Assembly: GCF_036345155.1 (NCBI RefSeq)
Contig: NZ_CP107772.1
Span: forward strand, 9,052,001 to 9,116,000
Direction of reading: 5' to 3'
DNA: 64,000 nucleotides
Origin: Streptomyces sp. NBC_00582
GTDB lineage: Bacteria; Actinomycetota; Actinomycetes; Streptomycetales; Streptomycetaceae
Below are positions 1 through 64,000 of this stretch, in pieces (positions within the stretch are counted from its first letter, which is position 1; every line of letters begins with the position of its first letter). A program made the position numbers and the translations under genes. The notes below the pieces were generated by a model. It had not been told where the DNA came from, did not search any database, and worked only from the letters and a program-made list of their open reading frames with translations.

Positions 1-2
1 GC

Positions 3-863
3 GCCCGCCGCGCGGCCGACGCCCACCTGGAGACCCGCGCGGCGGAGGCGGCGGCCGCGGAGGACTTCGACCCCCTGCGCATCCGCCCCTTCGCGGAACC
101 GGCGGTCACGACGGAGGACACCGGGAACTTAGCCACCCGGCCGGTCACCGGAGCCACGGGCGCACCGGTGCCGTGGTCCCCGGAGGAACGGCCTGAGGAG
201 GCCGCGGAAGGGGCCCAGGAAGGGGCCGAGGGGGCGGGAGGGGCTGGAGAAGCCGAGGGGTCCCCAGTGACCGGTGGCCGCCGACGGCCCCGGCGGCTCG
301 TCCAGCTCACCGGGGTCGGAGCGGCCGCCGCGGTGCTGGTGACGGGAGGTGCCGTCGCCGCGCTGTTCAGCTACCAGAGCCCCTCGAGGGGCAGCGCGGG
401 CCCCGAGGACATACGGGCCAGCGTGCCGGCCGGGGCCACCGGGACCGGCACCGCCGCCACCGGCCCGACGGCCTCGGCGTCCCCGACGCCGACCTCCGCG
501 AGCCCGACCCCGTCACAGAGCGCCACCCCCACCGAGAGCGCCGCGACCTCCACGGAATCCGCCGAGCCGACCGCGTCCCCGACCGGCACCGGAGCCACCT
601 CCACCGCGGCCCCCGCTCCCAGCCCCACCGGCGGACCGTCCCCGGTGCTCCGCCCCGGCGACCGCGGCCCCGAGGTCACCGAACTCCAACTCCGCCTGCA
701 GCAGGCAGGGTTCTACAGCGGAGACGCCGACGGCGAGTACGGCAGCGCCGTCGAGGCCGCCGTCCGCAACTACCAGCTCGCCCGGCTCGTCCTCACGGAC
801 GAGTCGGGCGTCTACGCGACGGCGACCCGGGCCGCCCTGGAGTCCGAGACCTCGGAGCCCTGA
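3..863 (+). CDS. Membrane-anchored peptidoglycan-binding protein, 5' end outside the window
   Basis: The frame is open from base 3, so the start lies upstream of the window. The reading EDFDPLRIRPF near the left edge is, from memory, typical of the N-terminal cytosolic part of Streptomyces peptidoglycan-binding proteins. Visible order: acidic cytosolic segment, basic RRRPRR, one membrane segment (about 307-366), a long Ser/Thr/Pro/Ala linker, then a C-terminal PG_binding_1 domain (about 640-850) with GDRGPEVTELQLRLQQAGFY. It probably spans the membrane once and holds peptidoglycan outside. A GTG at 168 could serve as an internal start but has no Shine-Dalgarno sequence. Codon 129-131 is TTA, so translation probably needs the bldA tRNA. 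It converges on the GH43 remnant with a 6-bp gap. Confidence 0.75.
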   Translation, partial: ARRAADAHLETRAAEAAAAEDFDPLRIRPFAEPAVTTEDTGNLATRPVTGATGAPVPWSPEERPEEAAEGAQEGAEGAGGAGEAEGSPVTGGRRRPRRLVQLTGVGAAAAVLVTGGAVAALFSYQSPSRGSAGPEDIRASVPAGATGTGTAATGPTASASPTPTSASPTPSQSATPTESAATSTESAEPTASPTGTGATSTAAPAPSPTGGPSPVLRPGDRGPEVTELQLRLQQAGFYSGDADGEYGSAVEAAVRNYQLARLVLTDESGVYATATRAALESETSEP

Positions 864-869
864 GCCGGG

Positions 870-1199
870 CTATGCGCCCGAGGGCGCCGGCAGGGAGACA
901 CCGAGGGCCACCGGGGTGCCGAAGTTCGGGGTGCCGTCCGCGTTCCGGGTGAGCTTCAGCGCCCGGGTCGTGCGGTTCATGTCGCAGCCGCCGCCCGCCG
1001 AGGAGTTGGCGTGGTACACCATCCAGTCCTCGGTCCCGTCGGGCGACTTGAAGAAGCCGTTGTGGCCCGGGCCGTACACCCCGTTGGCGTCGGACCGCTG
1101 GAAGACCGGGTTCGGCGACTTGACCCAGGACGAGGAGCTGAGCGGATCGCCCCCGTTGCAGGTGAGCATGCCGAGTTTGCAGTCGGGTGTGGAGCAATG
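870..1199 (-). pseudogene. C-terminal remnant of a GH43 alpha-L-arabinofuranosidase
   Basis: The frame encodes about 110 residues beginning HCSTPDCKLGML and continuing with SPNPVFQRSDANGVYGPGHN, MVYHANSSAGGGCDMNRT and a normal C-terminus with a TAG stop at 870. This reads as the end of a secreted GH43 exo-arabinofuranosidase, a family that cleaves arabinose side chains from arabinan and arabinogalactan. The N-terminal 200 or more residues, including the catalytic Asp residues and the signal peptide, are missing. The homology stops at about 1197-1199, where a GH127 fragment starts on the other strand. An ATG at 1169 would give a 99-residue product, but it could not be catalytic. The family call rests on remembered GH43 C-termini. 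Confidence 0.7.
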
Positions 1200-2072
1200 G
1201 AGCGGACCCCGTTCAACGTCGTCGCCACCTCACCGGCCGAGGACGGCCGGGCCTTCTTCTACGCCAACACCCTGCACCGCCGCCGCCGGGGCACCGTGCC
1301 GCCGGTGGACGCCGAGAGCCCGCGCGCAGATTCCGGCCTGCGCGCGCCTGGTTCGCGGTGTCGTGCCGTCCGGCCAACGTGGCCCGCACCCTGGCCGCGC
1401 TCCCCGCCTACCTGGCCACGGAGGACGACCACGGCCCCCAGCTCCACCAGTACGCCGACGCGGAGATCTCCACCGCCGGCATCGGGCTGACCATGCGCAC
1501 CGACTACCCGACGGACGGACGCGTGACCGTACGGATCGACCGGTCCCCGGAACCGCCCGTGGACCCTGCCGCTGCGCGTGCCCGAGTGGGCGGACGGCGG
1601 CACGGCCCGGCTGGTCGACCCGGACGGCGTCCGCCGTACCGCCCGGCGGGGCACGGCCACGGTCACCCGTGTCTTCCGCGCCGGCGACGAGGTCCCTCTC
1701 GAACTGCCCGTCGCGCCCCGCTGGACCGAGGCCGACCCGCGCGTAGACGCCGTACGCGGCACGGTCGCCGTGCAGCGCGGGCCGCTCGTGTACTGCGCCG
1801 AGTCCGTGGACCTCCCGGACGGCCGGGAGACCGACGCGATCCGCGTGGACACCTCCGCCGCGCCGCGGAACGGCCCCGACGGCACCGTGGTCGCGCCCGG
1901 GGAACTCACCGCACCCGACGCACGGGCCTGGCCGTACCGACCGCTCGACCGGACCCCCTCGTCCGCCGCCGCCGCCGACCGCACCGGCATCGTTCTCGTG
2001 CCCTACCACTCCCGGGCCGACCGGGGCCCGTCGACGATGCGGGTGTGGCTGCCGACGACCGGCCCCCACTGA
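1197..2072 (+). pseudogene. Truncated, twice frameshifted GH127 beta-L-arabinofuranosidase
   Basis: Three successive frames together spell the C-terminal half of a GH127 (DUF1680) enzyme. Frame 3 from 1197 gives ERTPFNVVATSPAEDGRAFFY; frame 2 (about 1350-1570) gives WFAVSCRPANVARTLAALPAY and GLTMRTDYPTDGRV; frame 3 from about 1578 gives EWADGGTARLVDPDGVRR to the stop at 2070-2072. WFAVSC.PPNVARTL is a family hallmark containing metal-binding Cys residues. Shifts fall near 1340-1350 and 1565-1578, and the first 300 or so residues are absent. GH127 enzymes release beta-L-arabinofuranose from plant glycoproteins. Two independent shifts plus the missing N-terminus make this a dead gene; sequencing error could explain a shift but not the truncation. 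Confidence 0.75.
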
Positions 2073-2179
2073 CCCCGCCCGCGGGCCGGGCTGACCTTCC
2101 TCGACGTCCTCCGGGCGGGAGCGCCGTTCCCGTCCCGGGCCCGCTTCGTGCACGCGGTGCCAGCGCTCGCCGGCGCCCC

Positions 2180-5100
2180 TCAGCGCCGTACGAGCGTGAT
2201 CCGGTACGTCGTCGTCCGTGAGCCGTCCTCGGCGGTCACGGCGACGACGGCCAGGGCACGTCCGGCCTCGCGGGTCCGTGTGACCGTGACCGTCGCGTAC
2301 GGGTCGCGGGGTGTCGCCGTCACGACGGCCTGGGCGGGGTCGGCGCTCACCACGCGGTAGTCGGTCGTCCCCGGGTCGAAGGCCGCGACCGGGACGCCGG
2401 CCACCTCGATCGATCCGGCGGCCGCGTCGGCGGAGACCCCTGCCGTCCTGCCGTACACCTCGACCTCGCTCATCGTCATGTATCCGCCGGCCCGTGCCGT
2501 CATCACCAGCCGCACCCCGGTCGCCGGACCCGCCCTCAGCGGTACGTCGACCACCGGTGTGCCCTCCGTCCCGACCGGGATCTCGTCGCTCGCGTCGGTC
2601 CAGGCCCCGGCGGAGTCGCGCACCTGCGCCTTCAGGCTCGCCGGGAAGGAGGCGCTGCTCCCGTCCCGGTAGAAGCGCGCCACGAGCCGGGTGAGGTCGC
2701 GGGCCGTCGGCAGGGTGAAGGTGACGGTGTCGGAGGGGTTCTTGGTGGACCCCGGCTTCCAGTTGGACCAGGCCTTCTCGGTCGTGTCGCCGTTGCGCAG
2801 GCGCTCGGCGGAGTAGCCGCTCTCGGTGAAGGTGGCCGCGACGGAGACGGCGGGGTCCGGCGCGAGGTTGGTCTCGACCGGCTCGGTGACCTGGACCCGT
2901 ACGGTCGCCGCGACCGTGCCGCCGTCCACCACCCGCGCGGTGCCGCGCAGGGTCACGACCCCCGCCCGCGCGAACGCCCCCTCGGGCGCGGGCTCCCAGG
3001 CCACCGGCAGATCGGTCCGGCCGCCGTGCGCGCCCACGCCGACGACCGTGGCAGGCAAACGGGGGCTCCCGCCGACGTAGGTCTTGGCCCGGCCGGGCAG
3101 CGTCGCGGTGACGGTGTCGACGGTGACGACCGCCTGCGCGGGGATCTCCCGGCCGAGCGGGTCGGTGGCCCGGCCGGTGACCCGGACCGTGCCGGGCTCG
3201 CGCCAGGACCGGTCCGGGGGGAGCCGCCACACCACGGGGAGGGAGCCGCGGGCGCCGTCGCGGTACACGGGGGTCACCGTCGAGGGGAGTTCCGGCGTCC
3301 GGCCGGGGGTGGTGAACACCGTGGCCGGGTCGGTGCGCAGCACGGTCTCGTCCATGACGGTCCAGCGCTGGTTCGCCGCCGAGGTCGGGGTGTACGTCGA
3401 CACCGGGGCGCCGTCCGCCGTGGACTGTCCGGTGACGTCCAGGAGGCGGCCGGTCGCGGCGTTGACGAGGGTCCAGGTGCCGTCGCCTGTGGTGGACAGG
3501 ATCCACTGCGCGGCGGCGCCGGGCTCGCCGTCGGCGGGGTCCTCCAGGACGGCCCGGTCGTCCCGTACGGCGAGCCGTCGGCCGGTGGCGGCGCCGACGA
3601 CGGTGTAGCGCTCACGGTTGCCGCTGCCCCGCGTCACCTTCTCGACGCGCCAGAGCTGCGGTGCCGCGGAGGCGTCGGTCGTACGGATCACCGGCGCGCC
3701 GCCGTCCTGCGCCGGGGTGAGCGACTTCCCGCTCTGGGCGCCCTGGAGGCGGTAGACGTGCCCCGGCCGGACGAGTGCGGCGTCCTTCGCCACCCCGCCG
3801 ACGCCCGAGACCAGGAAGGTCGTGACGGACTTCGCGGGGACGGTGAGCGTGGCCGACCGGCCGCCGACGGGGACCGGGGTGCCCCGGACCAGGGCGCCGT
3901 CCGCGCTCGTGACCACGGGGGTGACGGTGGCGCCCGGCGCGATCCTGCCGAACCGCGAGAGGTCGAGGGTCACGGTGCGGGCGGTCGTGCCGCCGTTGAC
4001 GTGCACGACGGTCGCCGCACGGCCCGACCGGGCGACGGCGGCCACACTGGAGGTGTCGTCGACCTTCACGAAGTGGTCGCCGGGGCGGATGTAGTGGGTG
4101 AAGTTCCGGATCGTGTGGAACTTCGCGTTGGTGCGGATCGGGCAGGTCTCCAGGGTGTCGGCGGCGGTGCAGGTGAACGGGACGTGGATGCTGCCCCAGT
4201 TCTTGCCCGCCGCGGCCTGCGGGATCGCGTCCTCGACCGGCTGCCAGAACACCCAGGCGGAGGGCTCGAGTTCGCGGATGTCGTCGACCATCCGGCCGGC
4301 GATGCCGAGCCCCGGTTCCATGCCGGTGAAGTCGGTACCGGTGCCCCAGGTGCCCTCCACCTCGCTCATCCAGAGCTTCTTGTCCGCGCCCTTGGCGACG
4401 TCCCGGGCGCCGGTGCGCCCAGCGGTGCCGTAGGTGTGGACGTTGAGCTGGTCGACGGCGGCGCGGGCGGAGGCGTCGTAGGCGTTCCAGTTCTGTGTGA
4501 AGAGCGTGGGGTTGGTCTCGTCCATGGCCGAGACGCGGGCGTCGGTCGAGGCGCCCCGAAGGGCCTTGTCGAGGGCGAGGAGCACCTTCTGCTGGAGGGC
4601 GGGACCGGCGTGCGCGCCCTCCTGACGGCCGCCCGTGGGCTGACCGTCGGCGCCCAACTGGGTGCCCCAGTAGGTGGTGTTGGGCTCGTTGAGCGGATCG
4701 ATGGTGTCGAAGGTGATGCCGTGTTCCCGCTCCAGTCGCTCGGTCACGCGGACGAGGTAGGCGGCGAAGTCGTCGACGCGGTCCGCGCGGATCTGGTCGG
4801 CGCCGGAGTCGAGGCCGCCGGAGACGTAGCCACTGACCGTCTGGAACCAGGGCGGCGAGTTGCTGAACGCCTCCCAGCGGGTGACCTTGTCCTTGATCTG
4901 GTCCACCCACCAGCGCTGTCCCGCGTCGGCGTCCCAGTTCCAGTGGCCGGGATCGTTCGGGTCCCACCAGTCCGTGTCCGTGCGGGTGGTGCCCTCGGGG
5001 GCCTTCCAGAAGCCCTCCATGGTCGCGCCCGTCTTCATGTAGTCGGTGCGGACGTCGGGCGCGTTGCCGCCGCCGATGTTGTAGCGCGCGATGTTCAGGC

Positions 5101-5368
5101 GCAGCCCGTCCTCGCCGAACAGCAGGTCGACCAGCCGGCGCCGGATGGGCTCGGGGTAGCCGCCGGTGGCGTTGGCGAACCAGACGAGGCTCGTCCCCCA
5201 GCCCTCGAACTCCTGCTGCCGGTACGAGGGATCGATCCGCACGGTCACCGCGCTCGGTGCCGGGGTGTCCGCGGCGGCGGCCGGGGCGGGGACGGTGACG
5301 AGGCCCGCGCCGAGCACCAGGGGCACGGCCGGTGCCACCGCCCGGATCATGCGCTGTCGTCCGGACAT
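2180..5368 (-). CDS. Secreted multidomain GH30 endo-beta-1,6-galactanase-like enzyme
   Basis: The predicted protein has 1062 residues. A signal peptide (about 1-33, ending APAAAAAD) precedes a GH30 TIM-barrel and beta domain (about 40-520). E228 in DPLNEPN is the likely acid/base and E336 in LWMSEVEGTW the likely nucleophile. Downstream are a ricin-type lectin domain (about 535-680), bacterial Ig-like segments (about 700-850), a discoidin/F5-8C-like domain (about 855-980) and a cadherin-like tail. Family knowledge points to cleavage of beta-1,6-galactan side chains of type II arabinogalactan, fitting the arabinofuranosidase remnants next door. The ATG at 5368 is chosen because AAGGGAG lies 5 nt upstream; an upstream GTG at 5401 lacks such a site. 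Product naming within GH30 is inference. Confidence 0.85.
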   Translation of the reverse strand: MSGRQRMIRAVAPAVPLVLGAGLVTVPAPAAAADTPAPSAVTVRIDPSYRQQEFEGWGTSLVWFANATGGYPEPIRRRLVDLLFGEDGLRLNIARYNIGGGNAPDVRTDYMKTGATMEGFWKAPEGTTRTDTDWWDPNDPGHWNWDADAGQRWWVDQIKDKVTRWEAFSNSPPWFQTVSGYVSGGLDSGADQIRADRVDDFAAYLVRVTERLEREHGITFDTIDPLNEPNTTYWGTQLGADGQPTGGRQEGAHAGPALQQKVLLALDKALRGASTDARVSAMDETNPTLFTQNWNAYDASARAAVDQLNVHTYGTAGRTGARDVAKGADKKLWMSEVEGTWGTGTDFTGMEPGLGIAGRMVDDIRELEPSAWVFWQPVEDAIPQAAAGKNWGSIHVPFTCTAADTLETCPIRTNAKFHTIRNFTHYIRPGDHFVKVDDTSSVAAVARSGRAATVVHVNGGTTARTVTLDLSRFGRIAPGATVTPVVTSADGALVRGTPVPVGGRSATLTVPAKSVTTFLVSGVGGVAKDAALVRPGHVYRLQGAQSGKSLTPAQDGGAPVIRTTDASAAPQLWRVEKVTRGSGNRERYTVVGAATGRRLAVRDDRAVLEDPADGEPGAAAQWILSTTGDGTWTLVNAATGRLLDVTGQSTADGAPVSTYTPTSAANQRWTVMDETVLRTDPATVFTTPGRTPELPSTVTPVYRDGARGSLPVVWRLPPDRSWREPGTVRVTGRATDPLGREIPAQAVVTVDTVTATLPGRAKTYVGGSPRLPATVVGVGAHGGRTDLPVAWEPAPEGAFARAGVVTLRGTARVVDGGTVAATVRVQVTEPVETNLAPDPAVSVAATFTESGYSAERLRNGDTTEKAWSNWKPGSTKNPSDTVTFTLPTARDLTRLVARFYRDGSSASFPASLKAQVRDSAGAWTDASDEIPVGTEGTPVVDVPLRAGPATGVRLVMTARAGGYMTMSEVEVYGRTAGVSADAAAGSIEVAGVPVAAFDPGTTDYRVVSADPAQAVVTATPRDPYATVTVTRTREAGRALAVVAVTAEDGSRTTTYRITLVRR

Positions 5369-5432
5369 GGGACTCCCTTGTGGAGAGGCACGCAGAGACA
5401 CGGAATCGACCAGAAGCGATCAGTCTCGGATA

Positions 5433-5455
5433 TGCTCAACGAACAGTAATGAGCA
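5433..5455. promoter_or_regulatory. Candidate operator upstream of the GH30 gene
   Basis: TGCTCA (5433-5438) and TGAGCA (5450-5455) form a perfect 6-bp inverted repeat with an 11-nt spacer, 65-87 bp upstream of the GH30 start. The position suits a regulator site. No partner regulator is evident and the arms are short, so this is weak. Confidence 0.25.
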
Positions 5456-5489
5456 CGTCAAGACAGCGGGTCTCCGCCAGGGAGGGGAA

Positions 5490-6911
5490 TCAGCCCGCGG
5501 CCGGGGTCAGTTCGGCCAGCAGCAGGGTGCGGTCGTCGGCGCCGGGAGTGCCCGACGGCAGACGCAGGAGCCGGTCGCACAGGGCGGCCAGCGCACCCGG
5601 GTCGCCGCTGTCGGCGGGCTCGGCGACGGCCTCGTCCAGGGCCCGCGCCAGCCGCCCGATCTCCTGGTCTATGTCGGCCTCGCGGGACTCCACCAGACCG
5701 TCGCTGTACAGCGCGAGCAGCGCCGGCTCCGGCAGGGTGAGCACCGTCGGCTCATAGGTGCCCGTGCCGAGGCCGAGCGGCAGACCCGCGCCGGTCAGGG
5801 CCACCGGGGAGGTGCGCCCGTCAGGGCCGCGCAGCAGCGGCGGCGGATGCCCCGCCCCCACCAGGGAACAGGTCCGCTCCCGCGCGTCCCACTCGGCGTA
5901 CACACAGGTCGCGAAGGAGGCCCCGGGTGTCTCACTGGCGAGCGCGTCGAGCCGCCGTATGAGCTCGGCCGCCGGGATGTCCAGCCCCGCCAGGGTGCGC
6001 AGGGCCGTGCGCAGCTGGATCATCGCCACGGCCGACTCCGGGCCGTGCCCCATCGCGTCCCCGACGATCAGACCGACCCGGTCGCCCGGCCGCCGCAGCA
6101 CGTCGTACCAGTCGCCGCCGACCACGCTGCCCTTCCCCGCGGGGAGACAGCCGTGCGCTATCCGGCACCCTTCGAGCTTCTGCGCCGGACCCGGCGGCAG
6201 GCTGTCGCGGATGGCGAGGGCGGTGCGGCGCTCGCGCTCGTAGCGGCGCGCGTTGTCCAGGGCCACGCAGGCCTTGGCGGCCAGCGCCTCCACGGCGGCC
6301 ACGTCGCCGGGCCGGAACGGCGCCCGCCCCTCCATCCGGGTGCACGTCATGAGACCGATCGGGACGCCCCGCAGCCGCAGCGGGACGACCAGGAAGGAGC
6401 CCACGCGCAGCAGGTCGCCCCGGCGCGCCTCACCGTCCCCCGAGGTCACGAGCCGCTCGGCCATGTACGGGTCCACCTTGTCGAGGATCTGGGCGTGCCC
6501 GGCCACGAGGGCCTGACCGTACGGCGTGTCGCGGGGGAAGGACACCATCTCCCCGACCGGCAGCACCCCCTCCCAGTCCTCGACGGCCCCGGGCCCCACC
6601 CGCAGCGCCAGCCGACGGGCCTCCGCGGGCGCGTCGGGGGCCGGGTGCGCGGCCGGGTGGGAGTCCTCCTCGCGCCGCCAGCGCTCCAGCAGGAACAGCG
6701 AGGCCGCGTCGCAGAATCCGGGTGTCAGCGCGTGCACGACATGGCTGCCGGTCAGCCGCAGATCGAGTTCCGAGCCGATGACGTCGGCCGCGGGGGAGAA
6801 CACCGACCGACGGCGTGAGGACAGGGGGTCGGGTGAGTCGGTACCGCTGCTGTGCGGGTCGTTCCGCAGGGTCGTGCCTTTCCGGTGGGGCGGTCCGCGC
6901 GGCGGGGACAA
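5490..6911 (-). CDS. GAF-PP2C (SpoIIE/RsbU-type) serine phosphatase
   Basis: The 473-residue protein has a GAF-like sensor half (about 45-235, with SFLVVPLRLRGVPIGLMTCTR) and a PP2C SpoIIE-type phosphatase half (about 245-470). The metal-binding motifs are intact: GGDWYDV, GDAMGHG, GHPPPLL, YSDGLVE and DDRTLLL. Such enzymes dephosphorylate anti-anti-sigma factors in partner-switching control of alternative sigma factors. No sigma or anti-sigma gene is adjacent, so the partner is elsewhere. The start is uncertain: the longest frame begins with TTG at 6911 without a Shine-Dalgarno sequence, and an internal GTG near 6809 is an alternative. It ends just before the GH30 promoter region. Confidence 0.85.
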   Translation of the reverse strand: MSPPRGPPHRKGTTLRNDPHSSGTDSPDPLSSRRRSVFSPAADVIGSELDLRLTGSHVVHALTPGFCDAASLFLLERWRREEDSHPAAHPAPDAPAEARRLALRVGPGAVEDWEGVLPVGEMVSFPRDTPYGQALVAGHAQILDKVDPYMAERLVTSGDGEARRGDLLRVGSFLVVPLRLRGVPIGLMTCTRMEGRAPFRPGDVAAVEALAAKACVALDNARRYERERRTALAIRDSLPPGPAQKLEGCRIAHGCLPAGKGSVVGGDWYDVLRRPGDRVGLIVGDAMGHGPESAVAMIQLRTALRTLAGLDIPAAELIRRLDALASETPGASFATCVYAEWDARERTCSLVGAGHPPPLLRGPDGRTSPVALTGAGLPLGLGTGTYEPTVLTLPEPALLALYSDGLVESREADIDQEIGRLARALDEAVAEPADSGDPGALAALCDRLLRLPSGTPGADDRTLLLAELTPAAG

Positions 6912-7009
6912 CGGATCACCACGCGTAGTCGGCCACTATATGATGAAGCGTCAAGTCGTGAGACGCCTAAGGAAGTTGCCGGCCATCGTGGCAGGTCGGC
7001 GGAGCGCCG

Positions 7010-8713
7010 TCAGGACGGTTCCGCGCGGCCTGCCCGCCACTCCCGGTAGGCGGCCACCGCGGTGGGCAGGGTCGGGAAGATCAGCCCCTCGCCGACGGAC
7101 TCCGTCAGACCGTAGGCGTCCAGGTCGTGCCGCAGGTCCTGCTTCACCCGGGCCAGCGCGAACACCACGTCCCGCCGGGCGAGTTCGCGGCGCAGCTCGT
7201 CGACCGCGTCGAGCGCGGTGATGTCGACCTCCACATTGGCCTCGGCGTTCAGCACGAACCACCGTACCGGTTCGTCCTGCTCGTCGACCGCGGCCAGCGC
7301 CCGGCGCCGGAAGTCCTCCGCGTTGGCGAAGAACAGCGGGGAGTCGTACCGGTACACCAGCAGCCCCGGGATGGTGGTGGCCTGCGGATAGTCGTCGATG
7401 TCGTGCATCCCGGCCAGACCGGGCACCAGCCCCTGCACCGCGTCGTGCGGACGGGCCACCCGGGTCAGCAGCTCCGCCACCGACAGGCCCACGGCGACCA
7501 GCACGCCGTACAGGATGTCCAGGACCAGTACGCCCGCCAGACAGCCGACGGCGAGGAGCAGTTCACGGCGGCGGAAGGAGGCCAGCCGACGGAATCCCGC
7601 CAGGTCGATCATGCGGACCGCGGCATAGACGACGAGCGCGCCGAGGACCGCCGACGGGGTGTGGGTCAGCAGCGGCCCCAGGAAGAGCAGCACCGCGAGC
7701 ACCACCGCCCCCGCGACCAGGGAGTACGCCTGGCTGCGGGCGCCCGCCGAGGAGGCGAGCGCGGTGCGGCTCGCGCTGCTGCTGACCGGGAAGCCGTGCA
7801 GCACCCCCGCGCCCAGGTTGGCCGTGCCCAGCGCCAGGAACTCCTGGTCGGCGTCGAGCTGAGGACTCTCGGGGTCGGCGAACGCGCGCGCGGTGAGCAC
7901 GAAGTCGGTGTACGCGACGAGCAGTACACCCACCGCGGGCAGCACGAGCCGCGGCAGGTCCGACAGACTCGGGAAGGACAGGCTCGGCAGGCCCGAGGGG
8001 ATCTCGCCGATCACCTTCAGGCCGTAGCGCCCGTCCAGGTCGAACAGCGTCACCGCCGAGGTGGCGAGGACCACCGCCAGCAGCGGGCCCGGGACCTTGG
8101 GGAACCATCGGGCCACCGCGAACAGCAGGGCGAGGATGCCGGCCGAGAACAGCACGGTGGCCAGGTGGAGGTCCGGTAGGTTCCGCAGGAACGACCACAT
8201 CTGGGGGAAGAACTTCGAGCCCGTGGTCTCCACCCCGGTCAGCTTGGGAAGCTGGTCCACGATCATGATCAGCGCCACACCGGCCAGATACCCGATCAGG
8301 ACCGGCCGGGACAGCAGGTCCGCGACGAAGCCCAGCCGCAGCAGCCACGCCGCGAGACACAGCAGCCCCACCGTGATGGCCAGCGCGGCCGCGAGCACGG
8401 CGTAGCGCCCCGGGTCCCCGGCCGCGAGCGGGGCCACCACCGTGGCCGTCATCAGCGCGGTCGTCGACTCCGGGCCCACCGACAGCAGCCGGGAGGAGCC
8501 GAACAGCGCGTACAGGCCGAGCGCGGGCAGGATCGCCCACAGCCCGGCCACCGGCGGCAGTCCGGCCACCCCCGCGTACGCCATCACCTGCGGCACGAGA
8601 TACGCCGCGACGGTCACCCCGGCGAGCAGGTCGCCGCGCAGCCAACCACGGCGGTAGCCGGCCAGGACCGTGAGCCCGGGCAGCGGGCGCAACCTCGGCG
8701 GGGCGAGCGACAT
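7010..8713 (-). CDS. SulP-family anion transporter with C-terminal STAS domain
   Basis: The 567-residue protein has about 11-12 hydrophobic segments between residues 20 and 430 and a C-terminal STAS domain (about 440-560, with LNAEANVEVDITALDAVDEL). The first helices carry GVTVAAYLVPQVMAYAGVAG, the classic SulP signature, followed by GPESTTALMTATVV. SulP proteins carry sulfate, bicarbonate or other anions; the substrate cannot be told from sequence. Start ATG 8713 has AAGGAG 5 nt upstream; longer in-frame extensions run into the dacB gene and are not credible. It lies 98 bp upstream of the phosphatase start and 104 bp downstream of dacB, all in the same direction. Confidence 0.9.
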   Translation of the reverse strand: MSLAPPRLRPLPGLTVLAGYRRGWLRGDLLAGVTVAAYLVPQVMAYAGVAGLPPVAGLWAILPALGLYALFGSSRLLSVGPESTTALMTATVVAPLAAGDPGRYAVLAAALAITVGLLCLAAWLLRLGFVADLLSRPVLIGYLAGVALIMIVDQLPKLTGVETTGSKFFPQMWSFLRNLPDLHLATVLFSAGILALLFAVARWFPKVPGPLLAVVLATSAVTLFDLDGRYGLKVIGEIPSGLPSLSFPSLSDLPRLVLPAVGVLLVAYTDFVLTARAFADPESPQLDADQEFLALGTANLGAGVLHGFPVSSSASRTALASSAGARSQAYSLVAGAVVLAVLLFLGPLLTHTPSAVLGALVVYAAVRMIDLAGFRRLASFRRRELLLAVGCLAGVLVLDILYGVLVAVGLSVAELLTRVARPHDAVQGLVPGLAGMHDIDDYPQATTIPGLLVYRYDSPLFFANAEDFRRRALAAVDEQDEPVRWFVLNAEANVEVDITALDAVDELRRELARRDVVFALARVKQDLRHDLDAYGLTESVGEGLIFPTLPTAVAAYREWRAGRAEPS

Positions 8714-8742
8714 GGAACTCCTTCTGCGGACGCCTTCAGCAT

Positions 8743-8757
8743 CCCCCTGGGTGGGGG
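8743..8757 (-). terminator. Possible hairpin between dacB-like gene and sulP-like gene
   Basis: CCCCC (8743-8747) and GGGGG (8753-8757) can form a short G:C stem with a 5-nt loop, 60 bp past the DacB stop and 30 bp before the SulP start. It could attenuate or end the DacB transcript. There is no U tract and only 5 bp, so support is weak. Confidence 0.25.
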
Positions 8758-8817
8758 GCACGCGACAGCATCGCAGGGTGCCGGCGCAGCGGCGGGGCCG
8801 GGCGGTCTGCGCCTGGG

Positions 8818-10185
8818 TCAGGCCCAGCAGCCGTTCACGGTCGCGGCGAGGCCGTCCATGGCGTCCTTGATGTCGCTCGCGTTGGCGGTGGAGCCGTTCT
8901 CGATGAAGGAGAACACCTTCCACTTGCCGTCCTTGCCCTGGGTGAGACCGCTCAGCGCGATGGCCCCCGTGAGGGTGCCGGTCTTGGCGTGGACCTTGCC
9001 GACGGCGCAGGACGAGTTCACGTCGTCGAACCGGCCCCACTCCGGGCCGAGGGTGCTGCCGGCCTCGCCGGAGACGGGCAGTCCGTCGAGGATGGAGCCC
9101 AGGGTGTACGCGTAGCGGTCCTGCGTCAGCAGTTCCAGGATCTCCGCGAGGGTGGCCGCCGGGATGCGGTCGGCGCGGGAGAGGCCGCTGCCGTCGTACA
9201 TCTCGAAGTTGGCGAGGGACACGCCGTAGCGCTTGCTCAGCACGGTGCGCACCACCTCCGTGCCGCCCTCGAAGGTGGCCGGGCGGCCGGCGCCGAGGGC
9301 GGTCATCCGCAGGAGCGTCTCGGCGATGTTGTTGTCGCTCTTCTTGAGCATCGTGTGGACGATGTCCGACAGCGGGGCCGACGTGTGCCGGGCCACCGGC
9401 ACGTCGTGCGTGCTCGCCGTGGCGCGGGTGACGTCCCCGTCGACGGTGACCCCGTTCGCGGCGAGCTGCCGGGCGAAGACCTGTCCGGCGTCCAGGGAGG
9501 TGTCGTCCACGCCGTTCCCGTCGACGACGAGCGCCCGCACGGGGGCGACCGAGTCGGGGTAGTAGCCGGTGTTCCAGCCGTTGGCCAGGCTCGGCTCCGG
9601 GAAGAGGCTGTCGTCCACCGCGACCTTCACGGAGGTCAGGCCCGCCGCCTTGAGTCCGTCCACCGCCGTCTTCGCCAGCTCCGCGAGGTCGGCGCTGGTG
9701 AGGGTGCGGTCGCCGCCGCCGACGAGGGTCAGCGTGCCGTCGCCGTAGACGACCTTCGTGGTGAAGCGGTGGTTCGGGCCGAGGACGGTGAGCGCGCCGG
9801 TCGCCGTGGCGAGCTTGACGTTGGACGCGGGCATCAGCGCGGTGGCGGCGTTGTGGTCCCAGAGGGTGGCGTCGGACTCGGCGTCCAGGACCACACCGCT
9901 GACGTTGGAGCCGAGGCGCGTGTCGAGGACACGGGACTCGAGGTTGGTGACCATCTGCTGGTCGTCCGCGTCGAGGGTGGTGGTCTTGGCGGTGGTGCCG
10001 ATGCCCTTGCCGGCCGCGAAGGCGGAGGGGCCCGACAGCGCCACCGAGGCGACGGGCACGGCCATGGCGAGCACCAGCGCACGCCGCATGCCGTGGCCGT
10101 GTTGCCGGGGCTTGCGGTGCCGGCGCCGGCCGCCGGGCTCGAAAGAGTCGGCGGAGGTCTCCGCGGTCGTGGTCATGTCACTCAT
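8818..10185 (-). CDS. dacB: D-alanyl-D-alanine carboxypeptidase/endopeptidase (PBP4 type)
   Basis: The 455-residue protein carries all three penicillin-binding signatures: S121-x-x-K124 in MPASNVKLATA, SDN in KKSDNNIAETLLR, and KTG in VHAKTGTLTG. A cytosolic Arg/His-rich leader (about 1-33) precedes a signal or anchor segment (about 34-58). Spacing between SxxK and SxN is large, as in class C PBP4/DacB enzymes with an inserted domain. It trims or cleaves peptidoglycan peptides outside the membrane. The start is ATG 10185, with a second ATG at 10176; neither has a strong Shine-Dalgarno sequence. It is divergent from the TetR gene across 180 bp. Confidence 0.9.
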   Translation of the reverse strand: MSDMTTTAETSADSFEPGGRRRHRKPRQHGHGMRRALVLAMAVPVASVALSGPSAFAAGKGIGTTAKTTTLDADDQQMVTNLESRVLDTRLGSNVSGVVLDAESDATLWDHNAATALMPASNVKLATATGALTVLGPNHRFTTKVVYGDGTLTLVGGGDRTLTSADLAELAKTAVDGLKAAGLTSVKVAVDDSLFPEPSLANGWNTGYYPDSVAPVRALVVDGNGVDDTSLDAGQVFARQLAANGVTVDGDVTRATASTHDVPVARHTSAPLSDIVHTMLKKSDNNIAETLLRMTALGAGRPATFEGGTEVVRTVLSKRYGVSLANFEMYDGSGLSRADRIPAATLAEILELLTQDRYAYTLGSILDGLPVSGEAGSTLGPEWGRFDDVNSSCAVGKVHAKTGTLTGAIALSGLTQGKDGKWKVFSFIENGSTANASDIKDAMDGLAATVNGCWA

Positions 10186-10365
10186 GGGGCTCGAGACTTT
10201 CTGTGGGGGCACTGTGCAGCGAACTCCGGCGCACATTACCGGAATTGATCCCTCATCCGGCCGATCCGGGGCGGGTCTGCCCGTGTGCGCGTCCGTGGGG
10301 GCACCGGGGGACGGCGCCGACGGCGTGCACGGGTGCCCTTCCCGATCGATACGCTGTACCGTACG

Positions 10366-11034
10366 ATGACCCGTATGCCCCGCCGCACCCCCGCCCTGGA
10401 CCGCGCGACACCGGAGCGCATCGCCGGGACCGCCCTCGCCCTGATGGACGAGGACGGTCCCGAGGCGCTGACGTTCCGCGCCCTCGCCGCGCGGCTCGAC
10501 ATCTCCCTGGCCTCCCTCCAGCGCCGCTGCACCGACCTGGCCGGGCTGCTCGACCTCTGTCTCGACCACCTCGCCGCCCGCCTGCCCGAACCGGCGCCGG
10601 GCGGCGACTGGGCCACCGCCACCGAAGCCCGGTTCACCGCCCTGTACCGACTGCTGGTGGCCCACCCGGGCCTGCTCGTGCTGCGCGGAGCCCGCCCCTG
10701 GCTCGGCCGGAACCTGCTGGCCCGGCTGGTGGAGCCGCAGCTCGCCGACAGCCTCGCCGCCGGGCTGACGGCCGAGGAGGCGATCACCGCGTACCGCCGG
10801 ATGTATCTGCTGACCCTCGGCAGCGCGAGCTTCGTCGACCACCGCGACCCCGGCTCCGCCCGCGCGCTCACCCGCACCGCGCTGGCCGCCCTCGACCCCG
10901 AGGAGTTCCCGGCGCTGACGGGCCATCTGACCGCGATCGTGCCGGCGGTGACCGGGCACGACGTCTACTACGGCGCACTGCGTCAGCTCATCCGGGCGGC
11001 CGACCCGACCCCGGCCGCCGCCGACACCCCCTGA
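10366..11034 (+). CDS. TetR-family transcriptional regulator
   Basis: The 222-residue protein has an N-terminal helix-turn-helix (about 15-60, RIAGTALALMDEDGPEALTF then LAARLDISLASLQRRC) and an all-helical ligand domain. The recognition helix reads ISLASLQRRCTDLAGLL, a variant of the usual GVSxxxLYxHF. The start is ATG 10366 or 10375; a longer frame from 10285 adds an unlikely Arg-rich leader. No Shine-Dalgarno sequence is seen, so the message may be leaderless. The stop is 8 bp before the threonine aldolase ATG, so the two are probably cotranscribed and the regulator may control that enzyme or the divergent dacB. Confidence 0.8.
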   Translation: MTRMPRRTPALDRATPERIAGTALALMDEDGPEALTFRALAARLDISLASLQRRCTDLAGLLDLCLDHLAARLPEPAPGGDWATATEARFTALYRLLVAHPGLLVLRGARPWLGRNLLARLVEPQLADSLAAGLTAEEAITAYRRMYLLTLGSASFVDHRDPGSARALTRTALAALDPEEFPALTGHLTAIVPAVTGHDVYYGALRQLIRAADPTPAAADTP

Positions 11035-11042
11035 GGACCTTG

Positions 11043-12086
11043 ATGACCACCCCCGCGCACCTCTTCAGCAGCGACAACACCGCCGGCGCCTCCCCGGAGA
11101 TCGTCGAGGCCGTGAGCCGGGCCGCCACCGGACAGGCCAAGCCGTACGGCGCGGACGACCTCAGCGCCGACGTCCGGCGCCGGCTGTGCGAGATATTCGA
11201 ACGCGATGTGGACGTGCTCCTCGTCTCCACCGGCTCCGCCGCCAACGCCCTCTCCCTCGCCGCGCTGACCCCGCCCTGGGGAAGCGTGCTGTGCCACCGC
11301 GACAGCCACATCAACAACGACGAGTGCGGGGCGCCCGAGTTCTACACGGCGGGCGCGAAGCTGGTCCCGCTCGGCGGCGAGGACGCCAAGATCGACCCCG
11401 ACGCGCTGCGGGCGGCCGTCCGGCACAAGGCCGGGGACGTGCACAGCGTGGAGCCCTCCGTGGTGAGCCTGACCCAGGCGACCGAGACCGGCGCCGTGTA
11501 CACCCTCGACGAGATCGAGACGCTGGGCTCCGTGACCGAGGAGGCCGGTCTGCGGCTGCACATGGACGGGGCCCGCTTCGCAGGCGCCGTCGCCGCACTC
11601 GGCCGCACCCCCGCCGAGCTGACCTGGCGGGCGGGCGTGGACCTGCTGTCGTTCGGCGCGACCAAGAACGGCACGATGACCGCCGACGCGATCGTCGTCT
11701 TCGACCGCTCCCTCACGCCCGAACTCTCCTTCCGCGCCAAGCGCGCCGGCCAGCTCGCCGCCAAGATGCGGTTCCACGCCGCCCAGTTGGACGCCTACCT
11801 CACCGACGGCCTCTGGCTGCGCAACGCGGCCCACGCCAACGCGATGGCGGCCCGTCTCCAGGACGGCCTGAAGGCGCTCCCCGGAATCGGCCTGCTCGGC
11901 GTCGCCGACGCCAACGTCGTCTTCTGCCGCCTGCCCCAGCAGGTCACCGAGGGCCTCCTGGCCGACGGTTACGTCTTCTACCACGACCGCTGGGAGCCGG
12001 GCGTGGCCCGTTTCGTCACCTCGTTCGCGACGACGGAGGCGGACGTGGACGGTCTCCTCGAAGCGGTCGGCCGGCACACGGGCTGA
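11043..12086 (+). CDS. Low-specificity L-threonine aldolase-like PLP enzyme
   Basis: The 347-residue protein is a fold-type I pyridoxal phosphate enzyme of the beta-eliminating lyase/threonine aldolase family. FSSDNTAGASPEIVEAV opens the chain, STGSAANALSL binds the cofactor phosphate, HMDGARF holds the PLP-contacting Asp, and K208 in SFGATKNG is the likely Schiff-base lysine. The family splits L-threonine or allo-threonine into glycine and acetaldehyde in the cytosol. Start ATG 11043 follows GAGGA by 5 nt and lies 8 bp from the TetR stop. It converges with the LacI-glycosidase gene (24-bp gap). Confidence 0.88.
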   Translation: MTTPAHLFSSDNTAGASPEIVEAVSRAATGQAKPYGADDLSADVRRRLCEIFERDVDVLLVSTGSAANALSLAALTPPWGSVLCHRDSHINNDECGAPEFYTAGAKLVPLGGEDAKIDPDALRAAVRHKAGDVHSVEPSVVSLTQATETGAVYTLDEIETLGSVTEEAGLRLHMDGARFAGAVAALGRTPAELTWRAGVDLLSFGATKNGTMTADAIVVFDRSLTPELSFRAKRAGQLAAKMRFHAAQLDAYLTDGLWLRNAAHANAMAARLQDGLKALPGIGLLGVADANVVFCRLPQQVTEGLLADGYVFYHDRWEPGVARFVTSFATTEADVDGLLEAVGRHTG

Positions 12087-12110
12087 GCGGTCCGCCGACC
12101 GGGGTGGGCC

Positions 12111-15100
12111 TCAGCCGACGATCCGGCCCACCTCGATCCGCGCGATGTCCGGGGCCGGCCCGTCCGTGTTCCCGAAGGTCACCGTGTTCACGCCCGCCAC
12201 CAGGTCGACGGGGACCGCCAGGGTCCAGAAGTCGTGCCGGCTCCAGGTGTTCTTGAACGTCGCCCGCAGCGGGGCGCCGCCGCCCACGGTGATCTCGGCC
12301 GTGCGCGAGACGATGTCCGTGTTGTAGGCGTGACCGTTGTCGCGGCGGTCGTCGTGGGCGTAGTGGACGACCAGCAGATGACGGCCCGGCGCGGGCGCGT
12401 CCACGGTGAACCGGGCCGTCCCGGCCCGGTCGCCGCCGAGCCCGGTGACCCGGTGCCCCCCGGGGGCACGGGCGCACGCGACCAGCCGGGCCCCGCCCTC
12501 GAGCGCGGCGGTGGCCGCCCCGTGGGACAGGACCCCGGCGTCCGAGCCGTCGCCGGAGACCTCCAGCGAACGCAGCGCGGCGTGCCCGGCCGTGGCGGTG
12601 ACCCGGTTGTTGCCCGCCGCGAGACACAGCCGCAGCGGTGTGCCGGGCCGCGCCGTCACCGTCTCCCCGTGCAGGGCGAGTTCCACCTCCGCCGAGGCCC
12701 GTGCCACGACCGTGAAGCGGCCGTCGCGCGGGGCGTACACGTCGAACACCGCCCGGTCGCCCTCGCCCAGCACCAGCGCACCCGTGCCGGTCCCGGCCGA
12801 CGAGGAGTAGTCGTACGACGGGTCACCGCCGGGGTCCGCCAGCGTCGCCTCGTACACGGCGGACGGGGCACCGGCGCGGGCGGTCAGATCCAGGCGGTCG
12901 AGGCTCACCGCGGCCTCGCCCTTCGCGAGCGTGAGGACCCGCGTCCCGGCCCGCAGTTCCACCCGGACGTCCTTCCTGCCGCCGTGGGACCGGTTCTGGG
13001 TGGACGGGTATACGACGGTGACCGGGTCCCCGCCGTCGACCGACAGCCGCTGGGTGGCGGGGCCCCCGGAGTCGTTGCCGTACAGGATCGCCAGGTCGTA
13101 CACGCCGTCGGCGGGGACCGTCACCGTGAAATCCACCCTGCTGGTGGGGGAGTCGAGCGACTCGACGTTCCGCGTGCCGGAGGCCGCGTAGCCGTTGGCG
13201 TCGCTCACCGTGCCGTGGGTGCGGACCTGCCCGTCGGTGACGGCCGCGTCCTCCGCCTCGTACGACGCGGACCAGGGGACGCGCGGGGGCGCCGGGATGC
13301 CCCGGCCGGCCGGGGTGAGGACGATCCGGTAGGCGGACATCCGGCGCAGGCCGCGCAGCGGCACGGTCACCGAGCCGTCCCCGGCCACCCGCACCTTGGT
13401 CCGCGTGAGCACGCCCGGCGCCGGGTGCGGCCCCTCGTACCCGGACCAGGCGGCCTCGGCGACGGTCGCGACGACCGTACGGCCGAAGACGTCCGCCGGG
13501 ACGTTGTGTACGACGACGTCGGCGTCCCCCGTCGCACCGCCGAGCAGCACCTGGGCCTGGCGGCGGCCGGTGTCGAGGGAGGCGAGACCCTGGAGGGTGT
13601 CGACGGTGTGCGGCGCGGGCGGGGTCACCCGGACGGTGTCGCCGGTCAGGCCCGCGTACCAACGGAAGAACCACCAGGCCCCGTTCGGGATGTTCATCCG
13701 TACCACGGTGCCGCTGAGATTGCCGGCGGCGTCCCAGTAGGCCTGGTTGGCGTACACCTTGTTCCGCTCGAACATCGCGACCCACTGCACGAGTTGGCCC
13801 GGCACGGACAGGTCGCGGCGGTTGGCGTACTCGTCGATGTTCACCGTCAGCGGCGGGATGCCCGCCTCCCGCTCGATGGACCGGTACACGTCGTGGTGGT
13901 CCTGGAAGTCCCGCAGCGAGGAGGAGTCCAGCTCGTGCCAGGTCATCACCTGCGGCAGGACGTCCTCGCGCCGGGCGAAGGCGAGGAAGTCCGTCAACAG
14001 GCGGGCGTGGAAGGCGGCTTCGTTGGGCCCGGCGATCCGGGCGCCCGGATGGACCGCCCGGATGCGCCGGTACACCGTCCTCCAGTCCCGCAGGAACCGG
14101 TCCCGGTTGGCCTCGTACTCCATCTGGTCGGCGACGTCGAGGTGGTACCAGATCTGGTCGGGCTCGTTGAACGGCACGTAGACGAACCGGTCGCGGTCCG
14201 GCCGGGCGGCGATCTCCTCGACGATCCCGTCCACCCGGGCCAGATGGTCGTCGATCCCGAGGTCCTCGTAGGGCCACCGGGCGTAGGTGTCCTGGAGCAG
14301 CACAAAGATCTCGCCGCCGCCGTTGCGGAAGAAGGACCGCGCGACGGTGAGGGCGTCCCCGTTGGGATGCTGGGCGCCGCCCTCCGGTTTCTGCGAGATG
14401 CTGGTGATCTTCAGGGGTGCGAGCACGGCGTCGCCGGGTACCCCGTCGTCGCTGAGCCCGTACAGCGCCCCGTTGGCGCCGTGAAGCACCGGGCCCTCGG
14501 AGACGGCGAGGTCGACGGTCAGGCGCTGCGGGCCGGCGGCCCGTGCGGGCGGCGGCCCCGAGCTCTCCCGCACCAGCAGCTCCGGCTCCGCGACGGGGTA
14601 CGCGTGCGGCGACGCCGGCTCCTCCAGCGTCGAGTGCAGCAGCGCGAACGCGGCCCTGCCGAGGCCGGCGAAGTCCAGTCGTACGGTGGTCAGTCGCGGG
14701 GTCAGGAACGCGGCGTGCGGGGCGTCGTCGAACCCGGCCACGCTGACCTCGCCGGGGACCGCCCGGCCGCACTCGTGCAGGGCGCGCAGCACCCCGAGCG
14801 CGAGGTCGTCGTTGCCGCACAGGATCGCCGTGACGGCGGGGTCCCGCGCCAGTGCCAGACCCGCCGCATGACCGGCCTCCGGTCCCCAGCCCCCGTGCAG
14901 GGGACGGGGTTGCGGGGCTCTCGCGTCCCGGAGCGCCTGCCGCCAGCCGCCGGTGCGCGGGCCGGTGCGGCGGGCGCCGGTGGGGAGCGCGACGTAGTGC
15001 ACGGTCTCATGGCCGAGGGAGAGCAGATGCCGGGTCGCCTCGTAGGCCGCCCGGCGGTCGTCCGTCCACACCCAGGGCCGGCCGTCGCGGGGTGGGCGCG

Positions 15101-15572
15101 CGGGTGTCTCGACCACCCCCACGACCGGCAGACCTGGCGGCACGCAGTCAAGCGCCCGCACCCCGGCCGGGTCGTAGGCGAGCACGATCAGCCCGCCGCC
15201 CTGGTCGGCGGCCCGCTGTACCTCGGCGGCGACGGCGGACTCCTCCGAGGACTCCAGGACGCCGATCCCGACCGCGTACGAGGCGGCCCGGGCGGCCTCC
15301 TCGACCCCGCGCAGCACGGAGGCGTACCCGTAGTGGGTGGTGTCGGCGGTGAGGACGGTGACCGCCCTGCGGCGCCCGCTGGCCAGCGCGAAGGCGGTGG
15401 GGTTGCGCCGGAAGCCGAGCGCCTCGACCGCGCCGAGGACCCGCTCCCGGGTCGCCGGGCTGACCCGTGGATGACCGTTGATCACCCGGGAGACGGTCTG
15501 GTACGAGACTCCGGCGGCGGTGGCGACATCACGGATGCTCGCGGGACGCCTGGTGTGACCGGTCACCTGCAT
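12111..15572 (-). CDS. LacI repressor fused in frame to a GH39-like glycosidase with CBM domains
   Basis: This is one uninterrupted frame of 1153 residues. Residues 1-60 are a LacI helix-turn-helix (IRDVATAAGVSYQTVSRVING); 65-338 form a complete LacI ligand domain ending GFDDAPHAAFLTPRLTTVRL and LLVRESSGP. About ten residues later a clan-A glycosidase begins (350-770), with VYVPFNEPD (E470, likely acid/base) and NIDEYANR (E581, likely nucleophile). A CBM6/35-like domain (about 785-910) and a second carbohydrate-binding-like domain (about 915-1153) follow. Such glycosidases are normally secreted, but there is no signal peptide at the junction, so the enzyme half should stay in the cytosol. Start ATG 15572 sits 7 nt after a -10-like hexamer, so the mRNA is probably leaderless. 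A longer upstream frame overlaps the next gene and is rejected. Confidence 0.8.
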   Translation of the reverse strand: MQVTGHTRRPASIRDVATAAGVSYQTVSRVINGHPRVSPATRERVLGAVEALGFRRNPTAFALASGRRRAVTVLTADTTHYGYASVLRGVEEAARAASYAVGIGVLESSEESAVAAEVQRAADQGGGLIVLAYDPAGVRALDCVPPGLPVVGVVETPARPPRDGRPWVWTDDRRAAYEATRHLLSLGHETVHYVALPTGARRTGPRTGGWRQALRDARAPQPRPLHGGWGPEAGHAAGLALARDPAVTAILCGNDDLALGVLRALHECGRAVPGEVSVAGFDDAPHAAFLTPRLTTVRLDFAGLGRAAFALLHSTLEEPASPHAYPVAEPELLVRESSGPPPARAAGPQRLTVDLAVSEGPVLHGANGALYGLSDDGVPGDAVLAPLKITSISQKPEGGAQHPNGDALTVARSFFRNGGGEIFVLLQDTYARWPYEDLGIDDHLARVDGIVEEIAARPDRDRFVYVPFNEPDQIWYHLDVADQMEYEANRDRFLRDWRTVYRRIRAVHPGARIAGPNEAAFHARLLTDFLAFARREDVLPQVMTWHELDSSSLRDFQDHHDVYRSIEREAGIPPLTVNIDEYANRRDLSVPGQLVQWVAMFERNKVYANQAYWDAAGNLSGTVVRMNIPNGAWWFFRWYAGLTGDTVRVTPPAPHTVDTLQGLASLDTGRRQAQVLLGGATGDADVVVHNVPADVFGRTVVATVAEAAWSGYEGPHPAPGVLTRTKVRVAGDGSVTVPLRGLRRMSAYRIVLTPAGRGIPAPPRVPWSASYEAEDAAVTDGQVRTHGTVSDANGYAASGTRNVESLDSPTSRVDFTVTVPADGVYDLAILYGNDSGGPATQRLSVDGGDPVTVVYPSTQNRSHGGRKDVRVELRAGTRVLTLAKGEAAVSLDRLDLTARAGAPSAVYEATLADPGGDPSYDYSSSAGTGTGALVLGEGDRAVFDVYAPRDGRFTVVARASAEVELALHGETVTARPGTPLRLCLAAGNNRVTATAGHAALRSLEVSGDGSDAGVLSHGAATAALEGGARLVACARAPGGHRVTGLGGDRAGTARFTVDAPAPGRHLLVVHYAHDDRRDNGHAYNTDIVSRTAEITVGGGAPLRATFKNTWSRHDFWTLAVPVDLVAGVNTVTFGNTDGPAPDIARIEVGRIVG

Positions 15573-15607
15573 GACGGGAATGTTACCGGTCACATCAGAG
15601 GCGTCAA
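15555..15607 (-). promoter_or_regulatory. Promoter and two LacI-type operators of the fused repressor gene
   Basis: On the minus strand TTGACG (15607-15602), a 16-nt spacer and TAACAT (15585-15580) form a good promoter. Operator 1, ATGTTACCGGTCACAT (15580-15595), is a 16-bp palindrome with a single mismatched pair and lies in the spacer and -10. Operator 2, GTGACCGGTCAC (15555-15566), is perfect and lies in codons 3-6. Their centres are 27 bp apart. The central CG and overall form are LacI-like, so autorepression is likely. Confidence 0.65.
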
Positions 15608-15616
15608 GGAGCCGGC

Positions 15617-16192
15617 TCACCAGGTGTGGGCGACGTCCACCACGAGATGTCCGTCGAGCTGCAGCACCCGGAAGGGCAGCCGGGCCCGCACTCCGAGGCC
15701 GAACTGGGTCTGTCCCTCGAAGCTGCTCGCGAACCGGGTGTCCCGGAAGGTGCGGTAGCCGGTGAGGTCCACGCCCGGCAGGGGCTGCCCGGCCCGGGCG
15801 GGGTACGTGGACGTGCCGGTGTCCGGGTTGTAGGCGGGCGCCCGCACGATGACCTCCAGGATGGCGCCGCCGCCCACCGGGATGGGCTTGCCCGACGGGT
15901 CCTGGATGAGTTCGTCGACGTAGTGCACGGTGTACCCGAGCTCGGCGGCGGAGGCCCCAGGGACGTCCACGACGAACCGGTCGTAGCAGTCGTGGCGACC
16001 GGTCCTGACGTTGGTGATGTACTCGCCGGACGTGCTCGCCCAGCTCGTCTTGTCGAGGCTGCCCCAGCCCGTCGGGCAGGCGGCAGCCGCCCGGGGAGCG
16101 GCGGCCGGGGCGGCCACGGCCGGAACCGCGGCCGCGCCCAGCGTCGTGGTCAGCAGGAGTGCGGCCGCCCAGACGGTCTTGCTTCGTACCAT
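15617..16192 (-). CDS. Secreted AMIN-like domain protein
   Basis: The 191-residue protein has a signal peptide (about 1-38, MVRSKTVWAAALLLTTTLG, cleavage near AAA-CPTG). The mature domain contains CPTGWGSLDKTSW, RTGRHDCYDRFVVDVPG and LDGHLVVDVAHTW, which I recognise from actinobacterial proteins labelled AMIN-like. Two Cys residues could form one disulfide. AMIN-type folds bind cell-wall or membrane components, but no function is known for this group. The stop is 44 bp upstream of the LacI-fusion start, on the same strand, so its transcript might read into that gene past the operators. Confidence 0.6.
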   Translation of the reverse strand: MVRSKTVWAAALLLTTTLGAAAVPAVAAPAAAPRAAAACPTGWGSLDKTSWASTSGEYITNVRTGRHDCYDRFVVDVPGASAAELGYTVHYVDELIQDPSGKPIPVGGGAILEVIVRAPAYNPDTGTSTYPARAGQPLPGVDLTGYRTFRDTRFASSFEGQTQFGLGVRARLPFRVLQLDGHLVVDVAHTW

Positions 16193-16297
16193 CTTGTTCC
16201 CCCAAGGGTGTGAGTGTCTGGTATCAGGGGAGACATTCAGATTGGCCCGAAGGTTGCACTTGCTTTACCCGAAAGTGGGGGAATTCCGTTTTCTGTC

Positions 16298-17863
16298 CTA
16301 CGACAGGCTCGTGGTCGTGTAGGCGCACTCCGTGTAGATGTACCCGGGCTCCAGCTTGGCCGTGTCCGAGGCCGGTGAGGCGAGGCTGTCGCCGTTCGGC
16401 TTGTGCAGGAAGTACGTGGTGCCGGCGGGCAGGCTGATGGTGCGCTCCGGGTAGTTCCTGTTCGCGTTGCAGGGCTTGAAGTTCAGGGAGAGCGTGTCGG
16501 CGAAGGTGTACGTCTTGCAGCTGCCGCAGCCCTTGAGCTTGAAGCTGCCGGTCACCGGGCCCGTGTACATGACCGTGATGTCATCGGGGCTGTCGTTCTG
16601 CACGGTCACCGAGATGCTGCCGCCGGAGCGCGTCGTGGGCAGCTTCTTGCCCGCGGCCGGAACCGTCTGGGCGATCTCCGCGGCGATCGCGATCTTCTTC
16701 GCCCTGGCCGCGTTCTTGGCGCTCTTGTGGGCGGAGGCGTACTCCTCCATGGTCGTCTGCGCCGCGTCGAAGTCACCGTCCTTGTACTGGTCGACGCCGC
16801 AGTTGTACGCGCCCGAGGCGGCGCTGCCGGAGGCCCGGTCTGCGTCCTTGGCCAGCGCGCCGGTGACGCTCCCGTCCTCGGCCGAGATCGTCTGGATCTG
16901 GCTGCTCAGGCTCTTGAGCTGCTCGACCGCCGTGCACGGGTCGCTGCCGCCGAGCCCCTTGACCTCGGCGGCGACGGCCGAGGCGACGGCCGGCTCGACC
17001 TTCGCGGCCTGCGCCGAGTCGGGATAGGTGGTGAGCAGCTCACCGAACTGGGAGGCCCAGGTGGACTGCTTGGTCGTCAGACCGTCCGAGGCGCACTCGT
17101 AGAGCGAGGTGGCGAGCCGGTCGTCGGGCCAGCCCTTCAGATCGCTCAGGTCGGTCTCCGGCATCTTCTTCGGGACCGTCCGCAGATAGTCGAGCGGGGC
17201 GATCGCCTCGCAGTAGTCGCCCTTCTCGTAGACGGCTCCGACGGTCGCGTAGTACGTCTTCATCCGGGCCGGCACCTTCGCGGCCGCCCGTGAGTCCGGG
17301 TGGTCGGCGCTGAGGTTCTCGTAGGTCTCCAGCGCCTCGCGGTAGTCCGACTGCGCCGAGGAGAACGCCCGCTCGCCGGCCGCCTCCACCAGACGGTCGG
17401 CCTCGTCGAGCCGGTCGAGGAGCATCTGCTGCGTCGCCTCGTCCCGGGCGCTGTCGTACGCCACGACACCCCCGGCCGGCGCGACGAGCAGCACCAGCCC
17501 CAGCGCGAGCGCCAGCGGCGCGGACGGCGGCCACGCGAGCCGTGTGCGCAGGCCCACGACAGCTCCGTGCGCCGCCACCGCGAGCAGGAACAGGACGTAC
17601 AGCACCAGGGCGAACGCCGGCACCCCGTCCGGGTCGGCCGGCAGCGCGACGAACAGCAGGACGGCCGACGCGGCGAGACACGCCAGCATCGGCACCCAGC
17701 GCCGCACCAGCGCATAACCGAGCCCGAGCCCACTGAGATTGAGCACCGCCACCGCGACCGCCCGCACGCCGTCCGCCGGGGCCGGCGGCGGCGCCACCGG
17801 CATCGGCGGCACCGGTGGCATGACGAATCCCTGGTCGTATCTGCCGTACTGGTCCCCGGACAT
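16298..17863 (-). CDS. Membrane-anchored surface protein of unknown function
   Basis: I do not recognise a family. The 521-residue protein has a Pro/Ala-rich N-terminus (MPPVPPMPVAPPPAPA), about four membrane segments (about 35-145) and a long outer region. That region has a helical, TPR-like part (about 145-400, with repeats such as ADHPDSRAAAKVP and TYPDSAQAAKVEPA) and a beta-rich C-terminal domain with CGSCKTY and further Cys residues that may pair. Start ATG 17863 follows GGGGGAGG by 5 nt; the ORF extends 8 codons further upstream. It may sense or scaffold at the cell surface. It runs alone, 105 bp upstream of the AMIN-like gene. Confidence 0.65.
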   Translation of the reverse strand: MSGDQYGRYDQGFVMPPVPPMPVAPPPAPADGVRAVAVAVLNLSGLGLGYALVRRWVPMLACLAASAVLLFVALPADPDGVPAFALVLYVLFLLAVAAHGAVVGLRTRLAWPPSAPLALALGLVLLVAPAGGVVAYDSARDEATQQMLLDRLDEADRLVEAAGERAFSSAQSDYREALETYENLSADHPDSRAAAKVPARMKTYYATVGAVYEKGDYCEAIAPLDYLRTVPKKMPETDLSDLKGWPDDRLATSLYECASDGLTTKQSTWASQFGELLTTYPDSAQAAKVEPAVASAVAAEVKGLGGSDPCTAVEQLKSLSSQIQTISAEDGSVTGALAKDADRASGSAASGAYNCGVDQYKDGDFDAAQTTMEEYASAHKSAKNAARAKKIAIAAEIAQTVPAAGKKLPTTRSGGSISVTVQNDSPDDITVMYTGPVTGSFKLKGCGSCKTYTFADTLSLNFKPCNANRNYPERTISLPAGTTYFLHKPNGDSLASPASDTAKLEPGYIYTECAYTTTSLS

Positions 17864-17955
17864 GGCGGCCTCCCCCGTCAACTGCACCCGCGTGGCTCTG
17901 ATTTGTCAGTCTATCGGGCGAAGAAGAGCCACCGACAGCGAAAACCCGGGGGAAC

Positions 17956-18438
17956 TCAGCCGTCCGTGACGTTCGCCGTGAGCAGGCGCAGGAGGTGCTT
18001 GGCGAGGGCGTCCTGTTCCGGGGTGAGGCCCATGGCGTCGCCGATGGCGAGGGGGACGGCCCTCGCGCGGTCGCGGAGGTGGGCGCCGGCCTCGGTGAGG
18101 CACAGGGCGACCGAGCGTTCGTCGTCGGGGCGGCGCTCGCGGCGCAGCAGGCCGTTCGCCTCCAGGCGCTTGAGGAGGGGGGAGAGGGTGCTGGACTCGA
18201 GCTGGAGGGCGGCGCCCAGCTCGCGGACGGAGATCGAGTCCTGCTCCCAGAGCACCAGCATCACCAGGTACTGCGGGTAGGTGAGGCCCAGCTCGTCCAG
18301 CAGGGGCCGGTAGCGGGCCGTCACGGCGCGGGACGCCGCGTACAGGGCGAAACAGAGCTGGTCGTCCAGGAGCAGGGATCCGTCGGTCGGTGCGGCGGCT
18401 TCGTCCACTGCGCGGCTCCCGGTGTTTGCGCTGGTCAT
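17956..18438 (-). CDS. OhrR-like MarR-family redox regulator
   Basis: The 160-residue winged-helix protein contains LDDQLCFALYAASRAVTARY, matching the OhrR segment whose single Cys reacts with organic hydroperoxides. LTYPQYLVMLVLWE and the wing LKRLEANGLLRRERRPDDERS are also typical. OhrR proteins repress the ohr peroxidase gene until oxidised. No ohr gene is present here; the divergent neighbour is an HSL-type hydrolase 171 bp away. The shared promoter region holds a palindrome that probably is its operator. Confidence 0.85.
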   Translation of the reverse strand: MTSANTGSRAVDEAAAPTDGSLLLDDQLCFALYAASRAVTARYRPLLDELGLTYPQYLVMLVLWEQDSISVRELGAALQLESSTLSPLLKRLEANGLLRRERRPDDERSVALCLTEAGAHLRDRARAVPLAIGDAMGLTPEQDALAKHLLRLLTANVTDG

Positions 18439-18502
18439 GGGGTCGTCACCCTATCGTTGAAGTCCTCTCGATCCTATCGCCCCCTAATGGATCGTGCGGG
18501 AA

Positions 18503-18535
18503 TTAGTTGTGCACGACTTAATCGCGCGCTACTGT
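18503..18535 (+). promoter_or_regulatory. Promoter of hydrolase copy A with overlapping MarR/OhrR-type operator
   Basis: TTGTGC (18507-18512), a 17-nt spacer and TACTGT (18530-18535) resemble a sigma-70-type promoter. The imperfect palindrome AGTTGTGCACGACT (18505-18518, centred on GTGCAC) overlaps the -35 and fits a MarR dimer. It lies between the OhrR-like gene and hydrolase copy A, so it could control both. Confidence 0.5.
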
Positions 18536-18609
18536 TCTGGAGGTGCCGCCTCCCCCGACCGGGACCCCCGTCGGGAACTGCCCGCGGCACCCCGACCGAG
18601 GAGACCGTC

Positions 18610-19575
18610 ATGACCGACACCGCCGCTCAGCGCCCCGTTCTCGAACCCGCCGCCCAGTCCTTCGTGGAGGCGACCGCGAACCCGCCGTATCTGTTCGACC
18701 TGCCTCCGGTCGAGGGTCGTAAGGCGGTGGACGAGGTGCAGTCCGGTGAGGTCGTGATGCCGGTGGTGGAGGAGGAGTGGGTCACGGTCGAGGGGGGTCC
18801 GACGGGTGGTGTGCGGGCTCGGATCGTGCGGCCCGCGGGTGTCGGTGGTGTGTTGCCGGTGATCTTCTACATTCATGGTGCGGGGTGGGTGTTCGGGAAC
18901 GCGCACACGCATGACCGGCTGGTGCGTGAGCTGGCGGTGGGCGCTGGGGCCGCGGTGGTGTTTCCGGAGTACGACCTGTCGCCGGAGGTGCGGTATCCGG
19001 TGGCGATCGAGCAGAACTTCGCGGTGGCGCGGTGGGTGGTGGAGGAGGGTGCCTCGAGGGGGCTGGACGGTTCGCGGATCGCGGTGGCGGGTGATTCGGT
19101 CGGGGGGAACATGAGCGCGGCGCTGACGTTGATGGCGAAGGAGCGGGGTGGGGTTCGGCTGGTGCAGCAGGTGCTGTTCTATCCGGTGACGGATGCGTCG
19201 TTCGAGACGGCGTCGTATCGCCAGTTCGCGGAGGGGTACTTCCTGCGTCGGGACGGGATGCGGTGGTTCTGGGACCAGTACACGACCGATGAGGCCGAGC
19301 GGGCCCAGATCACCGCTTCTCCGCTGCGGGCCACTGTCGAGCAGTTGAAGGACCTGCCTCCGGCTCTGATCATCACGGGTGAGGCGGATGTGCTGCGGGA
19401 CGAGGGTGAGGCGTATGCGAACAAGTTGCGGGAGGCGGGTGTGCCGGTGACCGCGGTCCGGTTCCAGGGGATCATCCACGACTTCGTCATGCTCAACGCC
19501 CTGCGGGAGACGCATGCCGCGCAGGCGGCCATCACCCTCGCCGTCGGCACCCTGCGCGACGCCCTGCGTCGGTGA
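18610..19575 (+). CDS. HSL-type alpha/beta hydrolase, copy A
   Basis: The 321-residue cytosolic esterase/lipase-like enzyme has an oxyanion motif FYIHGAGWVFGN, nucleophile elbow GDSVGGN, acid in TGEADVLRDEG and a His in GIIHDFVM, so the triad is complete. HGAGW replaces the usual HGGG(F/W). The substrate is unknown; the family hydrolyses short-chain esters. Start ATG 18610 follows GAGGAGA. Codons 20-299 are base-for-base identical with copy B at 27661, and inside this core codons end mostly in G or T, unlike the C-rich ends. It converges with the GH92 gene (9-bp gap) and is divergent from the OhrR-like regulator. Confidence 0.88.
   Translation: MTDTAAQRPVLEPAAQSFVEATANPPYLFDLPPVEGRKAVDEVQSGEVVMPVVEEEWVTVEGGPTGGVRARIVRPAGVGGVLPVIFYIHGAGWVFGNAHTHDRLVRELAVGAGAAVVFPEYDLSPEVRYPVAIEQNFAVARWVVEEGASRGLDGSRIAVAGDSVGGNMSAALTLMAKERGGVRLVQQVLFYPVTDASFETASYRQFAEGYFLRRDGMRWFWDQYTTDEAERAQITASPLRATVEQLKDLPPALIITGEADVLRDEGEAYANKLREAGVPVTAVRFQGIIHDFVMLNALRETHAAQAAITLAVGTLRDALRR
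18667..19505 (+). repeat. 839-bp identical direct repeat, copy 1
   Basis: Reading line by line, 18667-19505 matches 27721-28559 at every base, in the same orientation, 9054 bp apart. Identity breaks abruptly on both sides although the encoded proteins remain homologous, and about 43 bp near 19525 match again. This suggests recent gene conversion or duplication. Recombination between the copies would delete about 9 kb. Confidence 0.95.
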
Positions 19576-19584
19576 CTCCGGGCG

Positions 19585-21741
19585 TCACGGGGGCGAGAGC
19601 CTGAAGGTCAGTACCCCGCCCCTGGCCGGGAAGGAGTCGGGCAGCCAACGGGGGTCCGTGGTACGGCCGTTGAGGCGGACCTCGCGGACACGGGAGTTCG
19701 CCTCCGACGCCTGCGGGGCGAGAACGGTGATGTGCACGCCGTTGCCCCGGTGGATCTGCGTGAGCGGGAACAGCGGGCTGGCCAGGGCGAGTTGGGGGCT
19801 GCCGGGGATCTGGGGGTACATGCCGAGGGCGGCCCAGACGGCCCAGGAGGACATGGCGCCGAGGTCGTCGTTGCCGACCAGGCCGTCCGGGCCGTCCCCG
19901 AAGAGGGTGGTGAGGATGCCCCGTACGGTGTCCTGGGTGCGGTCGGGGCGGCCCAGGTAGTCGTACGCCCAAGGGGTGTTGAAGGACGGCTCGTTGCCGA
20001 GGTAGGCGTAGGGCTGGTCGGCGCCCGCGTTGTACTCGGTGAAGAAGGTGTCCAGGCGGGCGGTGGCGGCCGCGTCGCCGCCCATCGCCGTGAACAGGCC
20101 GGGCAGGTCGTGCGGGACCATCCAGGTGTACTGGGCCGCGTTGCCCTCGACGTAGTCGCGGCGCTGGGTCGGCTTGAACGCGGGCCAGGTGCCGTCGGCG
20201 CGGCGGGGCTGGAGGTAGCGGCTGTCGGGGTGCAGCAGGTTGCGCCAGTTGCCCGACGCGCGCAGCAGCGTGTCCCGGGTCGCGGTGTCGCCGAGCCGGT
20301 CGGCCAGGTGGGCGAGGGCGGCGTCGGCGACGGCGTACTCCAGGGTGGTGGCCGCCGCGCCCCAGACGCCCTTCGTCCCGGCGGGGATGTAGCCGAGCGT
20401 GTCGTAGAAGGTGTGTCCGGGTCGCTGTCGGTCGTCCTGGCGGCCGGCGACGGCCGCGCGCAGCAGCTCCCGGGCCTCGAAGCCGGTGCCGCCGAAGGCG
20501 TGGACGGAGGCCGCCATCGCCGGCAGCGGGTCGCCGACCATCACACCGGTGCCGCCGTTGGCGAGCGTCCAGCGGTCGAAGTAGCCGGCCTGGCGGCCCT
20601 GTTCGAGGATGGACTGGGCGACGTCCGACGCCTCGCGCGGGGCGAGCAGCGCCAGCAACTGGATCTGGGAGCGGTAGACGTCCCAGCCGGAGAAGTTCGC
20701 GTACTGCACATGTCCGGGCCGGGTGCGGTGGACCAGACCGTCGAAGCCCCGGTAGCGGCCGTCGACGTCGCTGAAGGCGCCGGGGTGCAGCAGGGAGTGG
20801 TAGAGCGCGGTGTAGAACATCCGGCGCCGTGCCTCGGTGCCGCCGGTGACGGTGATCCGGCCGAGCCAGCCGTTCCACTGCCGGCGCGCGGCCCCCCGTA
20901 CCTCGTCGAGCGAGCGACCGCGCTGTTCCACGCGCGCGTTGAGACGGGCGGCGTCCTCGCTCACGAAGGAGACGCCGACCCGCACGGTCACCCGGCGGGT
21001 GCCGGGCGCGAACGACACGTACGCCCCGGACGTCCTGCCGTCCAGCGGCTCGCTGTGCGCGAAGGGCCGGTCGAACTCCGCGTGGAAGTAGAGGCGGTAG
21101 CGGACGGACGTACCGCAGAAGCCGCCGCTGTCCGTGAAGCCGGAGAGGGACCGGTCGCCGACCGTGACCGTGCCGGTGGCCCTGTTGTGGGCCTTCCCGG
21201 CGTCGACGGTCAGCCCGGCGGGTTCCTCGGCGCTCTCGGGGAAGGTGAGCCGGGCCACGCCGGACCGCTGGGCGGCGGCGATCTCGGTGCGGATCCCGTT
21301 GTCGAGGTCGACCCGGTAACTACCGGGCGCGGCCTGCTCGTCCGTGTGGGAGAAGGTCGCGTACCGGGCCTCCGGATCGGCGGCCGGCCGCCCCGTCAGC
21401 GGCATGAACGGTACGTTCCCGTAGTCGCCGCAGCCCGCGCCGGACAGGTGGGTGAGGCTGAAGCCGCGGATCCGGTTGTCGGTGTGGGCATAGCCGCCGA
21501 ACTGGCGGGTGACCGTGTCCGGGCTCCACTGGATGCCGCCCAGCGGCGCCGAGGCTCCGGGGAAGGTGTTCCCGCCGCCGCCTCCGTGGCCCCAGTCCAC
21601 CCCGCCCGGCCTGGTGCCGACGAAGGGATTGACGTAACGGGCCGGGTCGGCGACCGACCCCGCGGACATGACGCCGGCCCGCGCGGGCGGGGCCAGCAGC
21701 ACGACCGCCGCCACGGCGGCCCCGAGAGGTGACAGGCGCAA
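19585..21741 (-). CDS. Secreted GH92 alpha-mannosidase-like glycosidase
   Basis: The 718-residue protein has a signal peptide (about 1-22) and the two-domain GH92 layout. The N-terminal beta-sandwich starts at YVNPFVGTRPGG with the Gly-rich HGGGGGNTFPGA and FSLTHLSGAGC. The (alpha/alpha)6 barrel carries SGWDVYRSQIQLL, EGNAAQYTWMVPHD and GNDDLGAMSSWAVWAALGMYP. GH92 enzymes are calcium-dependent exo-alpha-mannosidases acting on N-glycans or yeast mannan. The start is TTG 21741 with AAGGAG 6 nt upstream. No carbohydrate-binding module is fused, unlike many relatives. It is divergent from the SARP pair (242 bp). Confidence 0.88.
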   Translation of the reverse strand: MRLSPLGAAVAAVVLLAPPARAGVMSAGSVADPARYVNPFVGTRPGGVDWGHGGGGGNTFPGASAPLGGIQWSPDTVTRQFGGYAHTDNRIRGFSLTHLSGAGCGDYGNVPFMPLTGRPAADPEARYATFSHTDEQAAPGSYRVDLDNGIRTEIAAAQRSGVARLTFPESAEEPAGLTVDAGKAHNRATGTVTVGDRSLSGFTDSGGFCGTSVRYRLYFHAEFDRPFAHSEPLDGRTSGAYVSFAPGTRRVTVRVGVSFVSEDAARLNARVEQRGRSLDEVRGAARRQWNGWLGRITVTGGTEARRRMFYTALYHSLLHPGAFSDVDGRYRGFDGLVHRTRPGHVQYANFSGWDVYRSQIQLLALLAPREASDVAQSILEQGRQAGYFDRWTLANGGTGVMVGDPLPAMAASVHAFGGTGFEARELLRAAVAGRQDDRQRPGHTFYDTLGYIPAGTKGVWGAAATTLEYAVADAALAHLADRLGDTATRDTLLRASGNWRNLLHPDSRYLQPRRADGTWPAFKPTQRRDYVEGNAAQYTWMVPHDLPGLFTAMGGDAAATARLDTFFTEYNAGADQPYAYLGNEPSFNTPWAYDYLGRPDRTQDTVRGILTTLFGDGPDGLVGNDDLGAMSSWAVWAALGMYPQIPGSPQLALASPLFPLTQIHRGNGVHITVLAPQASEANSRVREVRLNGRTTDPRWLPDSFPARGGVLTFRLSPP

Positions 21742-21914
21742 TGAGATCTCCTTCTCGTCGCGGATGGCCGGCGGAGCGCACGGCGGGGGAGACGCCCACT
21801 GTCACCGCCCCCGCCCCGCGCACCGAGCCGCCGTGCCGGGCGACGCCCACAAGTCAGGCACACGGCGCAGTGCCGGCCGGCCGTGCCCCGGTGAACGGGA
21901 CGGACGTCTCATTC

Positions 21915-21948
21915 GTAACTCTGGGTAACTCCGTCCGTGACGTAAGGT
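21915..21948 (+). promoter_or_regulatory. Candidate SARP-gene promoter with direct repeat
   Basis: GTAACTC occurs at 21915-21921 and 21925-21931 (period 10), 11 nt before a -10-like TAAGGT (21943-21948) and upstream of the GTG at 21984. SARP regulators bind heptamer direct repeats near -10 boxes, so this could be an activator site. The usual period is 11, so the assignment is tentative. Confidence 0.3.
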
Positions 21949-21983
21949 CGAGGGCGGGGAGGAGCGAGCGGGGAGGGGATCGC

Positions 21984-24797
21984 GTGCCGCCGGAGCCGGT
22001 GCGGTTCATGGTGCTGGGCACCCTGCGGGTGTGCCGGGGGGAGACGGAGCTGGACGTCGGCGGGCCGCAGGAGCGCGCCTTCCTGGCGCTGCTGCTGGCC
22101 AGGGCGGGTCAGCCGGTCGCCGTGAGCGAGATCCTGGACGTCCTGTGGGGCGCGGAACCGCCGCGCAGCGCGGTCAACGTCGTCCGCCGCCACGTGGGTT
22201 CGCTGCGCCGGCTCCTGGAGCCCGGGCTCCCCGCCCGCGCCGAGGGCCGCCGGCTGGTGCGGGACGCCGGCGGATACCGGCTCGTCACCGACGGTGACGG
22301 TGCGGACCTCCCGCGCTTCCGCACCCTGTGGGAGGCGGCCCGCGCCGGCGCGGACACCGCCCCGGCCCACGCGGTCGAACTCCTCACCGAGGCACTGTCG
22401 TTGTGGCACGGACCGATGGGCGAGGGCATCCCCTCGCCCGCCCGCAGCCATCCGGTCTTCGCCGGCGTGGAGCGCGAACGGCTCGCGGCGGCGGGGGAGC
22501 TGGCCGAGACGGCCCTACGGGCGGGGCTGCCGGAGCGGGCCCTGCCGCAGCTTCGCCGGGTCGCCGCCGACCATCCGCTGGACGAACCCGTCCACGCCCG
22601 TCTGCTGCGACTGCTCGCCGCATCAGGGCACCGCACCGAGGCGCTCGCCGTGTACGAGACCGTACGGGCCCGGCTCGCCGAGGAGTTGGGGATCGACCCC
22701 GGCCCGGAACTGAGGGACGCGCACGACGCCCTGCCGGGCGAGGGCACGCTTCCTTTCGTGACCCCCTCCCAACTCCCCTCGGACCTGCCCCTCTTCACCG
22801 GCCGAGGGGCCGAACTCGGCGAGTTGCCGCAGCTGTTCGACGCCGAGCTGCCGCACCCCGGGACCGTGGTGATCGGCGCCGTCGGCGGTATGGCGGGCGT
22901 CGGCAAGACCACTCTCGCCGTGCACTGGGCGCACCGGGTCGCCGACCGCTTCCCCGACGGACAGCTCTATGTGAACCTGCGCGGCTTCGACCCGTCCGGC
23001 GCGGTGATGGACCCGGGGGAGGCGCTCCGGGGCTTCCTGGACGCGCTCGGCGTCCCCCCCGAACGCGTCCCGCACGGACGGGAGGCGCAGGCCGCGCTCT
23101 ACCGGAGCGTACTGGCCGGGCGACGCGTCCTCGTCGTCCTCGACAACGCCCGCGACACCGAGCAGGTCACACCGCTGCTGCCCGGCTCACCCGGCTGTCT
23201 GACCCTCGTCACCAGCCGCGACGAACTGGCCGGCCTGGTGGCCGCCCACGGCGCCCGCTCCCTGACCCTGCGCCCCTTCGACGCCGCCCGGACCCGCGCC
23301 TTCCTCGTCCGCAGACTCGGCGCGGCACGGGTGGCCGCCGAACCCCGGGCCGCTGAGGAGATCGGCGCCCTGTGCGCCGGACTGCCGCTCGCCCTGGCCT
23401 GTGTCGCCGCCCGCGCCGCCGCCCACCCGCACTTCCAGCTCGCGGACGTCGCCGCCGAACTGCGCGAGGCCCACGGAAGCCTCGACGCCTTCGCCCGCGC
23501 CGACGCCTCCGTCGACGTCGGCACGGTCTTCTCCTGGTCCACGAACGCCGTGTCCCCCGACGCGGCCCGCCTGTTCCGCCTCCTGGCCCTGCACCCGGGA
23601 CCCGATGTCTCCCTCCGGGCCGCGGCCGCCCTCGCGGGCCTCCCGGAGCGCCGGACCCGCCGGCTGCTGACCGAGCTGACCGGCCTGCACCTGATCGCCG
23701 AGCACCGCCCCGCCCGCTACTCCTTCCACGACCTGCTGCGCGCCCACGCCGGCGAACTCGTCCACGACCACGAGAACGAGACCGACCGCGAGACCGCCCT
23801 CGACCGGCTCCACCACCACTACCTGCACACCGCGCACGCCGCCGACCGCCTCCTCGCCCCGAACTCCGACCCGCTGCCCCCGCCACCCGCACCCGAGGGC
23901 GCCCGGCCCGCACCGCTCGCCGACGACCACGAGGCTCTGGCCTGGCTCACCGCCGAACACGCCGTACTGCTCGCCGTCGTCGCCACGGCCGCCGACTGCG
24001 GCCGGGCCGCGCGCGAACGGCTCGCCTGCCAACTGGCCTGGTCCCTGGAGCCGTTCTTCGACCGACGCGGCCACTGGCACGACGCGCTGACCGCACAGGA
24101 CACCGCCCTCGCCACGGCCCGGCGGCTCGCCGACCCCGTCCTCCTCGCCCGCGGCCTGCGCGGACTGGCCCGGATCGAGGGCCGCCTCGGTCTGCACACC
24201 CGCGCCGTCCCCCGTCTCGAACAGGCCCTGGACCTCTTCACCGGACTGGGCGACGACACCGGCCGCGCCAACACCCACCGCAGCCTCGGCTGGGAGTGCG
24301 ACCAGCGGGGCGACCTGCCCGGCGCCCTGCGCCACAACCAGCTCGCCCTCGCCCTGTTCCGCGACCTCTCAGACCGGGCGGCCCAGGCCAGCGTCCTCAA
24401 CTCGGTCGGCTGGTACCACGCCCTGCTCGGCGACCACCGGCAGGCCCTGAAGCACTGCTACGAGGCGCTGCGCATGCTGCAGGAGCTCGGCGACCGGTAC
24501 GGCCAGGCCGCCACCTGGGACAGCATCGCCTACGCCCACCACCACCTCGGCCGGCACCCGCACGCCCTGCTCGGCTACCGCAACGCCCTCGCCCTGCTGC
24601 GGGACCTGGGCGTGCCCTATGTGGAGGCCGGCATCCTGACCCGCGTCGGCGACACCCACCTCGCCATGGGCGACGAACCGTCGGCCCGCGCGGCCTGGAC
24701 CGACGCCCTGGCCCTGCTCCGAGGACTCGGACACACCGACGCGGAAGCGGTCGAGGAGCGGTTGGGGGACGGCGAGGAGCGGGCCGGTGCGTGCTGA
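21984..24797 (+). CDS. AfsR-like SARP regulator with NB-ARC and TPR domains
   Basis: The 937-residue protein contains, in order, a winged-helix DNA-binding domain (about 5-95), a BTAD domain (about 100-245), an NB-ARC ATPase (about 270-545, P-loop GGMAGVGKTTLA, Walker B VLVVLDNARD) and a C-terminal TPR array (about 650-930). This is the AfsR-type layout that activates secondary-metabolite or developmental genes in Streptomyces. Start GTG 21984 follows GGGAGGGG. The last 11 bases overlap the next SARP gene, implying translational coupling. No biosynthetic cluster is visible within the window. Confidence 0.9.
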   Translation: MPPEPVRFMVLGTLRVCRGETELDVGGPQERAFLALLLARAGQPVAVSEILDVLWGAEPPRSAVNVVRRHVGSLRRLLEPGLPARAEGRRLVRDAGGYRLVTDGDGADLPRFRTLWEAARAGADTAPAHAVELLTEALSLWHGPMGEGIPSPARSHPVFAGVERERLAAAGELAETALRAGLPERALPQLRRVAADHPLDEPVHARLLRLLAASGHRTEALAVYETVRARLAEELGIDPGPELRDAHDALPGEGTLPFVTPSQLPSDLPLFTGRGAELGELPQLFDAELPHPGTVVIGAVGGMAGVGKTTLAVHWAHRVADRFPDGQLYVNLRGFDPSGAVMDPGEALRGFLDALGVPPERVPHGREAQAALYRSVLAGRRVLVVLDNARDTEQVTPLLPGSPGCLTLVTSRDELAGLVAAHGARSLTLRPFDAARTRAFLVRRLGAARVAAEPRAAEEIGALCAGLPLALACVAARAAAHPHFQLADVAAELREAHGSLDAFARADASVDVGTVFSWSTNAVSPDAARLFRLLALHPGPDVSLRAAAALAGLPERRTRRLLTELTGLHLIAEHRPARYSFHDLLRAHAGELVHDHENETDRETALDRLHHHYLHTAHAADRLLAPNSDPLPPPPAPEGARPAPLADDHEALAWLTAEHAVLLAVVATAADCGRAARERLACQLAWSLEPFFDRRGHWHDALTAQDTALATARRLADPVLLARGLRGLARIEGRLGLHTRAVPRLEQALDLFTGLGDDTGRANTHRSLGWECDQRGDLPGALRHNQLALALFRDLSDRAAQASVLNSVGWYHALLGDHRQALKHCYEALRMLQELGDRYGQAATWDSIAYAHHHLGRHPHALLGYRNALALLRDLGVPYVEAGILTRVGDTHLAMGDEPSARAAWTDALALLRGLGHTDAEAVEERLGDGEERAGAC

Positions 24798-26592
24798 CAC
24801 CGGGGGCGGCGCCGGTTCACCGGACGCCGAAGCGGTGGCGGAACCCGGCCCGATCCGGTTCCAGGTGCTGGGCCCGGTGCGGGTGTGGCGCGGCGCACGA
24901 GAACTCGACCTCGGCTTCCCCCAGCAGCGTGCCCTGCTCGCCCTGCTCCTGGCGCATGCGGGCCGGACCGTGTCCACCGGTGAGATCCTCGACGCGCTGT
25001 GGGGCGACCGCCCGCCCGCCAGCGCGCCCCATGTCGTACGGCGGTACGTCGCCGCCCTGCGCCGCCTGCTGGAACCCGGACTGCCGCCCCGCGCCCCCGG
25101 CCGCCGGCTGCCGCGCCGCACCGGCGGTCACCTCCTCGTGGCGGAGACGGACGAGGCCGACCTGCTGCGGTTCCGTGAGCTCACCCGGCAGGGCAAGCGA
25201 GCGGCCGCCACCGGACGGGCCGGGACGGCTGCCCGGCGGTTCACCCGGGCGCTGGAGGAGTGGCACGGCCCGCTGGCGATGGGCATCCCCGAACATGTCC
25301 GCGCCCACGTCCGGTTCACGGCCGTACAGCGTGAACTCCTGGACACCGCACGCCTCGCCGCCGACGCCGCCCTCCTGTCCGGCCACGCCGGGCAGGTCCT
25401 CCCCGCCCTGCGCCACGCCGCCGCCCACGAGCCCCTCGACGAGCCCCTGCACGCCCGCCTCGTCCTCGCCCTCGCCGCGTGCGGCCTCCAGGCGGAGGCG
25501 CTCGCCACGTACGAGGACATCCGCCGCCGTCTCGCCGCCGACCTCTCCCTCACCCCCGGACCGGAACTGACGGCCGCCCATGCACGGGTGCTCCGCCAGG
25601 AGGTGCGCGGAGCCGCACCCCGGCCGCTCTCCGACCCGGGCCACTTCGCCGGACGGCAGGCCGAGTCGGAGCGGCTCTCGGACCTGGCACGGGACCGCGG
25701 TGCGGTGCTCGTCGGCGGGATGCCGGGGGTGGGCAAGACCGCCCTCGCGGTGCGCTTCGCGCAACAGGCGGCGCCCCGGTTCCCCGACGGACGACTCCAG
25801 GTGCACCTGCGCGGATCGGAGCCGGGACGGCCCGCCGTGGAGCCCCTCGACGCGCTGCGCGAGCTGCTCACCGCGCTCGGGGTGCCGGCCCGGCGCATGC
25901 CGGACGGGGTGACCGCCCGTGCCGGGCTGTATCGCACGCTGCTGGCGGAGCGCCGCGCGCTCGTGGTCCTCGACGACGCCCTCGACACCGAGCAGGTACG
26001 CCCGCTGCTGCCCGCCGCACCGGGCTGCCTGACCCTCGTCACCAGCCGCAACGCCCTGCCGGGACTGGTCGCGGCGGGCGCCCGGCCGCTGCGTGTGGAA
26101 CCGCCGTCCGCCGAGGACGCGCACGCGATCCTCGCCCGCCGCATCGGCCCCGGCCGGATCGCCGCCGAGCCCACGGCCGCCGACGAGATCCTCACCCGCT
26201 GCGGCCGGCTGCCGCTGGCCCTCACGCTCGTCGCCGCCCGCGCCATCGGCCACCCCCATGTCCCCCTCGCGGCGCTCGCCGCCGAACTGCGCGCCGCGCA
26301 CGGCGGCCTCGACGCCCTGTCCGCCCTGCGCCCGGCCCTCCTCGCCTCCTACCACCGTCTGCCGGACGACAGCGCCCGCTTCTTCCGGCTGCTGTCCCGC
26401 CACCCCGGCCCCCACCTCACCGCGACCACGACCGCCGCGCTCACCGGCATCCCGGCCCGCCGGACCCGTCTCCTCCTCGGCCACCTCGCGGAATCCCACC
26501 TCCTCGCCGAACCCGAGCCGGGCCGTTACACCCTGCACGACCTGCTGCGGGCCCTCGCGACGGAACTCTCCGCAGAACCTTCCCCGGCATAG
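24787..26592 (+). CDS. Second AfsR-like SARP regulator, lacking the TPR region
   Basis: The 601-residue protein repeats the winged-helix (about 20-115), BTAD (about 118-265) and NB-ARC (about 280-530, P-loop GGMPGVGKTALA) domains of its upstream neighbour but stops soon after the winged-helix of the ATPase. No TPR sensor array follows. The two are clear paralogues, e.g. LPGSPGCLTLVTSRDEL against LPAAPGCLTLVTSRNAL. GTG 24787 lies inside the upstream gene. The pair may form a mixed oligomer in which only one subunit senses through TPRs; that is inference. A 67-bp gap separates it from the AraC gene. Confidence 0.88.
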   Translation: MRADTGGGAGSPDAEAVAEPGPIRFQVLGPVRVWRGARELDLGFPQQRALLALLLAHAGRTVSTGEILDALWGDRPPASAPHVVRRYVAALRRLLEPGLPPRAPGRRLPRRTGGHLLVAETDEADLLRFRELTRQGKRAAATGRAGTAARRFTRALEEWHGPLAMGIPEHVRAHVRFTAVQRELLDTARLAADAALLSGHAGQVLPALRHAAAHEPLDEPLHARLVLALAACGLQAEALATYEDIRRRLAADLSLTPGPELTAAHARVLRQEVRGAAPRPLSDPGHFAGRQAESERLSDLARDRGAVLVGGMPGVGKTALAVRFAQQAAPRFPDGRLQVHLRGSEPGRPAVEPLDALRELLTALGVPARRMPDGVTARAGLYRTLLAERRALVVLDDALDTEQVRPLLPAAPGCLTLVTSRNALPGLVAAGARPLRVEPPSAEDAHAILARRIGPGRIAAEPTAADEILTRCGRLPLALTLVAARAIGHPHVPLAALAAELRAAHGGLDALSALRPALLASYHRLPDDSARFFRLLSRHPGPHLTATTTAALTGIPARRTRLLLGHLAESHLLAEPEPGRYTLHDLLRALATELSAEPSPA

Positions 26593-26645
26593 CCCTCGCA
26601 GGGCGAAGTCACTTCGGTGTCACTCTTTTTGCACCTCCGCCGACC

Positions 26646-26651
26646 TAGCGT
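26646..26651 (+). promoter_or_regulatory. -10-like hexamer before a leaderless AraC start
   Basis: TAGCGT ends 8 nt before the GTG at 26660, the spacing expected for a leaderless mRNA. No clear -35 hexamer or Shine-Dalgarno sequence is seen. Confidence 0.3.
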
Positions 26652-26659
26652 CCCCCCTC

Positions 26660-27541
26660 GTGACCACCACCAGCTCCGTCCGTACACCCCCGGGCGTCGA
26701 GATCCTCACCGACGAACGCGGTTCGGAGACCACCGAGCCACTGCCGGCCGACGGTCCCCGGATCCCCGCGCACCGGCTCCTGGCCCGCACCGCCGGCGAG
26801 TACCTCTTCGTGGGCCTGAGGGGCGGCACGGCCCCACCCGACCCACGGCATCTCGCCCTGCACCTCACCCCGGGCGACATCTGCTTCTACGACACCCGGC
26901 ACGCCCCCGTCCTGGACTTCCCCGAGCGGTTCCGGGCGACGGTGTTCCTCGTCCCCGGCGAGCTGCTGGGGCTCTCCGGCACGGAGACGGAGCGGATCGT
27001 CCGTACACCGGTCGCCCGCGCCTCCCGACTGGGCACACTGCTCTCGCCGTTACTGTCCGACCTCGCCCGCGCGGCGGCCGGGGCCCGCCCCCGGATCGGC
27101 GAGATGCTCGCCTGGAACGCGGTGAACCTGCTGTCCACCCTCGCCACCGAACAGCTCGGCGGCCGGACACCGAACCCCGCGGGCAGCGCGCCCTCGCCGG
27201 TGCTGACGCGGATCCTGGAGTACGTCGAACTCCATCTCACCGACCCCGACCTGTCACCGGAGGTCATCGCCCGCGCCCACCACGTCTCCGTGCGCTACCT
27301 GCACAAACTGTTCAAGGACGAGGGCACCACCGTCGGCCGCTGGATCCTGCGCCGCCGCCTCGACGAGTGCCGGCGCGACCTCATGCGCCACGGCCGCGGC
27401 AGCCGCACCATCGCGGCGGTGGCCGCCCGCTGGGGCTTCCTCAGCGCCCCCCACTTCAGCCGGGTCTTCCGGGCCGCCTACGGCATGTCCCCCCGCGAAT
27501 GGCGCGACACCGTCGGCCGCACCCCGGGCGCCGGACGGTGA
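26660..27541 (+). CDS. AraC-family regulator, TTA-containing
   Basis: The 293-residue protein has an AraC-binding-like N-terminal beta domain (about 10-165) and a C-terminal double helix-turn-helix (about 180-285): SPEVIARAHHVSVRYLHKLF, then RTIAAVAARWGFLSAPHFSR and AYGMSPREW. Start GTG 26660 lies in the same direction as the SARP pair and is preceded by no Shine-Dalgarno sequence. Codon 131 (27050-27052) is TTA, so synthesis probably depends on bldA. It resembles the AraC gene at 57610-58488 in domain plan. Likely targets are the hydrolases downstream or the GH92 gene. Confidence 0.87.
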   Translation: MTTTSSVRTPPGVEILTDERGSETTEPLPADGPRIPAHRLLARTAGEYLFVGLRGGTAPPDPRHLALHLTPGDICFYDTRHAPVLDFPERFRATVFLVPGELLGLSGTETERIVRTPVARASRLGTLLSPLLSDLARAAAGARPRIGEMLAWNAVNLLSTLATEQLGGRTPNPAGSAPSPVLTRILEYVELHLTDPDLSPEVIARAHHVSVRYLHKLFKDEGTTVGRWILRRRLDECRRDLMRHGRGSRTIAAVAARWGFLSAPHFSRVFRAAYGMSPREWRDTVGRTPGAGR

Positions 27542-27660
27542 GCCGGTCGCACCATGCGCTGTGAGGACATCACCGCTGCGCTCGCGGGCAATTCCCGGCC
27601 ACCCGACGGACTTAGCGTGCCAGAGCAAGACAACGCACAACGACAACAGCAGGAGATGCC

Positions 27661-28629
27661 ATGTCCGACGTCGTAGAGCCGGTCGTGCCGGTGCTGGAGC
27701 CCGAGGCCGCGGCGTTCGCCGAGGCGACCGCGAACCCGCCGTATCTGTTCGACCTGCCTCCGGTCGAGGGTCGTAAGGCGGTGGACGAGGTGCAGTCCGG
27801 TGAGGTCGTGATGCCGGTGGTGGAGGAGGAGTGGGTCACGGTCGAGGGGGGTCCGACGGGTGGTGTGCGGGCTCGGATCGTGCGGCCCGCGGGTGTCGGT
27901 GGTGTGTTGCCGGTGATCTTCTACATTCATGGTGCGGGGTGGGTGTTCGGGAACGCGCACACGCATGACCGGCTGGTGCGTGAGCTGGCGGTGGGCGCTG
28001 GGGCCGCGGTGGTGTTTCCGGAGTACGACCTGTCGCCGGAGGTGCGGTATCCGGTGGCGATCGAGCAGAACTTCGCGGTGGCGCGGTGGGTGGTGGAGGA
28101 GGGTGCCTCGAGGGGGCTGGACGGTTCGCGGATCGCGGTGGCGGGTGATTCGGTCGGGGGGAACATGAGCGCGGCGCTGACGTTGATGGCGAAGGAGCGG
28201 GGTGGGGTTCGGCTGGTGCAGCAGGTGCTGTTCTATCCGGTGACGGATGCGTCGTTCGAGACGGCGTCGTATCGCCAGTTCGCGGAGGGGTACTTCCTGC
28301 GTCGGGACGGGATGCGGTGGTTCTGGGACCAGTACACGACCGATGAGGCCGAGCGGGCCCAGATCACCGCTTCTCCGCTGCGGGCCACTGTCGAGCAGTT
28401 GAAGGACCTGCCTCCGGCTCTGATCATCACGGGTGAGGCGGATGTGCTGCGGGACGAGGGTGAGGCGTATGCGAACAAGTTGCGGGAGGCGGGTGTGCCG
28501 GTGACCGCGGTCCGGTTCCAGGGGATCATCCACGACTTCGTCATGCTCAACGCCCTGCGCCCGACCCACGCCGCCGATGCGGCCATCACCCTCGCCGTCG
28601 GCACCCTGCGCGACGCCCTGCACGTCTGA
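27661..28629 (+). CDS. HSL-type alpha/beta hydrolase, copy B
   Basis: The 322-residue protein is the paralogue of copy A at 18610. The first 20 and last 23 residues differ while codons 21-299 are identical in DNA. The same FYIHGAGW, GDSVGGN, GEAD and IIHDF motifs are present. Start ATG 27661 follows CAGGAGATGCC. Its upstream region has no OhrR-type palindrome, so it is probably regulated differently, perhaps by the AraC gene 119 bp upstream. The stop lies 18 bp before the next hydrolase ATG, so the two are likely one operon. Confidence 0.88.
   Translation: MSDVVEPVVPVLEPEAAAFAEATANPPYLFDLPPVEGRKAVDEVQSGEVVMPVVEEEWVTVEGGPTGGVRARIVRPAGVGGVLPVIFYIHGAGWVFGNAHTHDRLVRELAVGAGAAVVFPEYDLSPEVRYPVAIEQNFAVARWVVEEGASRGLDGSRIAVAGDSVGGNMSAALTLMAKERGGVRLVQQVLFYPVTDASFETASYRQFAEGYFLRRDGMRWFWDQYTTDEAERAQITASPLRATVEQLKDLPPALIITGEADVLRDEGEAYANKLREAGVPVTAVRFQGIIHDFVMLNALRPTHAADAAITLAVGTLRDALHV
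27721..28559 (+). repeat. 839-bp identical direct repeat, copy 2
   Basis: This is the second copy of the exact repeat described at 18667-19505. Codon usage inside (GGT, GTG, GCG, CGG) differs from the C-ending codons that flank it in both genes, so the core may derive from one foreign or converted donor. Confidence 0.95.
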
Positions 28630-28647
28630 CCTTCAGGAGATCCCCCC

Positions 28648-29364
28648 ATGACCACCACCCCCACCGTCGTCCTCGTCCACGGCGCGTTCGCCGACGCCAC
28701 CAGTTGGTCCGGCGTCATCACGGAACTCCAGAACCACGGCATCCCCGTGATCGCCCCGCCCAACCCCCTGCGCGGTCTCGCCTCCGACGCGGCCTACGTC
28801 GCCTCCGTCGCCGCCCAGATCGACGGCCCCGTGGTCCTCGTCGGCCACTCCTACGGCGGCGCCCTCATCACGGTCGCCGGTGTCACGGAGAACGTCGTCG
28901 GTCTCGTCTACGTCGCCGCCTACGCCCTGGAGGAGGGCGAGAGCCTCGGTGAACTCCAGGGCCGTTACCCGCTGTCGCCGCTGGTGAGCAACCTCAAGGA
29001 GTGGACGTACCCGACTCCGGGCGGCGAGCCGGCCGTCGAGGTCACCATCGCCCAGGACGCCTTCCCCTCAATCTTCGCCGCCGACGTCCCCGCGGACGTC
29101 ACCAAGGTCCTCGCCGCGGCGCAACGCCCCCTGGCCGCCGCCGCGTTCGAGGAGAAGGCCGAAGCGGCCGCCTGGCGGACCAAACCCTCCTGGGCGCTGA
29201 TCGCCGCCGCCGACGAGGCCATCAACCCCGACGTGGAACGGTTCGGCGCGCGGCGGGCCGGGGCCACCGTCGTGGAGCTGGAGGGCGCCTCGCACGCCGT
29301 CGCCGTCTCGCGTCCCAAGGAGGTCGCCGACCTGATCCGCGACGCGGTGCGCGCGACCGGCTGA
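28648..29364 (+). CDS. Small alpha/beta hydrolase (EstC-like)
   Basis: The 238-residue cytosolic hydrolase begins VVLVHGAFADATSWSG, has nucleophile elbow VGHSYGGAL, and ends with GASHAVAVSRPKEVADLI carrying the catalytic His. The acid is probably the Asp in AAADEAI. The family includes salicylate-ester and methyl-ester esterases; the substrate is unknown. Start ATG 28648 follows AGGAGATC, 18 bp after hydrolase copy B, suggesting cotranscription. A strong hairpin follows the stop. Confidence 0.88.
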   Translation: MTTTPTVVLVHGAFADATSWSGVITELQNHGIPVIAPPNPLRGLASDAAYVASVAAQIDGPVVLVGHSYGGALITVAGVTENVVGLVYVAAYALEEGESLGELQGRYPLSPLVSNLKEWTYPTPGGEPAVEVTIAQDAFPSIFAADVPADVTKVLAAAQRPLAAAAFEEKAEAAAWRTKPSWALIAAADEAINPDVERFGARRAGATVVELEGASHAVAVSRPKEVADLIRDAVRATG

Positions 29365-29376
29365 CGCCCCCCGAAC

Positions 29377-29413
29377 ACCGCGCGGACGGCTCCCCTGTGC
29401 ACGTCCGCGCGGT
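29377..29413 (+). terminator. Factor-independent-like hairpin after the hydrolase pair
   Basis: ACCGCGCGGACG (29377-29388) and CGTCCGCGCGGT (29402-29413) form a perfect 12-bp stem with a 13-nt loop, 13 bp after the TGA at 29362-29364. There is no U tract, common for Streptomyces terminators. It can work for either strand. Confidence 0.7.
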
Positions 29414-29426
29414 CTCCGGCGCCCTG

Positions 29427-29591
29427 CCAGCTCACCGGCAGCTCATGGACGCCGTACACGATCCCGTCGTTCTTGAACGGGTCGTGCAGACGCATCGTCT
29501 CCGGCGGCGGCGCGAACGGACAGGCCGGGTCCCTCGGCATCGGGAAGTCGGGGGCGGACTCGGACGGGTCGTGCGCGAGGATGGGGGTCAT
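29427..29591 (-). pseudogene. Cytochrome P450 remnant: N-terminus joined to C-terminus
   Basis: An ATG at 29591 with AGGAG 5 nt upstream starts a frame giving DFPMPRDPACPFAPPPE, a typical Streptomyces P450 N-terminus. It is joined directly to RLHDPFKNDGIVYGVHELPVSW, a typical P450 C-terminus. The roughly 350 residues between them, including the heme-binding Cys loop and the I helix, are gone without loss of frame. After PVSW comes CAG where a stop would be expected, so the frame runs on antisense to the hydrolase until 28965. It cannot bind heme. Assignment is from remembered P450 ends. Confidence 0.65.
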
Positions 29592-29687
29592 GGCACTCCT
29601 GGTGGGGGGAACGTCCCCCGTCATGCAACCGCAGTCGCCTGACAACCCGCCGTCAGAAGCCTGACGATGCCCAGTTCGTGACCCGCG

Positions 29688-30641
29688 TCACGGCCGCCTG
29701 CGGCGGTGTCCGCGACGCCGTACGAGATCCTCGGCGGCCTCCGGCCAGTGCGGGTGGTCGAAGGAGAAGCCCGCGGCGAGGAGCCGGCCGGGGACGACAC
29801 GGCGGCTCTTCAGGAGCAGTTCGGTGTCCGAGCGCAGGGCGAACGCGCCGAGTTCGGCCATCCACCGGGTGGCGGGCAGGCCCACCGGGACGCCCCACGC
29901 GGAGCGCAACGTCCGCATGAAGCCGCGTTGCGGCAGGGGAGCGGGGGCGGCCAGATTCACCGGGCCGGTGAGGTCGTCCCGCTCGACGAGGAACTCCACC
30001 GCGCGCACGAAGTCCCGGTCGTGGATCCACGACACGTACTGGGCGCCGCCCGCCACCGGTCCGCCCAGACCCAGCCGGGCGAGCCACGACAGCACGTCGA
30101 AGACCCCGCCCCGGTCCGGGCTCATCACCATGGCGGAGCGCAACGCCACCTTGCGGGTGTGCGGGGTGTCCGCCCTCTCCAGCTCCCGCTCCCAGGCGGT
30201 GGCGATGTCGACGCTGTAACCCCAGTAGTCCGGCACACCGGGTTCGTGGCCGCCGATCACCCCGGTGTCCTCGTCGTGGGCCGCGTCGAAGCGATGGGCG
30301 TAGATCGTCGCGGTGCTCATCTGCAGCCACACCTCGGGCGGCCGCGCGGCGGCGGCGATCGCCTCGCCCACGACCCGCGCCGAGTCCACCCGCGAGTCCA
30401 TCATGGCCTTGAGGTTCTCCGGCGTGTATCGGCAACTCACGCTCCGCCCGGCCAGGTTGATCACGACATCGCTGCCGTCGACCTCCTTCGCCCAGGCCCC
30501 CACGGTCCGCCCGTCCCACCGCACCTCACCGGCCCGGGCCGGCTGTCGGCCGAACACGACGACCTCGTGCCCGTCCGCTTCCAGCGCCCGCCGCAGGACC
30601 GTCCCGACCTGCCCGGTCCCCCCGGGCAACACGAACTTCAC
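29688..30641 (-). CDS. TIGR01777-type NAD(P)-dependent epimerase
   Basis: The 317-residue extended SDR protein opens KFVLPGGTGQVGTVLRRAL (dinucleotide-binding Rossmann motif), followed by DVVINLAGRSVSCRYT, WLQMSTATIYAHRFD, and a C-terminal DUF1731-like part ending LLAAGFSFDHPHWPEAAEDL. This is the plan of the YfcH/TIGR01777 group, whose substrates are unknown. The start GTG 30641 is chosen over one at 30698 because it is preceded by GAGGGGAG and sits 23 bp after the predicted transcription start. The promoter carries a 20-bp palindrome. Confidence 0.85.
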   Translation of the reverse strand: MKFVLPGGTGQVGTVLRRALEADGHEVVVFGRQPARAGEVRWDGRTVGAWAKEVDGSDVVINLAGRSVSCRYTPENLKAMMDSRVDSARVVGEAIAAAARPPEVWLQMSTATIYAHRFDAAHDEDTGVIGGHEPGVPDYWGYSVDIATAWERELERADTPHTRKVALRSAMVMSPDRGGVFDVLSWLARLGLGGPVAGGAQYVSWIHDRDFVRAVEFLVERDDLTGPVNLAAPAPLPQRGFMRTLRSAWGVPVGLPATRWMAELGAFALRSDTELLLKSRRVVPGRLLAAGFSFDHPHWPEAAEDLVRRRGHRRRRP

Positions 30642-30670
30642 GAGCAGGCTCCCCTCGTCGCAGGAAAGGG

Positions 30671-30701
30671 AGCCTACCCCTGTTTTGAACGCGTTCAAAA
30701 C
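30671..30701 (-). promoter_or_regulatory. Promoter with perfect 20-bp palindromic operator
   Basis: GTTTTGAACGCGTTCAAAAC (30682-30701) is a perfect palindrome. On the minus strand its TTGAAC (30698-30693) serves as -35, with a 16-nt spacer and TAGGCT (30676-30671) as -10 for the epimerase at 30641. The size and symmetry fit a TetR-family repressor that would block the -35. No TetR gene is adjacent; the nearest is at 35512. Confidence 0.7.
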
Positions 30702-30710
30702 CCTGCGGGG

Positions 30711-31088
30711 CTACCAGCAGGGCTTGAACGAGCTGATGCGGTCGTTGGCCCCCTCCACGAGGACGTCGGCGGCCGAGCGTGCGGGGACCCACATCAGCAT
30801 GTCTCCCCTGTAGTCGGCGTCCTGGTAGAAGCAGATGTCCCGGTCGGTCCTGTTGACGATGGAACTCGTCCGGTCGTTCATGTAGTCGCCGACGTTGGGG
30901 CGGTACGGATCGGTCTGGCCGATGTAGCGCCCCTCGAAATTGACGTTCTGGAAGATGCACACCATGGCCGCGGGGCAGTCGCTCTGGGCGGCGCTCGCCG
31001 CGGGCGCCACGGCCAGGGCGCCGCCGGCCAGGGCGGCCGTCATCGCCGCGGGTACGGCGGCTCGTCGGACGAATCGCTGGAACGTCAT
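30711..31088 (-). CDS. Secreted peptidase inhibitor family I36-like protein
   Basis: The 125-residue protein has a signal peptide (about 1-34, ending AAPAASAAQ) and a small mature domain with CPAAMVCIFQNVNFEGRYIG and CFYQDADYRGDMLMW, a gamma-crystallin-like repeat pattern, with four Cys residues for two disulfides. This matches Streptomyces metalloproteinase inhibitors of family I36. It probably inhibits an extracellular protease. The ATG at 31088 has its ribosome site (AGGAAGGG) buried in a strong hairpin, so translation may be conditional. Confidence 0.8.
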   Translation of the reverse strand: MTFQRFVRRAAVPAAMTAALAGGALAVAPAASAAQSDCPAAMVCIFQNVNFEGRYIGQTDPYRPNVGDYMNDRTSSIVNRTDRDICFYQDADYRGDMLMWVPARSAADVLVEGANDRISSFKPCW

Positions 31089-31096
31089 GGGTCCGG

Positions 31097-31128
31097 CCCT
31101 TCCTTCGGGATCATTCCTGAAGGAAGGG
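31097..31128 (-). promoter_or_regulatory. RNA hairpin sequestering the I36 gene ribosome-binding site
   Basis: CCCTTCCTTC (31097-31106) and GAAGGAAGGG (31119-31128) are perfect 10-bp complements with a 12-nt loop. Because the arms are inverted repeats, the minus-strand mRNA carries CCCTTCCTTC first, then GAAGGAAGGG, which contains the Shine-Dalgarno sequence ending 8 nt before the ATG at 31088. Folding would hide the ribosome site. Confidence 0.6.
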
Positions 31129-31171
31129 AATCACCGCTCGATTGCTCAACCGTTGTCCGGACAGCGGGGGT

Positions 31172-33151
31172 TCAGGCCCGATGGACCTCCAGTGCCGCCC
31201 GTACGCCCGACTCCACGGCCCCCTCGATCCACGACGGTTTCACGGAGGTGTGGTCGCCCGCGAAGTGCAGCGGGCCCTCCGGGGTGCGGATCGCGGTGAG
31301 GAGTTCGGTGTGCTGCCCGGGCAGGAGGACGGACGCCTCGCCGTACGCGTACGGATCGCGCAGCCAGCTCTGCGTGCGGCCGGCCCCCGTGTAGAAGACC
31401 TCGACGCGCTGGCCGTAAACCTGCTGAAGCCCCCGCAGGGCGTGCGGATGGCGGGCGTCGTCGTCGAGGGAGTCCCAGCGGGAGGCGTCGTCGGCCCAGC
31501 TGTAGGACGCGAGGACGACACCGCCCGCGCTGCCGGGCACCGGATGCGACGGGTTGATCATGAAGCGGTTGGAGTTGTCGGAGACCGAGCCCCCGCCGAC
31601 GATGTGCGCCGCCTCCGGCTGGTCCCGGGTCGCCCACCGGTTGGCCGCGTAGTGCGTCCGCTGCCCCTCGCCGATGTGCCCCGGCGGCACGGAGGGATGC
31701 GCGCCGAGCAGGCTGCCGTCGGCCGGTGCCTTCCCCGAGCGGTACTCCTCGTACAACCCGGCCCGTACGGCGTCGAGTTCGCGCTTCCAGTCCGCCTCGG
31801 TGAACTCCCACCAGCGCCTGCTGAACTCCAGCAGCACCTTGGTCGCGCTGTCGTAGTGCAGCTCCGCGACCGCCCGTCGCTTCCCGTACGACATCAGCGG
31901 GGCGACCTGCACCTGCCGCAGCCCCGAGAACGGGACCGTGACGATCGCCAGGTCGGCGGTGAACTCCTCGCGCACCACAGTGCCGTCGCGCCCCTCGGAG
32001 ACGGTGTCGATCCACACGTGCGGCCCCTCGGCGCTCACGTGCGCGGTGTCGTCGGCGCCGCGGCGGCCCGGTGCCCAGTACTCGATGTGCGTCGCCCGCC
32101 GGTCCGGGCGCAGTACGTCCGCGACCTCCTTCAGCAGTGCGTCCGGGAGGGTCGCCGTGCCGCCCACCAGCTCCCAGAACTCGGTGTCCGGGCTGATCAG
32201 CGAGGCGCTGATGAAACTGTGGATGAAGGACAGCGGGAGCCGCGAGGTCAGGTTCTCCAGGGTGCCGACGAGATCGACGGTCCGCTCGTCGAGACCGGCC
32301 TCCTCGGTCAGGAACCGGTACATCGACCAGTCGCCGTAGGTCCGCACCACCCGCGCCCACCCCCGCACCCGCTCCGGGAGCGGCTTGTCGACCCGCCTGC
32401 CGTCGGCGCCCACCGTGCTGAACTCGTCCCGCACCGGATCCAGGGCCTCGCGCAGGATGACCGCCGAGGGCTTGTCCCAGTACCTGCGCGGCACGCCGAA
32501 CGACCGGTTGACCCGGCGCGGCGACCTCGCGTACGCCGAGCGCCGCACCCGGAGACCGTTGACGTGCAGCCAGGCGTTGTTGACCGGCCGGCCGTCCGCG
32601 TCGACGTCCACGAGGTGGAACCGGCGCTTGGCCAGGCCGAGTTGGCCGATGAGCTGCATCACCAGCGGATGGCTTCCGGGGATCCGCATGGCGCCGGCCT
32701 CCGCGTACTGCAGCGGATCGGCGAACGCCTGCCGTGCCCGCTCGTGGCCGCCCGTACGGAAGGTCTTGACGCGGCCGCCGACCCGGTTGCCGTTGGCCTC
32801 CACGAGCGTGACGTGGTGTCCGGCCCGCTTCAGCAGCCAGGCGGCCACCAGACCGGCGGGCCCGGCGCCGACCACCAGCACCTTCTTCGCGGGCCCGGCC
32901 CCCGCCCGCGGCAGGCCGCCGTCGAGGATCTTCCGGTACGACGGCACGAGCGGCCGGTCCTCGGCGTCGACCACCAGCAGGGCGCGGGCGACGGCGAGAC
33001 AAGTCGCCCAGTCGGCGGTGGACTTGGGCGCAGACCGCGCGGGAAGGGCCTCGGCGGGGGCGGCGGCGGTGAGGGCGGCGGCCCCGGCGGTGGCCGCCGT
33101 GAACCTGCGGCGGGAGAGTCCGGGCTGTCCAGAAGTGTGGGAAACGTCCAT
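31172..33151 (-). CDS. Tat-exported flavin amine oxidase, L-glutamate-oxidase-like
   Basis: The 659-residue protein has a Tat signal ([20 protein letters not shown], about 12-35), an FAD-binding motif [21 protein letters not shown] with [12 protein letters not shown], and long stretches that I recall from Streptomyces L-glutamate oxidase: [53 protein letters not shown] and a C-terminal HFAGDHTS. It should oxidise an L-amino acid to the keto acid with ammonia and peroxide outside the cell. The segment [19 protein letters not shown] differs from the glutamate enzyme where a substrate Arg lies, so the substrate may not be glutamate. Start ATG 33151 follows AGGA; the upstream extension is rejected. 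Confidence 0.85.
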
Positions 33152-33428
33152 GGGTCCTGGATAGGCGGCCGTGCGCGGGCCCGTCGGCCACTCCGGGCGA
33201 TGATCACCTGATCGGCCGGGCGCACCCGCTGTGGGCGCGCAACTACCCACGGGAGCAGGAGGTTTACCCGTCTCACGCCGACTTATCAGGTCAAGCGTCC
33301 CGGACTCTTGACTGGGAAAGGCGGCAGCCGCATTCTCGTCCCACTATCTTGCGTCGGTCATGACAACCTCAAGGGCGGTTCAAACGCCCTCGTCGACCGC
33401 GCGACCCGCCGACCGAGGGACGTGGGCT

Positions 33429-35489
33429 GTGACCATGACCGGACGCCCGTACCGCAGACGCCGAGACGTCACCGTCGTCTCGCTGCTCCTTCTCGTACTG
33501 GCCTCGATCCTCGGCCCCGCGCAGAGCTCGGCGGCCGGCACCGACTGGTGGACACCGACCTCACGGCCGTCCCCCGACGCCCAGATCAACGTCACCGGTG
33601 CGCCCTTCACCGGCACCAACTCCGCCGGGGAGGTGCGCGGTTTCGTCGACGCGCACAACCACCTGTTCTCCAACGAGGCCTTCGGTGGCCGGCTGATCTG
33701 CGGCAAGGTGTTCTCCACGTCCGGAGTCGCCGACGCGCTCAAGGACTGTCCCGAGCACTACCCCGATGGCACGCTCGCGCTCTTCGACTACATCACCCAC
33801 GGCGGGGACGGGAAGCACGACCCGGTCGGCTGGCCGACGTTCGCGGACTGGCCGGCGTACGACTCCATGACCCACCAGGCGAACTACTACGCCTGGGTGG
33901 AGCGCGCCTGGCGCGGCGGACAGCGGGTGCTGGTCAACGACCTCGTCACCAACGGCATGATCTGCTCCGTCTACCCCTTCAAGGACCGCAGCTGTGACGA
34001 GATGACCTCGATCCGGCTCCAGGCGAAGCTGACGTACGACCTGCAGGCCTACATCGACGCGATGTACGGCGGCACCGGAAAGGGCTGGTTCCGGATCGTC
34101 ACCGACAGCGCGCAGGCCCGTGAGGTGATCAAGGCGGGGAAGCTGGCCGTGATCCTGGGCGTGGAGACCTCCGAGCCGTTCGGCTGCAAGCAGATCCTCG
34201 ACATCGCGCAGTGCAGCAAGGCCGACATCGACAAGGGCCTCGACGAGCTGTACTCCCTGGGTGTGCGCAGCATGTTCCTGTGCCACAAGTTCGACAACGC
34301 GCTGTGCGGTGTCCGCTTCGACGAGGGCGGCCTCGGCACCGCCATCAACGTCGGGCAGTTCCTGTCCACCGGCACCTTCTGGCAGACCGAGAAGTGCACC
34401 ACCGCGATGCACGACAACCCCATCGGCACCGCCGCCTCCGACGCCGAGGCCGACCTGCCGGCCGGCACCGACGTCCCGGACTACGACGCGGACGCCCAGT
34501 GCAACACCCGCGGGCTCACCAACCTCGGTGAGTACGCCGTGCGCGGCATGATGAAGCGCAAGATGATGCTCGAGATCGACCACATGAGCGTCAAGGCCAC
34601 CGGCCAGGCCCTCGACATCTTCGAGGCCGCCGGCTACCCGGGCGTCATCTCCTCGCACAGCTGGATGGACCTCAACTGGACCGAGCGGGTCTACTCCCTC
34701 GGCGGGTTCGTCGCCCAGTACATGCACGGCTCCACCGACTTCGTCACCGAGGCCAAGAGGACCGAGGCGCTGCGCGACGAGTACGGCGTCGGCTACGGCT
34801 ACGGCACCGACTTCAACGGCATCGGCGACCACCCCGCCCCGCGCGGCGCCGACGCCGCGAACAAGGTGACGTACCCCTTCAAGAGCGTCGACGGCGGCTC
34901 GGTCATCGACAGGCAGACCACCGGCTCACGCACCTTCGACTTCAACACCGACGGCGCCGCCCACGTCGGCATGATCCCCGACTGGATCGAGGACATCCGC
35001 AAGGTCGGCGGTCAGGACGTGGTCGACGACCTCTTCCGGGGCGCCGAGACCTACCTCGACACCTGGGGCGCGACCGAACAGCACCAGGCGTCCGTCAACC
35101 TCGCCCAGGGGCAGACCGCCACGGCCAGTTCGTCCGAGTCCAACCCGTTCACCAGCTACCAGCCGGGCCGGGCCGTGGACGGCGACGACGGAACCCGCTG
35201 GGCCAGCGACTGGAGCGACGACCAGTACTGGCAGGTCGACCTGGGCTCCACCAACCGGGTCTCCCGCGTCACCCTCGACTGGGAGCGCGCCTACGGCACG
35301 TCGTACCGGATCGAACTCTCCACCGACGGCACCACCTGGACGACCGTCTGGTCCACCACCTCCGGCGACGGCGGCCTGGACACCGCCAAGTTCACCGGCA
35401 CACCCGCCCGCTACGTCCGGGTCCACGGCCTGGACCGCGGCACCGACTGGGGATACTCGCTGTACGAGGTGGGCGTCCACAGCGCCTGA
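33429..35489 (+). CDS. Secreted amidohydrolase-type metalloenzyme with C-terminal discoidin domain
   Basis: The 686-residue protein has a signal peptide (RRRRDVTVVSLLLLVLASIL), a metal-dependent TIM-barrel hydrolase (about 55-565) and an F5/8C or CBM32-like domain (about 570-685, with ATASSSESNPFTSYQPGRAVDGD). Metal-ligand candidates are DAHNHLF, VILGVETSE, LCHKFDN, EIDHMSV, SSHSWMD and YGTDFNG, an order resembling membrane dipeptidases and amidohydrolases. The substrate is unknown; the discoidin domain suggests attachment to glycan. The GTG at 33429 is preferred because GAGGGA ends 8 nt upstream; ATGs at 33435 or 33360 are alternatives. The next gene, a TetR regulator, starts 22 bp later. 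Confidence 0.75.
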   Translation: MTMTGRPYRRRRDVTVVSLLLLVLASILGPAQSSAAGTDWWTPTSRPSPDAQINVTGAPFTGTNSAGEVRGFVDAHNHLFSNEAFGGRLICGKVFSTSGVADALKDCPEHYPDGTLALFDYITHGGDGKHDPVGWPTFADWPAYDSMTHQANYYAWVERAWRGGQRVLVNDLVTNGMICSVYPFKDRSCDEMTSIRLQAKLTYDLQAYIDAMYGGTGKGWFRIVTDSAQAREVIKAGKLAVILGVETSEPFGCKQILDIAQCSKADIDKGLDELYSLGVRSMFLCHKFDNALCGVRFDEGGLGTAINVGQFLSTGTFWQTEKCTTAMHDNPIGTAASDAEADLPAGTDVPDYDADAQCNTRGLTNLGEYAVRGMMKRKMMLEIDHMSVKATGQALDIFEAAGYPGVISSHSWMDLNWTERVYSLGGFVAQYMHGSTDFVTEAKRTEALRDEYGVGYGYGTDFNGIGDHPAPRGADAANKVTYPFKSVDGGSVIDRQTTGSRTFDFNTDGAAHVGMIPDWIEDIRKVGGQDVVDDLFRGAETYLDTWGATEQHQASVNLAQGQTATASSSESNPFTSYQPGRAVDGDDGTRWASDWSDDQYWQVDLGSTNRVSRVTLDWERAYGTSYRIELSTDGTTWTTVWSTTSGDGGLDTAKFTGTPARYVRVHGLDRGTDWGYSLYEVGVHSA

Positions 35490-35511
35490 CGTACGACAAC
35501 GGGGGACACGC

Positions 35512-36114
35512 ATGGCACGGATGCCGTCCGCACAGCGGCGCCGGCAGTTGACGGAAGCGGCGATCAGAGCGATGGCCCGGGACGGCGTCCCGAAGACGAC
35601 CACCCGGTCCATCGCGGCCGAGGCCGGCGTGTCCCTCAGCGTCTTCCACTACTGCTTCGACTCCAAGCAGGCCCTCGTCGAGTCCGTCATCACGACGCTC
35701 ACCGACCACTCGGTGAGCGTCGTGAAGGAGGCGCTCCTGCCCAGGGCCACCCTGGAGGAGACGGTCCGGGCCGGGTTCCAGGCGTACTGGGACCACGTCC
35801 GCGCCCATCCCGACGAGCACATGCTGACCTACGAGCTCACCCAGTACGCCCTGCGCGAGCCCGGCTTCGAGCATCTGGCGCGCCGGCAGTACGAGCTCTA
35901 CGAGGAGGCCTACGCCGCACTCCTCGGGGACCTCTGCCGGAGCATGGACCTCCGGCTCGGCGTGCCCGTGCCCGTCCTGGCCCGCTATCTGGCCGCCATG
36001 ACCGACGGACTCACCCTCAACTACCTGGTCCTCGGCGACGCGGCCGCCTGGACCGACATCCTCGACACGGTCACCGCCCATATCGCCGGACTGGTGGGCG
36101 TCAGCGGGCCTTGA
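35512..36114 (+). CDS. TetR/AcrR-family regulator
   Basis: The 200-residue protein has the N-terminal helix-turn-helix RSIAAEAGVSLSVFHYCFDSK and a helical ligand domain with HPDEHMLTYELTQYALREPG. It starts at ATG 35512, 22 bp after the metal-dependent hydrolase, so the pair may be an operon and the regulator may control it. Its 3' end overlaps the convergent PPOX-type gene by 14 bp. It is also the nearest candidate to act at the 20-bp palindrome at 30682, but nothing in the sequence proves this. Confidence 0.87.
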   Translation: MARMPSAQRRRQLTEAAIRAMARDGVPKTTTRSIAAEAGVSLSVFHYCFDSKQALVESVITTLTDHSVSVVKEALLPRATLEETVRAGFQAYWDHVRAHPDEHMLTYELTQYALREPGFEHLARRQYELYEEAYAALLGDLCRSMDLRLGVPVPVLARYLAAMTDGLTLNYLVLGDAAAWTDILDTVTAHIAGLVGVSGP

Positions 36115-37012
36115 CCTCGGCCACCAGCGCCTTGAACTCCGCCCAGCGGACAGGCGGCTGAGCCCGTCCACGCCGGTGCAGATAGCGGGCGGTGGCCCGC
36201 TTGGCGCGGCTCAGCACCTTGAAGGCGTCGGTGGGGCGCCCGGTGCCCATCGGCTCCACGACACGGTCCGGGACCAGCAGCCAGGACTCACCCGCGCGCT
36301 TCAGCTCACCGCGCACCAAGGCGTTGTGCATGTGGTTGAGCTTCTCGTCGTGCCGGTGCACCAGCAGGGAGGCGGGCCCCGGGGCGGCGGCGCAGTCGGC
36401 GGGAACCGTGACGGCGAAGCCGCCGTCCGCCGGGACCGGCCGGGTCCGCGCCAGCACGGGGGCCCCGGAGGCGTCCCGGGCGGCGAGCACCGCGCTGCTG
36501 TGACGGGCGAGTTGGGCAGCCCCCGGGAGGCCGCCGGTCGTGGCCGCGACGACCGGCGGGACGAACCGCTCCCGTACGATCACCTCCTGCGGAGTGACCG
36601 TGATCAGCAGCCGCAGGTAGTACCACGCCATCGTCCCGCGCAGGGGCGGTGAGACGTACGCGCGGCTGTGCGGCTGCCGTTCGAAGAGCATCCGCCAGTA
36701 GTCCTCGGCGCCCCGCGGACCCGTCATGATCTCGTCCGGGCACTCGGCCCGGCCGCCCACGAACACCTGTGGGGCGGAGACGAGACCGCTGCCGGTCGGG
36801 TCGGAGAAGAGCAGGGCGACCCGGCCGTCACGGCGGATGTTCAGCGCCTTCTGCGCGAACGCCAGGGACGTGGACAGCAGCAGCGTCCCGTCCGGGCGCC
36901 GCAGCACCGCCGTCGGCCAGACCAGCGGGGTGCCGTCCCTGCCGAGGGTGACGAACTCGCAGGTGCGGTAGGCGTCCAGGACGTCGAGCGGGGCGGAGTC
37001 GAGTACGGACAT
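36101..37012 (-). CDS. Pyridoxamine 5'-phosphate oxidase-fold flavin/F420 protein
   Basis: The 303-residue protein has an N-terminal split-barrel PPOX domain (about 10-160: CEFVTLGRDGTPLVWPTAV, GTLLLSTSLAFAQKALNIRRD, RVALLFSDPTGSG) and a C-terminal part (about 170-290) that may be a second barrel with LLVHRHDEKLNHMHNALV. Such proteins bind FMN, F420 or heme; the substrate is unknown. Start ATG 37012 follows GGGAGG by 6 nt. It is 4 bp downstream of the hemerythrin gene, so both form an operon, suggesting a redox or nitrosative-stress role. Confidence 0.75.
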   Translation of the reverse strand: MSVLDSAPLDVLDAYRTCEFVTLGRDGTPLVWPTAVLRRPDGTLLLSTSLAFAQKALNIRRDGRVALLFSDPTGSGLVSAPQVFVGGRAECPDEIMTGPRGAEDYWRMLFERQPHSRAYVSPPLRGTMAWYYLRLLITVTPQEVIVRERFVPPVVAATTGGLPGAAQLARHSSAVLAARDASGAPVLARTRPVPADGGFAVTVPADCAAAPGPASLLVHRHDEKLNHMHNALVRGELKRAGESWLLVPDRVVEPMGTGRPTDAFKVLSRAKRATARYLHRRGRAQPPVRWAEFKALVAEVKAR

Positions 37013-37016
37013 GTCC

Positions 37017-37709
37017 CTACCTCCCTTCCAGCGGGCCGCGCAGCGCACGGCACGCGGCGGCGTACTGGCGTCGGCCGACCGCCCACCACAACAGCCGGCC
37101 GATCAGCGGGGCCTTGCCGAGGAAGACCCTCCGCTCCTCGGGCGTCGCCTCCTCCAGCAGCGCGCCGAGGGCGAGGAACAGCTTCTCCTTCGGTATCCGC
37201 TCCAGACCGCGCGTGCCGACCAGGTCCCACTCCGCGACGGTCAGCTGCTCGGCGACCAGCGGGAGCACCAACCGCTCCTCGTCGTCGAGGTGTTCGAGCA
37301 GGACCGTGCGGTGGGCGTCCAGCGCGAGGGCCAGTTCCTCGCCCGCGATGCGGTCCGCGGCCCGCTCCCAGGCGGGCGCCCATTCGGCCACCGCCGCGAG
37401 GGTGCTGTCGATCCGCCGGTGCTGCTCCTCCATCCGGTCGACCACTTCGCCGTCCCGCGCGACCCGCGCGTGCAACAGCGGCCAGACCAGTTCGTCCTCC
37501 AGCGCGTGATGGTGGTGCAGACCGTCCACGTACTCGCGCAGATGGCCGGCGACCTGCGCCGCACGCGCCGTCGCGCCGTCGGGGACGGCCCGCACCAGAC
37601 GGGGGAGAAGGGCCGACTCGCGGCGGAAGACACGGTGGACCACGACCATTTCGTGGGTGTACGGCCGCTCGGCCGAGGGAAGTTCGTCAGTCGTACTGCT
37701 GGGGGACAC
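37017..37709 (-). CDS. Hemerythrin HHE-domain protein
   Basis: The protein (230 residues from GTG 37709) has a four-helix HHE cation-binding domain with iron-ligand candidates in THEMVVVHRVFRRE, DGLHHHHALEDELVWPLL, MEEQHRRID and LEHLDDEERLVLPLV. The C-terminal extension (about 165-230) is helical. Hemerythrin-like proteins bind a di-iron centre and oxygen or NO. GTG 37709 has GGGAG 8 nt upstream; GTG 37724 is the longest start but has no such site. It is cotranscribed with the PPOX-type gene (7-bp gap between stop and start). Confidence 0.82.
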   Translation of the reverse strand: MSPSSTTDELPSAERPYTHEMVVVHRVFRRESALLPRLVRAVPDGATARAAQVAGHLREYVDGLHHHHALEDELVWPLLHARVARDGEVVDRMEEQHRRIDSTLAAVAEWAPAWERAADRIAGEELALALDAHRTVLLEHLDDEERLVLPLVAEQLTVAEWDLVGTRGLERIPKEKLFLALGALLEEATPEERRVFLGKAPLIGRLLWWAVGRRQYAAACRALRGPLEGR

Positions 37710-37763
37710 GCTCGGGGCTCCCACACTCGGAAACAGGCAACAACCACCCAGGATCCGCAGGCC

Positions 37764-37793
37764 GCTTGGCGTCTGCTTGGCGTCCGCTTGGCG
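37764..37793. promoter_or_regulatory. Three SARP-type heptamer direct repeats
   Basis: GCTTGGC (GCCAAGC on the other strand) occurs at 37764, 37775 and 37786, an exact 11-bp period with 4-nt spacers. That is the published grammar of SARP binding sites, whose heptamers sit on one DNA face. The repeats lie between the hemerythrin operon and the divergent SARP/AAA gene, so they may serve either. Confidence 0.6.
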
Positions 37794-37806
37794 CGTTTAT
37801 CGTCCG

Positions 37807-37838
37807 TTGACGGGATCGCACGACGGCTCGGGTAGATT
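37807..37838 (+). promoter_or_regulatory. Promoter of the SARP/AAA gene, leaderless
   Basis: TTGACG (37807-37812) and TAGATT (37833-37838) are good hexamers but 20 nt apart, longer than optimal, as in activator-dependent promoters. The GTG at 37847 begins 8 nt after the -10, which predicts a leaderless transcript. No Shine-Dalgarno sequence is present. Confidence 0.5.
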
Positions 37839-37846
37839 CCCGCGGC

Positions 37847-40800
37847 GTGCTGCGTATTCGAGTCCTGGGTTCGCTGGGTGCCGAGGTCGGGGGCACACCG
37901 GTCGGACTGGGCGCGCCCCGGCAGCGGGCCGTGCTCGCGCTGCTGACGGCGGCCCGGGGCAGCGTCGTACCGGTGGAGCGGATGACGGACGCGCTGTGGC
38001 GCGGGGAACCGCCCGCGAAGGCGACGGTGTCCCTGCACACCTACGTCTCCCATCTGCGCCGCGCGCTGGAGCCGGGGAGGCCGCCCCGCACCCCGGCGAC
38101 CGTCCTGGTCACCGCCCCGCCCGGCTACGCCCTGCGGCTGCCGCAGGACGCCGTGGACGCCTGGCGTTTCGAGGCGTCGGTGGGCCGGGCCCGCCGGGCG
38201 CCGGCGCAGGAGGCCCGCGGACTGCTCGCCGAGGCCCTCGGGTGGTGGCAGGGGCCCGCCTACGCGGAACACGCGGACGAGAGCTGGGCCGCCGCGGAGG
38301 TCGCGCGGCTGACGGAACTGCGCACCGAGGCCCGCGAGCTCGCCGCCGCGGCCGACCTGCGCACCGGCCGCGCCCCCGAGGCGGTTCCGGCGGCCGAGGT
38401 CCTCGTCCGGGAGAACCCGCTGCGCGAGGAGGGCTGGCGGCTGCTCGCCCTCGCCCACTGGGCCTGCGGCCGCCAGTCCGACGCCCTCGCCACCCTGCGC
38501 CGCGCGACCCGCATCCTCCGCGAGGAACTGGGCTGCGCCCCGGGCCCGGCGCTGACGGAACTGGAACGGGCCGTACTCACGCAGAGGGCGGAGGTCCTGC
38601 ACGCGACCGTACCCTCGCCGACGACTGCGATGGCCGCGACGGGTGTGACCACTGCCGCCGCTGCGACTGTTGCCCTCCCCCTCGCCCCGGATTCCGGCCT
38701 CCCCGTCCCTGCCCCCACCGCCCCCGGTCCCGGCTCCGCGCCCTTCGTCGGCCGTGAAGGTGAGCTGCGGGTCCTCGGGGCCGCCGCACGGGTCGCGCGA
38801 GGTGGGGGAGGGGTGGCGCTGGTCAGGGGGGAGGCCGGAGCGGGGAAGTCGGCGTTGCTGGAGCGGTTCGTCGGGGTGCTGCGGGCCGACGGGTGGGTGG
38901 TGGTCGTCGGGCGGTGCCCCGAGTACGAGGGCGCGCCGCCTGCCTGGGCCTGGGTGGAGGCGCTCGGCGCCCTCGCCCGGGACCTGCCCCCGGCCCGGCC
39001 GGACGAACTCGACGTGCTGCTGCGCGAGCCCGCGCACCGGGCCGCCGCGACCCGCGACGAGGCGACCGCCGGCCGGTTCCGGATGCACCGCGCGTTCGCC
39101 GCCTGGCTGCGGGCCGCCGCCACCGCCGCCCCGCTCGCCGTCGTCCTGGAGGACCTGCACCGCGCCGACGGCGAGACCCTCGCCCTGCTCGAGGCGGCGG
39201 CCGCCGTCACCGGCGTCCCCCTCCTCACCGTCGCCAGCTACCGCCCGGCCGAGGTGGGCGAACACCTGGTCAAGACTCTCGCACAGCTCGCCCCTGGCGC
39301 CCCGCACCGGATCGCGCTGCGCGGGCTGCCCCCGGCGGACGTCGCGACCGTCGTGCACGCCGTCTGCGGGGCGCCCGTGGACGCCACGACCGTCGCCGCC
39401 CTCGCGGAGCGCACCGGCGGCAACCCCTTCTACGTCCTGGAGAGCGCCCGGCTGCTCGCCGACGAGGGCGCCCTGGTCGCCGTGTCGGAGGTGCCGCAGG
39501 GCGTCCGGGACGTGCTGCGCCGCCGGCTGGCCCTGCTGCCCGAGGGCGCCCGGGCCGCCGTACGGCTGACCGCGGCCGTCGGCCTGGAGGCCGAGGTGGC
39601 GCTGCTGGTCGACGCGGCCGACGCCGACGAGGACGCGGTGCTGGAGGGGCTCGACGCCGCCCTGGCCGCCGACCTGCTCACCGAGCCGGGGCCCGGGCGG
39701 GTGCGGTTCGTGCACGCCCTCGTCCGCGACACCGTCTACACCGACCTGTCCGGCGTACGGCGGGCCCGGCTGCACGGCCGTATCGCCCGCGTCCTGCGCC
39801 GCCACCGCCCCGACGATCTCGCCGCCCTCGCGCACCACTTCGCCCGCTCCGGCAGCCCCGCCGACGCGCCCCTCGCCGTCGACTACGCGCTGCGTGCCGC
39901 CGAGGCCGCCGAGCGGCGCTACGCCCACGACATCGCCGTCGATCTGCTCCAGCAGGCGATCGACGTGCACATGGCGACCCCGGTCCACGATCCCCACCTT
40001 CGGCTCGACCGCACCGTGGGGCTGCTGGTGCGGCTGCTCGGCGCGCAGATCAGGGCCGGCTCCACGGACGCGGCACGGCGCACGCGGCAGCGGGCCGTCG
40101 AGCTGGCCGAACTGGCCGACCGGGGCGACCTGGTCGCCGCGGTCTACGGCGCCTGGACCGAGCCCTCCGGGTGGCGCAGCAGACTGGACGGCCCCTACGA
40201 CCGCACCTCCCTGGCCCGCCTGGAACGGCTCGCGGACGATCCCGGCCTGGACGACGCGACCCGTGGCCGCGTACTGCACGTCCTCGTCGAGGCGGTGGCC
40301 GCCGAGGACCCGCCACGGGCCCTGGACGCGGCCCGCACCCAGCTGCGGCTCGCCCGGGAGGGAGGCGACCCCCGGCTCCTCGCCGCCGCGCTGATGACCT
40401 CCGCCCGGCTGCTGCCGAACGAGGTCCAGGGCAGCGCCCGCACCCCGCTCGTCACCGAGCTGCGCGAGCTCGCCCGCGCCCACGACCTGCCCGCCTACCG
40501 CTGGATCTGCGAGCACCTCGACGGCATGACCGCTGCCGCCCTCAACGATCCCGAGACCGTCCGCCGCCGCACCGCCGACGGGCTGGCCCTCGCCCGCCGC
40601 TACCGCATGCTCTGGGCCCAGGGCCTGGGCGCCGCGTCCTCGGCCATGCTGGCCGCCGTGGCCGGCCGCTTCGACGCCGCCGAGGCCCTGTACGCCGAGG
40701 CCGACGGACTGCTCCAACGGGTCGGCGCGCACCACGCCACCGGTCTGCGCACCCTCGGCCTGAGCACCGTCCGGCTCGCCCAGGGCCGTGTCACCGAGGT

Positions 40801-41263
40801 CGAGCGGATGATCCGGGCGGTGTACGACCAGGCGGGCCCCTCGGTGGGAGTCCTGCTCGCCCTCCTCCTGACCAGGCTCGGCAGAAGCGACGAGGCGAGC
40901 GAGGTGCGCTTCCCGGCGGAACCCGTCACCGACCATCTCTACGGCATCGAGCTGGACTACCGCTCCCAGCTCGCCGTCCTCCACGACGACCACGCCACCG
41001 CCGCCGCGCTGATCGAGCGGATGCTGCCCTTCCGGGACCAGCTCGCGGGCGCGGCAGGCACCGCGTACGCGAGCCGTCCCGTCGCCCACGCCATCGGCGA
41101 CCTGCACCGGCTGCTCGGCGAGGACCGGTCCGCCGCCGAGCACTACGCCCTCGCCGCCCGCACCGCCCGCGCCTGGGGCTCACCCCACCTCACCGCCGCC
41201 GCCGACCGAGCGGCCGCCGACCTGGAGACCACCCGCGCGTCCCGCCCCACCGTCGTGCCCTAG
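37847..41263 (+). CDS. Large SARP regulator with BTAD and AAA ATPase domains
   Basis: The 1138-residue protein has a winged-helix domain (about 1-95), a BTAD domain (about 98-245), a Pro/Ala linker, an AAA ATPase (about 290-560, P-loop RGEAGAGKSALLERF, Walker B AVVLEDLHRAD) and a long helical TPR-like C-terminus. It resembles LuxR/LAL-type giants but ends without a LuxR helix-turn-helix; DNA binding is at the N-terminus. It probably activates a pathway on sensing a ligand. The TAG stop (41261-41263) lies inside the CCTAGG target duplication of the IS481 element, so the insertion left the protein unchanged. Confidence 0.88.
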   Translation: MLRIRVLGSLGAEVGGTPVGLGAPRQRAVLALLTAARGSVVPVERMTDALWRGEPPAKATVSLHTYVSHLRRALEPGRPPRTPATVLVTAPPGYALRLPQDAVDAWRFEASVGRARRAPAQEARGLLAEALGWWQGPAYAEHADESWAAAEVARLTELRTEARELAAAADLRTGRAPEAVPAAEVLVRENPLREEGWRLLALAHWACGRQSDALATLRRATRILREELGCAPGPALTELERAVLTQRAEVLHATVPSPTTAMAATGVTTAAAATVALPLAPDSGLPVPAPTAPGPGSAPFVGREGELRVLGAAARVARGGGGVALVRGEAGAGKSALLERFVGVLRADGWVVVVGRCPEYEGAPPAWAWVEALGALARDLPPARPDELDVLLREPAHRAAATRDEATAGRFRMHRAFAAWLRAAATAAPLAVVLEDLHRADGETLALLEAAAAVTGVPLLTVASYRPAEVGEHLVKTLAQLAPGAPHRIALRGLPPADVATVVHAVCGAPVDATTVAALAERTGGNPFYVLESARLLADEGALVAVSEVPQGVRDVLRRRLALLPEGARAAVRLTAAVGLEAEVALLVDAADADEDAVLEGLDAALAADLLTEPGPGRVRFVHALVRDTVYTDLSGVRRARLHGRIARVLRRHRPDDLAALAHHFARSGSPADAPLAVDYALRAAEAAERRYAHDIAVDLLQQAIDVHMATPVHDPHLRLDRTVGLLVRLLGAQIRAGSTDAARRTRQRAVELAELADRGDLVAAVYGAWTEPSGWRSRLDGPYDRTSLARLERLADDPGLDDATRGRVLHVLVEAVAAEDPPRALDAARTQLRLAREGGDPRLLAAALMTSARLLPNEVQGSARTPLVTELRELARAHDLPAYRWICEHLDGMTAAALNDPETVRRRTADGLALARRYRMLWAQGLGAASSAMLAAVAGRFDAAEALYAEADGLLQRVGAHHATGLRTLGLSTVRLAQGRVTEVERMIRAVYDQAGPSVGVLLALLLTRLGRSDEASEVRFPAEPVTDHLYGIELDYRSQLAVLHDDHATAAALIERMLPFRDQLAGAAGTAYASRPVAHAIGDLHRLLGEDRSAAEHYALAARTARAWGSPHLTAAADRAAADLETTRASRPTVVP

Positions 41264-41264
41264 G
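41259..41264. repeat. Target-site duplication, left copy
   Basis: CCTAGG flanks the left end of the IS element and is repeated at 42318-42323. It fits the NCTAGN target known for IS481. It contains the stop codons of both the SARP gene (plus strand) and the transposase (minus strand). Confidence 0.85.
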
Positions 41265-42216
41265 TGTATTGACCCGCAGCGTTGTTCACACGGCTGATCG
41301 GTGGCTGACCGCCGAGTGCGGTGTGGCAGCGGTGGTGGTTGTAGGTGTGCAGAAAGTCTGCCAGGGCCGCGGTCCGCTCGCCGTTGTTCGTGTAGGGCTT
41401 GAGGTAGGCCCACTCGTCGAGCAGGGTGCGGTTGAAGCGTTCGACCTTGCCGTTGGTCTGCGGCCGGTAGGCGCGGGTCAGCTTGCCGGCCGCGCCGAGG
41501 TCGGCAAGCGCCTGCTGCCAGGCGAAGCTCTTGCGGTAGGGCCAGGCGTTGTCGGTCAGGACCCGCTCGATGCGGTCGATGCCCGTGGTCTGGAAGAAGG
41601 CCGCGGCCCGGCGGAGGAAGTCTGCGCAGGTGGCGGCCTTCTCGTCCGCGTGGATCTCGCTGTAGGCGAGGCGGCTGTGGTCGTCGACGGCGGAGTGGAT
41701 GTAGTCGAAGCCCATCCCGCTGCGAGTGGCCCGGCCCGCTTGACGGCCCAGGACCTTGTGGCCGCCGCCGTCGGGGATGCGGCCGAGTTTCTTGACGTCG
41801 ACGTGGATGAGTTCGCCGGGCCGGTCGCGTTCGTAGCGGCGGATGAGCTGTCCGGTGGGCCGGTCCAGGTGCGCAAGCCGGTTGAGGCCGTGGCGGGTGA
41901 GGATGCGGTGCACGGTCGAGGGGGGCAGGCCCAGGACCGGGCCGAGGCGGGCGGGGCCCAGTTTGCGGTCCTGGCGCAGCCGGCACACGCGGGCCTCTAC
42001 CGCTGCCGCCGTGCGGTGGGGTGTCGTCAGCGGACGGCTGGGGCGGTCGTGCAGCCCCAGCTCGCCCTCCGCCCGCCAGCGGCGGATCCACTTGTGGGCC
42101 GTGGCCCGCGAGATGCCCATTTCCGCCGCGACATGCGCGACCGGGCGGCCACCGCAGACACGTTCGACGAGCAGCCGCCTGCCGTGAACGGTCAACCGGG
42201 CATTACGGTGGGACAC
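41260..42216 (-). CDS. IS481-family DDE transposase
   Basis: The 318-residue protein has an N-terminal helix-turn-helix (GRRLLVERVCGGRPVAHVAA then MGISRATAHKWIRRW) and an rve catalytic core with candidates HVDVKKLGRIPDG (D), VLTDNAWPY (D) and GKVERFNRTLLDEWAY (E). Start GTG 42216 has GGAGG 5 nt upstream. The frame leaves the element: its last sense codon takes one base from the IS and two from the target, and the TAG stop (41262-41260) lies wholly in the CCTAGG duplication. The element therefore carries no stop codon of its own for this gene. Confidence 0.93.
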   Translation of the reverse strand: MSHRNARLTVHGRRLLVERVCGGRPVAHVAAEMGISRATAHKWIRRWRAEGELGLHDRPSRPLTTPHRTAAAVEARVCRLRQDRKLGPARLGPVLGLPPSTVHRILTRHGLNRLAHLDRPTGQLIRRYERDRPGELIHVDVKKLGRIPDGGGHKVLGRQAGRATRSGMGFDYIHSAVDDHSRLAYSEIHADEKAATCADFLRRAAAFFQTTGIDRIERVLTDNAWPYRKSFAWQQALADLGAAGKLTRAYRPQTNGKVERFNRTLLDEWAYLKPYTNNGERTAALADFLHTYNHHRCHTALGGQPPISRVNNAAGQYT

Positions 42217-42317
42217 GAAGACCTCCGTGCGGTGCAGTCCTAGACAGCTCCACCACACCGGAGGTCTTCGCCATGATCAAGCACCGGCGAGTGTCAACAA
42301 CGCTTGTGATCAATACA
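41265..42317 (-). mobile_element. IS481-family insertion sequence, complete, 1053 bp
   Basis: The ends read TGTATTGA inward from both sides. Aligning 41265-41291 with the reverse complement of 42291-42317 gives about 22 matches in 27, including the blocks TGTATTGA and AGCGTTGTT. CCTAGG duplicates flank it. One DDE transposase occupies nearly the whole length on the minus strand. Both ends, duplications and reading frame are intact, so it is probably recent and possibly active. It lies between the SARP and IclR genes, originally about 85 bp apart. Confidence 0.92.
42216..42270. repeat. 12-bp inverted repeat around the transposase ribosome site
   Basis: CGAAGACCTCCG (42216-42227) and CGGAGGTCTTCG (42259-42270) are perfect complements separated by 31 nt. 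The inner arm covers the GGAGG of the transposase. Transcripts entering from the IclR side would fold and hide this site, while transcripts starting inside would not. The same arm gives an outward-facing Shine-Dalgarno on the plus strand before ATG 42273. Confidence 0.7.
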
Positions 42318-42323
42318 CCTAGG
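42318..42323. repeat. Target-site duplication, right copy
   Basis: The second CCTAGG, directly after the TCAATACA end of the IS481 element. Confidence 0.85.
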
Positions 42324-42407
42324 GCCGCCCTAGCCGCCGTGGGGGCGGATGGAGGGTGCCGGACCGCACGCCTTGCCTGCTGCCCGTGCCCGGCGCACGC
42401 TGGTCCT

Positions 42408-43166
42408 ATGGCTGGGCACGACGGCCCCACGCTCATCACGTCCGTGCAGCGGGCCTTCCGGCTGCTCGAGGCGGTGAGCGCGCACGAGAACGGCGCGCCG
42501 GCGAAACAGCTCGCGCGGGAGACGGGGCTGCCGCTGGCCACGGCCTACCACCTGCTGCGGACGCTGGTCCACGACGGATACGTGCGCAAACTGGAGGACG
42601 GCGGCTTCGTCCTGGGGGACAAGCTGGGCACGCTGACCAGCTCGGGCCGGGGACAGGCCCTGCTCAGCCGGGTCCGGCCCACCCTCGCCGCGCTGCGCGA
42701 CGAGCTCGCGACCGCCGCCTACCTCACCTTCTACGAGGAGGGCGAGATCCGCGTCGCCGAGATCGTCGACGGCCCCCGGACGCCCCGCGTCGACCTCTGG
42801 GTGGGCTTCGAGGACGCCGGACACGCGACCGCGCTCGGCAAGTCGGTGCTGCGGGAACTGGACGAGGAGGCCCGCCAGGACTACCTCTCCCGCCACCACC
42901 TCGCCGACCTCACCCCGAGGACGATCACCAGCCCCCCGGAGCTGCTGCGGCGGCTCGACGCCTCGCCCGTCGCCCCGGCCGTCACGGACCTGGAGGAGTA
43001 CGCCCTCGGCACGGTCTGCGTCGCCGTGCCCGTCTACAGCGGCGACACGCTCGGCTCGCTCGGGGTCTCCCTGCCGGCGGACCGGGTCCCGAGGCTCCAG
43101 GAGATCCGGGACCGGCTGCTCCCGACCGCCGACCGCGTGACCAGGGGCCTGTCGCTCACTATCTGA
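42408..43166 (+). CDS. IclR-family transcriptional regulator
   Basis: The 252-residue protein has an N-terminal winged helix (about 5-70, VQRAFRLLEAV, AKQLARETGLPLATAYHLLRTL) and an IclR effector domain (about 80-245, HATALGKSVLREL, VCVAVPVYSGDTLGSLGVSLP). The native start is ATG 42408. The frame stays open upstream into the IS element, where ATG 42273 has a strong Shine-Dalgarno sequence (CGGAGG), so an IS-encoded extension of 45 residues is possible. Regulated genes are unknown. The insertion may have separated it from its own promoter. Confidence 0.88.
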   Translation: MAGHDGPTLITSVQRAFRLLEAVSAHENGAPAKQLARETGLPLATAYHLLRTLVHDGYVRKLEDGGFVLGDKLGTLTSSGRGQALLSRVRPTLAALRDELATAAYLTFYEEGEIRVAEIVDGPRTPRVDLWVGFEDAGHATALGKSVLRELDEEARQDYLSRHHLADLTPRTITSPPELLRRLDASPVAPAVTDLEEYALGTVCVAVPVYSGDTLGSLGVSLPADRVPRLQEIRDRLLPTADRVTRGLSLTI

Positions 43167-43266
43167 AATCCCGCGCCTTGTGGCACCGCAGTCGAACCCG
43201 TTTTCCTAGATGAAACAGACATTCCGGTGCACATCCCTATGGATAGACGAGGACTGCGGACCCGAC

Positions 43267-44415
43267 ATGAACCAGGCCCGACACCGTGGCGGCGACCACG
43301 GGCCGACGCACCTGTTCAGGCACGTGGTGGCGGGACCCGCCCTGCCCGTGCTGATCGTCCTCGGCGTGATCCTGGTCGACCTCGTCGGCGGCGCCGGGAT
43401 GACCTGGCTCCCCCTGCTCGCCGCCGGGCCGGCGCTGGCCGCCACCACCAACGGGCCGCGCGGCGTCCTGTGCGTGGGCCTGCTCGCCGGGGCGCTCGGT
43501 GGGCTGCTCGGCATCCGCGACGGTGTCCCGGCCCGGGAGCTGACCGCGGTGCTGTCCGCCCTGGGAGCCGTGACCCTGGCGAGCGGCCTGGCCAGCGCCC
43601 TGCGCGGACGCCGGGAACGGGTCCTCGCGGCCGTCCGCTCGGTCGCGGAGGCCGCCCAGCACGCGCTGCTCCTGCCCGTGCCGGAGACCGTCGGCCCGTT
43701 CCAGGTGGCCGTCCGCTACAGCGCGGCCGCCGCTGAGGCCCGGATCGGCGGGGATCTCTACGCCCTGGTCTCCACGCCGTACGGGGTACGGCTGCTCGTC
43801 GGCGATGTGCGCGGCAAGGGTCTCCCGGCCGTCGGGACCGCCGCGCTGGTGCTGGGTGTCTTCCGTGAGGCCGCCCACGACGAACCCGACCTGCTCACCG
43901 TCGTCGACCGGATCGAGCGGAGCCTGGCCCGCAACCTCGGTCACGACGACTTCGTGACCGCCGTGGTCGCCGGCCATCCGCGCGACGGCGAGCTGGAAGT
44001 GGTGAACTGCGGACACGCCCCGCCGCTGCTGGTCGGCGCCGGCGGAGCCGTGACCCCGGTCGAGCCCACGCATCCCGCACCGCCCCTCGGCCTGCGCGCC
44101 CTCACCGGTGAGACACCCACCCTCCAGGTGCTGCCCTTCGCCGACGGCGACCAACTGCTGCTCTACACCGACGGCGTGACCGAGGCCCGCGACCATGGGC
44201 GGGAGTTCTATCCGCTCGTCGAGGGCCTCGCCCGCCATGTGACCGACGAACCCGCCCGCACCCTCGACGCCCTCCACGACGAACTCCTGAGCCACGTCGG
44301 CGGCAGGCTCCACGACGACGCGGCGCTGCTGCTCCTCCGCAAACCGGCAGCCGTCGTTCCGGGCGTTCCCCAACCCGTGTGCGGCGGGGCGCTGTTGGAG
44401 GACCGGACCGGGTGA
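43267..44415 (+). CDS. Membrane-bound PP2C (SpoIIE-type) phosphatase
   Basis: The 382-residue protein has about four membrane segments (about 20-125: LPVLIVLGVILVDLVGG, WLPLLAAGPALAA, VLCVGLLAGALGGLLG, AVLSALGAVTLASGLAS) and a PP2C SpoIIE domain (about 150-370). The motifs are GGDLYALV, GDVRGKGLPAVG, CGHAPPLL, YTDGVTEARD and HDDAALLLL. It presumably dephosphorylates an anti-anti-sigma factor in response to a membrane signal. The ATG at 43267 is chosen; a longer frame begins at ATG 43210 (19 more residues). Neither has a strong Shine-Dalgarno sequence. It lacks the GAF sensor present in the phosphatase at 5490. Confidence 0.87.
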   Translation: MNQARHRGGDHGPTHLFRHVVAGPALPVLIVLGVILVDLVGGAGMTWLPLLAAGPALAATTNGPRGVLCVGLLAGALGGLLGIRDGVPARELTAVLSALGAVTLASGLASALRGRRERVLAAVRSVAEAAQHALLLPVPETVGPFQVAVRYSAAAAEARIGGDLYALVSTPYGVRLLVGDVRGKGLPAVGTAALVLGVFREAAHDEPDLLTVVDRIERSLARNLGHDDFVTAVVAGHPRDGELEVVNCGHAPPLLVGAGGAVTPVEPTHPAPPLGLRALTGETPTLQVLPFADGDQLLLYTDGVTEARDHGREFYPLVEGLARHVTDEPARTLDALHDELLSHVGGRLHDDAALLLLRKPAAVVPGVPQPVCGGALLEDRTG

Positions 44416-44470
44416 CCGGCGGTGGCCACCTGCTGTGTGACCGCCGTGACGGCTGTTGCAGACTGGGCGC

Positions 44471-45250
44471 ATGACACGCATGAGGAAGTTCGCAGCCGCG
44501 TTGTTAGCCGCATCGGCCGCGCTGCTCGCGACACCCCCCACCGCCTCGGCCACCCCCACCCCCCACCGCCCCTTCTTCCGGGAGGGCTTCGACCGGCTCC
44601 CCCTCGGCCCGGTCACCGCCGGCCGCGGCTGGACCACCGACACCTCCCGCGGTTCGCTGACCGTCGAACCGAGCGCCACCGGACACGGCCGTGAACTGCG
44701 GCTGCACACGGAGGGCAACGGTCGCGCCTTCCTCGTCCTGGACGACCTCGCCCCCGCCGGCAACAGCTTCTGGGCCCGGCTGCGGCTGCGCGTGGACGCC
44801 TTCCCCACCGCCCCCGACTGGGCCCACTGGACCGTCGCCGAGGCCTCCGGCTCCGACGCCGCCACCGTCGTACGGCCCCTCGGCGGCCAGTACGTCCCCA
44901 CGGAGAAGGCGAACTTCTGGGGCGTCGGCTCCGACCTCGGCCCGACGGGCGACTGGACCGCCTGGAAGACCTCCGCCCCGGCCACGGCCGGCGCCTGGAG
45001 CTGCGTCGAGTTCCATCTGGACGCGACCGACAACCGCGTCACCGTCTACCTGGACGGCGTCGAGCGGTCCGAGCTCACCGTCTCCACCCGGGAGCACGGC
45101 GGCACCGCCGACGACTTCGTCTTCCCCGCCTTCGACAAGCTCAAGCTGGGCTGGCAGCTCTACCAGGCCGACCCCACACCCACGTCGTACGACGTCCGCA
45201 TGGACGACGTGGCGCTGAGCACCCGGCGTGTGGGCGGGTGTGCCGCGTGA
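44471..45250 (+). CDS. Secreted Cip1-like beta-jelly-roll protein, TTA-containing
   Basis: The 259-residue protein has a signal peptide (about 1-27, KFAAALLAASAALLATPP) and a beta-jelly-roll domain with FREGFDRLPLGPVTAGRGW, WARLRLRVDAFPTAPDWAHW, GQYVPTEKANFWGVGSDLG and CVEFHLDATDNRVTVYLDG. I recognise the pattern of the Cip1 core, known from cellulolytic fungi and bacteria and related to polysaccharide-lyase-like folds; its activity is unclear. Codon 12 (44504-44506) is TTA, early in the gene, so expression should need bldA. The stop overlaps the next GTG (GTGA), coupling it to a Tat-exported hydrolase. Confidence 0.75.
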   Translation: MTRMRKFAAALLAASAALLATPPTASATPTPHRPFFREGFDRLPLGPVTAGRGWTTDTSRGSLTVEPSATGHGRELRLHTEGNGRAFLVLDDLAPAGNSFWARLRLRVDAFPTAPDWAHWTVAEASGSDAATVVRPLGGQYVPTEKANFWGVGSDLGPTGDWTAWKTSAPATAGAWSCVEFHLDATDNRVTVYLDGVERSELTVSTREHGGTADDFVFPAFDKLKLGWQLYQADPTPTSYDVRMDDVALSTRRVGGCAA

Positions 45251-46620
45251 GCCGGGGTGTGTCGCGCAGGACGCTGCTGGGCGGGGTGGCCGGCGGGCTC
45301 GCCCTGTCACCCGTGCCGGCCGGTCACGCCGCCGCGAAGCCGTACGCACCCGGGACCGCCCATGAGCGCTACGTCCCGTTCGCCGTCGGCGCCGGGGGCG
45401 GCCCCGCGGGGACGGACCGCGTGCGTGTACTTAGGATCGGTGCCGACTCGGCGCCCACCGTGCTGGTCACGGTCCCCGGCATGTTCGGCGCCGCGAACGA
45501 CTTCCGGCTGCTCGCCCGCGACCTGGTCGCCGCCGTGCCCGGCGTCCAGGTGTGGGCGTTCGACCGGCGGGAGGAGAACCTCGCCGACCGCTCCGGGTTC
45601 ACCGGCGCCGACCCGGCCGCGTACTACCTGGACGGCCACTACCGCTCGCAGGACCCCGCCGCCTCCGCCTTCGCGGCGGACTGGGGCCTCGCCCGCACCC
45701 TGGAGGACCTGGACACCGTCGTCCGGGCCGCCTCCCGCGGCGGCCGGCGCCGGGTGGTGCTCGGCGGTCACTCCTGGGGTGCGACGACCGCGATGGCGTA
45801 CGCGGCCTGGGACTTCGACGGCCGCCCCGGCCACCGGGGCCTCGCGGGCCTGGTGCTGGTCGACGGCGGGGTGCGCGGGGCGTTCGACGGGACGGGAGCG
45901 CCGGTGCTCGACTCGCCCGACGAGGTGCGGGAGCGGCTGGCGGCGATCGACGGCGGCGCCGTCTTCGACCTGACCCTCAGCGCGGTCGGGCTGGGCGCCC
46001 GCGCGGAGTCCACCCAGATCTGGTACCAGCTCGCCGGCCATTACGCGCACCACGACCCGCGGGGCCGCTCGGTCCTGCAGCCCCGGATGCCCGAGGCCCT
46101 GCGCCCCTCGGCCCCGGTCACCAACGCCGCCCTGCTGGGCGTCCTGGTGGACGCCGGTTTCGGCTGGCCGAACGACATCAGCGTGCACTCGGGACACCTC
46201 GGCGCGAGCGGGAGCGACGGGGTGCGCGGCTGGGTCGACGCGGGCGTCACACCGCTCGCCCGGGTCGCGGAGGCCTACGCGGGCGGGCCCGCACCGGCCG
46301 TGTGGGAGTGGTACTGGCCGGCCCGGCTGTCGGTGGACCTCGACGTCAGCGACGCCTACGCCGACACCGGCCAGGCCCGCTCGCTCGGACTGCGGCTGCG
46401 GCACGGCACGGGGCTGGACGTCCCCCTGTACGCCTTCGAGACGAGCTACGCCCGGGGCACGATCGTGTCGGCGGCCCGCAGGGTGGTGGCCGACTCCCGT
46501 ATCCCGTACGCCGTGTACGAGACCGACGAAGGGATGAACCACCTCGATCCGCTGTTCGCCGCACCGCCGCACAACACGCTCACCCGCACCCTCGCGCCGT
46601 TCCTCGCCGGACTGGGCTGA
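45247..46620 (+). CDS. Tat-exported alpha/beta hydrolase
   Basis: The 457-residue protein begins with a Tat signal (SRRTLLGGVAGGLALSPVPAG) and carries an alpha/beta hydrolase fold with VPGMFGAANDF as oxyanion segment, nucleophile elbow GGHSWGATTA, and DEGMNHLDPLF with the catalytic His. The length exceeds a plain esterase because of a cap region (about 230-380). The substrate is unknown. The GTG at 45247 overlaps the TGA of the Cip1-like gene by four bases, so the two are translated together and probably act on the same extracellular polymer. It converges with the GAF/Fis regulator (18-bp gap). Confidence 0.8.
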   Translation: MSRGVSRRTLLGGVAGGLALSPVPAGHAAAKPYAPGTAHERYVPFAVGAGGGPAGTDRVRVLRIGADSAPTVLVTVPGMFGAANDFRLLARDLVAAVPGVQVWAFDRREENLADRSGFTGADPAAYYLDGHYRSQDPAASAFAADWGLARTLEDLDTVVRAASRGGRRRVVLGGHSWGATTAMAYAAWDFDGRPGHRGLAGLVLVDGGVRGAFDGTGAPVLDSPDEVRERLAAIDGGAVFDLTLSAVGLGARAESTQIWYQLAGHYAHHDPRGRSVLQPRMPEALRPSAPVTNAALLGVLVDAGFGWPNDISVHSGHLGASGSDGVRGWVDAGVTPLARVAEAYAGGPAPAVWEWYWPARLSVDLDVSDAYADTGQARSLGLRLRHGTGLDVPLYAFETSYARGTIVSAARRVVADSRIPYAVYETDEGMNHLDPLFAAPPHNTLTRTLAPFLAGLG

Positions 46621-46638
46621 GCGGCCGCGTCGGGCACC

Positions 46639-48438
46639 TCAGACCCGGTAGCCCCGCAGTTTGCGGTACAGCGTGGCGCGGGCGATGCCCAGGGCCGCCG
46701 CCGTCCGGGCCTTGTTGCCGCCGTGGGCGTGCAGGGCCTCCAGGATCGCGGCGCGCTCGGCGTGCTCCATCGGACTGAGCGGCCGGGCCGCCGGACCCTC
46801 CCGTACGGGGTCCGGCAGCTCGGCCCGCCGGACGGGCCCGGTCGCCCGCCGGTGCTCGGCCAACGCGCGGACGAGATGGGCGAGTTCGGTGACGTTCCCG
46901 GGCCATGGATGCCGCTCCAGGGCGCGCAGGGCGTCCAGCGTCCAGGTCAGCGGGGGCTGCCCCGGCGCCGGGCGGGGGGCCAGGGCGGTGACCAACTCCC
47001 GGACGTCCTCGGGGCGTTCACGCAGTGCGGGGAGGGGGACCGTGCGGGCGGCGAGGGTGTCCAGGAGTCGCTGGAGACAGGGGCCGGGGGGTGCGCCGGG
47101 GGTGTAGGTGATCAGCAGGGGTACGCCCGGCCGGGCTTCCAGCAGGGAGTTGAGTGCCGCCGTGCCGGGCTGGGTGAGCCGCTCGACGTGCCGGACGAGC
47201 AGCGGACGACCGTCCAGCAACTCCCCCGGCCATGAGCCGAGTTCCTCCTTCGCCGCGTCCACGGTCGTCATCGGGCCGGGCGTCAGCGCCCGGGCGAGCG
47301 CGGTCTTTCCGGTGCCGCGCTCGCCGACCAGCAGCAGCGGCTCTTCGAACCTCGTCAGCTCCGTCGCCCGTCCCACCGCGTGCCGCCAGGGCACCGACCG
47401 CCCGGCCAGCCCGACGGCGGTCCGCGCCACCGCGGGCGGCACGGAGGTGGCCGCGGCCGGCTCCAGGACGGCCACCGCTCCGACGATCTCCCGCAGATGG
47501 GTGAGGGGGGTGAGGGTCGCGGTGCACCCGACGCCGTCCGAGAGCCGGACACGGTACGAGGCCGGGCCGTCGGCCGGCTCCCGGCCGGCGCCGGTCCGCG
47601 CCGGGTCCGCCGTGGCGAGCAGCGCGACCACGCCCCGCTCCAGCTCCGCCAGCCCCTCGGGGGACAGCAGGCGCTCGGCCGCCTCACTGACCAGCCGGTT
47701 GCGTCCGTCGAGGGCGACGACCGCGCCCGCGCGTTCCCCGCGTCCGTGCTCCCGGTGGGCTCCGCGACCCTCCTCCCGCAGCGCGCGCAGATAGGCGTCC
47801 AGCAGCATCCCCTCGGGCGCCCTCGCCCGCACCGGCAGCGCCGCCTCCACCGCGCTCGCCGTGGCCTCGGCGAGCGGGGCTCCCGGATGCGGGGCGCACT
47901 CGGCGCACAGCCGGGCGGTCACCGTCACCGTGCCCAGCGCCCGCCCGGTGCCGGGCGCCCGCACCGGCACGCTGACCGCGGAGACCTCCTGCCAGACGTC
48001 CAGGAAGTGCTCCGGTCCGTGCACCTCGGCGCGGCGGCCGGTGCGCAGCGCGAGGGCCGCGCTGTTGTGGCCGACGAGCTGCTCGGAGAGGTCGGGGCGG
48101 AGCAGGTCCGGCGCACAGCCGTGCTCCCACAGCACCCGCAGCCGCTCGTCGGTGAGCAGCAGGGCCGTCCGGCCGGCGTCCAGAGCCGGGGCGACGCGTT
48201 CGAGGACGGGGCGGGCCGCGGCCAGCAGGGGGGACCCGGACGGCAGCGGCCCGGGCGCGGGGCCCGCCGCGTCATGACGTACGCCGAAGAAGCGGGCCCG
48301 CTTCCACCCGGCCACCACGTCCTCCGGTACCCCGGACGGCAGTTGACGACCCATCAGGAACAGCTCGCGGGCCCTGCGCACCGAAGCGAGGGCAGGGCGG
48401 ACGGCGGGGCGTTCTGCGGTGGTCACGGCGTCCGTCAC
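46639..48438 (-). CDS. GAF-AAA-Fis transcriptional activator lacking the sigma-54 loop
   Basis: The 599-residue protein has a GAF-like N-terminus (about 60-205), a PAS-like middle (about 225-330), a shortened AAA domain (about 335-525, Walker A LVGERGTGKTALARAL, sensor LRERPEDVRELV, WPGNVTELAHLV) and a Fis-type helix-turn-helix (about 555-598, NKARTAAALGIARATLYRKL). The GAFTGA loop that touches sigma-54 is absent, as expected in Streptomyces, which has no sigma-54. It is divergent from the phenol-hydroxylase operon and likely is its aromatic-responsive activator. The start is GTG 48438; GTG 48426 is the alternative. Confidence 0.82.
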   Translation of the reverse strand: MTDAVTTAERPAVRPALASVRRARELFLMGRQLPSGVPEDVVAGWKRARFFGVRHDAAGPAPGPLPSGSPLLAAARPVLERVAPALDAGRTALLLTDERLRVLWEHGCAPDLLRPDLSEQLVGHNSAALALRTGRRAEVHGPEHFLDVWQEVSAVSVPVRAPGTGRALGTVTVTARLCAECAPHPGAPLAEATASAVEAALPVRARAPEGMLLDAYLRALREEGRGAHREHGRGERAGAVVALDGRNRLVSEAAERLLSPEGLAELERGVVALLATADPARTGAGREPADGPASYRVRLSDGVGCTATLTPLTHLREIVGAVAVLEPAAATSVPPAVARTAVGLAGRSVPWRHAVGRATELTRFEEPLLLVGERGTGKTALARALTPGPMTTVDAAKEELGSWPGELLDGRPLLVRHVERLTQPGTAALNSLLEARPGVPLLITYTPGAPPGPCLQRLLDTLAARTVPLPALRERPEDVRELVTALAPRPAPGQPPLTWTLDALRALERHPWPGNVTELAHLVRALAEHRRATGPVRRAELPDPVREGPAARPLSPMEHAERAAILEALHAHGGNKARTAAALGIARATLYRKLRGYRV

Positions 48439-48564
48439 CCTACCCGGAACAGTTGAACACGGAACAACCCTGGCGACTGTCTCGTATTGAGACACCCACG
48501 CGCCCCCGTCCCGCCACATGATCTTGAACGGTCGGCACCTGTCCTCACCTCCTGGAGCCCCTCC

Positions 48565-50322
48565 GTGCACACCGTCGAGCCCGATGTCGTGACCGACGTA
48601 CTGATCGTCGGCAGTGGTCCCGCGGGCGCGTCCGCCGCGCTCGCGCTGAGCACCTACGGTGTCCCGAACATCGTCGTCACCCGCTACGCGCGCCTCGCCG
48701 ACACACCCCGGGCGCACATCACCAACCAGCGCACCATGGAGGTGCTCCGCGACCTCGGGGTGGAGCACGAGGTGGTCGCCAGGGCCACCCCGCAGCGGCT
48801 GATGGGCGACACCACCTTCTGCACCAGCCTCGCGGGCGAGGAACTCGGCCGGATCCGCTCCTGGGGCAACGACCCGCTGGTCCAGGCGGCGCACGAACTC
48901 GCCAGCCCCACCCGGATGTGCGACATGCCCCAGCACCTCATGGAGCCCGTGCTCGTCGACGCGGCCGTCGCACGCGGCACGAACCTGCGCTTCAGCACGG
49001 TCTACAAGTCCTTCGTCCAGGACGCCGACGGCGTGACGGTCACCGTCGAGGACCGGCTGCGCGGCGACGAGTACACCATCCGCGCCCGGTACCTCGTCGG
49101 CGCCGACGGCGGCCGCTCCCAGGTCGCCGAGGACGCCGGACTGCCCATGGGCGGCCAGATGGGCGTGGCCGGCAGCATCAACATCGTCTTCGACGCCGAC
49201 CTGACGAAGTACACCGCGCACCGGCCCTCCACCCTCTACTGGGTGCTGGCGCCCGGCGCGACCGTGGGCGGCATCGGCGCAGGCCTGGTGCGCTGCGTAC
49301 GGCCCTGGAACGAGTGGCTGATCGTGTGGGGGTACGACGTCACCGCCGGCGCCCCCGACCTGACGACCGAGTACGCCGAGGGAATCGTCCGCAAGCTCAT
49401 CGGCGACGACGAGATCCCGGTGACCGTCACGTCCTCCTCGGCGTGGACGGTCAACGAGATGTACGCCGAGACGTACTCCCGGGGCCGTGTCTTCTGCGCC
49501 GGCGACGCCACCCACCGCCACCCGCCGTCCAACGGCCTCGGCTCCAACACCTCCATCCAGGACTCCCACAACCTCGCCTGGAAGCTCAAACTCGTCCTCG
49601 ACGGCACCGCGTCCCCGAGGCTCCTGGACACCTACACCGCCGAGCGCGCCCCGATCGGCCGCCAGATCGTCACCCGCGCCAACAAGTCCATCGGCGAGAC
49701 CGCCCCCGTCTTCGAGGCCCTCGACGGGCTCTCCCCGCAGACCCCCGAACAGCTCTGGGCCAACATCGCCGCCCGCAAGGACGACACCGAGGCGGCACGC
49801 GAGCAGCGGGCGCGACTGCGCGAGGCGATCGCCCACAAGGTGTACGAGTTCAACGCCCACGGCGTCGACCTCAACCAGCGCTACTCCGCCGACAGCTCCA
49901 CCGCGATCGTCCCCGACGGCACCCCCGACCCGGGCTTCGACCGCGACCCCGAACTGCACCACCAGCCCTCCACCCGCCCCGGCGCCAAGCTCCCGCACGC
50001 CTGGATCACCGAGGGCACCCGCACCCTCTCCACCCTCGACACCGTCGGACGGGGCCGCTTCACGCTGCTCACCGGCATCGGCGGCACCGGCTGGCTGCGG
50101 GCCGCCGCCGCACAGGACCTGGAGATCGCCACCGTCGTGATCGGACCCGGCCGGCAGTACGAGGACCCGTACGGGGACTGGGCACGGCTCAGCGAGATCG
50201 CCGACGGGGGAGCGCTGCTGGTGCGCCCCGACGGCTACGTGGCCTTCCGCCACGCCGACGCGGCCGAGGACGCCGAGCGGTTGCTCACCGACGCGTTGCG
50301 GCGCATCCTCGGGCATGCCTGA
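48565..50322 (+). CDS. FAD-dependent phenol/resorcinol hydroxylase (TfdB-like)
   Basis: The 585-residue flavoprotein monooxygenase has GSGPAGASAALALSTYGVPN (FAD), DTPRAHITNQRTMEVLRDLG, GADGGRSQVAE and GDATHRHPPSNGLGSNTSIQ (FAD phosphate and catalytic region), then a thioredoxin-like C-terminal domain (about 440-580). The text is close to what I recall of 2,4-dichlorophenol hydroxylase TfdB. It adds an ortho hydroxyl to a phenol with NAD(P)H and O2. Because hydroxyquinol dioxygenase and maleylacetate reductase follow, resorcinol is the most plausible natural substrate (inference). Start GTG 48565 follows CTGGAG by 7 nt. It leads the operon. Confidence 0.87.
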   Translation: MHTVEPDVVTDVLIVGSGPAGASAALALSTYGVPNIVVTRYARLADTPRAHITNQRTMEVLRDLGVEHEVVARATPQRLMGDTTFCTSLAGEELGRIRSWGNDPLVQAAHELASPTRMCDMPQHLMEPVLVDAAVARGTNLRFSTVYKSFVQDADGVTVTVEDRLRGDEYTIRARYLVGADGGRSQVAEDAGLPMGGQMGVAGSINIVFDADLTKYTAHRPSTLYWVLAPGATVGGIGAGLVRCVRPWNEWLIVWGYDVTAGAPDLTTEYAEGIVRKLIGDDEIPVTVTSSSAWTVNEMYAETYSRGRVFCAGDATHRHPPSNGLGSNTSIQDSHNLAWKLKLVLDGTASPRLLDTYTAERAPIGRQIVTRANKSIGETAPVFEALDGLSPQTPEQLWANIAARKDDTEAAREQRARLREAIAHKVYEFNAHGVDLNQRYSADSSTAIVPDGTPDPGFDRDPELHHQPSTRPGAKLPHAWITEGTRTLSTLDTVGRGRFTLLTGIGGTGWLRAAAAQDLEIATVVIGPGRQYEDPYGDWARLSEIADGGALLVRPDGYVAFRHADAAEDAERLLTDALRRILGHA

Positions 50323-50341
50323 GCGGGAAGGATCCCCGGAC

Positions 50342-51207
50342 ATGACCACTGCGTACACCAGCCACCTCACCCAAGCGGTCGTCGACAGCCTGAAGGGCAC
50401 GGCCGACCCCCGGCTGCGCGAGCTGCTCGCCTCCCTCGTCCGCCATCTGCACGCCTTCGTGAGCGAGACCGAGCCGTCCATGGCCGAGTGGGAGCGGGCC
50501 ATCGGCTTCCTCACGGCGACCGGGCAGACCTGCACCGACACCCGCCAGGAGTTCGTCCTGCTGTCGGACGTCCTCGGCGTCTCCATGCTCGTCGAGACGA
50601 TCAACAGCGAAGGCCGGGCGGACGTGACCGAGTCGACGGTGCTCGGCCCCTTCCACATGACCGAGTCCCCGGTCCGCGCGCTCGGCGCCGACATCGACCT
50701 GGTCGGCGGCGGCGAACCCTGCGTGGTCGGCGGACGGGTGCTGTCCCCGGACGGCACCCCGCTGCCGGGCGCGGTCCTCGACGTCTGGCAGGCGAACCCC
50801 GAGGGCTACTACGACGTCCAGCAGCCCGGCGTCCAGCCCGCGGGCAACGGACGGGGACTGTTCACCGCCGACGACGAGGGCCGCTTCTGGTTCCGCACCT
50901 GTGTGCCGAGCCCCTACCCCATCCCCACCGACGGCCCGGTGGGCGAGCTGCTGAAGGCCACCGGACGCCACCCCTACCGGCCGGCCCACATCCACTTCAT
51001 CGCCTCCGCCGAGGGACACACCCCCGTCACCACCCACATCTTCGTCGCCGGCAGCGACCACCTCGACTCGGACGCCGTCTTCGCGGTCAAGGAGAGCCTC
51101 GTGAAGGACTTCGCCGAGACCGACGATCCCGCGCTGGCCCGGGAGTTCGGCGTCCCCAACCCCTTCCGGTACGCCCGTTTCGACCTCGTGCTCAACCCGG
51201 CCCGGTC

Positions 51208-51211
<4 letters not shown>
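50342..51211 (+). CDS. Hydroxyquinol 1,2-dioxygenase (intradiol)
   Basis: The 289-residue Fe(III) enzyme has the intradiol N-terminal helical dimer region and a catalytic beta-sandwich with LDVWQANPEGYYDVQ (Tyr157), PSPYPIPTDGPVG (Tyr192) and PAHIHF (His216, His218), the four expected iron ligands. The family opens catechol-type rings between the hydroxyls; the context with maleylacetate reductase indicates 1,2,4-trihydroxybenzene to maleylacetate. Start ATG 50342 has AAGGA 9 nt upstream; ATG 50315 overlaps the previous stop but lacks it. Its own stop overlaps the next ATG (ATGA). Confidence 0.9.
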
Positions 51212-52278
<1,067 letters not shown>

Positions 52279-52302
52279 CCCACAAGACCGAAAGGTGACC
52301 CC

Positions 52303-53214
52303 ATGCCCCTCGGACTGCTCCGGCGGCGCCCGAAGAACGCCTCCGGGGACGCTCCGGCCCGCCTGTTCCCGCTCCCGGCCGGCGCGGGCGCCGTCGTCCG
52401 CGAGGTCCTGGACCCGGTGAACCAGCCCCTGGGCGCCGCCGAGGTGACCGTCACGGAACTCCGCGGCCACCAGGTAGTGGCCCGCGGCACGACCGACCCG
52501 TACGGCCTGTTCACGGCGGTGCTGCCGCCCGGCGGCTACAGCGTGCTGATCGTGGCCGAGGGGCTCGAACCGCACCGGGAGACCGTCGACGTCGTCGCCG
52601 ACGCGGGACTGGTCACCCAGCGCGTATGGCTCCAGCCGGGCCGGCAGGCCGAACTCCCGGTACCCGGCACCTGGCTCTTCGACCCGCCGCACACCGCGAT
52701 CCGCTTCATCGCCAGACACGTCGGCATGGCCCATGTGCACGGCCGCTTCGAACGCTTCGAGGGCGGCATCCAGGTCGCCCAGGACGTCTCCGACTCCCGC
52801 GTCCACGTCCGCATCGACGCGTCCAGCATCACCACGGGCAACCACACCCGCGACACCCATCTGCGCTCGGCCGACTTCCTCGACGTCAAGCAGTTCCCGT
52901 ACATCGACTTCCGCAGCACCCGCTTCGCCTACCGGGGCGGCAGCAGATGGACCCTCCAGGGCACCCTCACCATGCACGGCGTGAGCCGGTCGGTGGCGCT
53001 GGACACCACCTACCTCGGCATGGTCAACGGCGGGTACGGCGAGGAACTGCGCTGCGCCGCCCTGGCCCGGTCGGAGCTGCACCGCGAGGACTACACCCTC
53101 AACTGGCGTTCCATGCTGGCCCGCGGCATCGCCGTGGTCGGCCCGACCGTCCAACTGGAACTGGACGTCCAGGCGATGTACCGCACCCACGACACCCCGA
53201 CCCCACCGGACTGA
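52303..53214 (+). CDS. YceI-family protein with N-terminal CnaB-like domain
   Basis: The 303-residue protein has a CnaB or carboxypeptidase-regulatory-like domain (about 28-110: VREVLDPVNQPLGAAEVTVTE, YGLFTAVLPPGGYSVLIVAEG) fused to a YceI lipocalin-like barrel (about 120-295: GTWLFDPPHTAIRFIARHVG, FERFEGGIQVAQDV, SADFLDVKQFPYIDF, TLTMHGVSRSVALD). YceI proteins bind long polyprenoid or fatty molecules. No signal peptide is visible. It starts 24 bp after the maleylacetate reductase with AAAGGTGA upstream, so it belongs to the catabolic operon, perhaps carrying a hydrophobic substrate. Its last 124 bases overlap the convergent MaoC gene. Confidence 0.82.
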   Translation: MPLGLLRRRPKNASGDAPARLFPLPAGAGAVVREVLDPVNQPLGAAEVTVTELRGHQVVARGTTDPYGLFTAVLPPGGYSVLIVAEGLEPHRETVDVVADAGLVTQRVWLQPGRQAELPVPGTWLFDPPHTAIRFIARHVGMAHVHGRFERFEGGIQVAQDVSDSRVHVRIDASSITTGNHTRDTHLRSADFLDVKQFPYIDFRSTRFAYRGGSRWTLQGTLTMHGVSRSVALDTTYLGMVNGGYGEELRCAALARSELHREDYTLNWRSMLARGIAVVGPTVQLELDVQAMYRTHDTPTPPD

Positions 53215-54098
53215 GGCGCCCAGCCCCCAAACGACAGGCCCTGGCCGAAGGTCACCTCGGCGGTGGCGTGGCGGGGCTCGCGGTGGGTCGCGATGTGGAG
53301 GCGGGCGCCGTCGTCGCCGGGGGTGCCGTCGGCGAGGAGGTGCTCGCCCGCGAACACCGGCCGGTGCAGCCGGTACGCCAGGGAGCGCACGCGCCGCTCG
53401 GGGGCGTGGCGGCGGACGAGTTCCAGCATCAGCAGCGCCAGCAGCGGCCCGTGCACGACCAGCCCGGGGTAGCCCTCGACTGCGCGGCAGTACGGGGTGT
53501 CGTAGTGGATGCGATGGGCGTTGGCGGTCAGCGCGCCGAACCGGAACAGCAGGGTCTCCTCCGGTCGCAGCCGTGACCACCACGGGCCCTCCGGCTCCGG
53601 CACGGCCGTGCCGTCGACGGTGGCCGGGTGGCCGGGCACCGGGCCCTCCCCCGACCGGTAGACGATGTCCTGCTCCTCGACCAGACGGACCCGTCCGTGC
53701 CGGCGGAACTCCTGGCGTTCGGTGACGAAGAGCAGTTCGCCGCTGCGGCCCTGCTTGGCGGTCACCGCGGCCAGACTGCTGACGCGTCCGGCCGGTGCCC
53801 CGAGCCGCAGGGGCTCGCCGATCTCGCAGCGCCCCCCGGCGAACATGCGCCGACGGCCGGGGATCGGCGGCAGGAAGCGCCCGTCGCGCGGATGCCCGTC
53901 CGCGGCGAGGGCCCGCTGCGCCGGCCAGTGCAGGAAGTACAGCCACTGCCACAGCGGCGGCAGCGGCTCCCCGGAGACCGCGGCGGCCCCGGGAAGGTCC
54001 AGCAGCGCGGACAGCGCCGCCGCCGGACCGAGCGGCAGGGCGTCCTCGTCCGTGACCGGCTCGGGATGCCAGGACTCCACATGGGCGGCGAGGGACAT
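53091..54098 (-). CDS. MaoC-like FAS1-type hydratase (mesaconyl-CoA hydratase-like)
   Basis: The 335-residue hot-dog-fold protein has an N-terminal MaoC-N/FAS1-like half (about 10-150: PPLWQWLYFLHWPAQRALAADG, IPGRRRMFAGG) and a C-terminal hydratase half with TANAHRIHYDTPYCRAVEGY and GLVVHGPLLALLMLEL, containing the Asp/His catalytic pair. Such proteins hydrate mesaconyl-C4-CoA or similar enoyl-CoA esters. The family usually ends soon after AEVTFG; here about 45 extra residues continue over the 3' end of YceI. Start ATG 54098 follows GGAGAGG. It is on the same strand as the LysR gene 100 bp upstream and probably serves with the CoA-transferase and dehydrogenase. Confidence 0.78.
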   Translation of the reverse strand: MSLAAHVESWHPEPVTDEDALPLGPAAALSALLDLPGAAAVSGEPLPPLWQWLYFLHWPAQRALAADGHPRDGRFLPPIPGRRRMFAGGRCEIGEPLRLGAPAGRVSSLAAVTAKQGRSGELLFVTERQEFRRHGRVRLVEEQDIVYRSGEGPVPGHPATVDGTAVPEPEGPWWSRLRPEETLLFRFGALTANAHRIHYDTPYCRAVEGYPGLVVHGPLLALLMLELVRRHAPERRVRSLAYRLHRPVFAGEHLLADGTPGDDGARLHIATHREPRHATAEVTFGQGLSFGGWAPQSGGVGVSWVRYIAWTSSSSWTVGPTTAMPRASMERQLRV

Positions 54099-54198
54099 GG
54101 CGGGAGCCTCTCCTTCCGGGGGAGTGGGCGGCTCGTGAGCGTCATCATGAGCGGTGACGGACTCGATCGGACAAGGGAAAAGAGTGAGGGCTCCATGC

Positions 54199-55134
54199 TC
54201 AGCCGGTATGAGCCGGCCGGGCGGACGGCCAACGCCCCTGCCCCACCGCCGACTCGACCTGTCGGACCAGTTCCCGGGCGACGACCTGGACGGCGGGCGG
54301 AGTCCGCCCGGCCCGGGGAGTGGCGAGCACGATCGAACGCCACACCTCCGGCTCGCACAACGGCGCGGCGCTCAGCGTGCCCCGCGCGACGTCCTCGGCG
54401 ATCCCCACGCCCGGCAGGACGGTCCAGCCGTGCCCGGCCAGGACGAGCCGCTTCTGCACCCGCATGGAGTTGGTCTGCACGGCCATCTCCATGGCGGCCC
54501 GCGCCCGCCCCGCCGCGGCGTCGATCAACGCCCGCAGGCCATGCCCGGAGGCGGGCATGACGAGCGGCCGGGCCGCCACCTCGGCGAACGGCACCGGCCG
54601 GTCGGCGCTGAGCCCGGCCGCCGGCGGAGCGACCGCCCACAGACGCTCCCGCACCAGCGGACGCGCGTGCAGCGACGGAGTGCTGTCCAGGTTGTACAGC
54701 AGCGTCAGATCCAGGTCGCCGTCGTCCAGCCACCGCTGCAGATGTCCGGAGTAGCCGGTCATCAGCCGCAGTTCCACCCCGGGATGCTCCTCGGCCAGGG
54801 TCGACACCAGGGGTTCGGCGAGCAGGTCGGCCGTGCTCTCCAACAGCCCCGCGGTGACAATCCCGGTCACCGCGCCCGGCGCGGGCTGCACCTCGGCGCG
54901 GGCCCGCTCCAGCTCGTCCAGCGCCCGCCGGGCCCGCTCCACCATCACGGTCCCGGCCTCGGTGGGCCGCATGCCCTGGCGGGTCCGCTCGAAGAGCGCC
55001 ACCCCGAGTTCGTCCTCCAGGGCGCGGATCTGCCGGGTCACGGCCGGCTGCACCAGATGCAGGAGTTCGGCGGCGCGGGTGACGCTGCCCACCTCGGCGA
55101 CGGTGACGAGCGCCTTGAGCTGTTTGAGGTCCAT
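54199..55134 (-). CDS. LysR-family transcriptional regulator
   Basis: The 311-residue protein has the LysR winged helix (MDLKQLKALVTVAEVGSVTR, AELLHLVQPAVTRQIRALED) and two periplasmic-binding-like effector lobes (about 90-300). Start ATG 55134 is 5 nt after GGGAG; a 27-residue upstream extension lacks one. It is divergent from the CoA-transferase gene, the usual LysR arrangement, so it probably activates CoA-transferase and acyl-CoA dehydrogenase in response to the acid or CoA ester degraded. Confidence 0.88.
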   Translation of the reverse strand: MDLKQLKALVTVAEVGSVTRAAELLHLVQPAVTRQIRALEDELGVALFERTRQGMRPTEAGTVMVERARRALDELERARAEVQPAPGAVTGIVTAGLLESTADLLAEPLVSTLAEEHPGVELRLMTGYSGHLQRWLDDGDLDLTLLYNLDSTPSLHARPLVRERLWAVAPPAAGLSADRPVPFAEVAARPLVMPASGHGLRALIDAAAGRARAAMEMAVQTNSMRVQKRLVLAGHGWTVLPGVGIAEDVARGTLSAAPLCEPEVWRSIVLATPRAGRTPPAVQVVARELVRQVESAVGQGRWPSARPAHTG

Positions 55135-55165
55135 CGATCTCCCGCTCCCGCCATCCCCACCCGGC

Positions 55166-55175
55166 ATGGTGCCAT
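55166..55175. promoter_or_regulatory. Candidate LysR half-site palindrome
   Basis: ATGGTGCCAT has 4-bp perfect arms in the 119-bp divergent LysR/CoA-transferase region, 8 nt before a TACTAT that could be a -10. It is short and fits no strict LysR consensus. Confidence 0.2.
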
Positions 55176-55253
55176 CAGAACTTACTATTTCACCGCAGTT
55201 CCCATGACCACCCATGATGTCCTCACCGCATCGCCGAGCCCCGGAGGCCAGAT

Positions 55254-56438
55254 GTGACCGAGTCGCCCGAAGCCCCGCTGCCGCTCGCCGGCATCACCGT
55301 CGTCAGCGTCGAACAGGCCGTCGCCGCGCCCTTCGCCACCCGTCAGCTCGCCGACCTCGGCGCCCGGGTGATCAAGGTCGAGCGCCCCGGAGGCGGGGAC
55401 TTCGCCCGCCGCTACGACACCACCGTGCACGGCGAGTCCAGCTATTTCGTGTGGCTCAACCGCTCCAAGGAATCCCTGACCCTCGACCTCAAGACGGAGG
55501 ACGGCCGCGAGGCGCTGGAGCGACTCCTCGCCCGGGCCGACGTGTTCGTACAGAACCTCGCCCCCGGGGCGGCCACCCGGATGGGACTCGGCGCGGAGGC
55601 GCTGCGCGCACGCTTCCCCTCCCTGATCCCCTGCGCGATCACGGGATACGGCTCCAGCGGCCCCTGGGCCGACCGCAAGGCCTACGACCTGCTGGTGCAG
55701 TGCCAGACCGGGCTGGTATCCCTCACCGGAGGCCCGGGGGAACCCGCCCGGGTGGGCATCTCCGTCGCCGACATCGCCGCCGGCATGTACGCCTACTCCG
55801 GCATCCTCACCGCCCTGTTCACCCGGGCCACCACCGGTGTCGCCCGAGCCGTCGAGGTCTCGCTGTTCGAGGCGCTCGCGGAGTGGATGGGCCAGCCCGC
55901 CTACTACACCCGCTTCGGCGGAACCCAGCCCCCGCGCGTCGGCACCCAGCACGCCACCATCGCCCCCTACGGCGCCTACCCGGCCGCCGACGGCAAGGAC
56001 GTCCTGTTCTCCATCCAGAACGAACGCGAATGGGCCGCGCTGTGCGAGCGGTTCCTGCGCGACCCGGCCCTGACCGACGACCCCCGCTTCGCCACCGGCT
56101 CGGCCCGCGTCGCCCACCGCGACGAACTGAACGCGATCGTGGCCGAGCGGTTCGCCGCCCTGGACAGCCGGGAGGCGCGGGACCTGCTGGACGCGGCGGG
56201 CATCGCCAACGCCGACGTCAACGACGTCCAGGACTTCCTCGCCCATCCCGTGCTCGACGCCCGGGACCGCTGGCGGCAGGTGCCTCTCCCCGGCGGCACC
56301 GCCGTACCGGCCCTCGTCCCGCCCGTGGACCTGGCCGGTGTGACGCCCCGCATGGACGCCGTCCCGGCCGCGGGCGAGCACACCGACGCCATCCTGGCCG
56401 AACTCGGCCTCCCTCCGGCGAGGAGCGACACCGCATGA
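55254..56438 (+). CDS. CaiB/BaiF family III CoA-transferase
   Basis: The 394-residue protein has LAGITVVSVEQAVAAPFATR, VIKVERPGGGDFARRYD, WLNRSKESLTLDLK with the family Asp following as VQNLAPGAATRMG, and AITGYGSSGPWADRKAYD. These are hallmarks of formyl-CoA/succinyl-CoA type III transferases, which move CoA onto an organic acid. Start GTG 55254 follows GGAGG by 7 nt. It overlaps the dehydrogenase start by four bases (ATGA). Together with the hydratase nearby it may activate and degrade a dicarboxylic or branched acid such as mesaconate; this is inference. Confidence 0.88.
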   Translation: MTESPEAPLPLAGITVVSVEQAVAAPFATRQLADLGARVIKVERPGGGDFARRYDTTVHGESSYFVWLNRSKESLTLDLKTEDGREALERLLARADVFVQNLAPGAATRMGLGAEALRARFPSLIPCAITGYGSSGPWADRKAYDLLVQCQTGLVSLTGGPGEPARVGISVADIAAGMYAYSGILTALFTRATTGVARAVEVSLFEALAEWMGQPAYYTRFGGTQPPRVGTQHATIAPYGAYPAADGKDVLFSIQNEREWAALCERFLRDPALTDDPRFATGSARVAHRDELNAIVAERFAALDSREARDLLDAAGIANADVNDVQDFLAHPVLDARDRWRQVPLPGGTAVPALVPPVDLAGVTPRMDAVPAAGEHTDAILAELGLPPARSDTA

Positions 56439-57601
56439 GCACCCTGGACGTCCTGTCCGAGGACGAGCAGCTCGTCGTCCGCACGGTCCGTGACTTCGTG
56501 GACAAGGACGTGCGCCCGGTCGTCCGGGAGCTGGAGCACACGAACACCTACCCCGAGGCCCTCGTCGAGCGGATGAAGACCCTCGGTGTGTTCGGCCTCG
56601 CCGTCCCCGAGGAGTACGGCGGCACACCCGTCTCCACCCCCTGCTACGTCCTCGTCACCGAGGAACTGGCGCGCGGCTGGATGAGCCTGGCCGGTGCGAT
56701 GGGCGGCCACACGGTCGTCGCCAAGCTGCTGCTGCACTTCGGGACGGAGGAGCAGAAGCGGCGGTATCTGCCGAGGATGGCCACCGGCGAGGTCCGCGCG
56801 ACCATGGCGCTGACCGAACCGGGCGGCGGTTCGGACCTCCAGGCGATGACCACCGTCGCCCGCCGCGACCCGGACGGTTACGTGGTCGACGGCGCGAAGA
56901 CCTGGATCACCAACTCGCGGCGGTCCGGCCTGATCGCCCTGCTGTGCAAGACCGACCCCGACGCCACCCCCGCCCACCGCGGCATCTCCGTCCTGCTCGT
57001 CGAGCACGGCCCGGGACTCACCGTCTCCCGCGACCTGCCCAGGCTCGGCTACAAGGGCGTGGAGAGCTGCGAGCTGTCCTTCGAGGAGTACCGGGCCCCG
57101 GCCGACGCCCTGCTCGGCGGTGTCGAGGGCCAGGGCTTCGCACAGATGATGAAGGGGCTGGAGACCGGACGCCTCCAGGTCGCCGCCCGCGCCCTGGGCG
57201 TCGGCCGGGCGGCCCTGGAGGACGCGCTCGCCTACGCCCAGGACCGCGAGTCGTTCGGCAAGCCGATCTGGCGGCACCAGTCCATCGGCAACTACCTCGC
57301 GGACATGGCGACCTCCCTCACCGCGGCCCGCCAGCTCACCCTGTACGCCGCCCGGGAGGCGGAGGCCGGCCGCCGGGTCGACATGGAGGCGGGCATGGCC
57401 AAGCTGTTCGCCTCCGAGACGGCGATGCAGATCGCCCTCAACGCCGTGCGCATCCACGGGGGTTACGGCTACTCGACCGAGTTCGACGTCGAACGCTACT
57501 TCCGCGACGCCCCGTTGATGATCGTCGGCGAGGGCACCAACGAGATCCAGCGCAACGTCATCGCGAGGCAACTGGTCGAGCGAGGGGGCCTCGACACCTG
57601 A
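56435..57601 (+). CDS. Acyl-CoA dehydrogenase
   Basis: The 388-residue flavoprotein has the three ACAD regions: N-terminal helices (EDEQLVVRTVRDFVDKDVRP), beta middle (MALTEPGGGSDLQAMTT, KTWITNSRRSGLIALL) and C-terminal helices (AYAQDRESFGKPIWRHQSIG, IHGGYGYSTEFDVERYFRDA, VGEGTNEIQRNVIARQL, where the Glu in GEGTNE is the likely catalytic base). It forms the alpha-beta double bond of an acyl-CoA. It is translationally coupled to the CoA-transferase. Electron acceptor ETF genes are not in the window. It converges with an AraC gene (8-bp gap). Confidence 0.92.
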   Translation: MSTLDVLSEDEQLVVRTVRDFVDKDVRPVVRELEHTNTYPEALVERMKTLGVFGLAVPEEYGGTPVSTPCYVLVTEELARGWMSLAGAMGGHTVVAKLLLHFGTEEQKRRYLPRMATGEVRATMALTEPGGGSDLQAMTTVARRDPDGYVVDGAKTWITNSRRSGLIALLCKTDPDATPAHRGISVLLVEHGPGLTVSRDLPRLGYKGVESCELSFEEYRAPADALLGGVEGQGFAQMMKGLETGRLQVAARALGVGRAALEDALAYAQDRESFGKPIWRHQSIGNYLADMATSLTAARQLTLYAAREAEAGRRVDMEAGMAKLFASETAMQIALNAVRIHGGYGYSTEFDVERYFRDAPLMIVGEGTNEIQRNVIARQLVERGGLDT

Positions 57602-57609
57602 CCGGCGCC

Positions 57610-58488
57610 TCACACGCCGAGCCTCCCGCGCCACTCGCTGGGCGACATGCCGTAGGCGGCGCGGAAGGCCCGGCTGAAGTGGGAGTAACTGGTGAAGCCG
57701 AAGCGGTGGGCGATGGCCGTGAGCACGGGGGCGTCCCGGGCGGGGCGGCCGAGCGCGCGGCGGCAGGCCTCCAGCCGGCGGTGCCGGATCCAGCGGCCGA
57801 CGGTGGTGCCCTCGGCCTGGAAGAGCCGGTGGACGTGCCGTACGGAGATGTGGTGGGCGGCGGCGATCGTCCGGGGGGTCAGATCCGGATCGGTGAGGTG
57901 GTCCTCGACATAGCCCTTGATGCGCAGCCGCAGCAGGGTGCCGGCGGTGTCGGTGCCGGCGCGTGGGGTGCCGTGGGCCAGGCGCTCGGCGGCGAGGGTG
58001 GCCAGCAGGTCCGCGGCGTTGCGGGCGAGCAGGGGGCGCAGGTGTGGCTCGTAGGCGCCGGCCCGGTCGGCGAGCCGGGAGAGAAACGGGACGACCAGGG
58101 CGGCGATCTCGGTGTCGGGCGGGACCGGCGCCTCGGCGACACGCCTCCGGTCGGCCTCGCGCAACCCCAGCGACTGCTGCGGCAACCGGAAGGCGTGGGT
58201 GCGGGAGCGGTCCCCGCCGATGAGGGTGTAGGGCCGGTTCGTGTCGGTGAAGACGAGACAGCCGGGCCCGAGCGGGGTCTGCCGGTCGCTCTGGTCGAGG
58301 AGGACGCGGCCGCTGGCCTGAAGCAGCACCGTGATGTGGTCGTCGGCCGTGGGGCGGCCGATCGCCTGGGCGGACGGGGGAATCTCCACCGGGCCGGACT
58401 CGGTGGTCGTGACGCACAGCGGGCCGAGCCGATGGGTGGTCACGGTACCGCCGGGCTGTGCGCCGGCGGTGGACGGCGTGACTCCCAT
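57610..58488 (-). CDS. AraC-family regulator
   Basis: The 292-residue protein has an AraC-binding-like N-terminal domain (about 20-175) and a C-terminal double helix-turn-helix (TPRTIAAAHHISVRHVHRLF, VLTAIAHRFGFTSYSHFSR, AYGMSPSEW). It is close in plan to the AraC gene at 26660 but has no TTA codon that I can see. Start ATG 58488 follows GGAGGA by 6 nt. It is divergent from another AraC gene across 210 bp. The target is unknown. Confidence 0.88.
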   Translation of the reverse strand: MGVTPSTAGAQPGGTVTTHRLGPLCVTTTESGPVEIPPSAQAIGRPTADDHITVLLQASGRVLLDQSDRQTPLGPGCLVFTDTNRPYTLIGGDRSRTHAFRLPQQSLGLREADRRRVAEAPVPPDTEIAALVVPFLSRLADRAGAYEPHLRPLLARNAADLLATLAAERLAHGTPRAGTDTAGTLLRLRIKGYVEDHLTDPDLTPRTIAAAHHISVRHVHRLFQAEGTTVGRWIRHRRLEACRRALGRPARDAPVLTAIAHRFGFTSYSHFSRAFRAAYGMSPSEWRGRLGV

Positions 58489-58638
58489 GGCGGTTCCTCC
58501 CCTGCGGTGATTCCTGTCGCTGCTAGACGCGCGGGGCGGAGCACGGGTTGGGGCCGAGGAGGCGTCGTCGCGGGGCATGTTCTGTGGCGCGGACGGGCAA
58601 CTCGGCCCACGCCAGGACCCATACCTTCGTGCCGCCCG

Positions 58639-58676
58639 TAGATCGAACTCCCCGCCCCTGCCCCGTGCGGGAGTTC
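58639..58676 (+). promoter_or_regulatory. Promoter-proximal inverted repeat before an AraC gene
   Basis: TAGATC (58639-58644) may be a -10 box. Directly after it, GAACTCCCCGC (58645-58655) and GCGGGAGTTC (58667-58676) form an inverted repeat with one bulged C. It could be an operator over the transcription start or a leader hairpin for the gene at 58699. Confidence 0.35.
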
Positions 58677-58698
58677 CCGGTCCCAGGAGACACGCGCG

Positions 58699-59577
58699 AT
58701 GACGACTGCCCGCCAGGACCCCTCGGCGCCTCCGCCCGTGCAGGAACTCGGGGCCCCCTGGCGGGGGTTGAGCGTGGCACGGGCGACGGTGACGCAGGGA
58801 GTCGCCGAGTGGGAGCGGCCGCCCTCCGACGGGTTCCGGCTCGTCGTCCATCTGCGGGGTACCGCCCGGTGCGAGGCGGACACCGGTGACGGCCGGCGGC
58901 GCACGGTGTCGTGCGCGCCCGGTGACGTCTGCCGGATCCCGCCCGGGCACCCCCGGGTCGCGGTCCGTTGCCGACTGCTCGGGCCGGGCCCCCTGGAGAT
59001 GGTCCGCATCGTCCTGCCGGCCGAGGTCTTCGGGCGCCACACGGCCGAGGAGCCGGGCGGCCGGCCCGTCGATCTCCAGTCACTGGAGCGGCTGCCGGCA
59101 CCCGATCCGCTGATCTGCACCATGGCCGCCGCTCTGGTCAGGGCACGCGAGGCCGGAGCGGGACAGCTCTACGCCGACTCCGCGGCGGAGTACCTCGCGG
59201 CGCATCTCCTCGCACCCCTGCACGGCGAGGCCGCCCCCGGGGCACTCGGCCGGCGCGAGCTGGACACCGTCATCGCGTACATGCGGGCCCACCTCGCCGA
59301 CCGCGTCGGACTGGACGACCTGGCCCGTCAGGTCGCCCTGAGCCGGTTCCACTTCCTGCGTCTGTTCTCCGCGACGACCGGACGGACACCCCATCAGTTC
59401 CTCACCGCTCTGCGGATCGAGACCGCGTGCCGGTTGCTGGAGAGGGGTGACGAACCGGTGGGCAGGATCGGCCGGTGGTGCGGGTTCAGCACGGCCAGCC
59501 ACTTCTCCACGGTGTTCCGCAGACAGGTCGGCCACACGCCCACGGAGTACCGGCGGCTGTGGCGCGGACCCGTGTGA
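58699..59577 (+). CDS. AraC-family regulator with cupin-like sensor
   Basis: The 292-residue protein has a cupin-like N-terminal domain (about 20-120: FRLVVHLRGTARCEADTG, CAPGDVCRIPPGHPRV) and a C-terminal AraC DNA-binding domain (about 195-288: LDDLARQVALSRFHFLRLFS, RIGRWCGFSTASHFSTVFRR, GHTPTEYRRL). Start ATG 58699 has CAGGAG upstream. It is divergent from the other AraC gene and ends at a strong hairpin. The sensor resembles small-molecule-binding cupins; the ligand is unknown. Confidence 0.86.
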   Translation: MTTARQDPSAPPPVQELGAPWRGLSVARATVTQGVAEWERPPSDGFRLVVHLRGTARCEADTGDGRRRTVSCAPGDVCRIPPGHPRVAVRCRLLGPGPLEMVRIVLPAEVFGRHTAEEPGGRPVDLQSLERLPAPDPLICTMAAALVRAREAGAGQLYADSAAEYLAAHLLAPLHGEAAPGALGRRELDTVIAYMRAHLADRVGLDDLARQVALSRFHFLRLFSATTGRTPHQFLTALRIETACRLLERGDEPVGRIGRWCGFSTASHFSTVFRRQVGHTPTEYRRLWRGPV

Positions 59578-59589
59578 CCGGACGGGACA

Positions 59590-59619
59590 GGCCCGGCCGA
59601 GGGGACACCCGGCCGGGCC
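59590..59619. terminator. Bidirectional hairpin terminator
   Basis: GGCCCGGCCG (59590-59599) and CGGCCGGGCC (59610-59619) form a perfect 10-bp stem with a 10-nt loop, between the convergent AraC gene and secreted-protein gene. It lies 12 bp past one stop and 14 bp from the other, so it can terminate both. Confidence 0.75.
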
Positions 59620-59633
59620 CGAGGAGGGAGGGA

Positions 59634-60077
59634 TCAGATGTAATCGGCCCAGTAGGTGCTGAACCTGCCGACGCCGAGGTCGGCGAGCACGCCGAACGCG
59701 GCGGGGCTGAGGTCCACGTCGTACGGCCCGCAATCCGCGCACCGGTCGACGATCTTCGCCCACGTGGCCTTCCCGCCCGCGGCATGGACGACCACGTACT
59801 TGCCGCACACGGGGGAGTTGTTCGGGTTGGGGTAGCTGCCGTACATCTGCGGGGAGACCGCCGCCACCAGCTCGTTGTCGCCGTGCCACTCACCGCACGC
59901 CCCGACGCCGACGCTCGGGTTGTACCAGGTGATGCTCCCGTAGTGCCAGGTCTCGGCGGAGGCGGGGGAGGCGCCCAGCGCGGTCGTGGCGGCGATGCCG
60001 GCGGCGACCGCGCCGAGTGTCACAGAGCGCCGGGTGGCGCTCTTCATGGCTGTGAGGGACTGCACGATTCGGGACAC
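59634..60077 (-). CDS. Small secreted expansin/RlpA-like double-psi barrel protein
   Basis: The 147-residue protein has a signal peptide (about 1-41, ending ASPASAE) and a compact domain with HYGSITWYNPSVGVGACGEW, AVSPQMYG, NSPVCGKYVVVHAAG and IVDRCADCGPYDVDLSPAAF. Four Cys residues and the CGPYDVDLS ending are typical of barwin/expansin-like double-psi beta-barrels; the Asp in DVDLS is the conserved one. It may loosen or bind polysaccharide or the cell wall. Start GTG 60077 follows AGGAG by 7 nt; ATG 60047 is an alternative. Confidence 0.82.
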   Translation of the reverse strand: MSRIVQSLTAMKSATRRSVTLGAVAAGIAATTALGASPASAETWHYGSITWYNPSVGVGACGEWHGDNELVAAVSPQMYGSYPNPNNSPVCGKYVVVHAAGGKATWAKIVDRCADCGPYDVDLSPAAFGVLADLGVGRFSTYWADYI

Positions 60078-60117
60078 GTTTCAGCTCCTGCGGGAGAGAA
60101 GGCGAGAGGGCTAACTC

Positions 60118-60131
60118 CGGTTCCGGAACCG
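60118..60131. promoter_or_regulatory. Perfect 14-bp palindrome upstream of the expansin-like gene
   Basis: CGGTTCCGGAACCG is a perfect palindrome 41-54 bp upstream of the GTG at 60077, a likely operator position. It could also act as a hairpin after the operon ending at 60203. No regulator is identified. Confidence 0.4.
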
Positions 60132-60202
60132 TGCGTGTGCTGTGGCCGGAAAGGACGATACGCACTCCACCCGCGGGAGCTCTGTCGTGAACGTGCGGTC
60201 GA

Positions 60203-60922
60203 CTAGCGTGATGTTGCACAGGCTCGTACGAGGGTGTCGAAGAGCCCCTGTTGTGCCCGGTCCTCGGGGGCGGTGTCCTCGGGGTGCCACTGGACCGCGG
60301 TGAACCACCCTGCGGCGCCCGGGATTTCGAGGCCCTCCACGGTGCCGTCGGCGGCCGTGGCGGTGACGGTGAGTCCTTCCCCGACGCGGTCCACGCGCTG
60401 GTGGTGGTAGCAGGACGCCTCGGCCTTCTCCGCGCCGAGCGCCTCCTCCAGCAGGGAGCCGCGCCGTACCGTCACCGGGTGCACGATGTGCCGGTGCTCG
60501 TGCTCGGGGCCGCCCATGTCCTGTTCCAGGGTGCCGCCGAGGGCGACGTTCACGACCTGGAGGCCGCGGCAGATCGCCAGCAGCGGCAGGCCCAGGTCGA
60601 GTGAGTGCCGCGCGAGGTCGAGATCGAAGGCGTCCTGGGTCTCGTCGACGTCGTAGACGCTGGCGTGGGTGGCGTCGGCGCCGTAGCGGTACGGGGCGAG
60701 GTCGCCGCCGCCGGGGAGCAGGACGCCGTCGAAGCGGGTGAGGCGTTCGGGCAGCTCCCCGGGGGCGGGGTGGATGGCCGCCGGTTCGCCGCCGGCCCGC
60801 CAGACGGCCTCGACCAGGGCGCGGGCGGTGACCTCCGCGGCGTACCGCAGCGCGGAGGTGGTCGCGCAGAAGCGGGCGGGGACGGCGATCAGGGGCCGGG
60901 TGGCCCCGCTCGTACGGCTCAC
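60203..60922 (-). CDS. Gamma-glutamyl-gamma-aminobutyrate hydrolase-like class I GATase
   Basis: The 239-residue protein has the class I amidotransferase triad: Cys118 in LLAICRGLQ, and His/Glu in VQWHPEDT; GVLLPGGGDLAPYRYG supplies the oxyanion loop. FCATTSALRYAAEV and CYHHQRVD fit the PuuD-type group, which cleaves gamma-glutamyl-GABA to glutamate and GABA. GTG 60922 overlaps the aldehyde dehydrogenase stop (GTGA). It ends the permease-dehydrogenase-hydrolase operon. The gamma-glutamyl-polyamine synthetase expected in this pathway is not in the window. Confidence 0.87.
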   Translation of the reverse strand: MSRTSGATRPLIAVPARFCATTSALRYAAEVTARALVEAVWRAGGEPAAIHPAPGELPERLTRFDGVLLPGGGDLAPYRYGADATHASVYDVDETQDAFDLDLARHSLDLGLPLLAICRGLQVVNVALGGTLEQDMGGPEHEHRHIVHPVTVRRGSLLEEALGAEKAEASCYHHQRVDRVGEGLTVTATAADGTVEGLEIPGAAGWFTAVQWHPEDTAPEDRAQQGLFDTLVRACATSR

Positions 60923-62409
60923 AGCTGGATCCAGGTCGTCTTCAGTTCGGTGTACTTCTCGATCGCGTGGACGGACTTGTCACGGCCGTTGCCCGACTGC
61001 TTCACCCCGCCGAAGGGGACGGTCAGGTCGCCCTCCTCGTAGCAGTTGACCCAGACCGTGCCGGCCTTCAGGGCGCGGGAGACCCGGTGGGCGGTGGACA
61101 GGTCGGAGGTCCACAGTCCGGCGGCGAGCCCGTACTCGGTGGCGTTGGCCAGCCGGACCGCCTCGTCCAGGTCGTCGAAGGCGAGCACGGACAGGACCGG
61201 CCCGAAGATCTCCTCCCGGGCGAGCCGCATCCCGGGGTCCACCCGGTCGAAGACGGTCGGCTCCAGGAAGCTGCCCCCGGTGGCGGTGAGCGTGCGGGAG
61301 CCGCCGGTGAGCAGACGGGCGCCCTCGTCCAGCCCCGTGGCGATGTGGTCCCGCACCCGCTGAAGATGGCTCTCGCCGACCAGGGCACCCATCTCGGTCG
61401 CCGGGTCGAGGGGGTCGCCGATCCGCAGCTCCCGGGCCCGCCGGACGATCGCCTCGGTGACGCGTTCGGCGACGGAGGAGTGCACCAGCAGCCGGGACGG
61501 GGCGGTGCACATCGCGCCCTGGTTGAAGAAGATGCCCCAGGCGGCGGTGGCGGCGGCCTTGTCCAGGTCGGGGGCGTCGGGCAGGACGATGTTCGGCGAC
61601 TTGCCGCCGAGCTCCAGCCAGACCCGCTTGAGGTTGGAGTCGGCCGCGTAGCGCAGGAAGTGCCGGCCGACGGCGGTGGAGCCGGTGAAGGCCAGCACGT
61701 CCACCTCGGGGTGCAGGCCGAGCGCCCGGCCGGCCACCGGCCCGTCGCCGGTCACCACGTTCAGCACCCCCGGCGGCAGTCCGGCCTCGGTGGCGATCCG
61801 GCCGAGCAGCAGCGCCGACAGCGGTGCGTTCTCGGACGGCTTCAGCACCACCGTGCAGCCCGCGGCCAGCGCCGGGGCGATCTTCCAACTCGCCAGCGTC
61901 AGGGGGAAGTTCCACGGTACGACGGCGCCCACGACACCCGCCGGTTCCCGGGTGACCAGCGCCAGGGCGTCCCGGGCGGTGTGCGGCGCCTCGTCGGTGA
62001 GCTTGTCGGCGAGCTGACCGTACCAGCGGAACGTGGTGATCGCGGCGCGCAGTTCGATGCCGTACGCGTCGCTGATCGGCTTGCCCATCTCCAGGCCGAC
62101 GGTCAACGCCAGCTCGGTGCGCCGCTCTTCGAGGAGGTCGGCGACGCGCAGCAGGATCCGGCCGCGGTCGGCGGGTGCGAGGCGCGGCCAGGGGCCGCAG
62201 TCGAAGGCCCGGCGGGCGGCGGCCACGGCCAGGTCCACCTCGGCCTGCCGGGCGTCCGCGACCTCGGCCAGCACCTGGCCGTCGCGGGGCGAGACGACGG
62301 TGAAGGTGGTCCCGCCGCCCGGCTCGTCCACCCCGTCGATGTGGTGCCGGGTGGGCGGGGTGAGGTCCTTGGCGCGACGCAGCAGCTCGTCGTGGGCGAG
62401 GGCCGGCAT
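60919..62409 (-). CDS. Aldehyde dehydrogenase (PuuC-like)
   Basis: The 496-residue NAD(P)-dependent aldehyde dehydrogenase has PWNFPLTLASWKIAPALAAG (coenzyme and oxyanion), FTGSTAVGRHFLRYA, LELGGKSPNIV (general base Glu), FNQGAMCTAPSRLL (catalytic Cys near residue 302) and EIFGPVLSVLAFDD. In the Puu route it oxidises gamma-glutamyl-aminobutyraldehyde. Start ATG 62409 overlaps the permease stop by one base (TGATG) and its own stop overlaps the GATase, so all three are tightly coupled. The polyamine assignment rests on context. Confidence 0.92.
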   Translation of the reverse strand: MPALAHDELLRRAKDLTPPTRHHIDGVDEPGGGTTFTVVSPRDGQVLAEVADARQAEVDLAVAAARRAFDCGPWPRLAPADRGRILLRVADLLEERRTELALTVGLEMGKPISDAYGIELRAAITTFRWYGQLADKLTDEAPHTARDALALVTREPAGVVGAVVPWNFPLTLASWKIAPALAAGCTVVLKPSENAPLSALLLGRIATEAGLPPGVLNVVTGDGPVAGRALGLHPEVDVLAFTGSTAVGRHFLRYAADSNLKRVWLELGGKSPNIVLPDAPDLDKAAATAAWGIFFNQGAMCTAPSRLLVHSSVAERVTEAIVRRARELRIGDPLDPATEMGALVGESHLQRVRDHIATGLDEGARLLTGGSRTLTATGGSFLEPTVFDRVDPGMRLAREEIFGPVLSVLAFDDLDEAVRLANATEYGLAAGLWTSDLSTAHRVSRALKAGTVWVNCYEEGDLTVPFGGVKQSGNGRDKSVHAIEKYTELKTTWIQL

Positions 62410-63902
62410 CAGCGGTTCTCCTCCGTGTCGGCCTCGGTGGCGGGCGCGGTCACCGCGAGGGGAGGCCGCCGGGTCAGCCGCGCCACGACCAGCCCCGCGG
62501 CGAGCACGGCCGGCACGGTGAGCTCCAGCCACAGGGCGGTGGTCGTGTCGCCGCCGATGAGGGTGGTGAAGTTCTGGACGATCAGCCAGATGGTCGCGGC
62601 GATGCCGAGCGCGCCCAGCACCGGCGCGATCACCGTGTTCCAGATCCGGCGGTCGGCACCCGAGCGGCGGAAGAAGACGATCACGGCGACGGAGGTCAGG
62701 AAGTAGAGCAGCATGGCGGCCAGCACGGCGACCCCGCTGAACCAGGAGAACAGCGTCAGCACCGGGTCCTTGCCCAGCAGCGCGAACGGCACCACCAGCG
62801 CCACCGCGATCACCGTCTGGACGATGCCGGCCACCCAGGGGGAGTGGCGCCGGTTGAGCGCGGTCAGCCCCTGCGGCAGCAGTCCCTCGCGGCCCAGCGA
62901 GAACAGGTAGCGGTTGGCGGAGTTGTGGAAGGCCAGGATGCCCGCGAACAGCGAGGTCGCCAGCAGGACGGGCAGCACGTCGCCGACCCGGCCGCCGAAC
63001 AGGTCGGTGATCGGGGCGAAGACGAAGGCGGCGGCGTCGCCGGAGGCCAGTGCCTTGCCCGCCTCGTCCGTGACACGGGACGCGCCGTGCGCGGAGACCA
63101 GCATCCAGGAGGTGAAGGCGAAGAACCCGGTGACCACGGCGACCGAGAGATAGGTGGCGCGCGGGACCGTCTTCTTCGGCTCCCGGGCCTCCTCGCCGTA
63201 GATCGCGGTGGCCTCGAAGCCGAACATGGACGCCACGGCGAACATCAGCGCCACACCGGGGGCGCCCTGGAGCGCGGCGTGCGGGGCGAAGCTGTCGGCG
63301 AGACCGAGCCCCTCCGGTCCGCCGCCCCGGAAGAGGGTGACGAGGGCGAAGGCGATCAGGATGCTGAACTCGGCGAGGACGAACACGGTCAGCACCTTGG
63401 CGCCCATCTCGATGCCGGCGGCGCCCAGGATCTGGACGATCACCATGGTGACGAGCGTCCAGACCCACCAGGCGACACGGACCCCGGCGTAGTGCTCGAC
63501 CAGTCCGCTCACGGTCGCGCCGTACAGCCCGTACATGGCGGCCTGGACGGCACAGTAGGCGAAGAGGGCCACCCCGGCGCTGCCGGAGCCCGTCGAGCGG
63601 CCGAGGCCCTTGCCGATGTACGTGTAGAAGGCGCCGGCGTCCACGACGTGGCGGCCCATGGCGACGAAACCGATGGAGAAGAGCAGCACCACGACACCGG
63701 CCGCGAGATAGGCGGCGGGGGCGCCGGCGCCGTTGCCGATGGCGATGGCGATGGGGACCGCGCCGGCGATGCCGGTCAGCGGGGCCTGGGCGGAAAGGAC
63801 GAAGAAGAGGATGCCCAGGACGCCGAGCGAGTCGGGCTTGAGCCGGCCTGTGGTGGAGGAATCGTGCGCGGAGTGCGGGGCGACCGCCGTCTGACTGTCC
63901 AC
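62409..63902 (-). CDS. APC-superfamily amino acid/polyamine permease
   Basis: The 497-residue protein has about 12 membrane segments and APC hallmarks: LGILFFVLSAQAPLTGIAG, GRHVVDAGAFYTYIGKGLG, FGFEATAIYGEEAREPKKT, LAFHNSANRYLFSLGREGLLP. It probably takes up a polyamine or amino acid for the two enzymes downstream. The GTG at 63902 is preferred since AGGTGA lies 6 nt upstream; the longest frame starts at GTG 63911. It is first in the operon; the 98 bp upstream to the window edge contain a possible operator and no gene. Confidence 0.88.
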   Translation of the reverse strand: MDSQTAVAPHSAHDSSTTGRLKPDSLGVLGILFFVLSAQAPLTGIAGAVPIAIAIGNGAGAPAAYLAAGVVVLLFSIGFVAMGRHVVDAGAFYTYIGKGLGRSTGSGSAGVALFAYCAVQAAMYGLYGATVSGLVEHYAGVRVAWWVWTLVTMVIVQILGAAGIEMGAKVLTVFVLAEFSILIAFALVTLFRGGGPEGLGLADSFAPHAALQGAPGVALMFAVASMFGFEATAIYGEEAREPKKTVPRATYLSVAVVTGFFAFTSWMLVSAHGASRVTDEAGKALASGDAAAFVFAPITDLFGGRVGDVLPVLLATSLFAGILAFHNSANRYLFSLGREGLLPQGLTALNRRHSPWVAGIVQTVIAVALVVPFALLGKDPVLTLFSWFSGVAVLAAMLLYFLTSVAVIVFFRRSGADRRIWNTVIAPVLGALGIAATIWLIVQNFTTLIGGDTTTALWLELTVPAVLAAGLVVARLTRRPPLAVTAPATEADTEENR

Positions 63903-63939
63903 TCGGATCACCTGTCGGGGGACGGGAAGGGATGGGAGT

Positions 63940-63957
63940 TCGTTTTAGGTCAAACGA
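63940..63957. promoter_or_regulatory. Candidate operator of the permease operon
   Basis: TCGTTT (63940-63945) and AAACGA (63952-63957) are perfect 6-bp inverted arms with a 6-nt spacer, 38-55 bp upstream of the permease start. A further CGTTTG at 63985-63990 echoes the arm. The site could bind the regulator of polyamine use. Confidence 0.35.
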
Positions 63958-64000
63958 GTTGCCTCATCGTGGGCGCGAACTATCCGTTTGGCAAGGGGGT

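Follow-up and report, generated by a model that had tools for sequence, protein, structure and literature searches.

What does a LacI-type repressor do when it runs, with no stop codon, into a glycosidase, and how did such a gene arise? The question is raised by one gene in the window, by which the whole analysed stretch of 64,000 nucleotides is meant. Its frame is open without a break for 1153 codons, so that the original prediction of a complete LacI in frame with a GH39-like enzyme (GH below), separated by a linker of about ten residues, is borne out. The parts of the frame are as follows, in window coordinates:

12111..15572 (-): whole fused gene (LacI repressor and GH39-like glycosidase), starting at an ATG and encoding 1153 aa
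15402..15539 (-): LacI helix-turn-helix (HTH), residues 12-57; PF00356, E 1e-17
14559..15371 (-): LacI effector-binding core, residues about 68-338; PF00532, PF13377 and PDB LacI relatives
14526..14558 (-): linker region, residues 339-349; length and sequence differ between fused strains
13317..14525 (-): GH39-like catalytic domain, residues 350-752; PDB 8uwt (E 4.1e-48) and 5u22 (E 1.7e-44)
14163..14165 (-): Glu470, putative acid/base, NEPD motif; aligned with Glu of 8uwt and 5u22
13830..13832 (-): Glu581, putative nucleophile, DEY motif; aligned with Glu of 8uwt and 5u22
12918..13262 (-): CBM35-like domain, residues 771-885; PF16990 (CBM_35) at 22 bits, below the Pfam cut-off of 28, and PF22704 (CBM13-like) at 24.1 bits, below the cut-off of 30
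12114..12872 (-): C-terminal region (residues 901-1153), for which a Pfam scan of residues 902-1153 gave no match

The N-terminal HTH and periplasmic-binding-like core place the first half in the LacI/GalR family; PF00356 (64 bits) and PF13377 (Peripla_BP_3, residues 181-338, 103.5 bits) exceed their Pfam cut-offs. Unfused LacI orthologs read VRESSGPPPxx and then stop at about residue 345; past this end the window frame continues as VRESSGPPPARAAGPQRLTVDL into the GH39-like domain. In that domain both catalytic Glu are intact, as had been claimed, since each faces a Glu in 8uwt and 5u22, and both are invariant in alignment A3. No GH catalytic-family model of Pfam or NCBIfam matched residues 350-752 at E up to 1, and the name "GH39-like" therefore rests on homology to N2152 (5u22), a homologous catalytic domain with both Glu, which is treated as GH39, under the name NF2152, in PMC10688797. 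For the fused relative P0003 a PF16990 match is precomputed.

An assembly or sequencing artefact that joined two genes is one alternative. Two genes are indeed present in most relatives, but the same fusion is carried by the records of S. griseoruber and DSM 15324 and by P0002 and P0003. The concern that the window strain alone was fused by assembly error thus fails, and the artefact is rejected as next to impossible. Five distinct full-length LacI-GH sequences of the same architecture were found, so that the fusions sought in several strains do exist: the window protein (P0001), P0002, P0003 from Streptomyces YKOK-I1, S. griseoruber DSM 40281 (L039, of which L010 is a duplicate of the same locus) and Streptomyces DSM 15324 (L040). 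The fusion DNA was read for the window, L039 and L040, all from one chromosomal neighbourhood, and in the latter two it likewise shows LacI and GH in frame with no stop. P0002, P0003, P0009, P0013, P0015, P0016, P0017, P0018, P0025, P0064 and P0111 are protein records only. A database search with residues 1-345 among long proteins, in which the best 8000 candidates were considered, found 11 matches, of which P0002 and P0003 are complete LacI-GH fusions, P0009 has the HTH alone on GH, P0010 is doubtful and the remainder have second parts other than GH. P0002 (20-kb contig, 4 member sequences) is 99-100% identical to the window protein and sits in its cluster, yet several residues differ, and it is therefore a near relative and not independent proof; P0003 (10-Mb contig) is 88-90% identical. 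Conserved linkers, proposed as support for function, are absent, because linker length and sequence vary.

The records understate the fusion, since two of them start internally: the DSM 15324 record (P0014, 810 aa) begins inside the fused frame, and P0016, which like P0015 is a protein record only, begins with VRESSGPPPA, the LacI C-terminus, at the codon equivalent to 334. At the same time, long open frames occur in this GC-rich DNA at several unfused loci, and an open frame alone therefore means little. Long frames before GH at L011, L026, L080, L081, L118, L121 and L130 were rejected, LacI being out of frame or absent from the flank.

The GH39-like enzyme is exported in most relatives. The best 17-residue hydropathy of the fused protein is 0.62 at the N-terminus and 0.59 at the junction, against 1.86 in a secreted relative; by this measure no hydrophobic segment was found at either place, and the fused protein lacks the signal peptide of a secreted polysaccharide-degrading enzyme. 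The predicted absence of a signal peptide from the fusion is confirmed, but it is not peculiar to the junction, for the nearest unfused relatives are already without one or have it degraded. It is absent from the DNA of L015/L057, L018 and L035 and appears degenerate in L074, L083 and L089, and a separate clade of four rows in the GH tree (P0060, P0115, P0048, P0124) has lost it too. The idea that the fusion itself removed the signal peptide is too simple, because in all rows of the 18-row clade that holds the fusion the peptide is lacking or degenerate, or the record does not show it.

How the fusion arose can be followed in the relatives. The named-genome scan confirmed 126 places, of which the best 80 were kept; they represent 79 distinct loci. 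Among these, GH is fused at 2 and has a LacI ortholog (>70% identical) within 1.2 kb upstream at 20 and farther upstream (about 3.3-3.6 kb) at 44, with no such ortholog in the flank at the other 13. In the widest genus scan, GH at E <= 1e-250 is present in 52 of 392 genomes, of which G000 and G125 (S. griseoruber) have it fused; in 8 of the 52 the locus was not read, but with open frames of 862-912 aa these fall short of the length of the fusion. The common layout, followed gene by gene at L047, consists of LacI, a solute-binding protein, permease genes and then GH with a signal peptide. Where LacI is adjacent (20 loci), nothing or only pieces remain of the importer, with leftover permease sequence at some loci. 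In the control genomes G009 and G007 the solute-binding protein of the common cluster is found at 98% and 89%, and G026 has it at 33%; at E <= 1e-20 the search did not find this cognate protein in the fused genomes G000, G125 and G549 (DSM 15324) or in G207, G063, G107 and G281. Thus the relatives show a route from a LacI-ABC importer-secreted GH operon through loss of the importer and loss or decay of the signal peptide to in-frame fusion.

The GH tree was built from 36 chosen rows; P0010 was excluded from the trees as doubtful, and L106 is missing from one tree because its core motif was not found. In P0010 the HTH is joined inside GH and the C-terminus is apparently frameshifted. Degenerate, signal-less, VTGH and fused forms make up the 18-row clade (100/99), within which a 10-row clade (99/96) unites the five fused sequences with P0015, P0016, P0009, P0013 and P0017; the five fused sequences and P0015 group at 100/100. 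The five fused LacI halves also group in the LacI tree (100/100), where the bootstrap was not fully settled. AMIN-like, TPR and aldolase-like neighbours are common to the window, L039 and L040, and in L010-L131 (flanks of 1.5-4 kb, some shorter) they were found nowhere else but in the duplicate L010, which favours a single fusion event in a common ancestor. Protein records of sister strains, from which the trimmed forms are known, show LacI cut to the HTH or to its first six residues: six relatives begin with MxVTGH or MEMTGH directly ahead of GH, and one retains the HTH only. Since these HTH-only and VTGH-only forms nest beside the fused ones, they may descend from fused ancestors by trimming of LacI; a clade of fused sequences plus P0016 that excludes them has an AU p of 0.0005, the group having been named post hoc. 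The VTGH forms P0018/P0064 and P0111, outside the 10-row clade, look independent.

The start region of the fused gene contains the following elements:

15580..15607 (-): promoter-like pair TTGACG-16-TAACAT, 7 nt before the ATG
15582..15593 (-): putative operator O1, GTGACCGGTAAC, which overlaps the -10 and precedes O2 by 27 bp
15555..15566 (-): putative operator O2, GTGACCGGTCAC, within codons 3-6, encoding VTGH

The promoter-like pair is the sole such match in 3.9 kb (shuffles gave a mean of 0.1), and since it ends 7 nt before the ATG, the transcript of the fused gene is probably leaderless. We compared 24 distinct upstream regions, 3 of them from fused genes. TTGAC is present in all 24, GTGACCGGTMAC lies upstream in 21, codons 3-6 carry exact GTGACCGGTCAC in 20, and both operators occur in 17; where their spacing could be counted (20 regions), it is 27 bp in 17 and 28 bp in 3. 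An even palindrome with a central CG near the promoter, GTGACCGGTMAC conserved at two places, is the form expected of an operator in this family, to which O1 and O2 putatively belong. All 24 regions use GGT at codon 5, although only 11 of the 122 Gly codons of the fused gene are GGT, and this constant choice of a minority codon indicates that the constraint acts on the DNA. The claim that promoter and operators are intact holds insofar as they are present, with a recognisable promoter-like pair, but not to the letter: one half-site of the window O1 is altered, a change also seen in S. griseoruber and DSM 15324, and in the -10 region TAACATT stands in place of the TCACAAT of most relatives. In the genome GTKACCGGTMAC occurs at four places, two of them at the fused-gene promoter, one within a coding gene and one near a galactosidase cluster with a LacI paralog; the latter two operator-like sites have no clear target. 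One-mismatch near-matches in the window are expected by chance too. According to PMC4052901, 72% of the LacI regulators studied are autoregulated and under 1% of sites lie inside coding regions. The original prediction had not anticipated the operator within codons 3-6, nor the missing cognate importer, the prior decay of the signal peptide and the graded remnants of LacI in sister strains.

To what extent are the two halves maintained? Omega was computed by NG86 for pairs with dS of 0.10-0.45, which are not independent and include three fused pairs. For LacI it is 0.166-0.247 in the fused pairs (unfused median 0.173, n=196), for the GH catalytic domain 0.284-0.347 (unfused median 0.185, 90th percentile 0.285, n=3968) and for the CBM and C-terminus 0.502-0.616 (unfused median 0.295, 90th percentile 0.385, n=3429); it is raised in unfused signal-less relatives too. 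LacI keeps 171 of 191 conserved columns, 4 of the 20 losses being gaps at columns 334-337, where the fused LacI rows were cut at residue 340 or have longer linkers. The LacI half is under ordinary constraint and is therefore not a dead relic; it looks like a working repressor. In 106 unfused proteins, 475 GH columns reach at least 97% conservation; all five fused sequences retain 403 of these columns, and 72 are changed in at least one, the conserved W861 and Y863 being lost in all five. In the three fused DNA sequences GH shows no indels or stops; the indels that do occur fall at codon 8 and in the linker and are all multiples of three. By these measures the GH half is retained under weaker constraint, weakest in the binding modules, and this relaxation fits an enzyme that no longer faces extracellular polymers, or slow decay.

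Slow decay leads to a rival explanation, in which the autorepressor works while GH is a decaying passenger: after the loss of importer and signal peptide the genes merged, and GH, no longer needed, is drifting. The raised omega, higher still in the binding modules, the altered columns with both aromatic residues gone, and the failure of the search for the cognate importer protein all speak for it. However, GH has remained free of indels and stops in three fused DNAs, though C-terminal truncation would spare LacI; catalytic omega is well below 1, the catalytic Glu are retained, and sister strains that lost LacI retained GH. We consider this explanation possible but rather unlikely.

In a further rival view, selection would act on the expression of GH from the LacI start region, a capture of the promoter in which LacI is being lost; a GH-only protein may be made from an internal start, GTG at codon 334 with GGAG 6 nt upstream. 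The six VTGH-type starts and the HTH-only form agree with this, as do the internal starts of the P0016 and P0014 records, and no VTGH strain is named among the best 120 separate LacI listed (90% clusters, some rows unnamed). Nevertheless, the fused LacI half is constrained like unfused genes, GGAG lies within LacI coding sequence common to unfused genes, and the internal record starts may be annotation choices. This explanation appears somewhat less probable than that of a decaying passenger.

We favour, with a modest lean and on the grounds of sequence comparison, a bifunctional, self-regulated cytosolic repressor-glycosidase that arose by collapse of the LacI-ABC importer-secreted GH39-like operon. 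In this repressor-glycosidase, LacI dimers bound to O1 and O2 would block the transcript when inducer is lacking, a sugar ligand would free them from the operators, and repressor and enzyme would then be produced 1:1 as a single chain. The attached enzyme would most likely have as substrates small oligosaccharides within the cell that are related to the effector of LacI, and its action on them could feed back on its own synthesis; that the fusion binds DNA, responds to sugar, is active as an enzyme and exerts such feedback is what we infer. Certain observations run counter to this explanation: GH omega lies at or above the unfused 90th percentile, with the two aromatic residues lost throughout; the binding protein of the cognate importer, by which a ligand could enter, was not found in the three fused genomes searched; and in some relatives LacI is nearly gone. 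A stronger version, for which the odds are rather poor, would have the LacI core and the GH site share an oligosaccharide, so that inducer is broken down, or produced, by the enzyme right at the operator and the repressor resets itself. If true, one gene would be a complete sense-act-reset circuit.

Compared with known systems, the fusion resembles the LacI/GalR repressors of Streptomyces sugar operons in its HTH, sugar-binding core, palindromic operator with central CG and predicted autoregulation, and differs from them in its C-terminal glycosidase, its coding-region operator and the lack of a transporter beside it. The AAfase cluster of PMC10688797 resembles the unfused Streptomyces cluster with LacI, solute-binding protein, permease and secreted enzyme. 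Unlike N2152 and the bifidobacterial GAfase and AAfase, the fused enzyme has neither signal peptide nor importer and is joined to its regulator. With catalytic and DNA-binding domains in a single frame, it shares the architecture of trigger enzymes. PutA and BirA are such enzyme-regulator proteins, with a catalytic and a DNA-binding part in one polypeptide. BzdR, according to PMC3602430, likewise combines a catalytic domain with a DNA-binding part. In contrast to these, the fusion consists of a ready-made, complete repressor that brings its own sensor domain and a hydrolase that was once secreted. In LacI-DUF6807 (P0007, P0008, Cellulomonas) and LacI-GFO/IDH/MocA (P0005) a second domain also follows LacI, but these domains are unrelated and the LacI parts are 36-45% identical to that of the window. 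Regulator-enzyme proteins are a known kind, and no natural LacI-glycosidase fusion was found in the literature searched, a scope outside which most subscription journals lie.

A natural single chain of complete sugar-sensing repressor and glycosidase, whose intermediates survive in relatives as operon, fusion and trimmed fusion, makes it possible to test how regulator-enzyme fusions originate, whether the cytosol can make new use of a formerly secreted enzyme and whether an inducer can be processed by its own repressor. Annotation can hide fusions of this kind, as the DSM 15324 record illustrates. The window genome also encodes, at 37% and 33% identity, two GH39-like paralogs of the ordinary kind (L134 and L135), which have signal-like N-termini and are clustered with a solute-binding protein and a permease.

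Among the relatives of the glycosidase, six protein records (P0013, P0017, P0018, P0025, P0064 and P0111) carry the N-terminus MxVTGH, or MEMTGH, immediately before the glycosidase domain, and these are the first residues of LacI itself, operator sequence included. Judged from these protein records, LacI has apparently been lost by in-frame deletion in several lineages. In P0009, a protein of 875 aa from Streptomyces sp. NPDC001381, the glycosidase is joined directly to the LacI HTH and the sugar-binding core of LacI is absent; as predicted from its sequence, P0009 is a DNA-binding domain plus glycosidase in a single protein. LacI also occurs in other fusions with enzyme-like partners: with DUF6807 in two Cellulomonas species (P0007 and P0008) and with a GFO/IDH/MocA oxidoreductase in P0005.

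Many records of the secreted glycosidase (many rows among P0020-P0129) start at an internal Met (MAGTLPAAG...), upstream of which the DNA of relatives contains a GTG start and a full signal peptide; the start positions in many database records are probably too late.

The genome of the window carries further GH39-like genes, at loci L134 and L135:

L134:3685-6876, minus strand, GH39-like gene with a signal-like N-terminus
L135:4682-6451, plus strand, GH39-like gene with a signal-like N-terminus

Both have genes for a solute-binding protein and a permease nearby, which is the ordinary layout. Near both ends of the chromosome (C1) of this genome, LacI genes that score equally form two pairs at mirror positions:

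near 169560, mirrored near 10622228
near 188977, mirrored near 10602812

These mirrored pairs suggest that the chromosome has terminal inverted repeats no shorter than about 190 kb.
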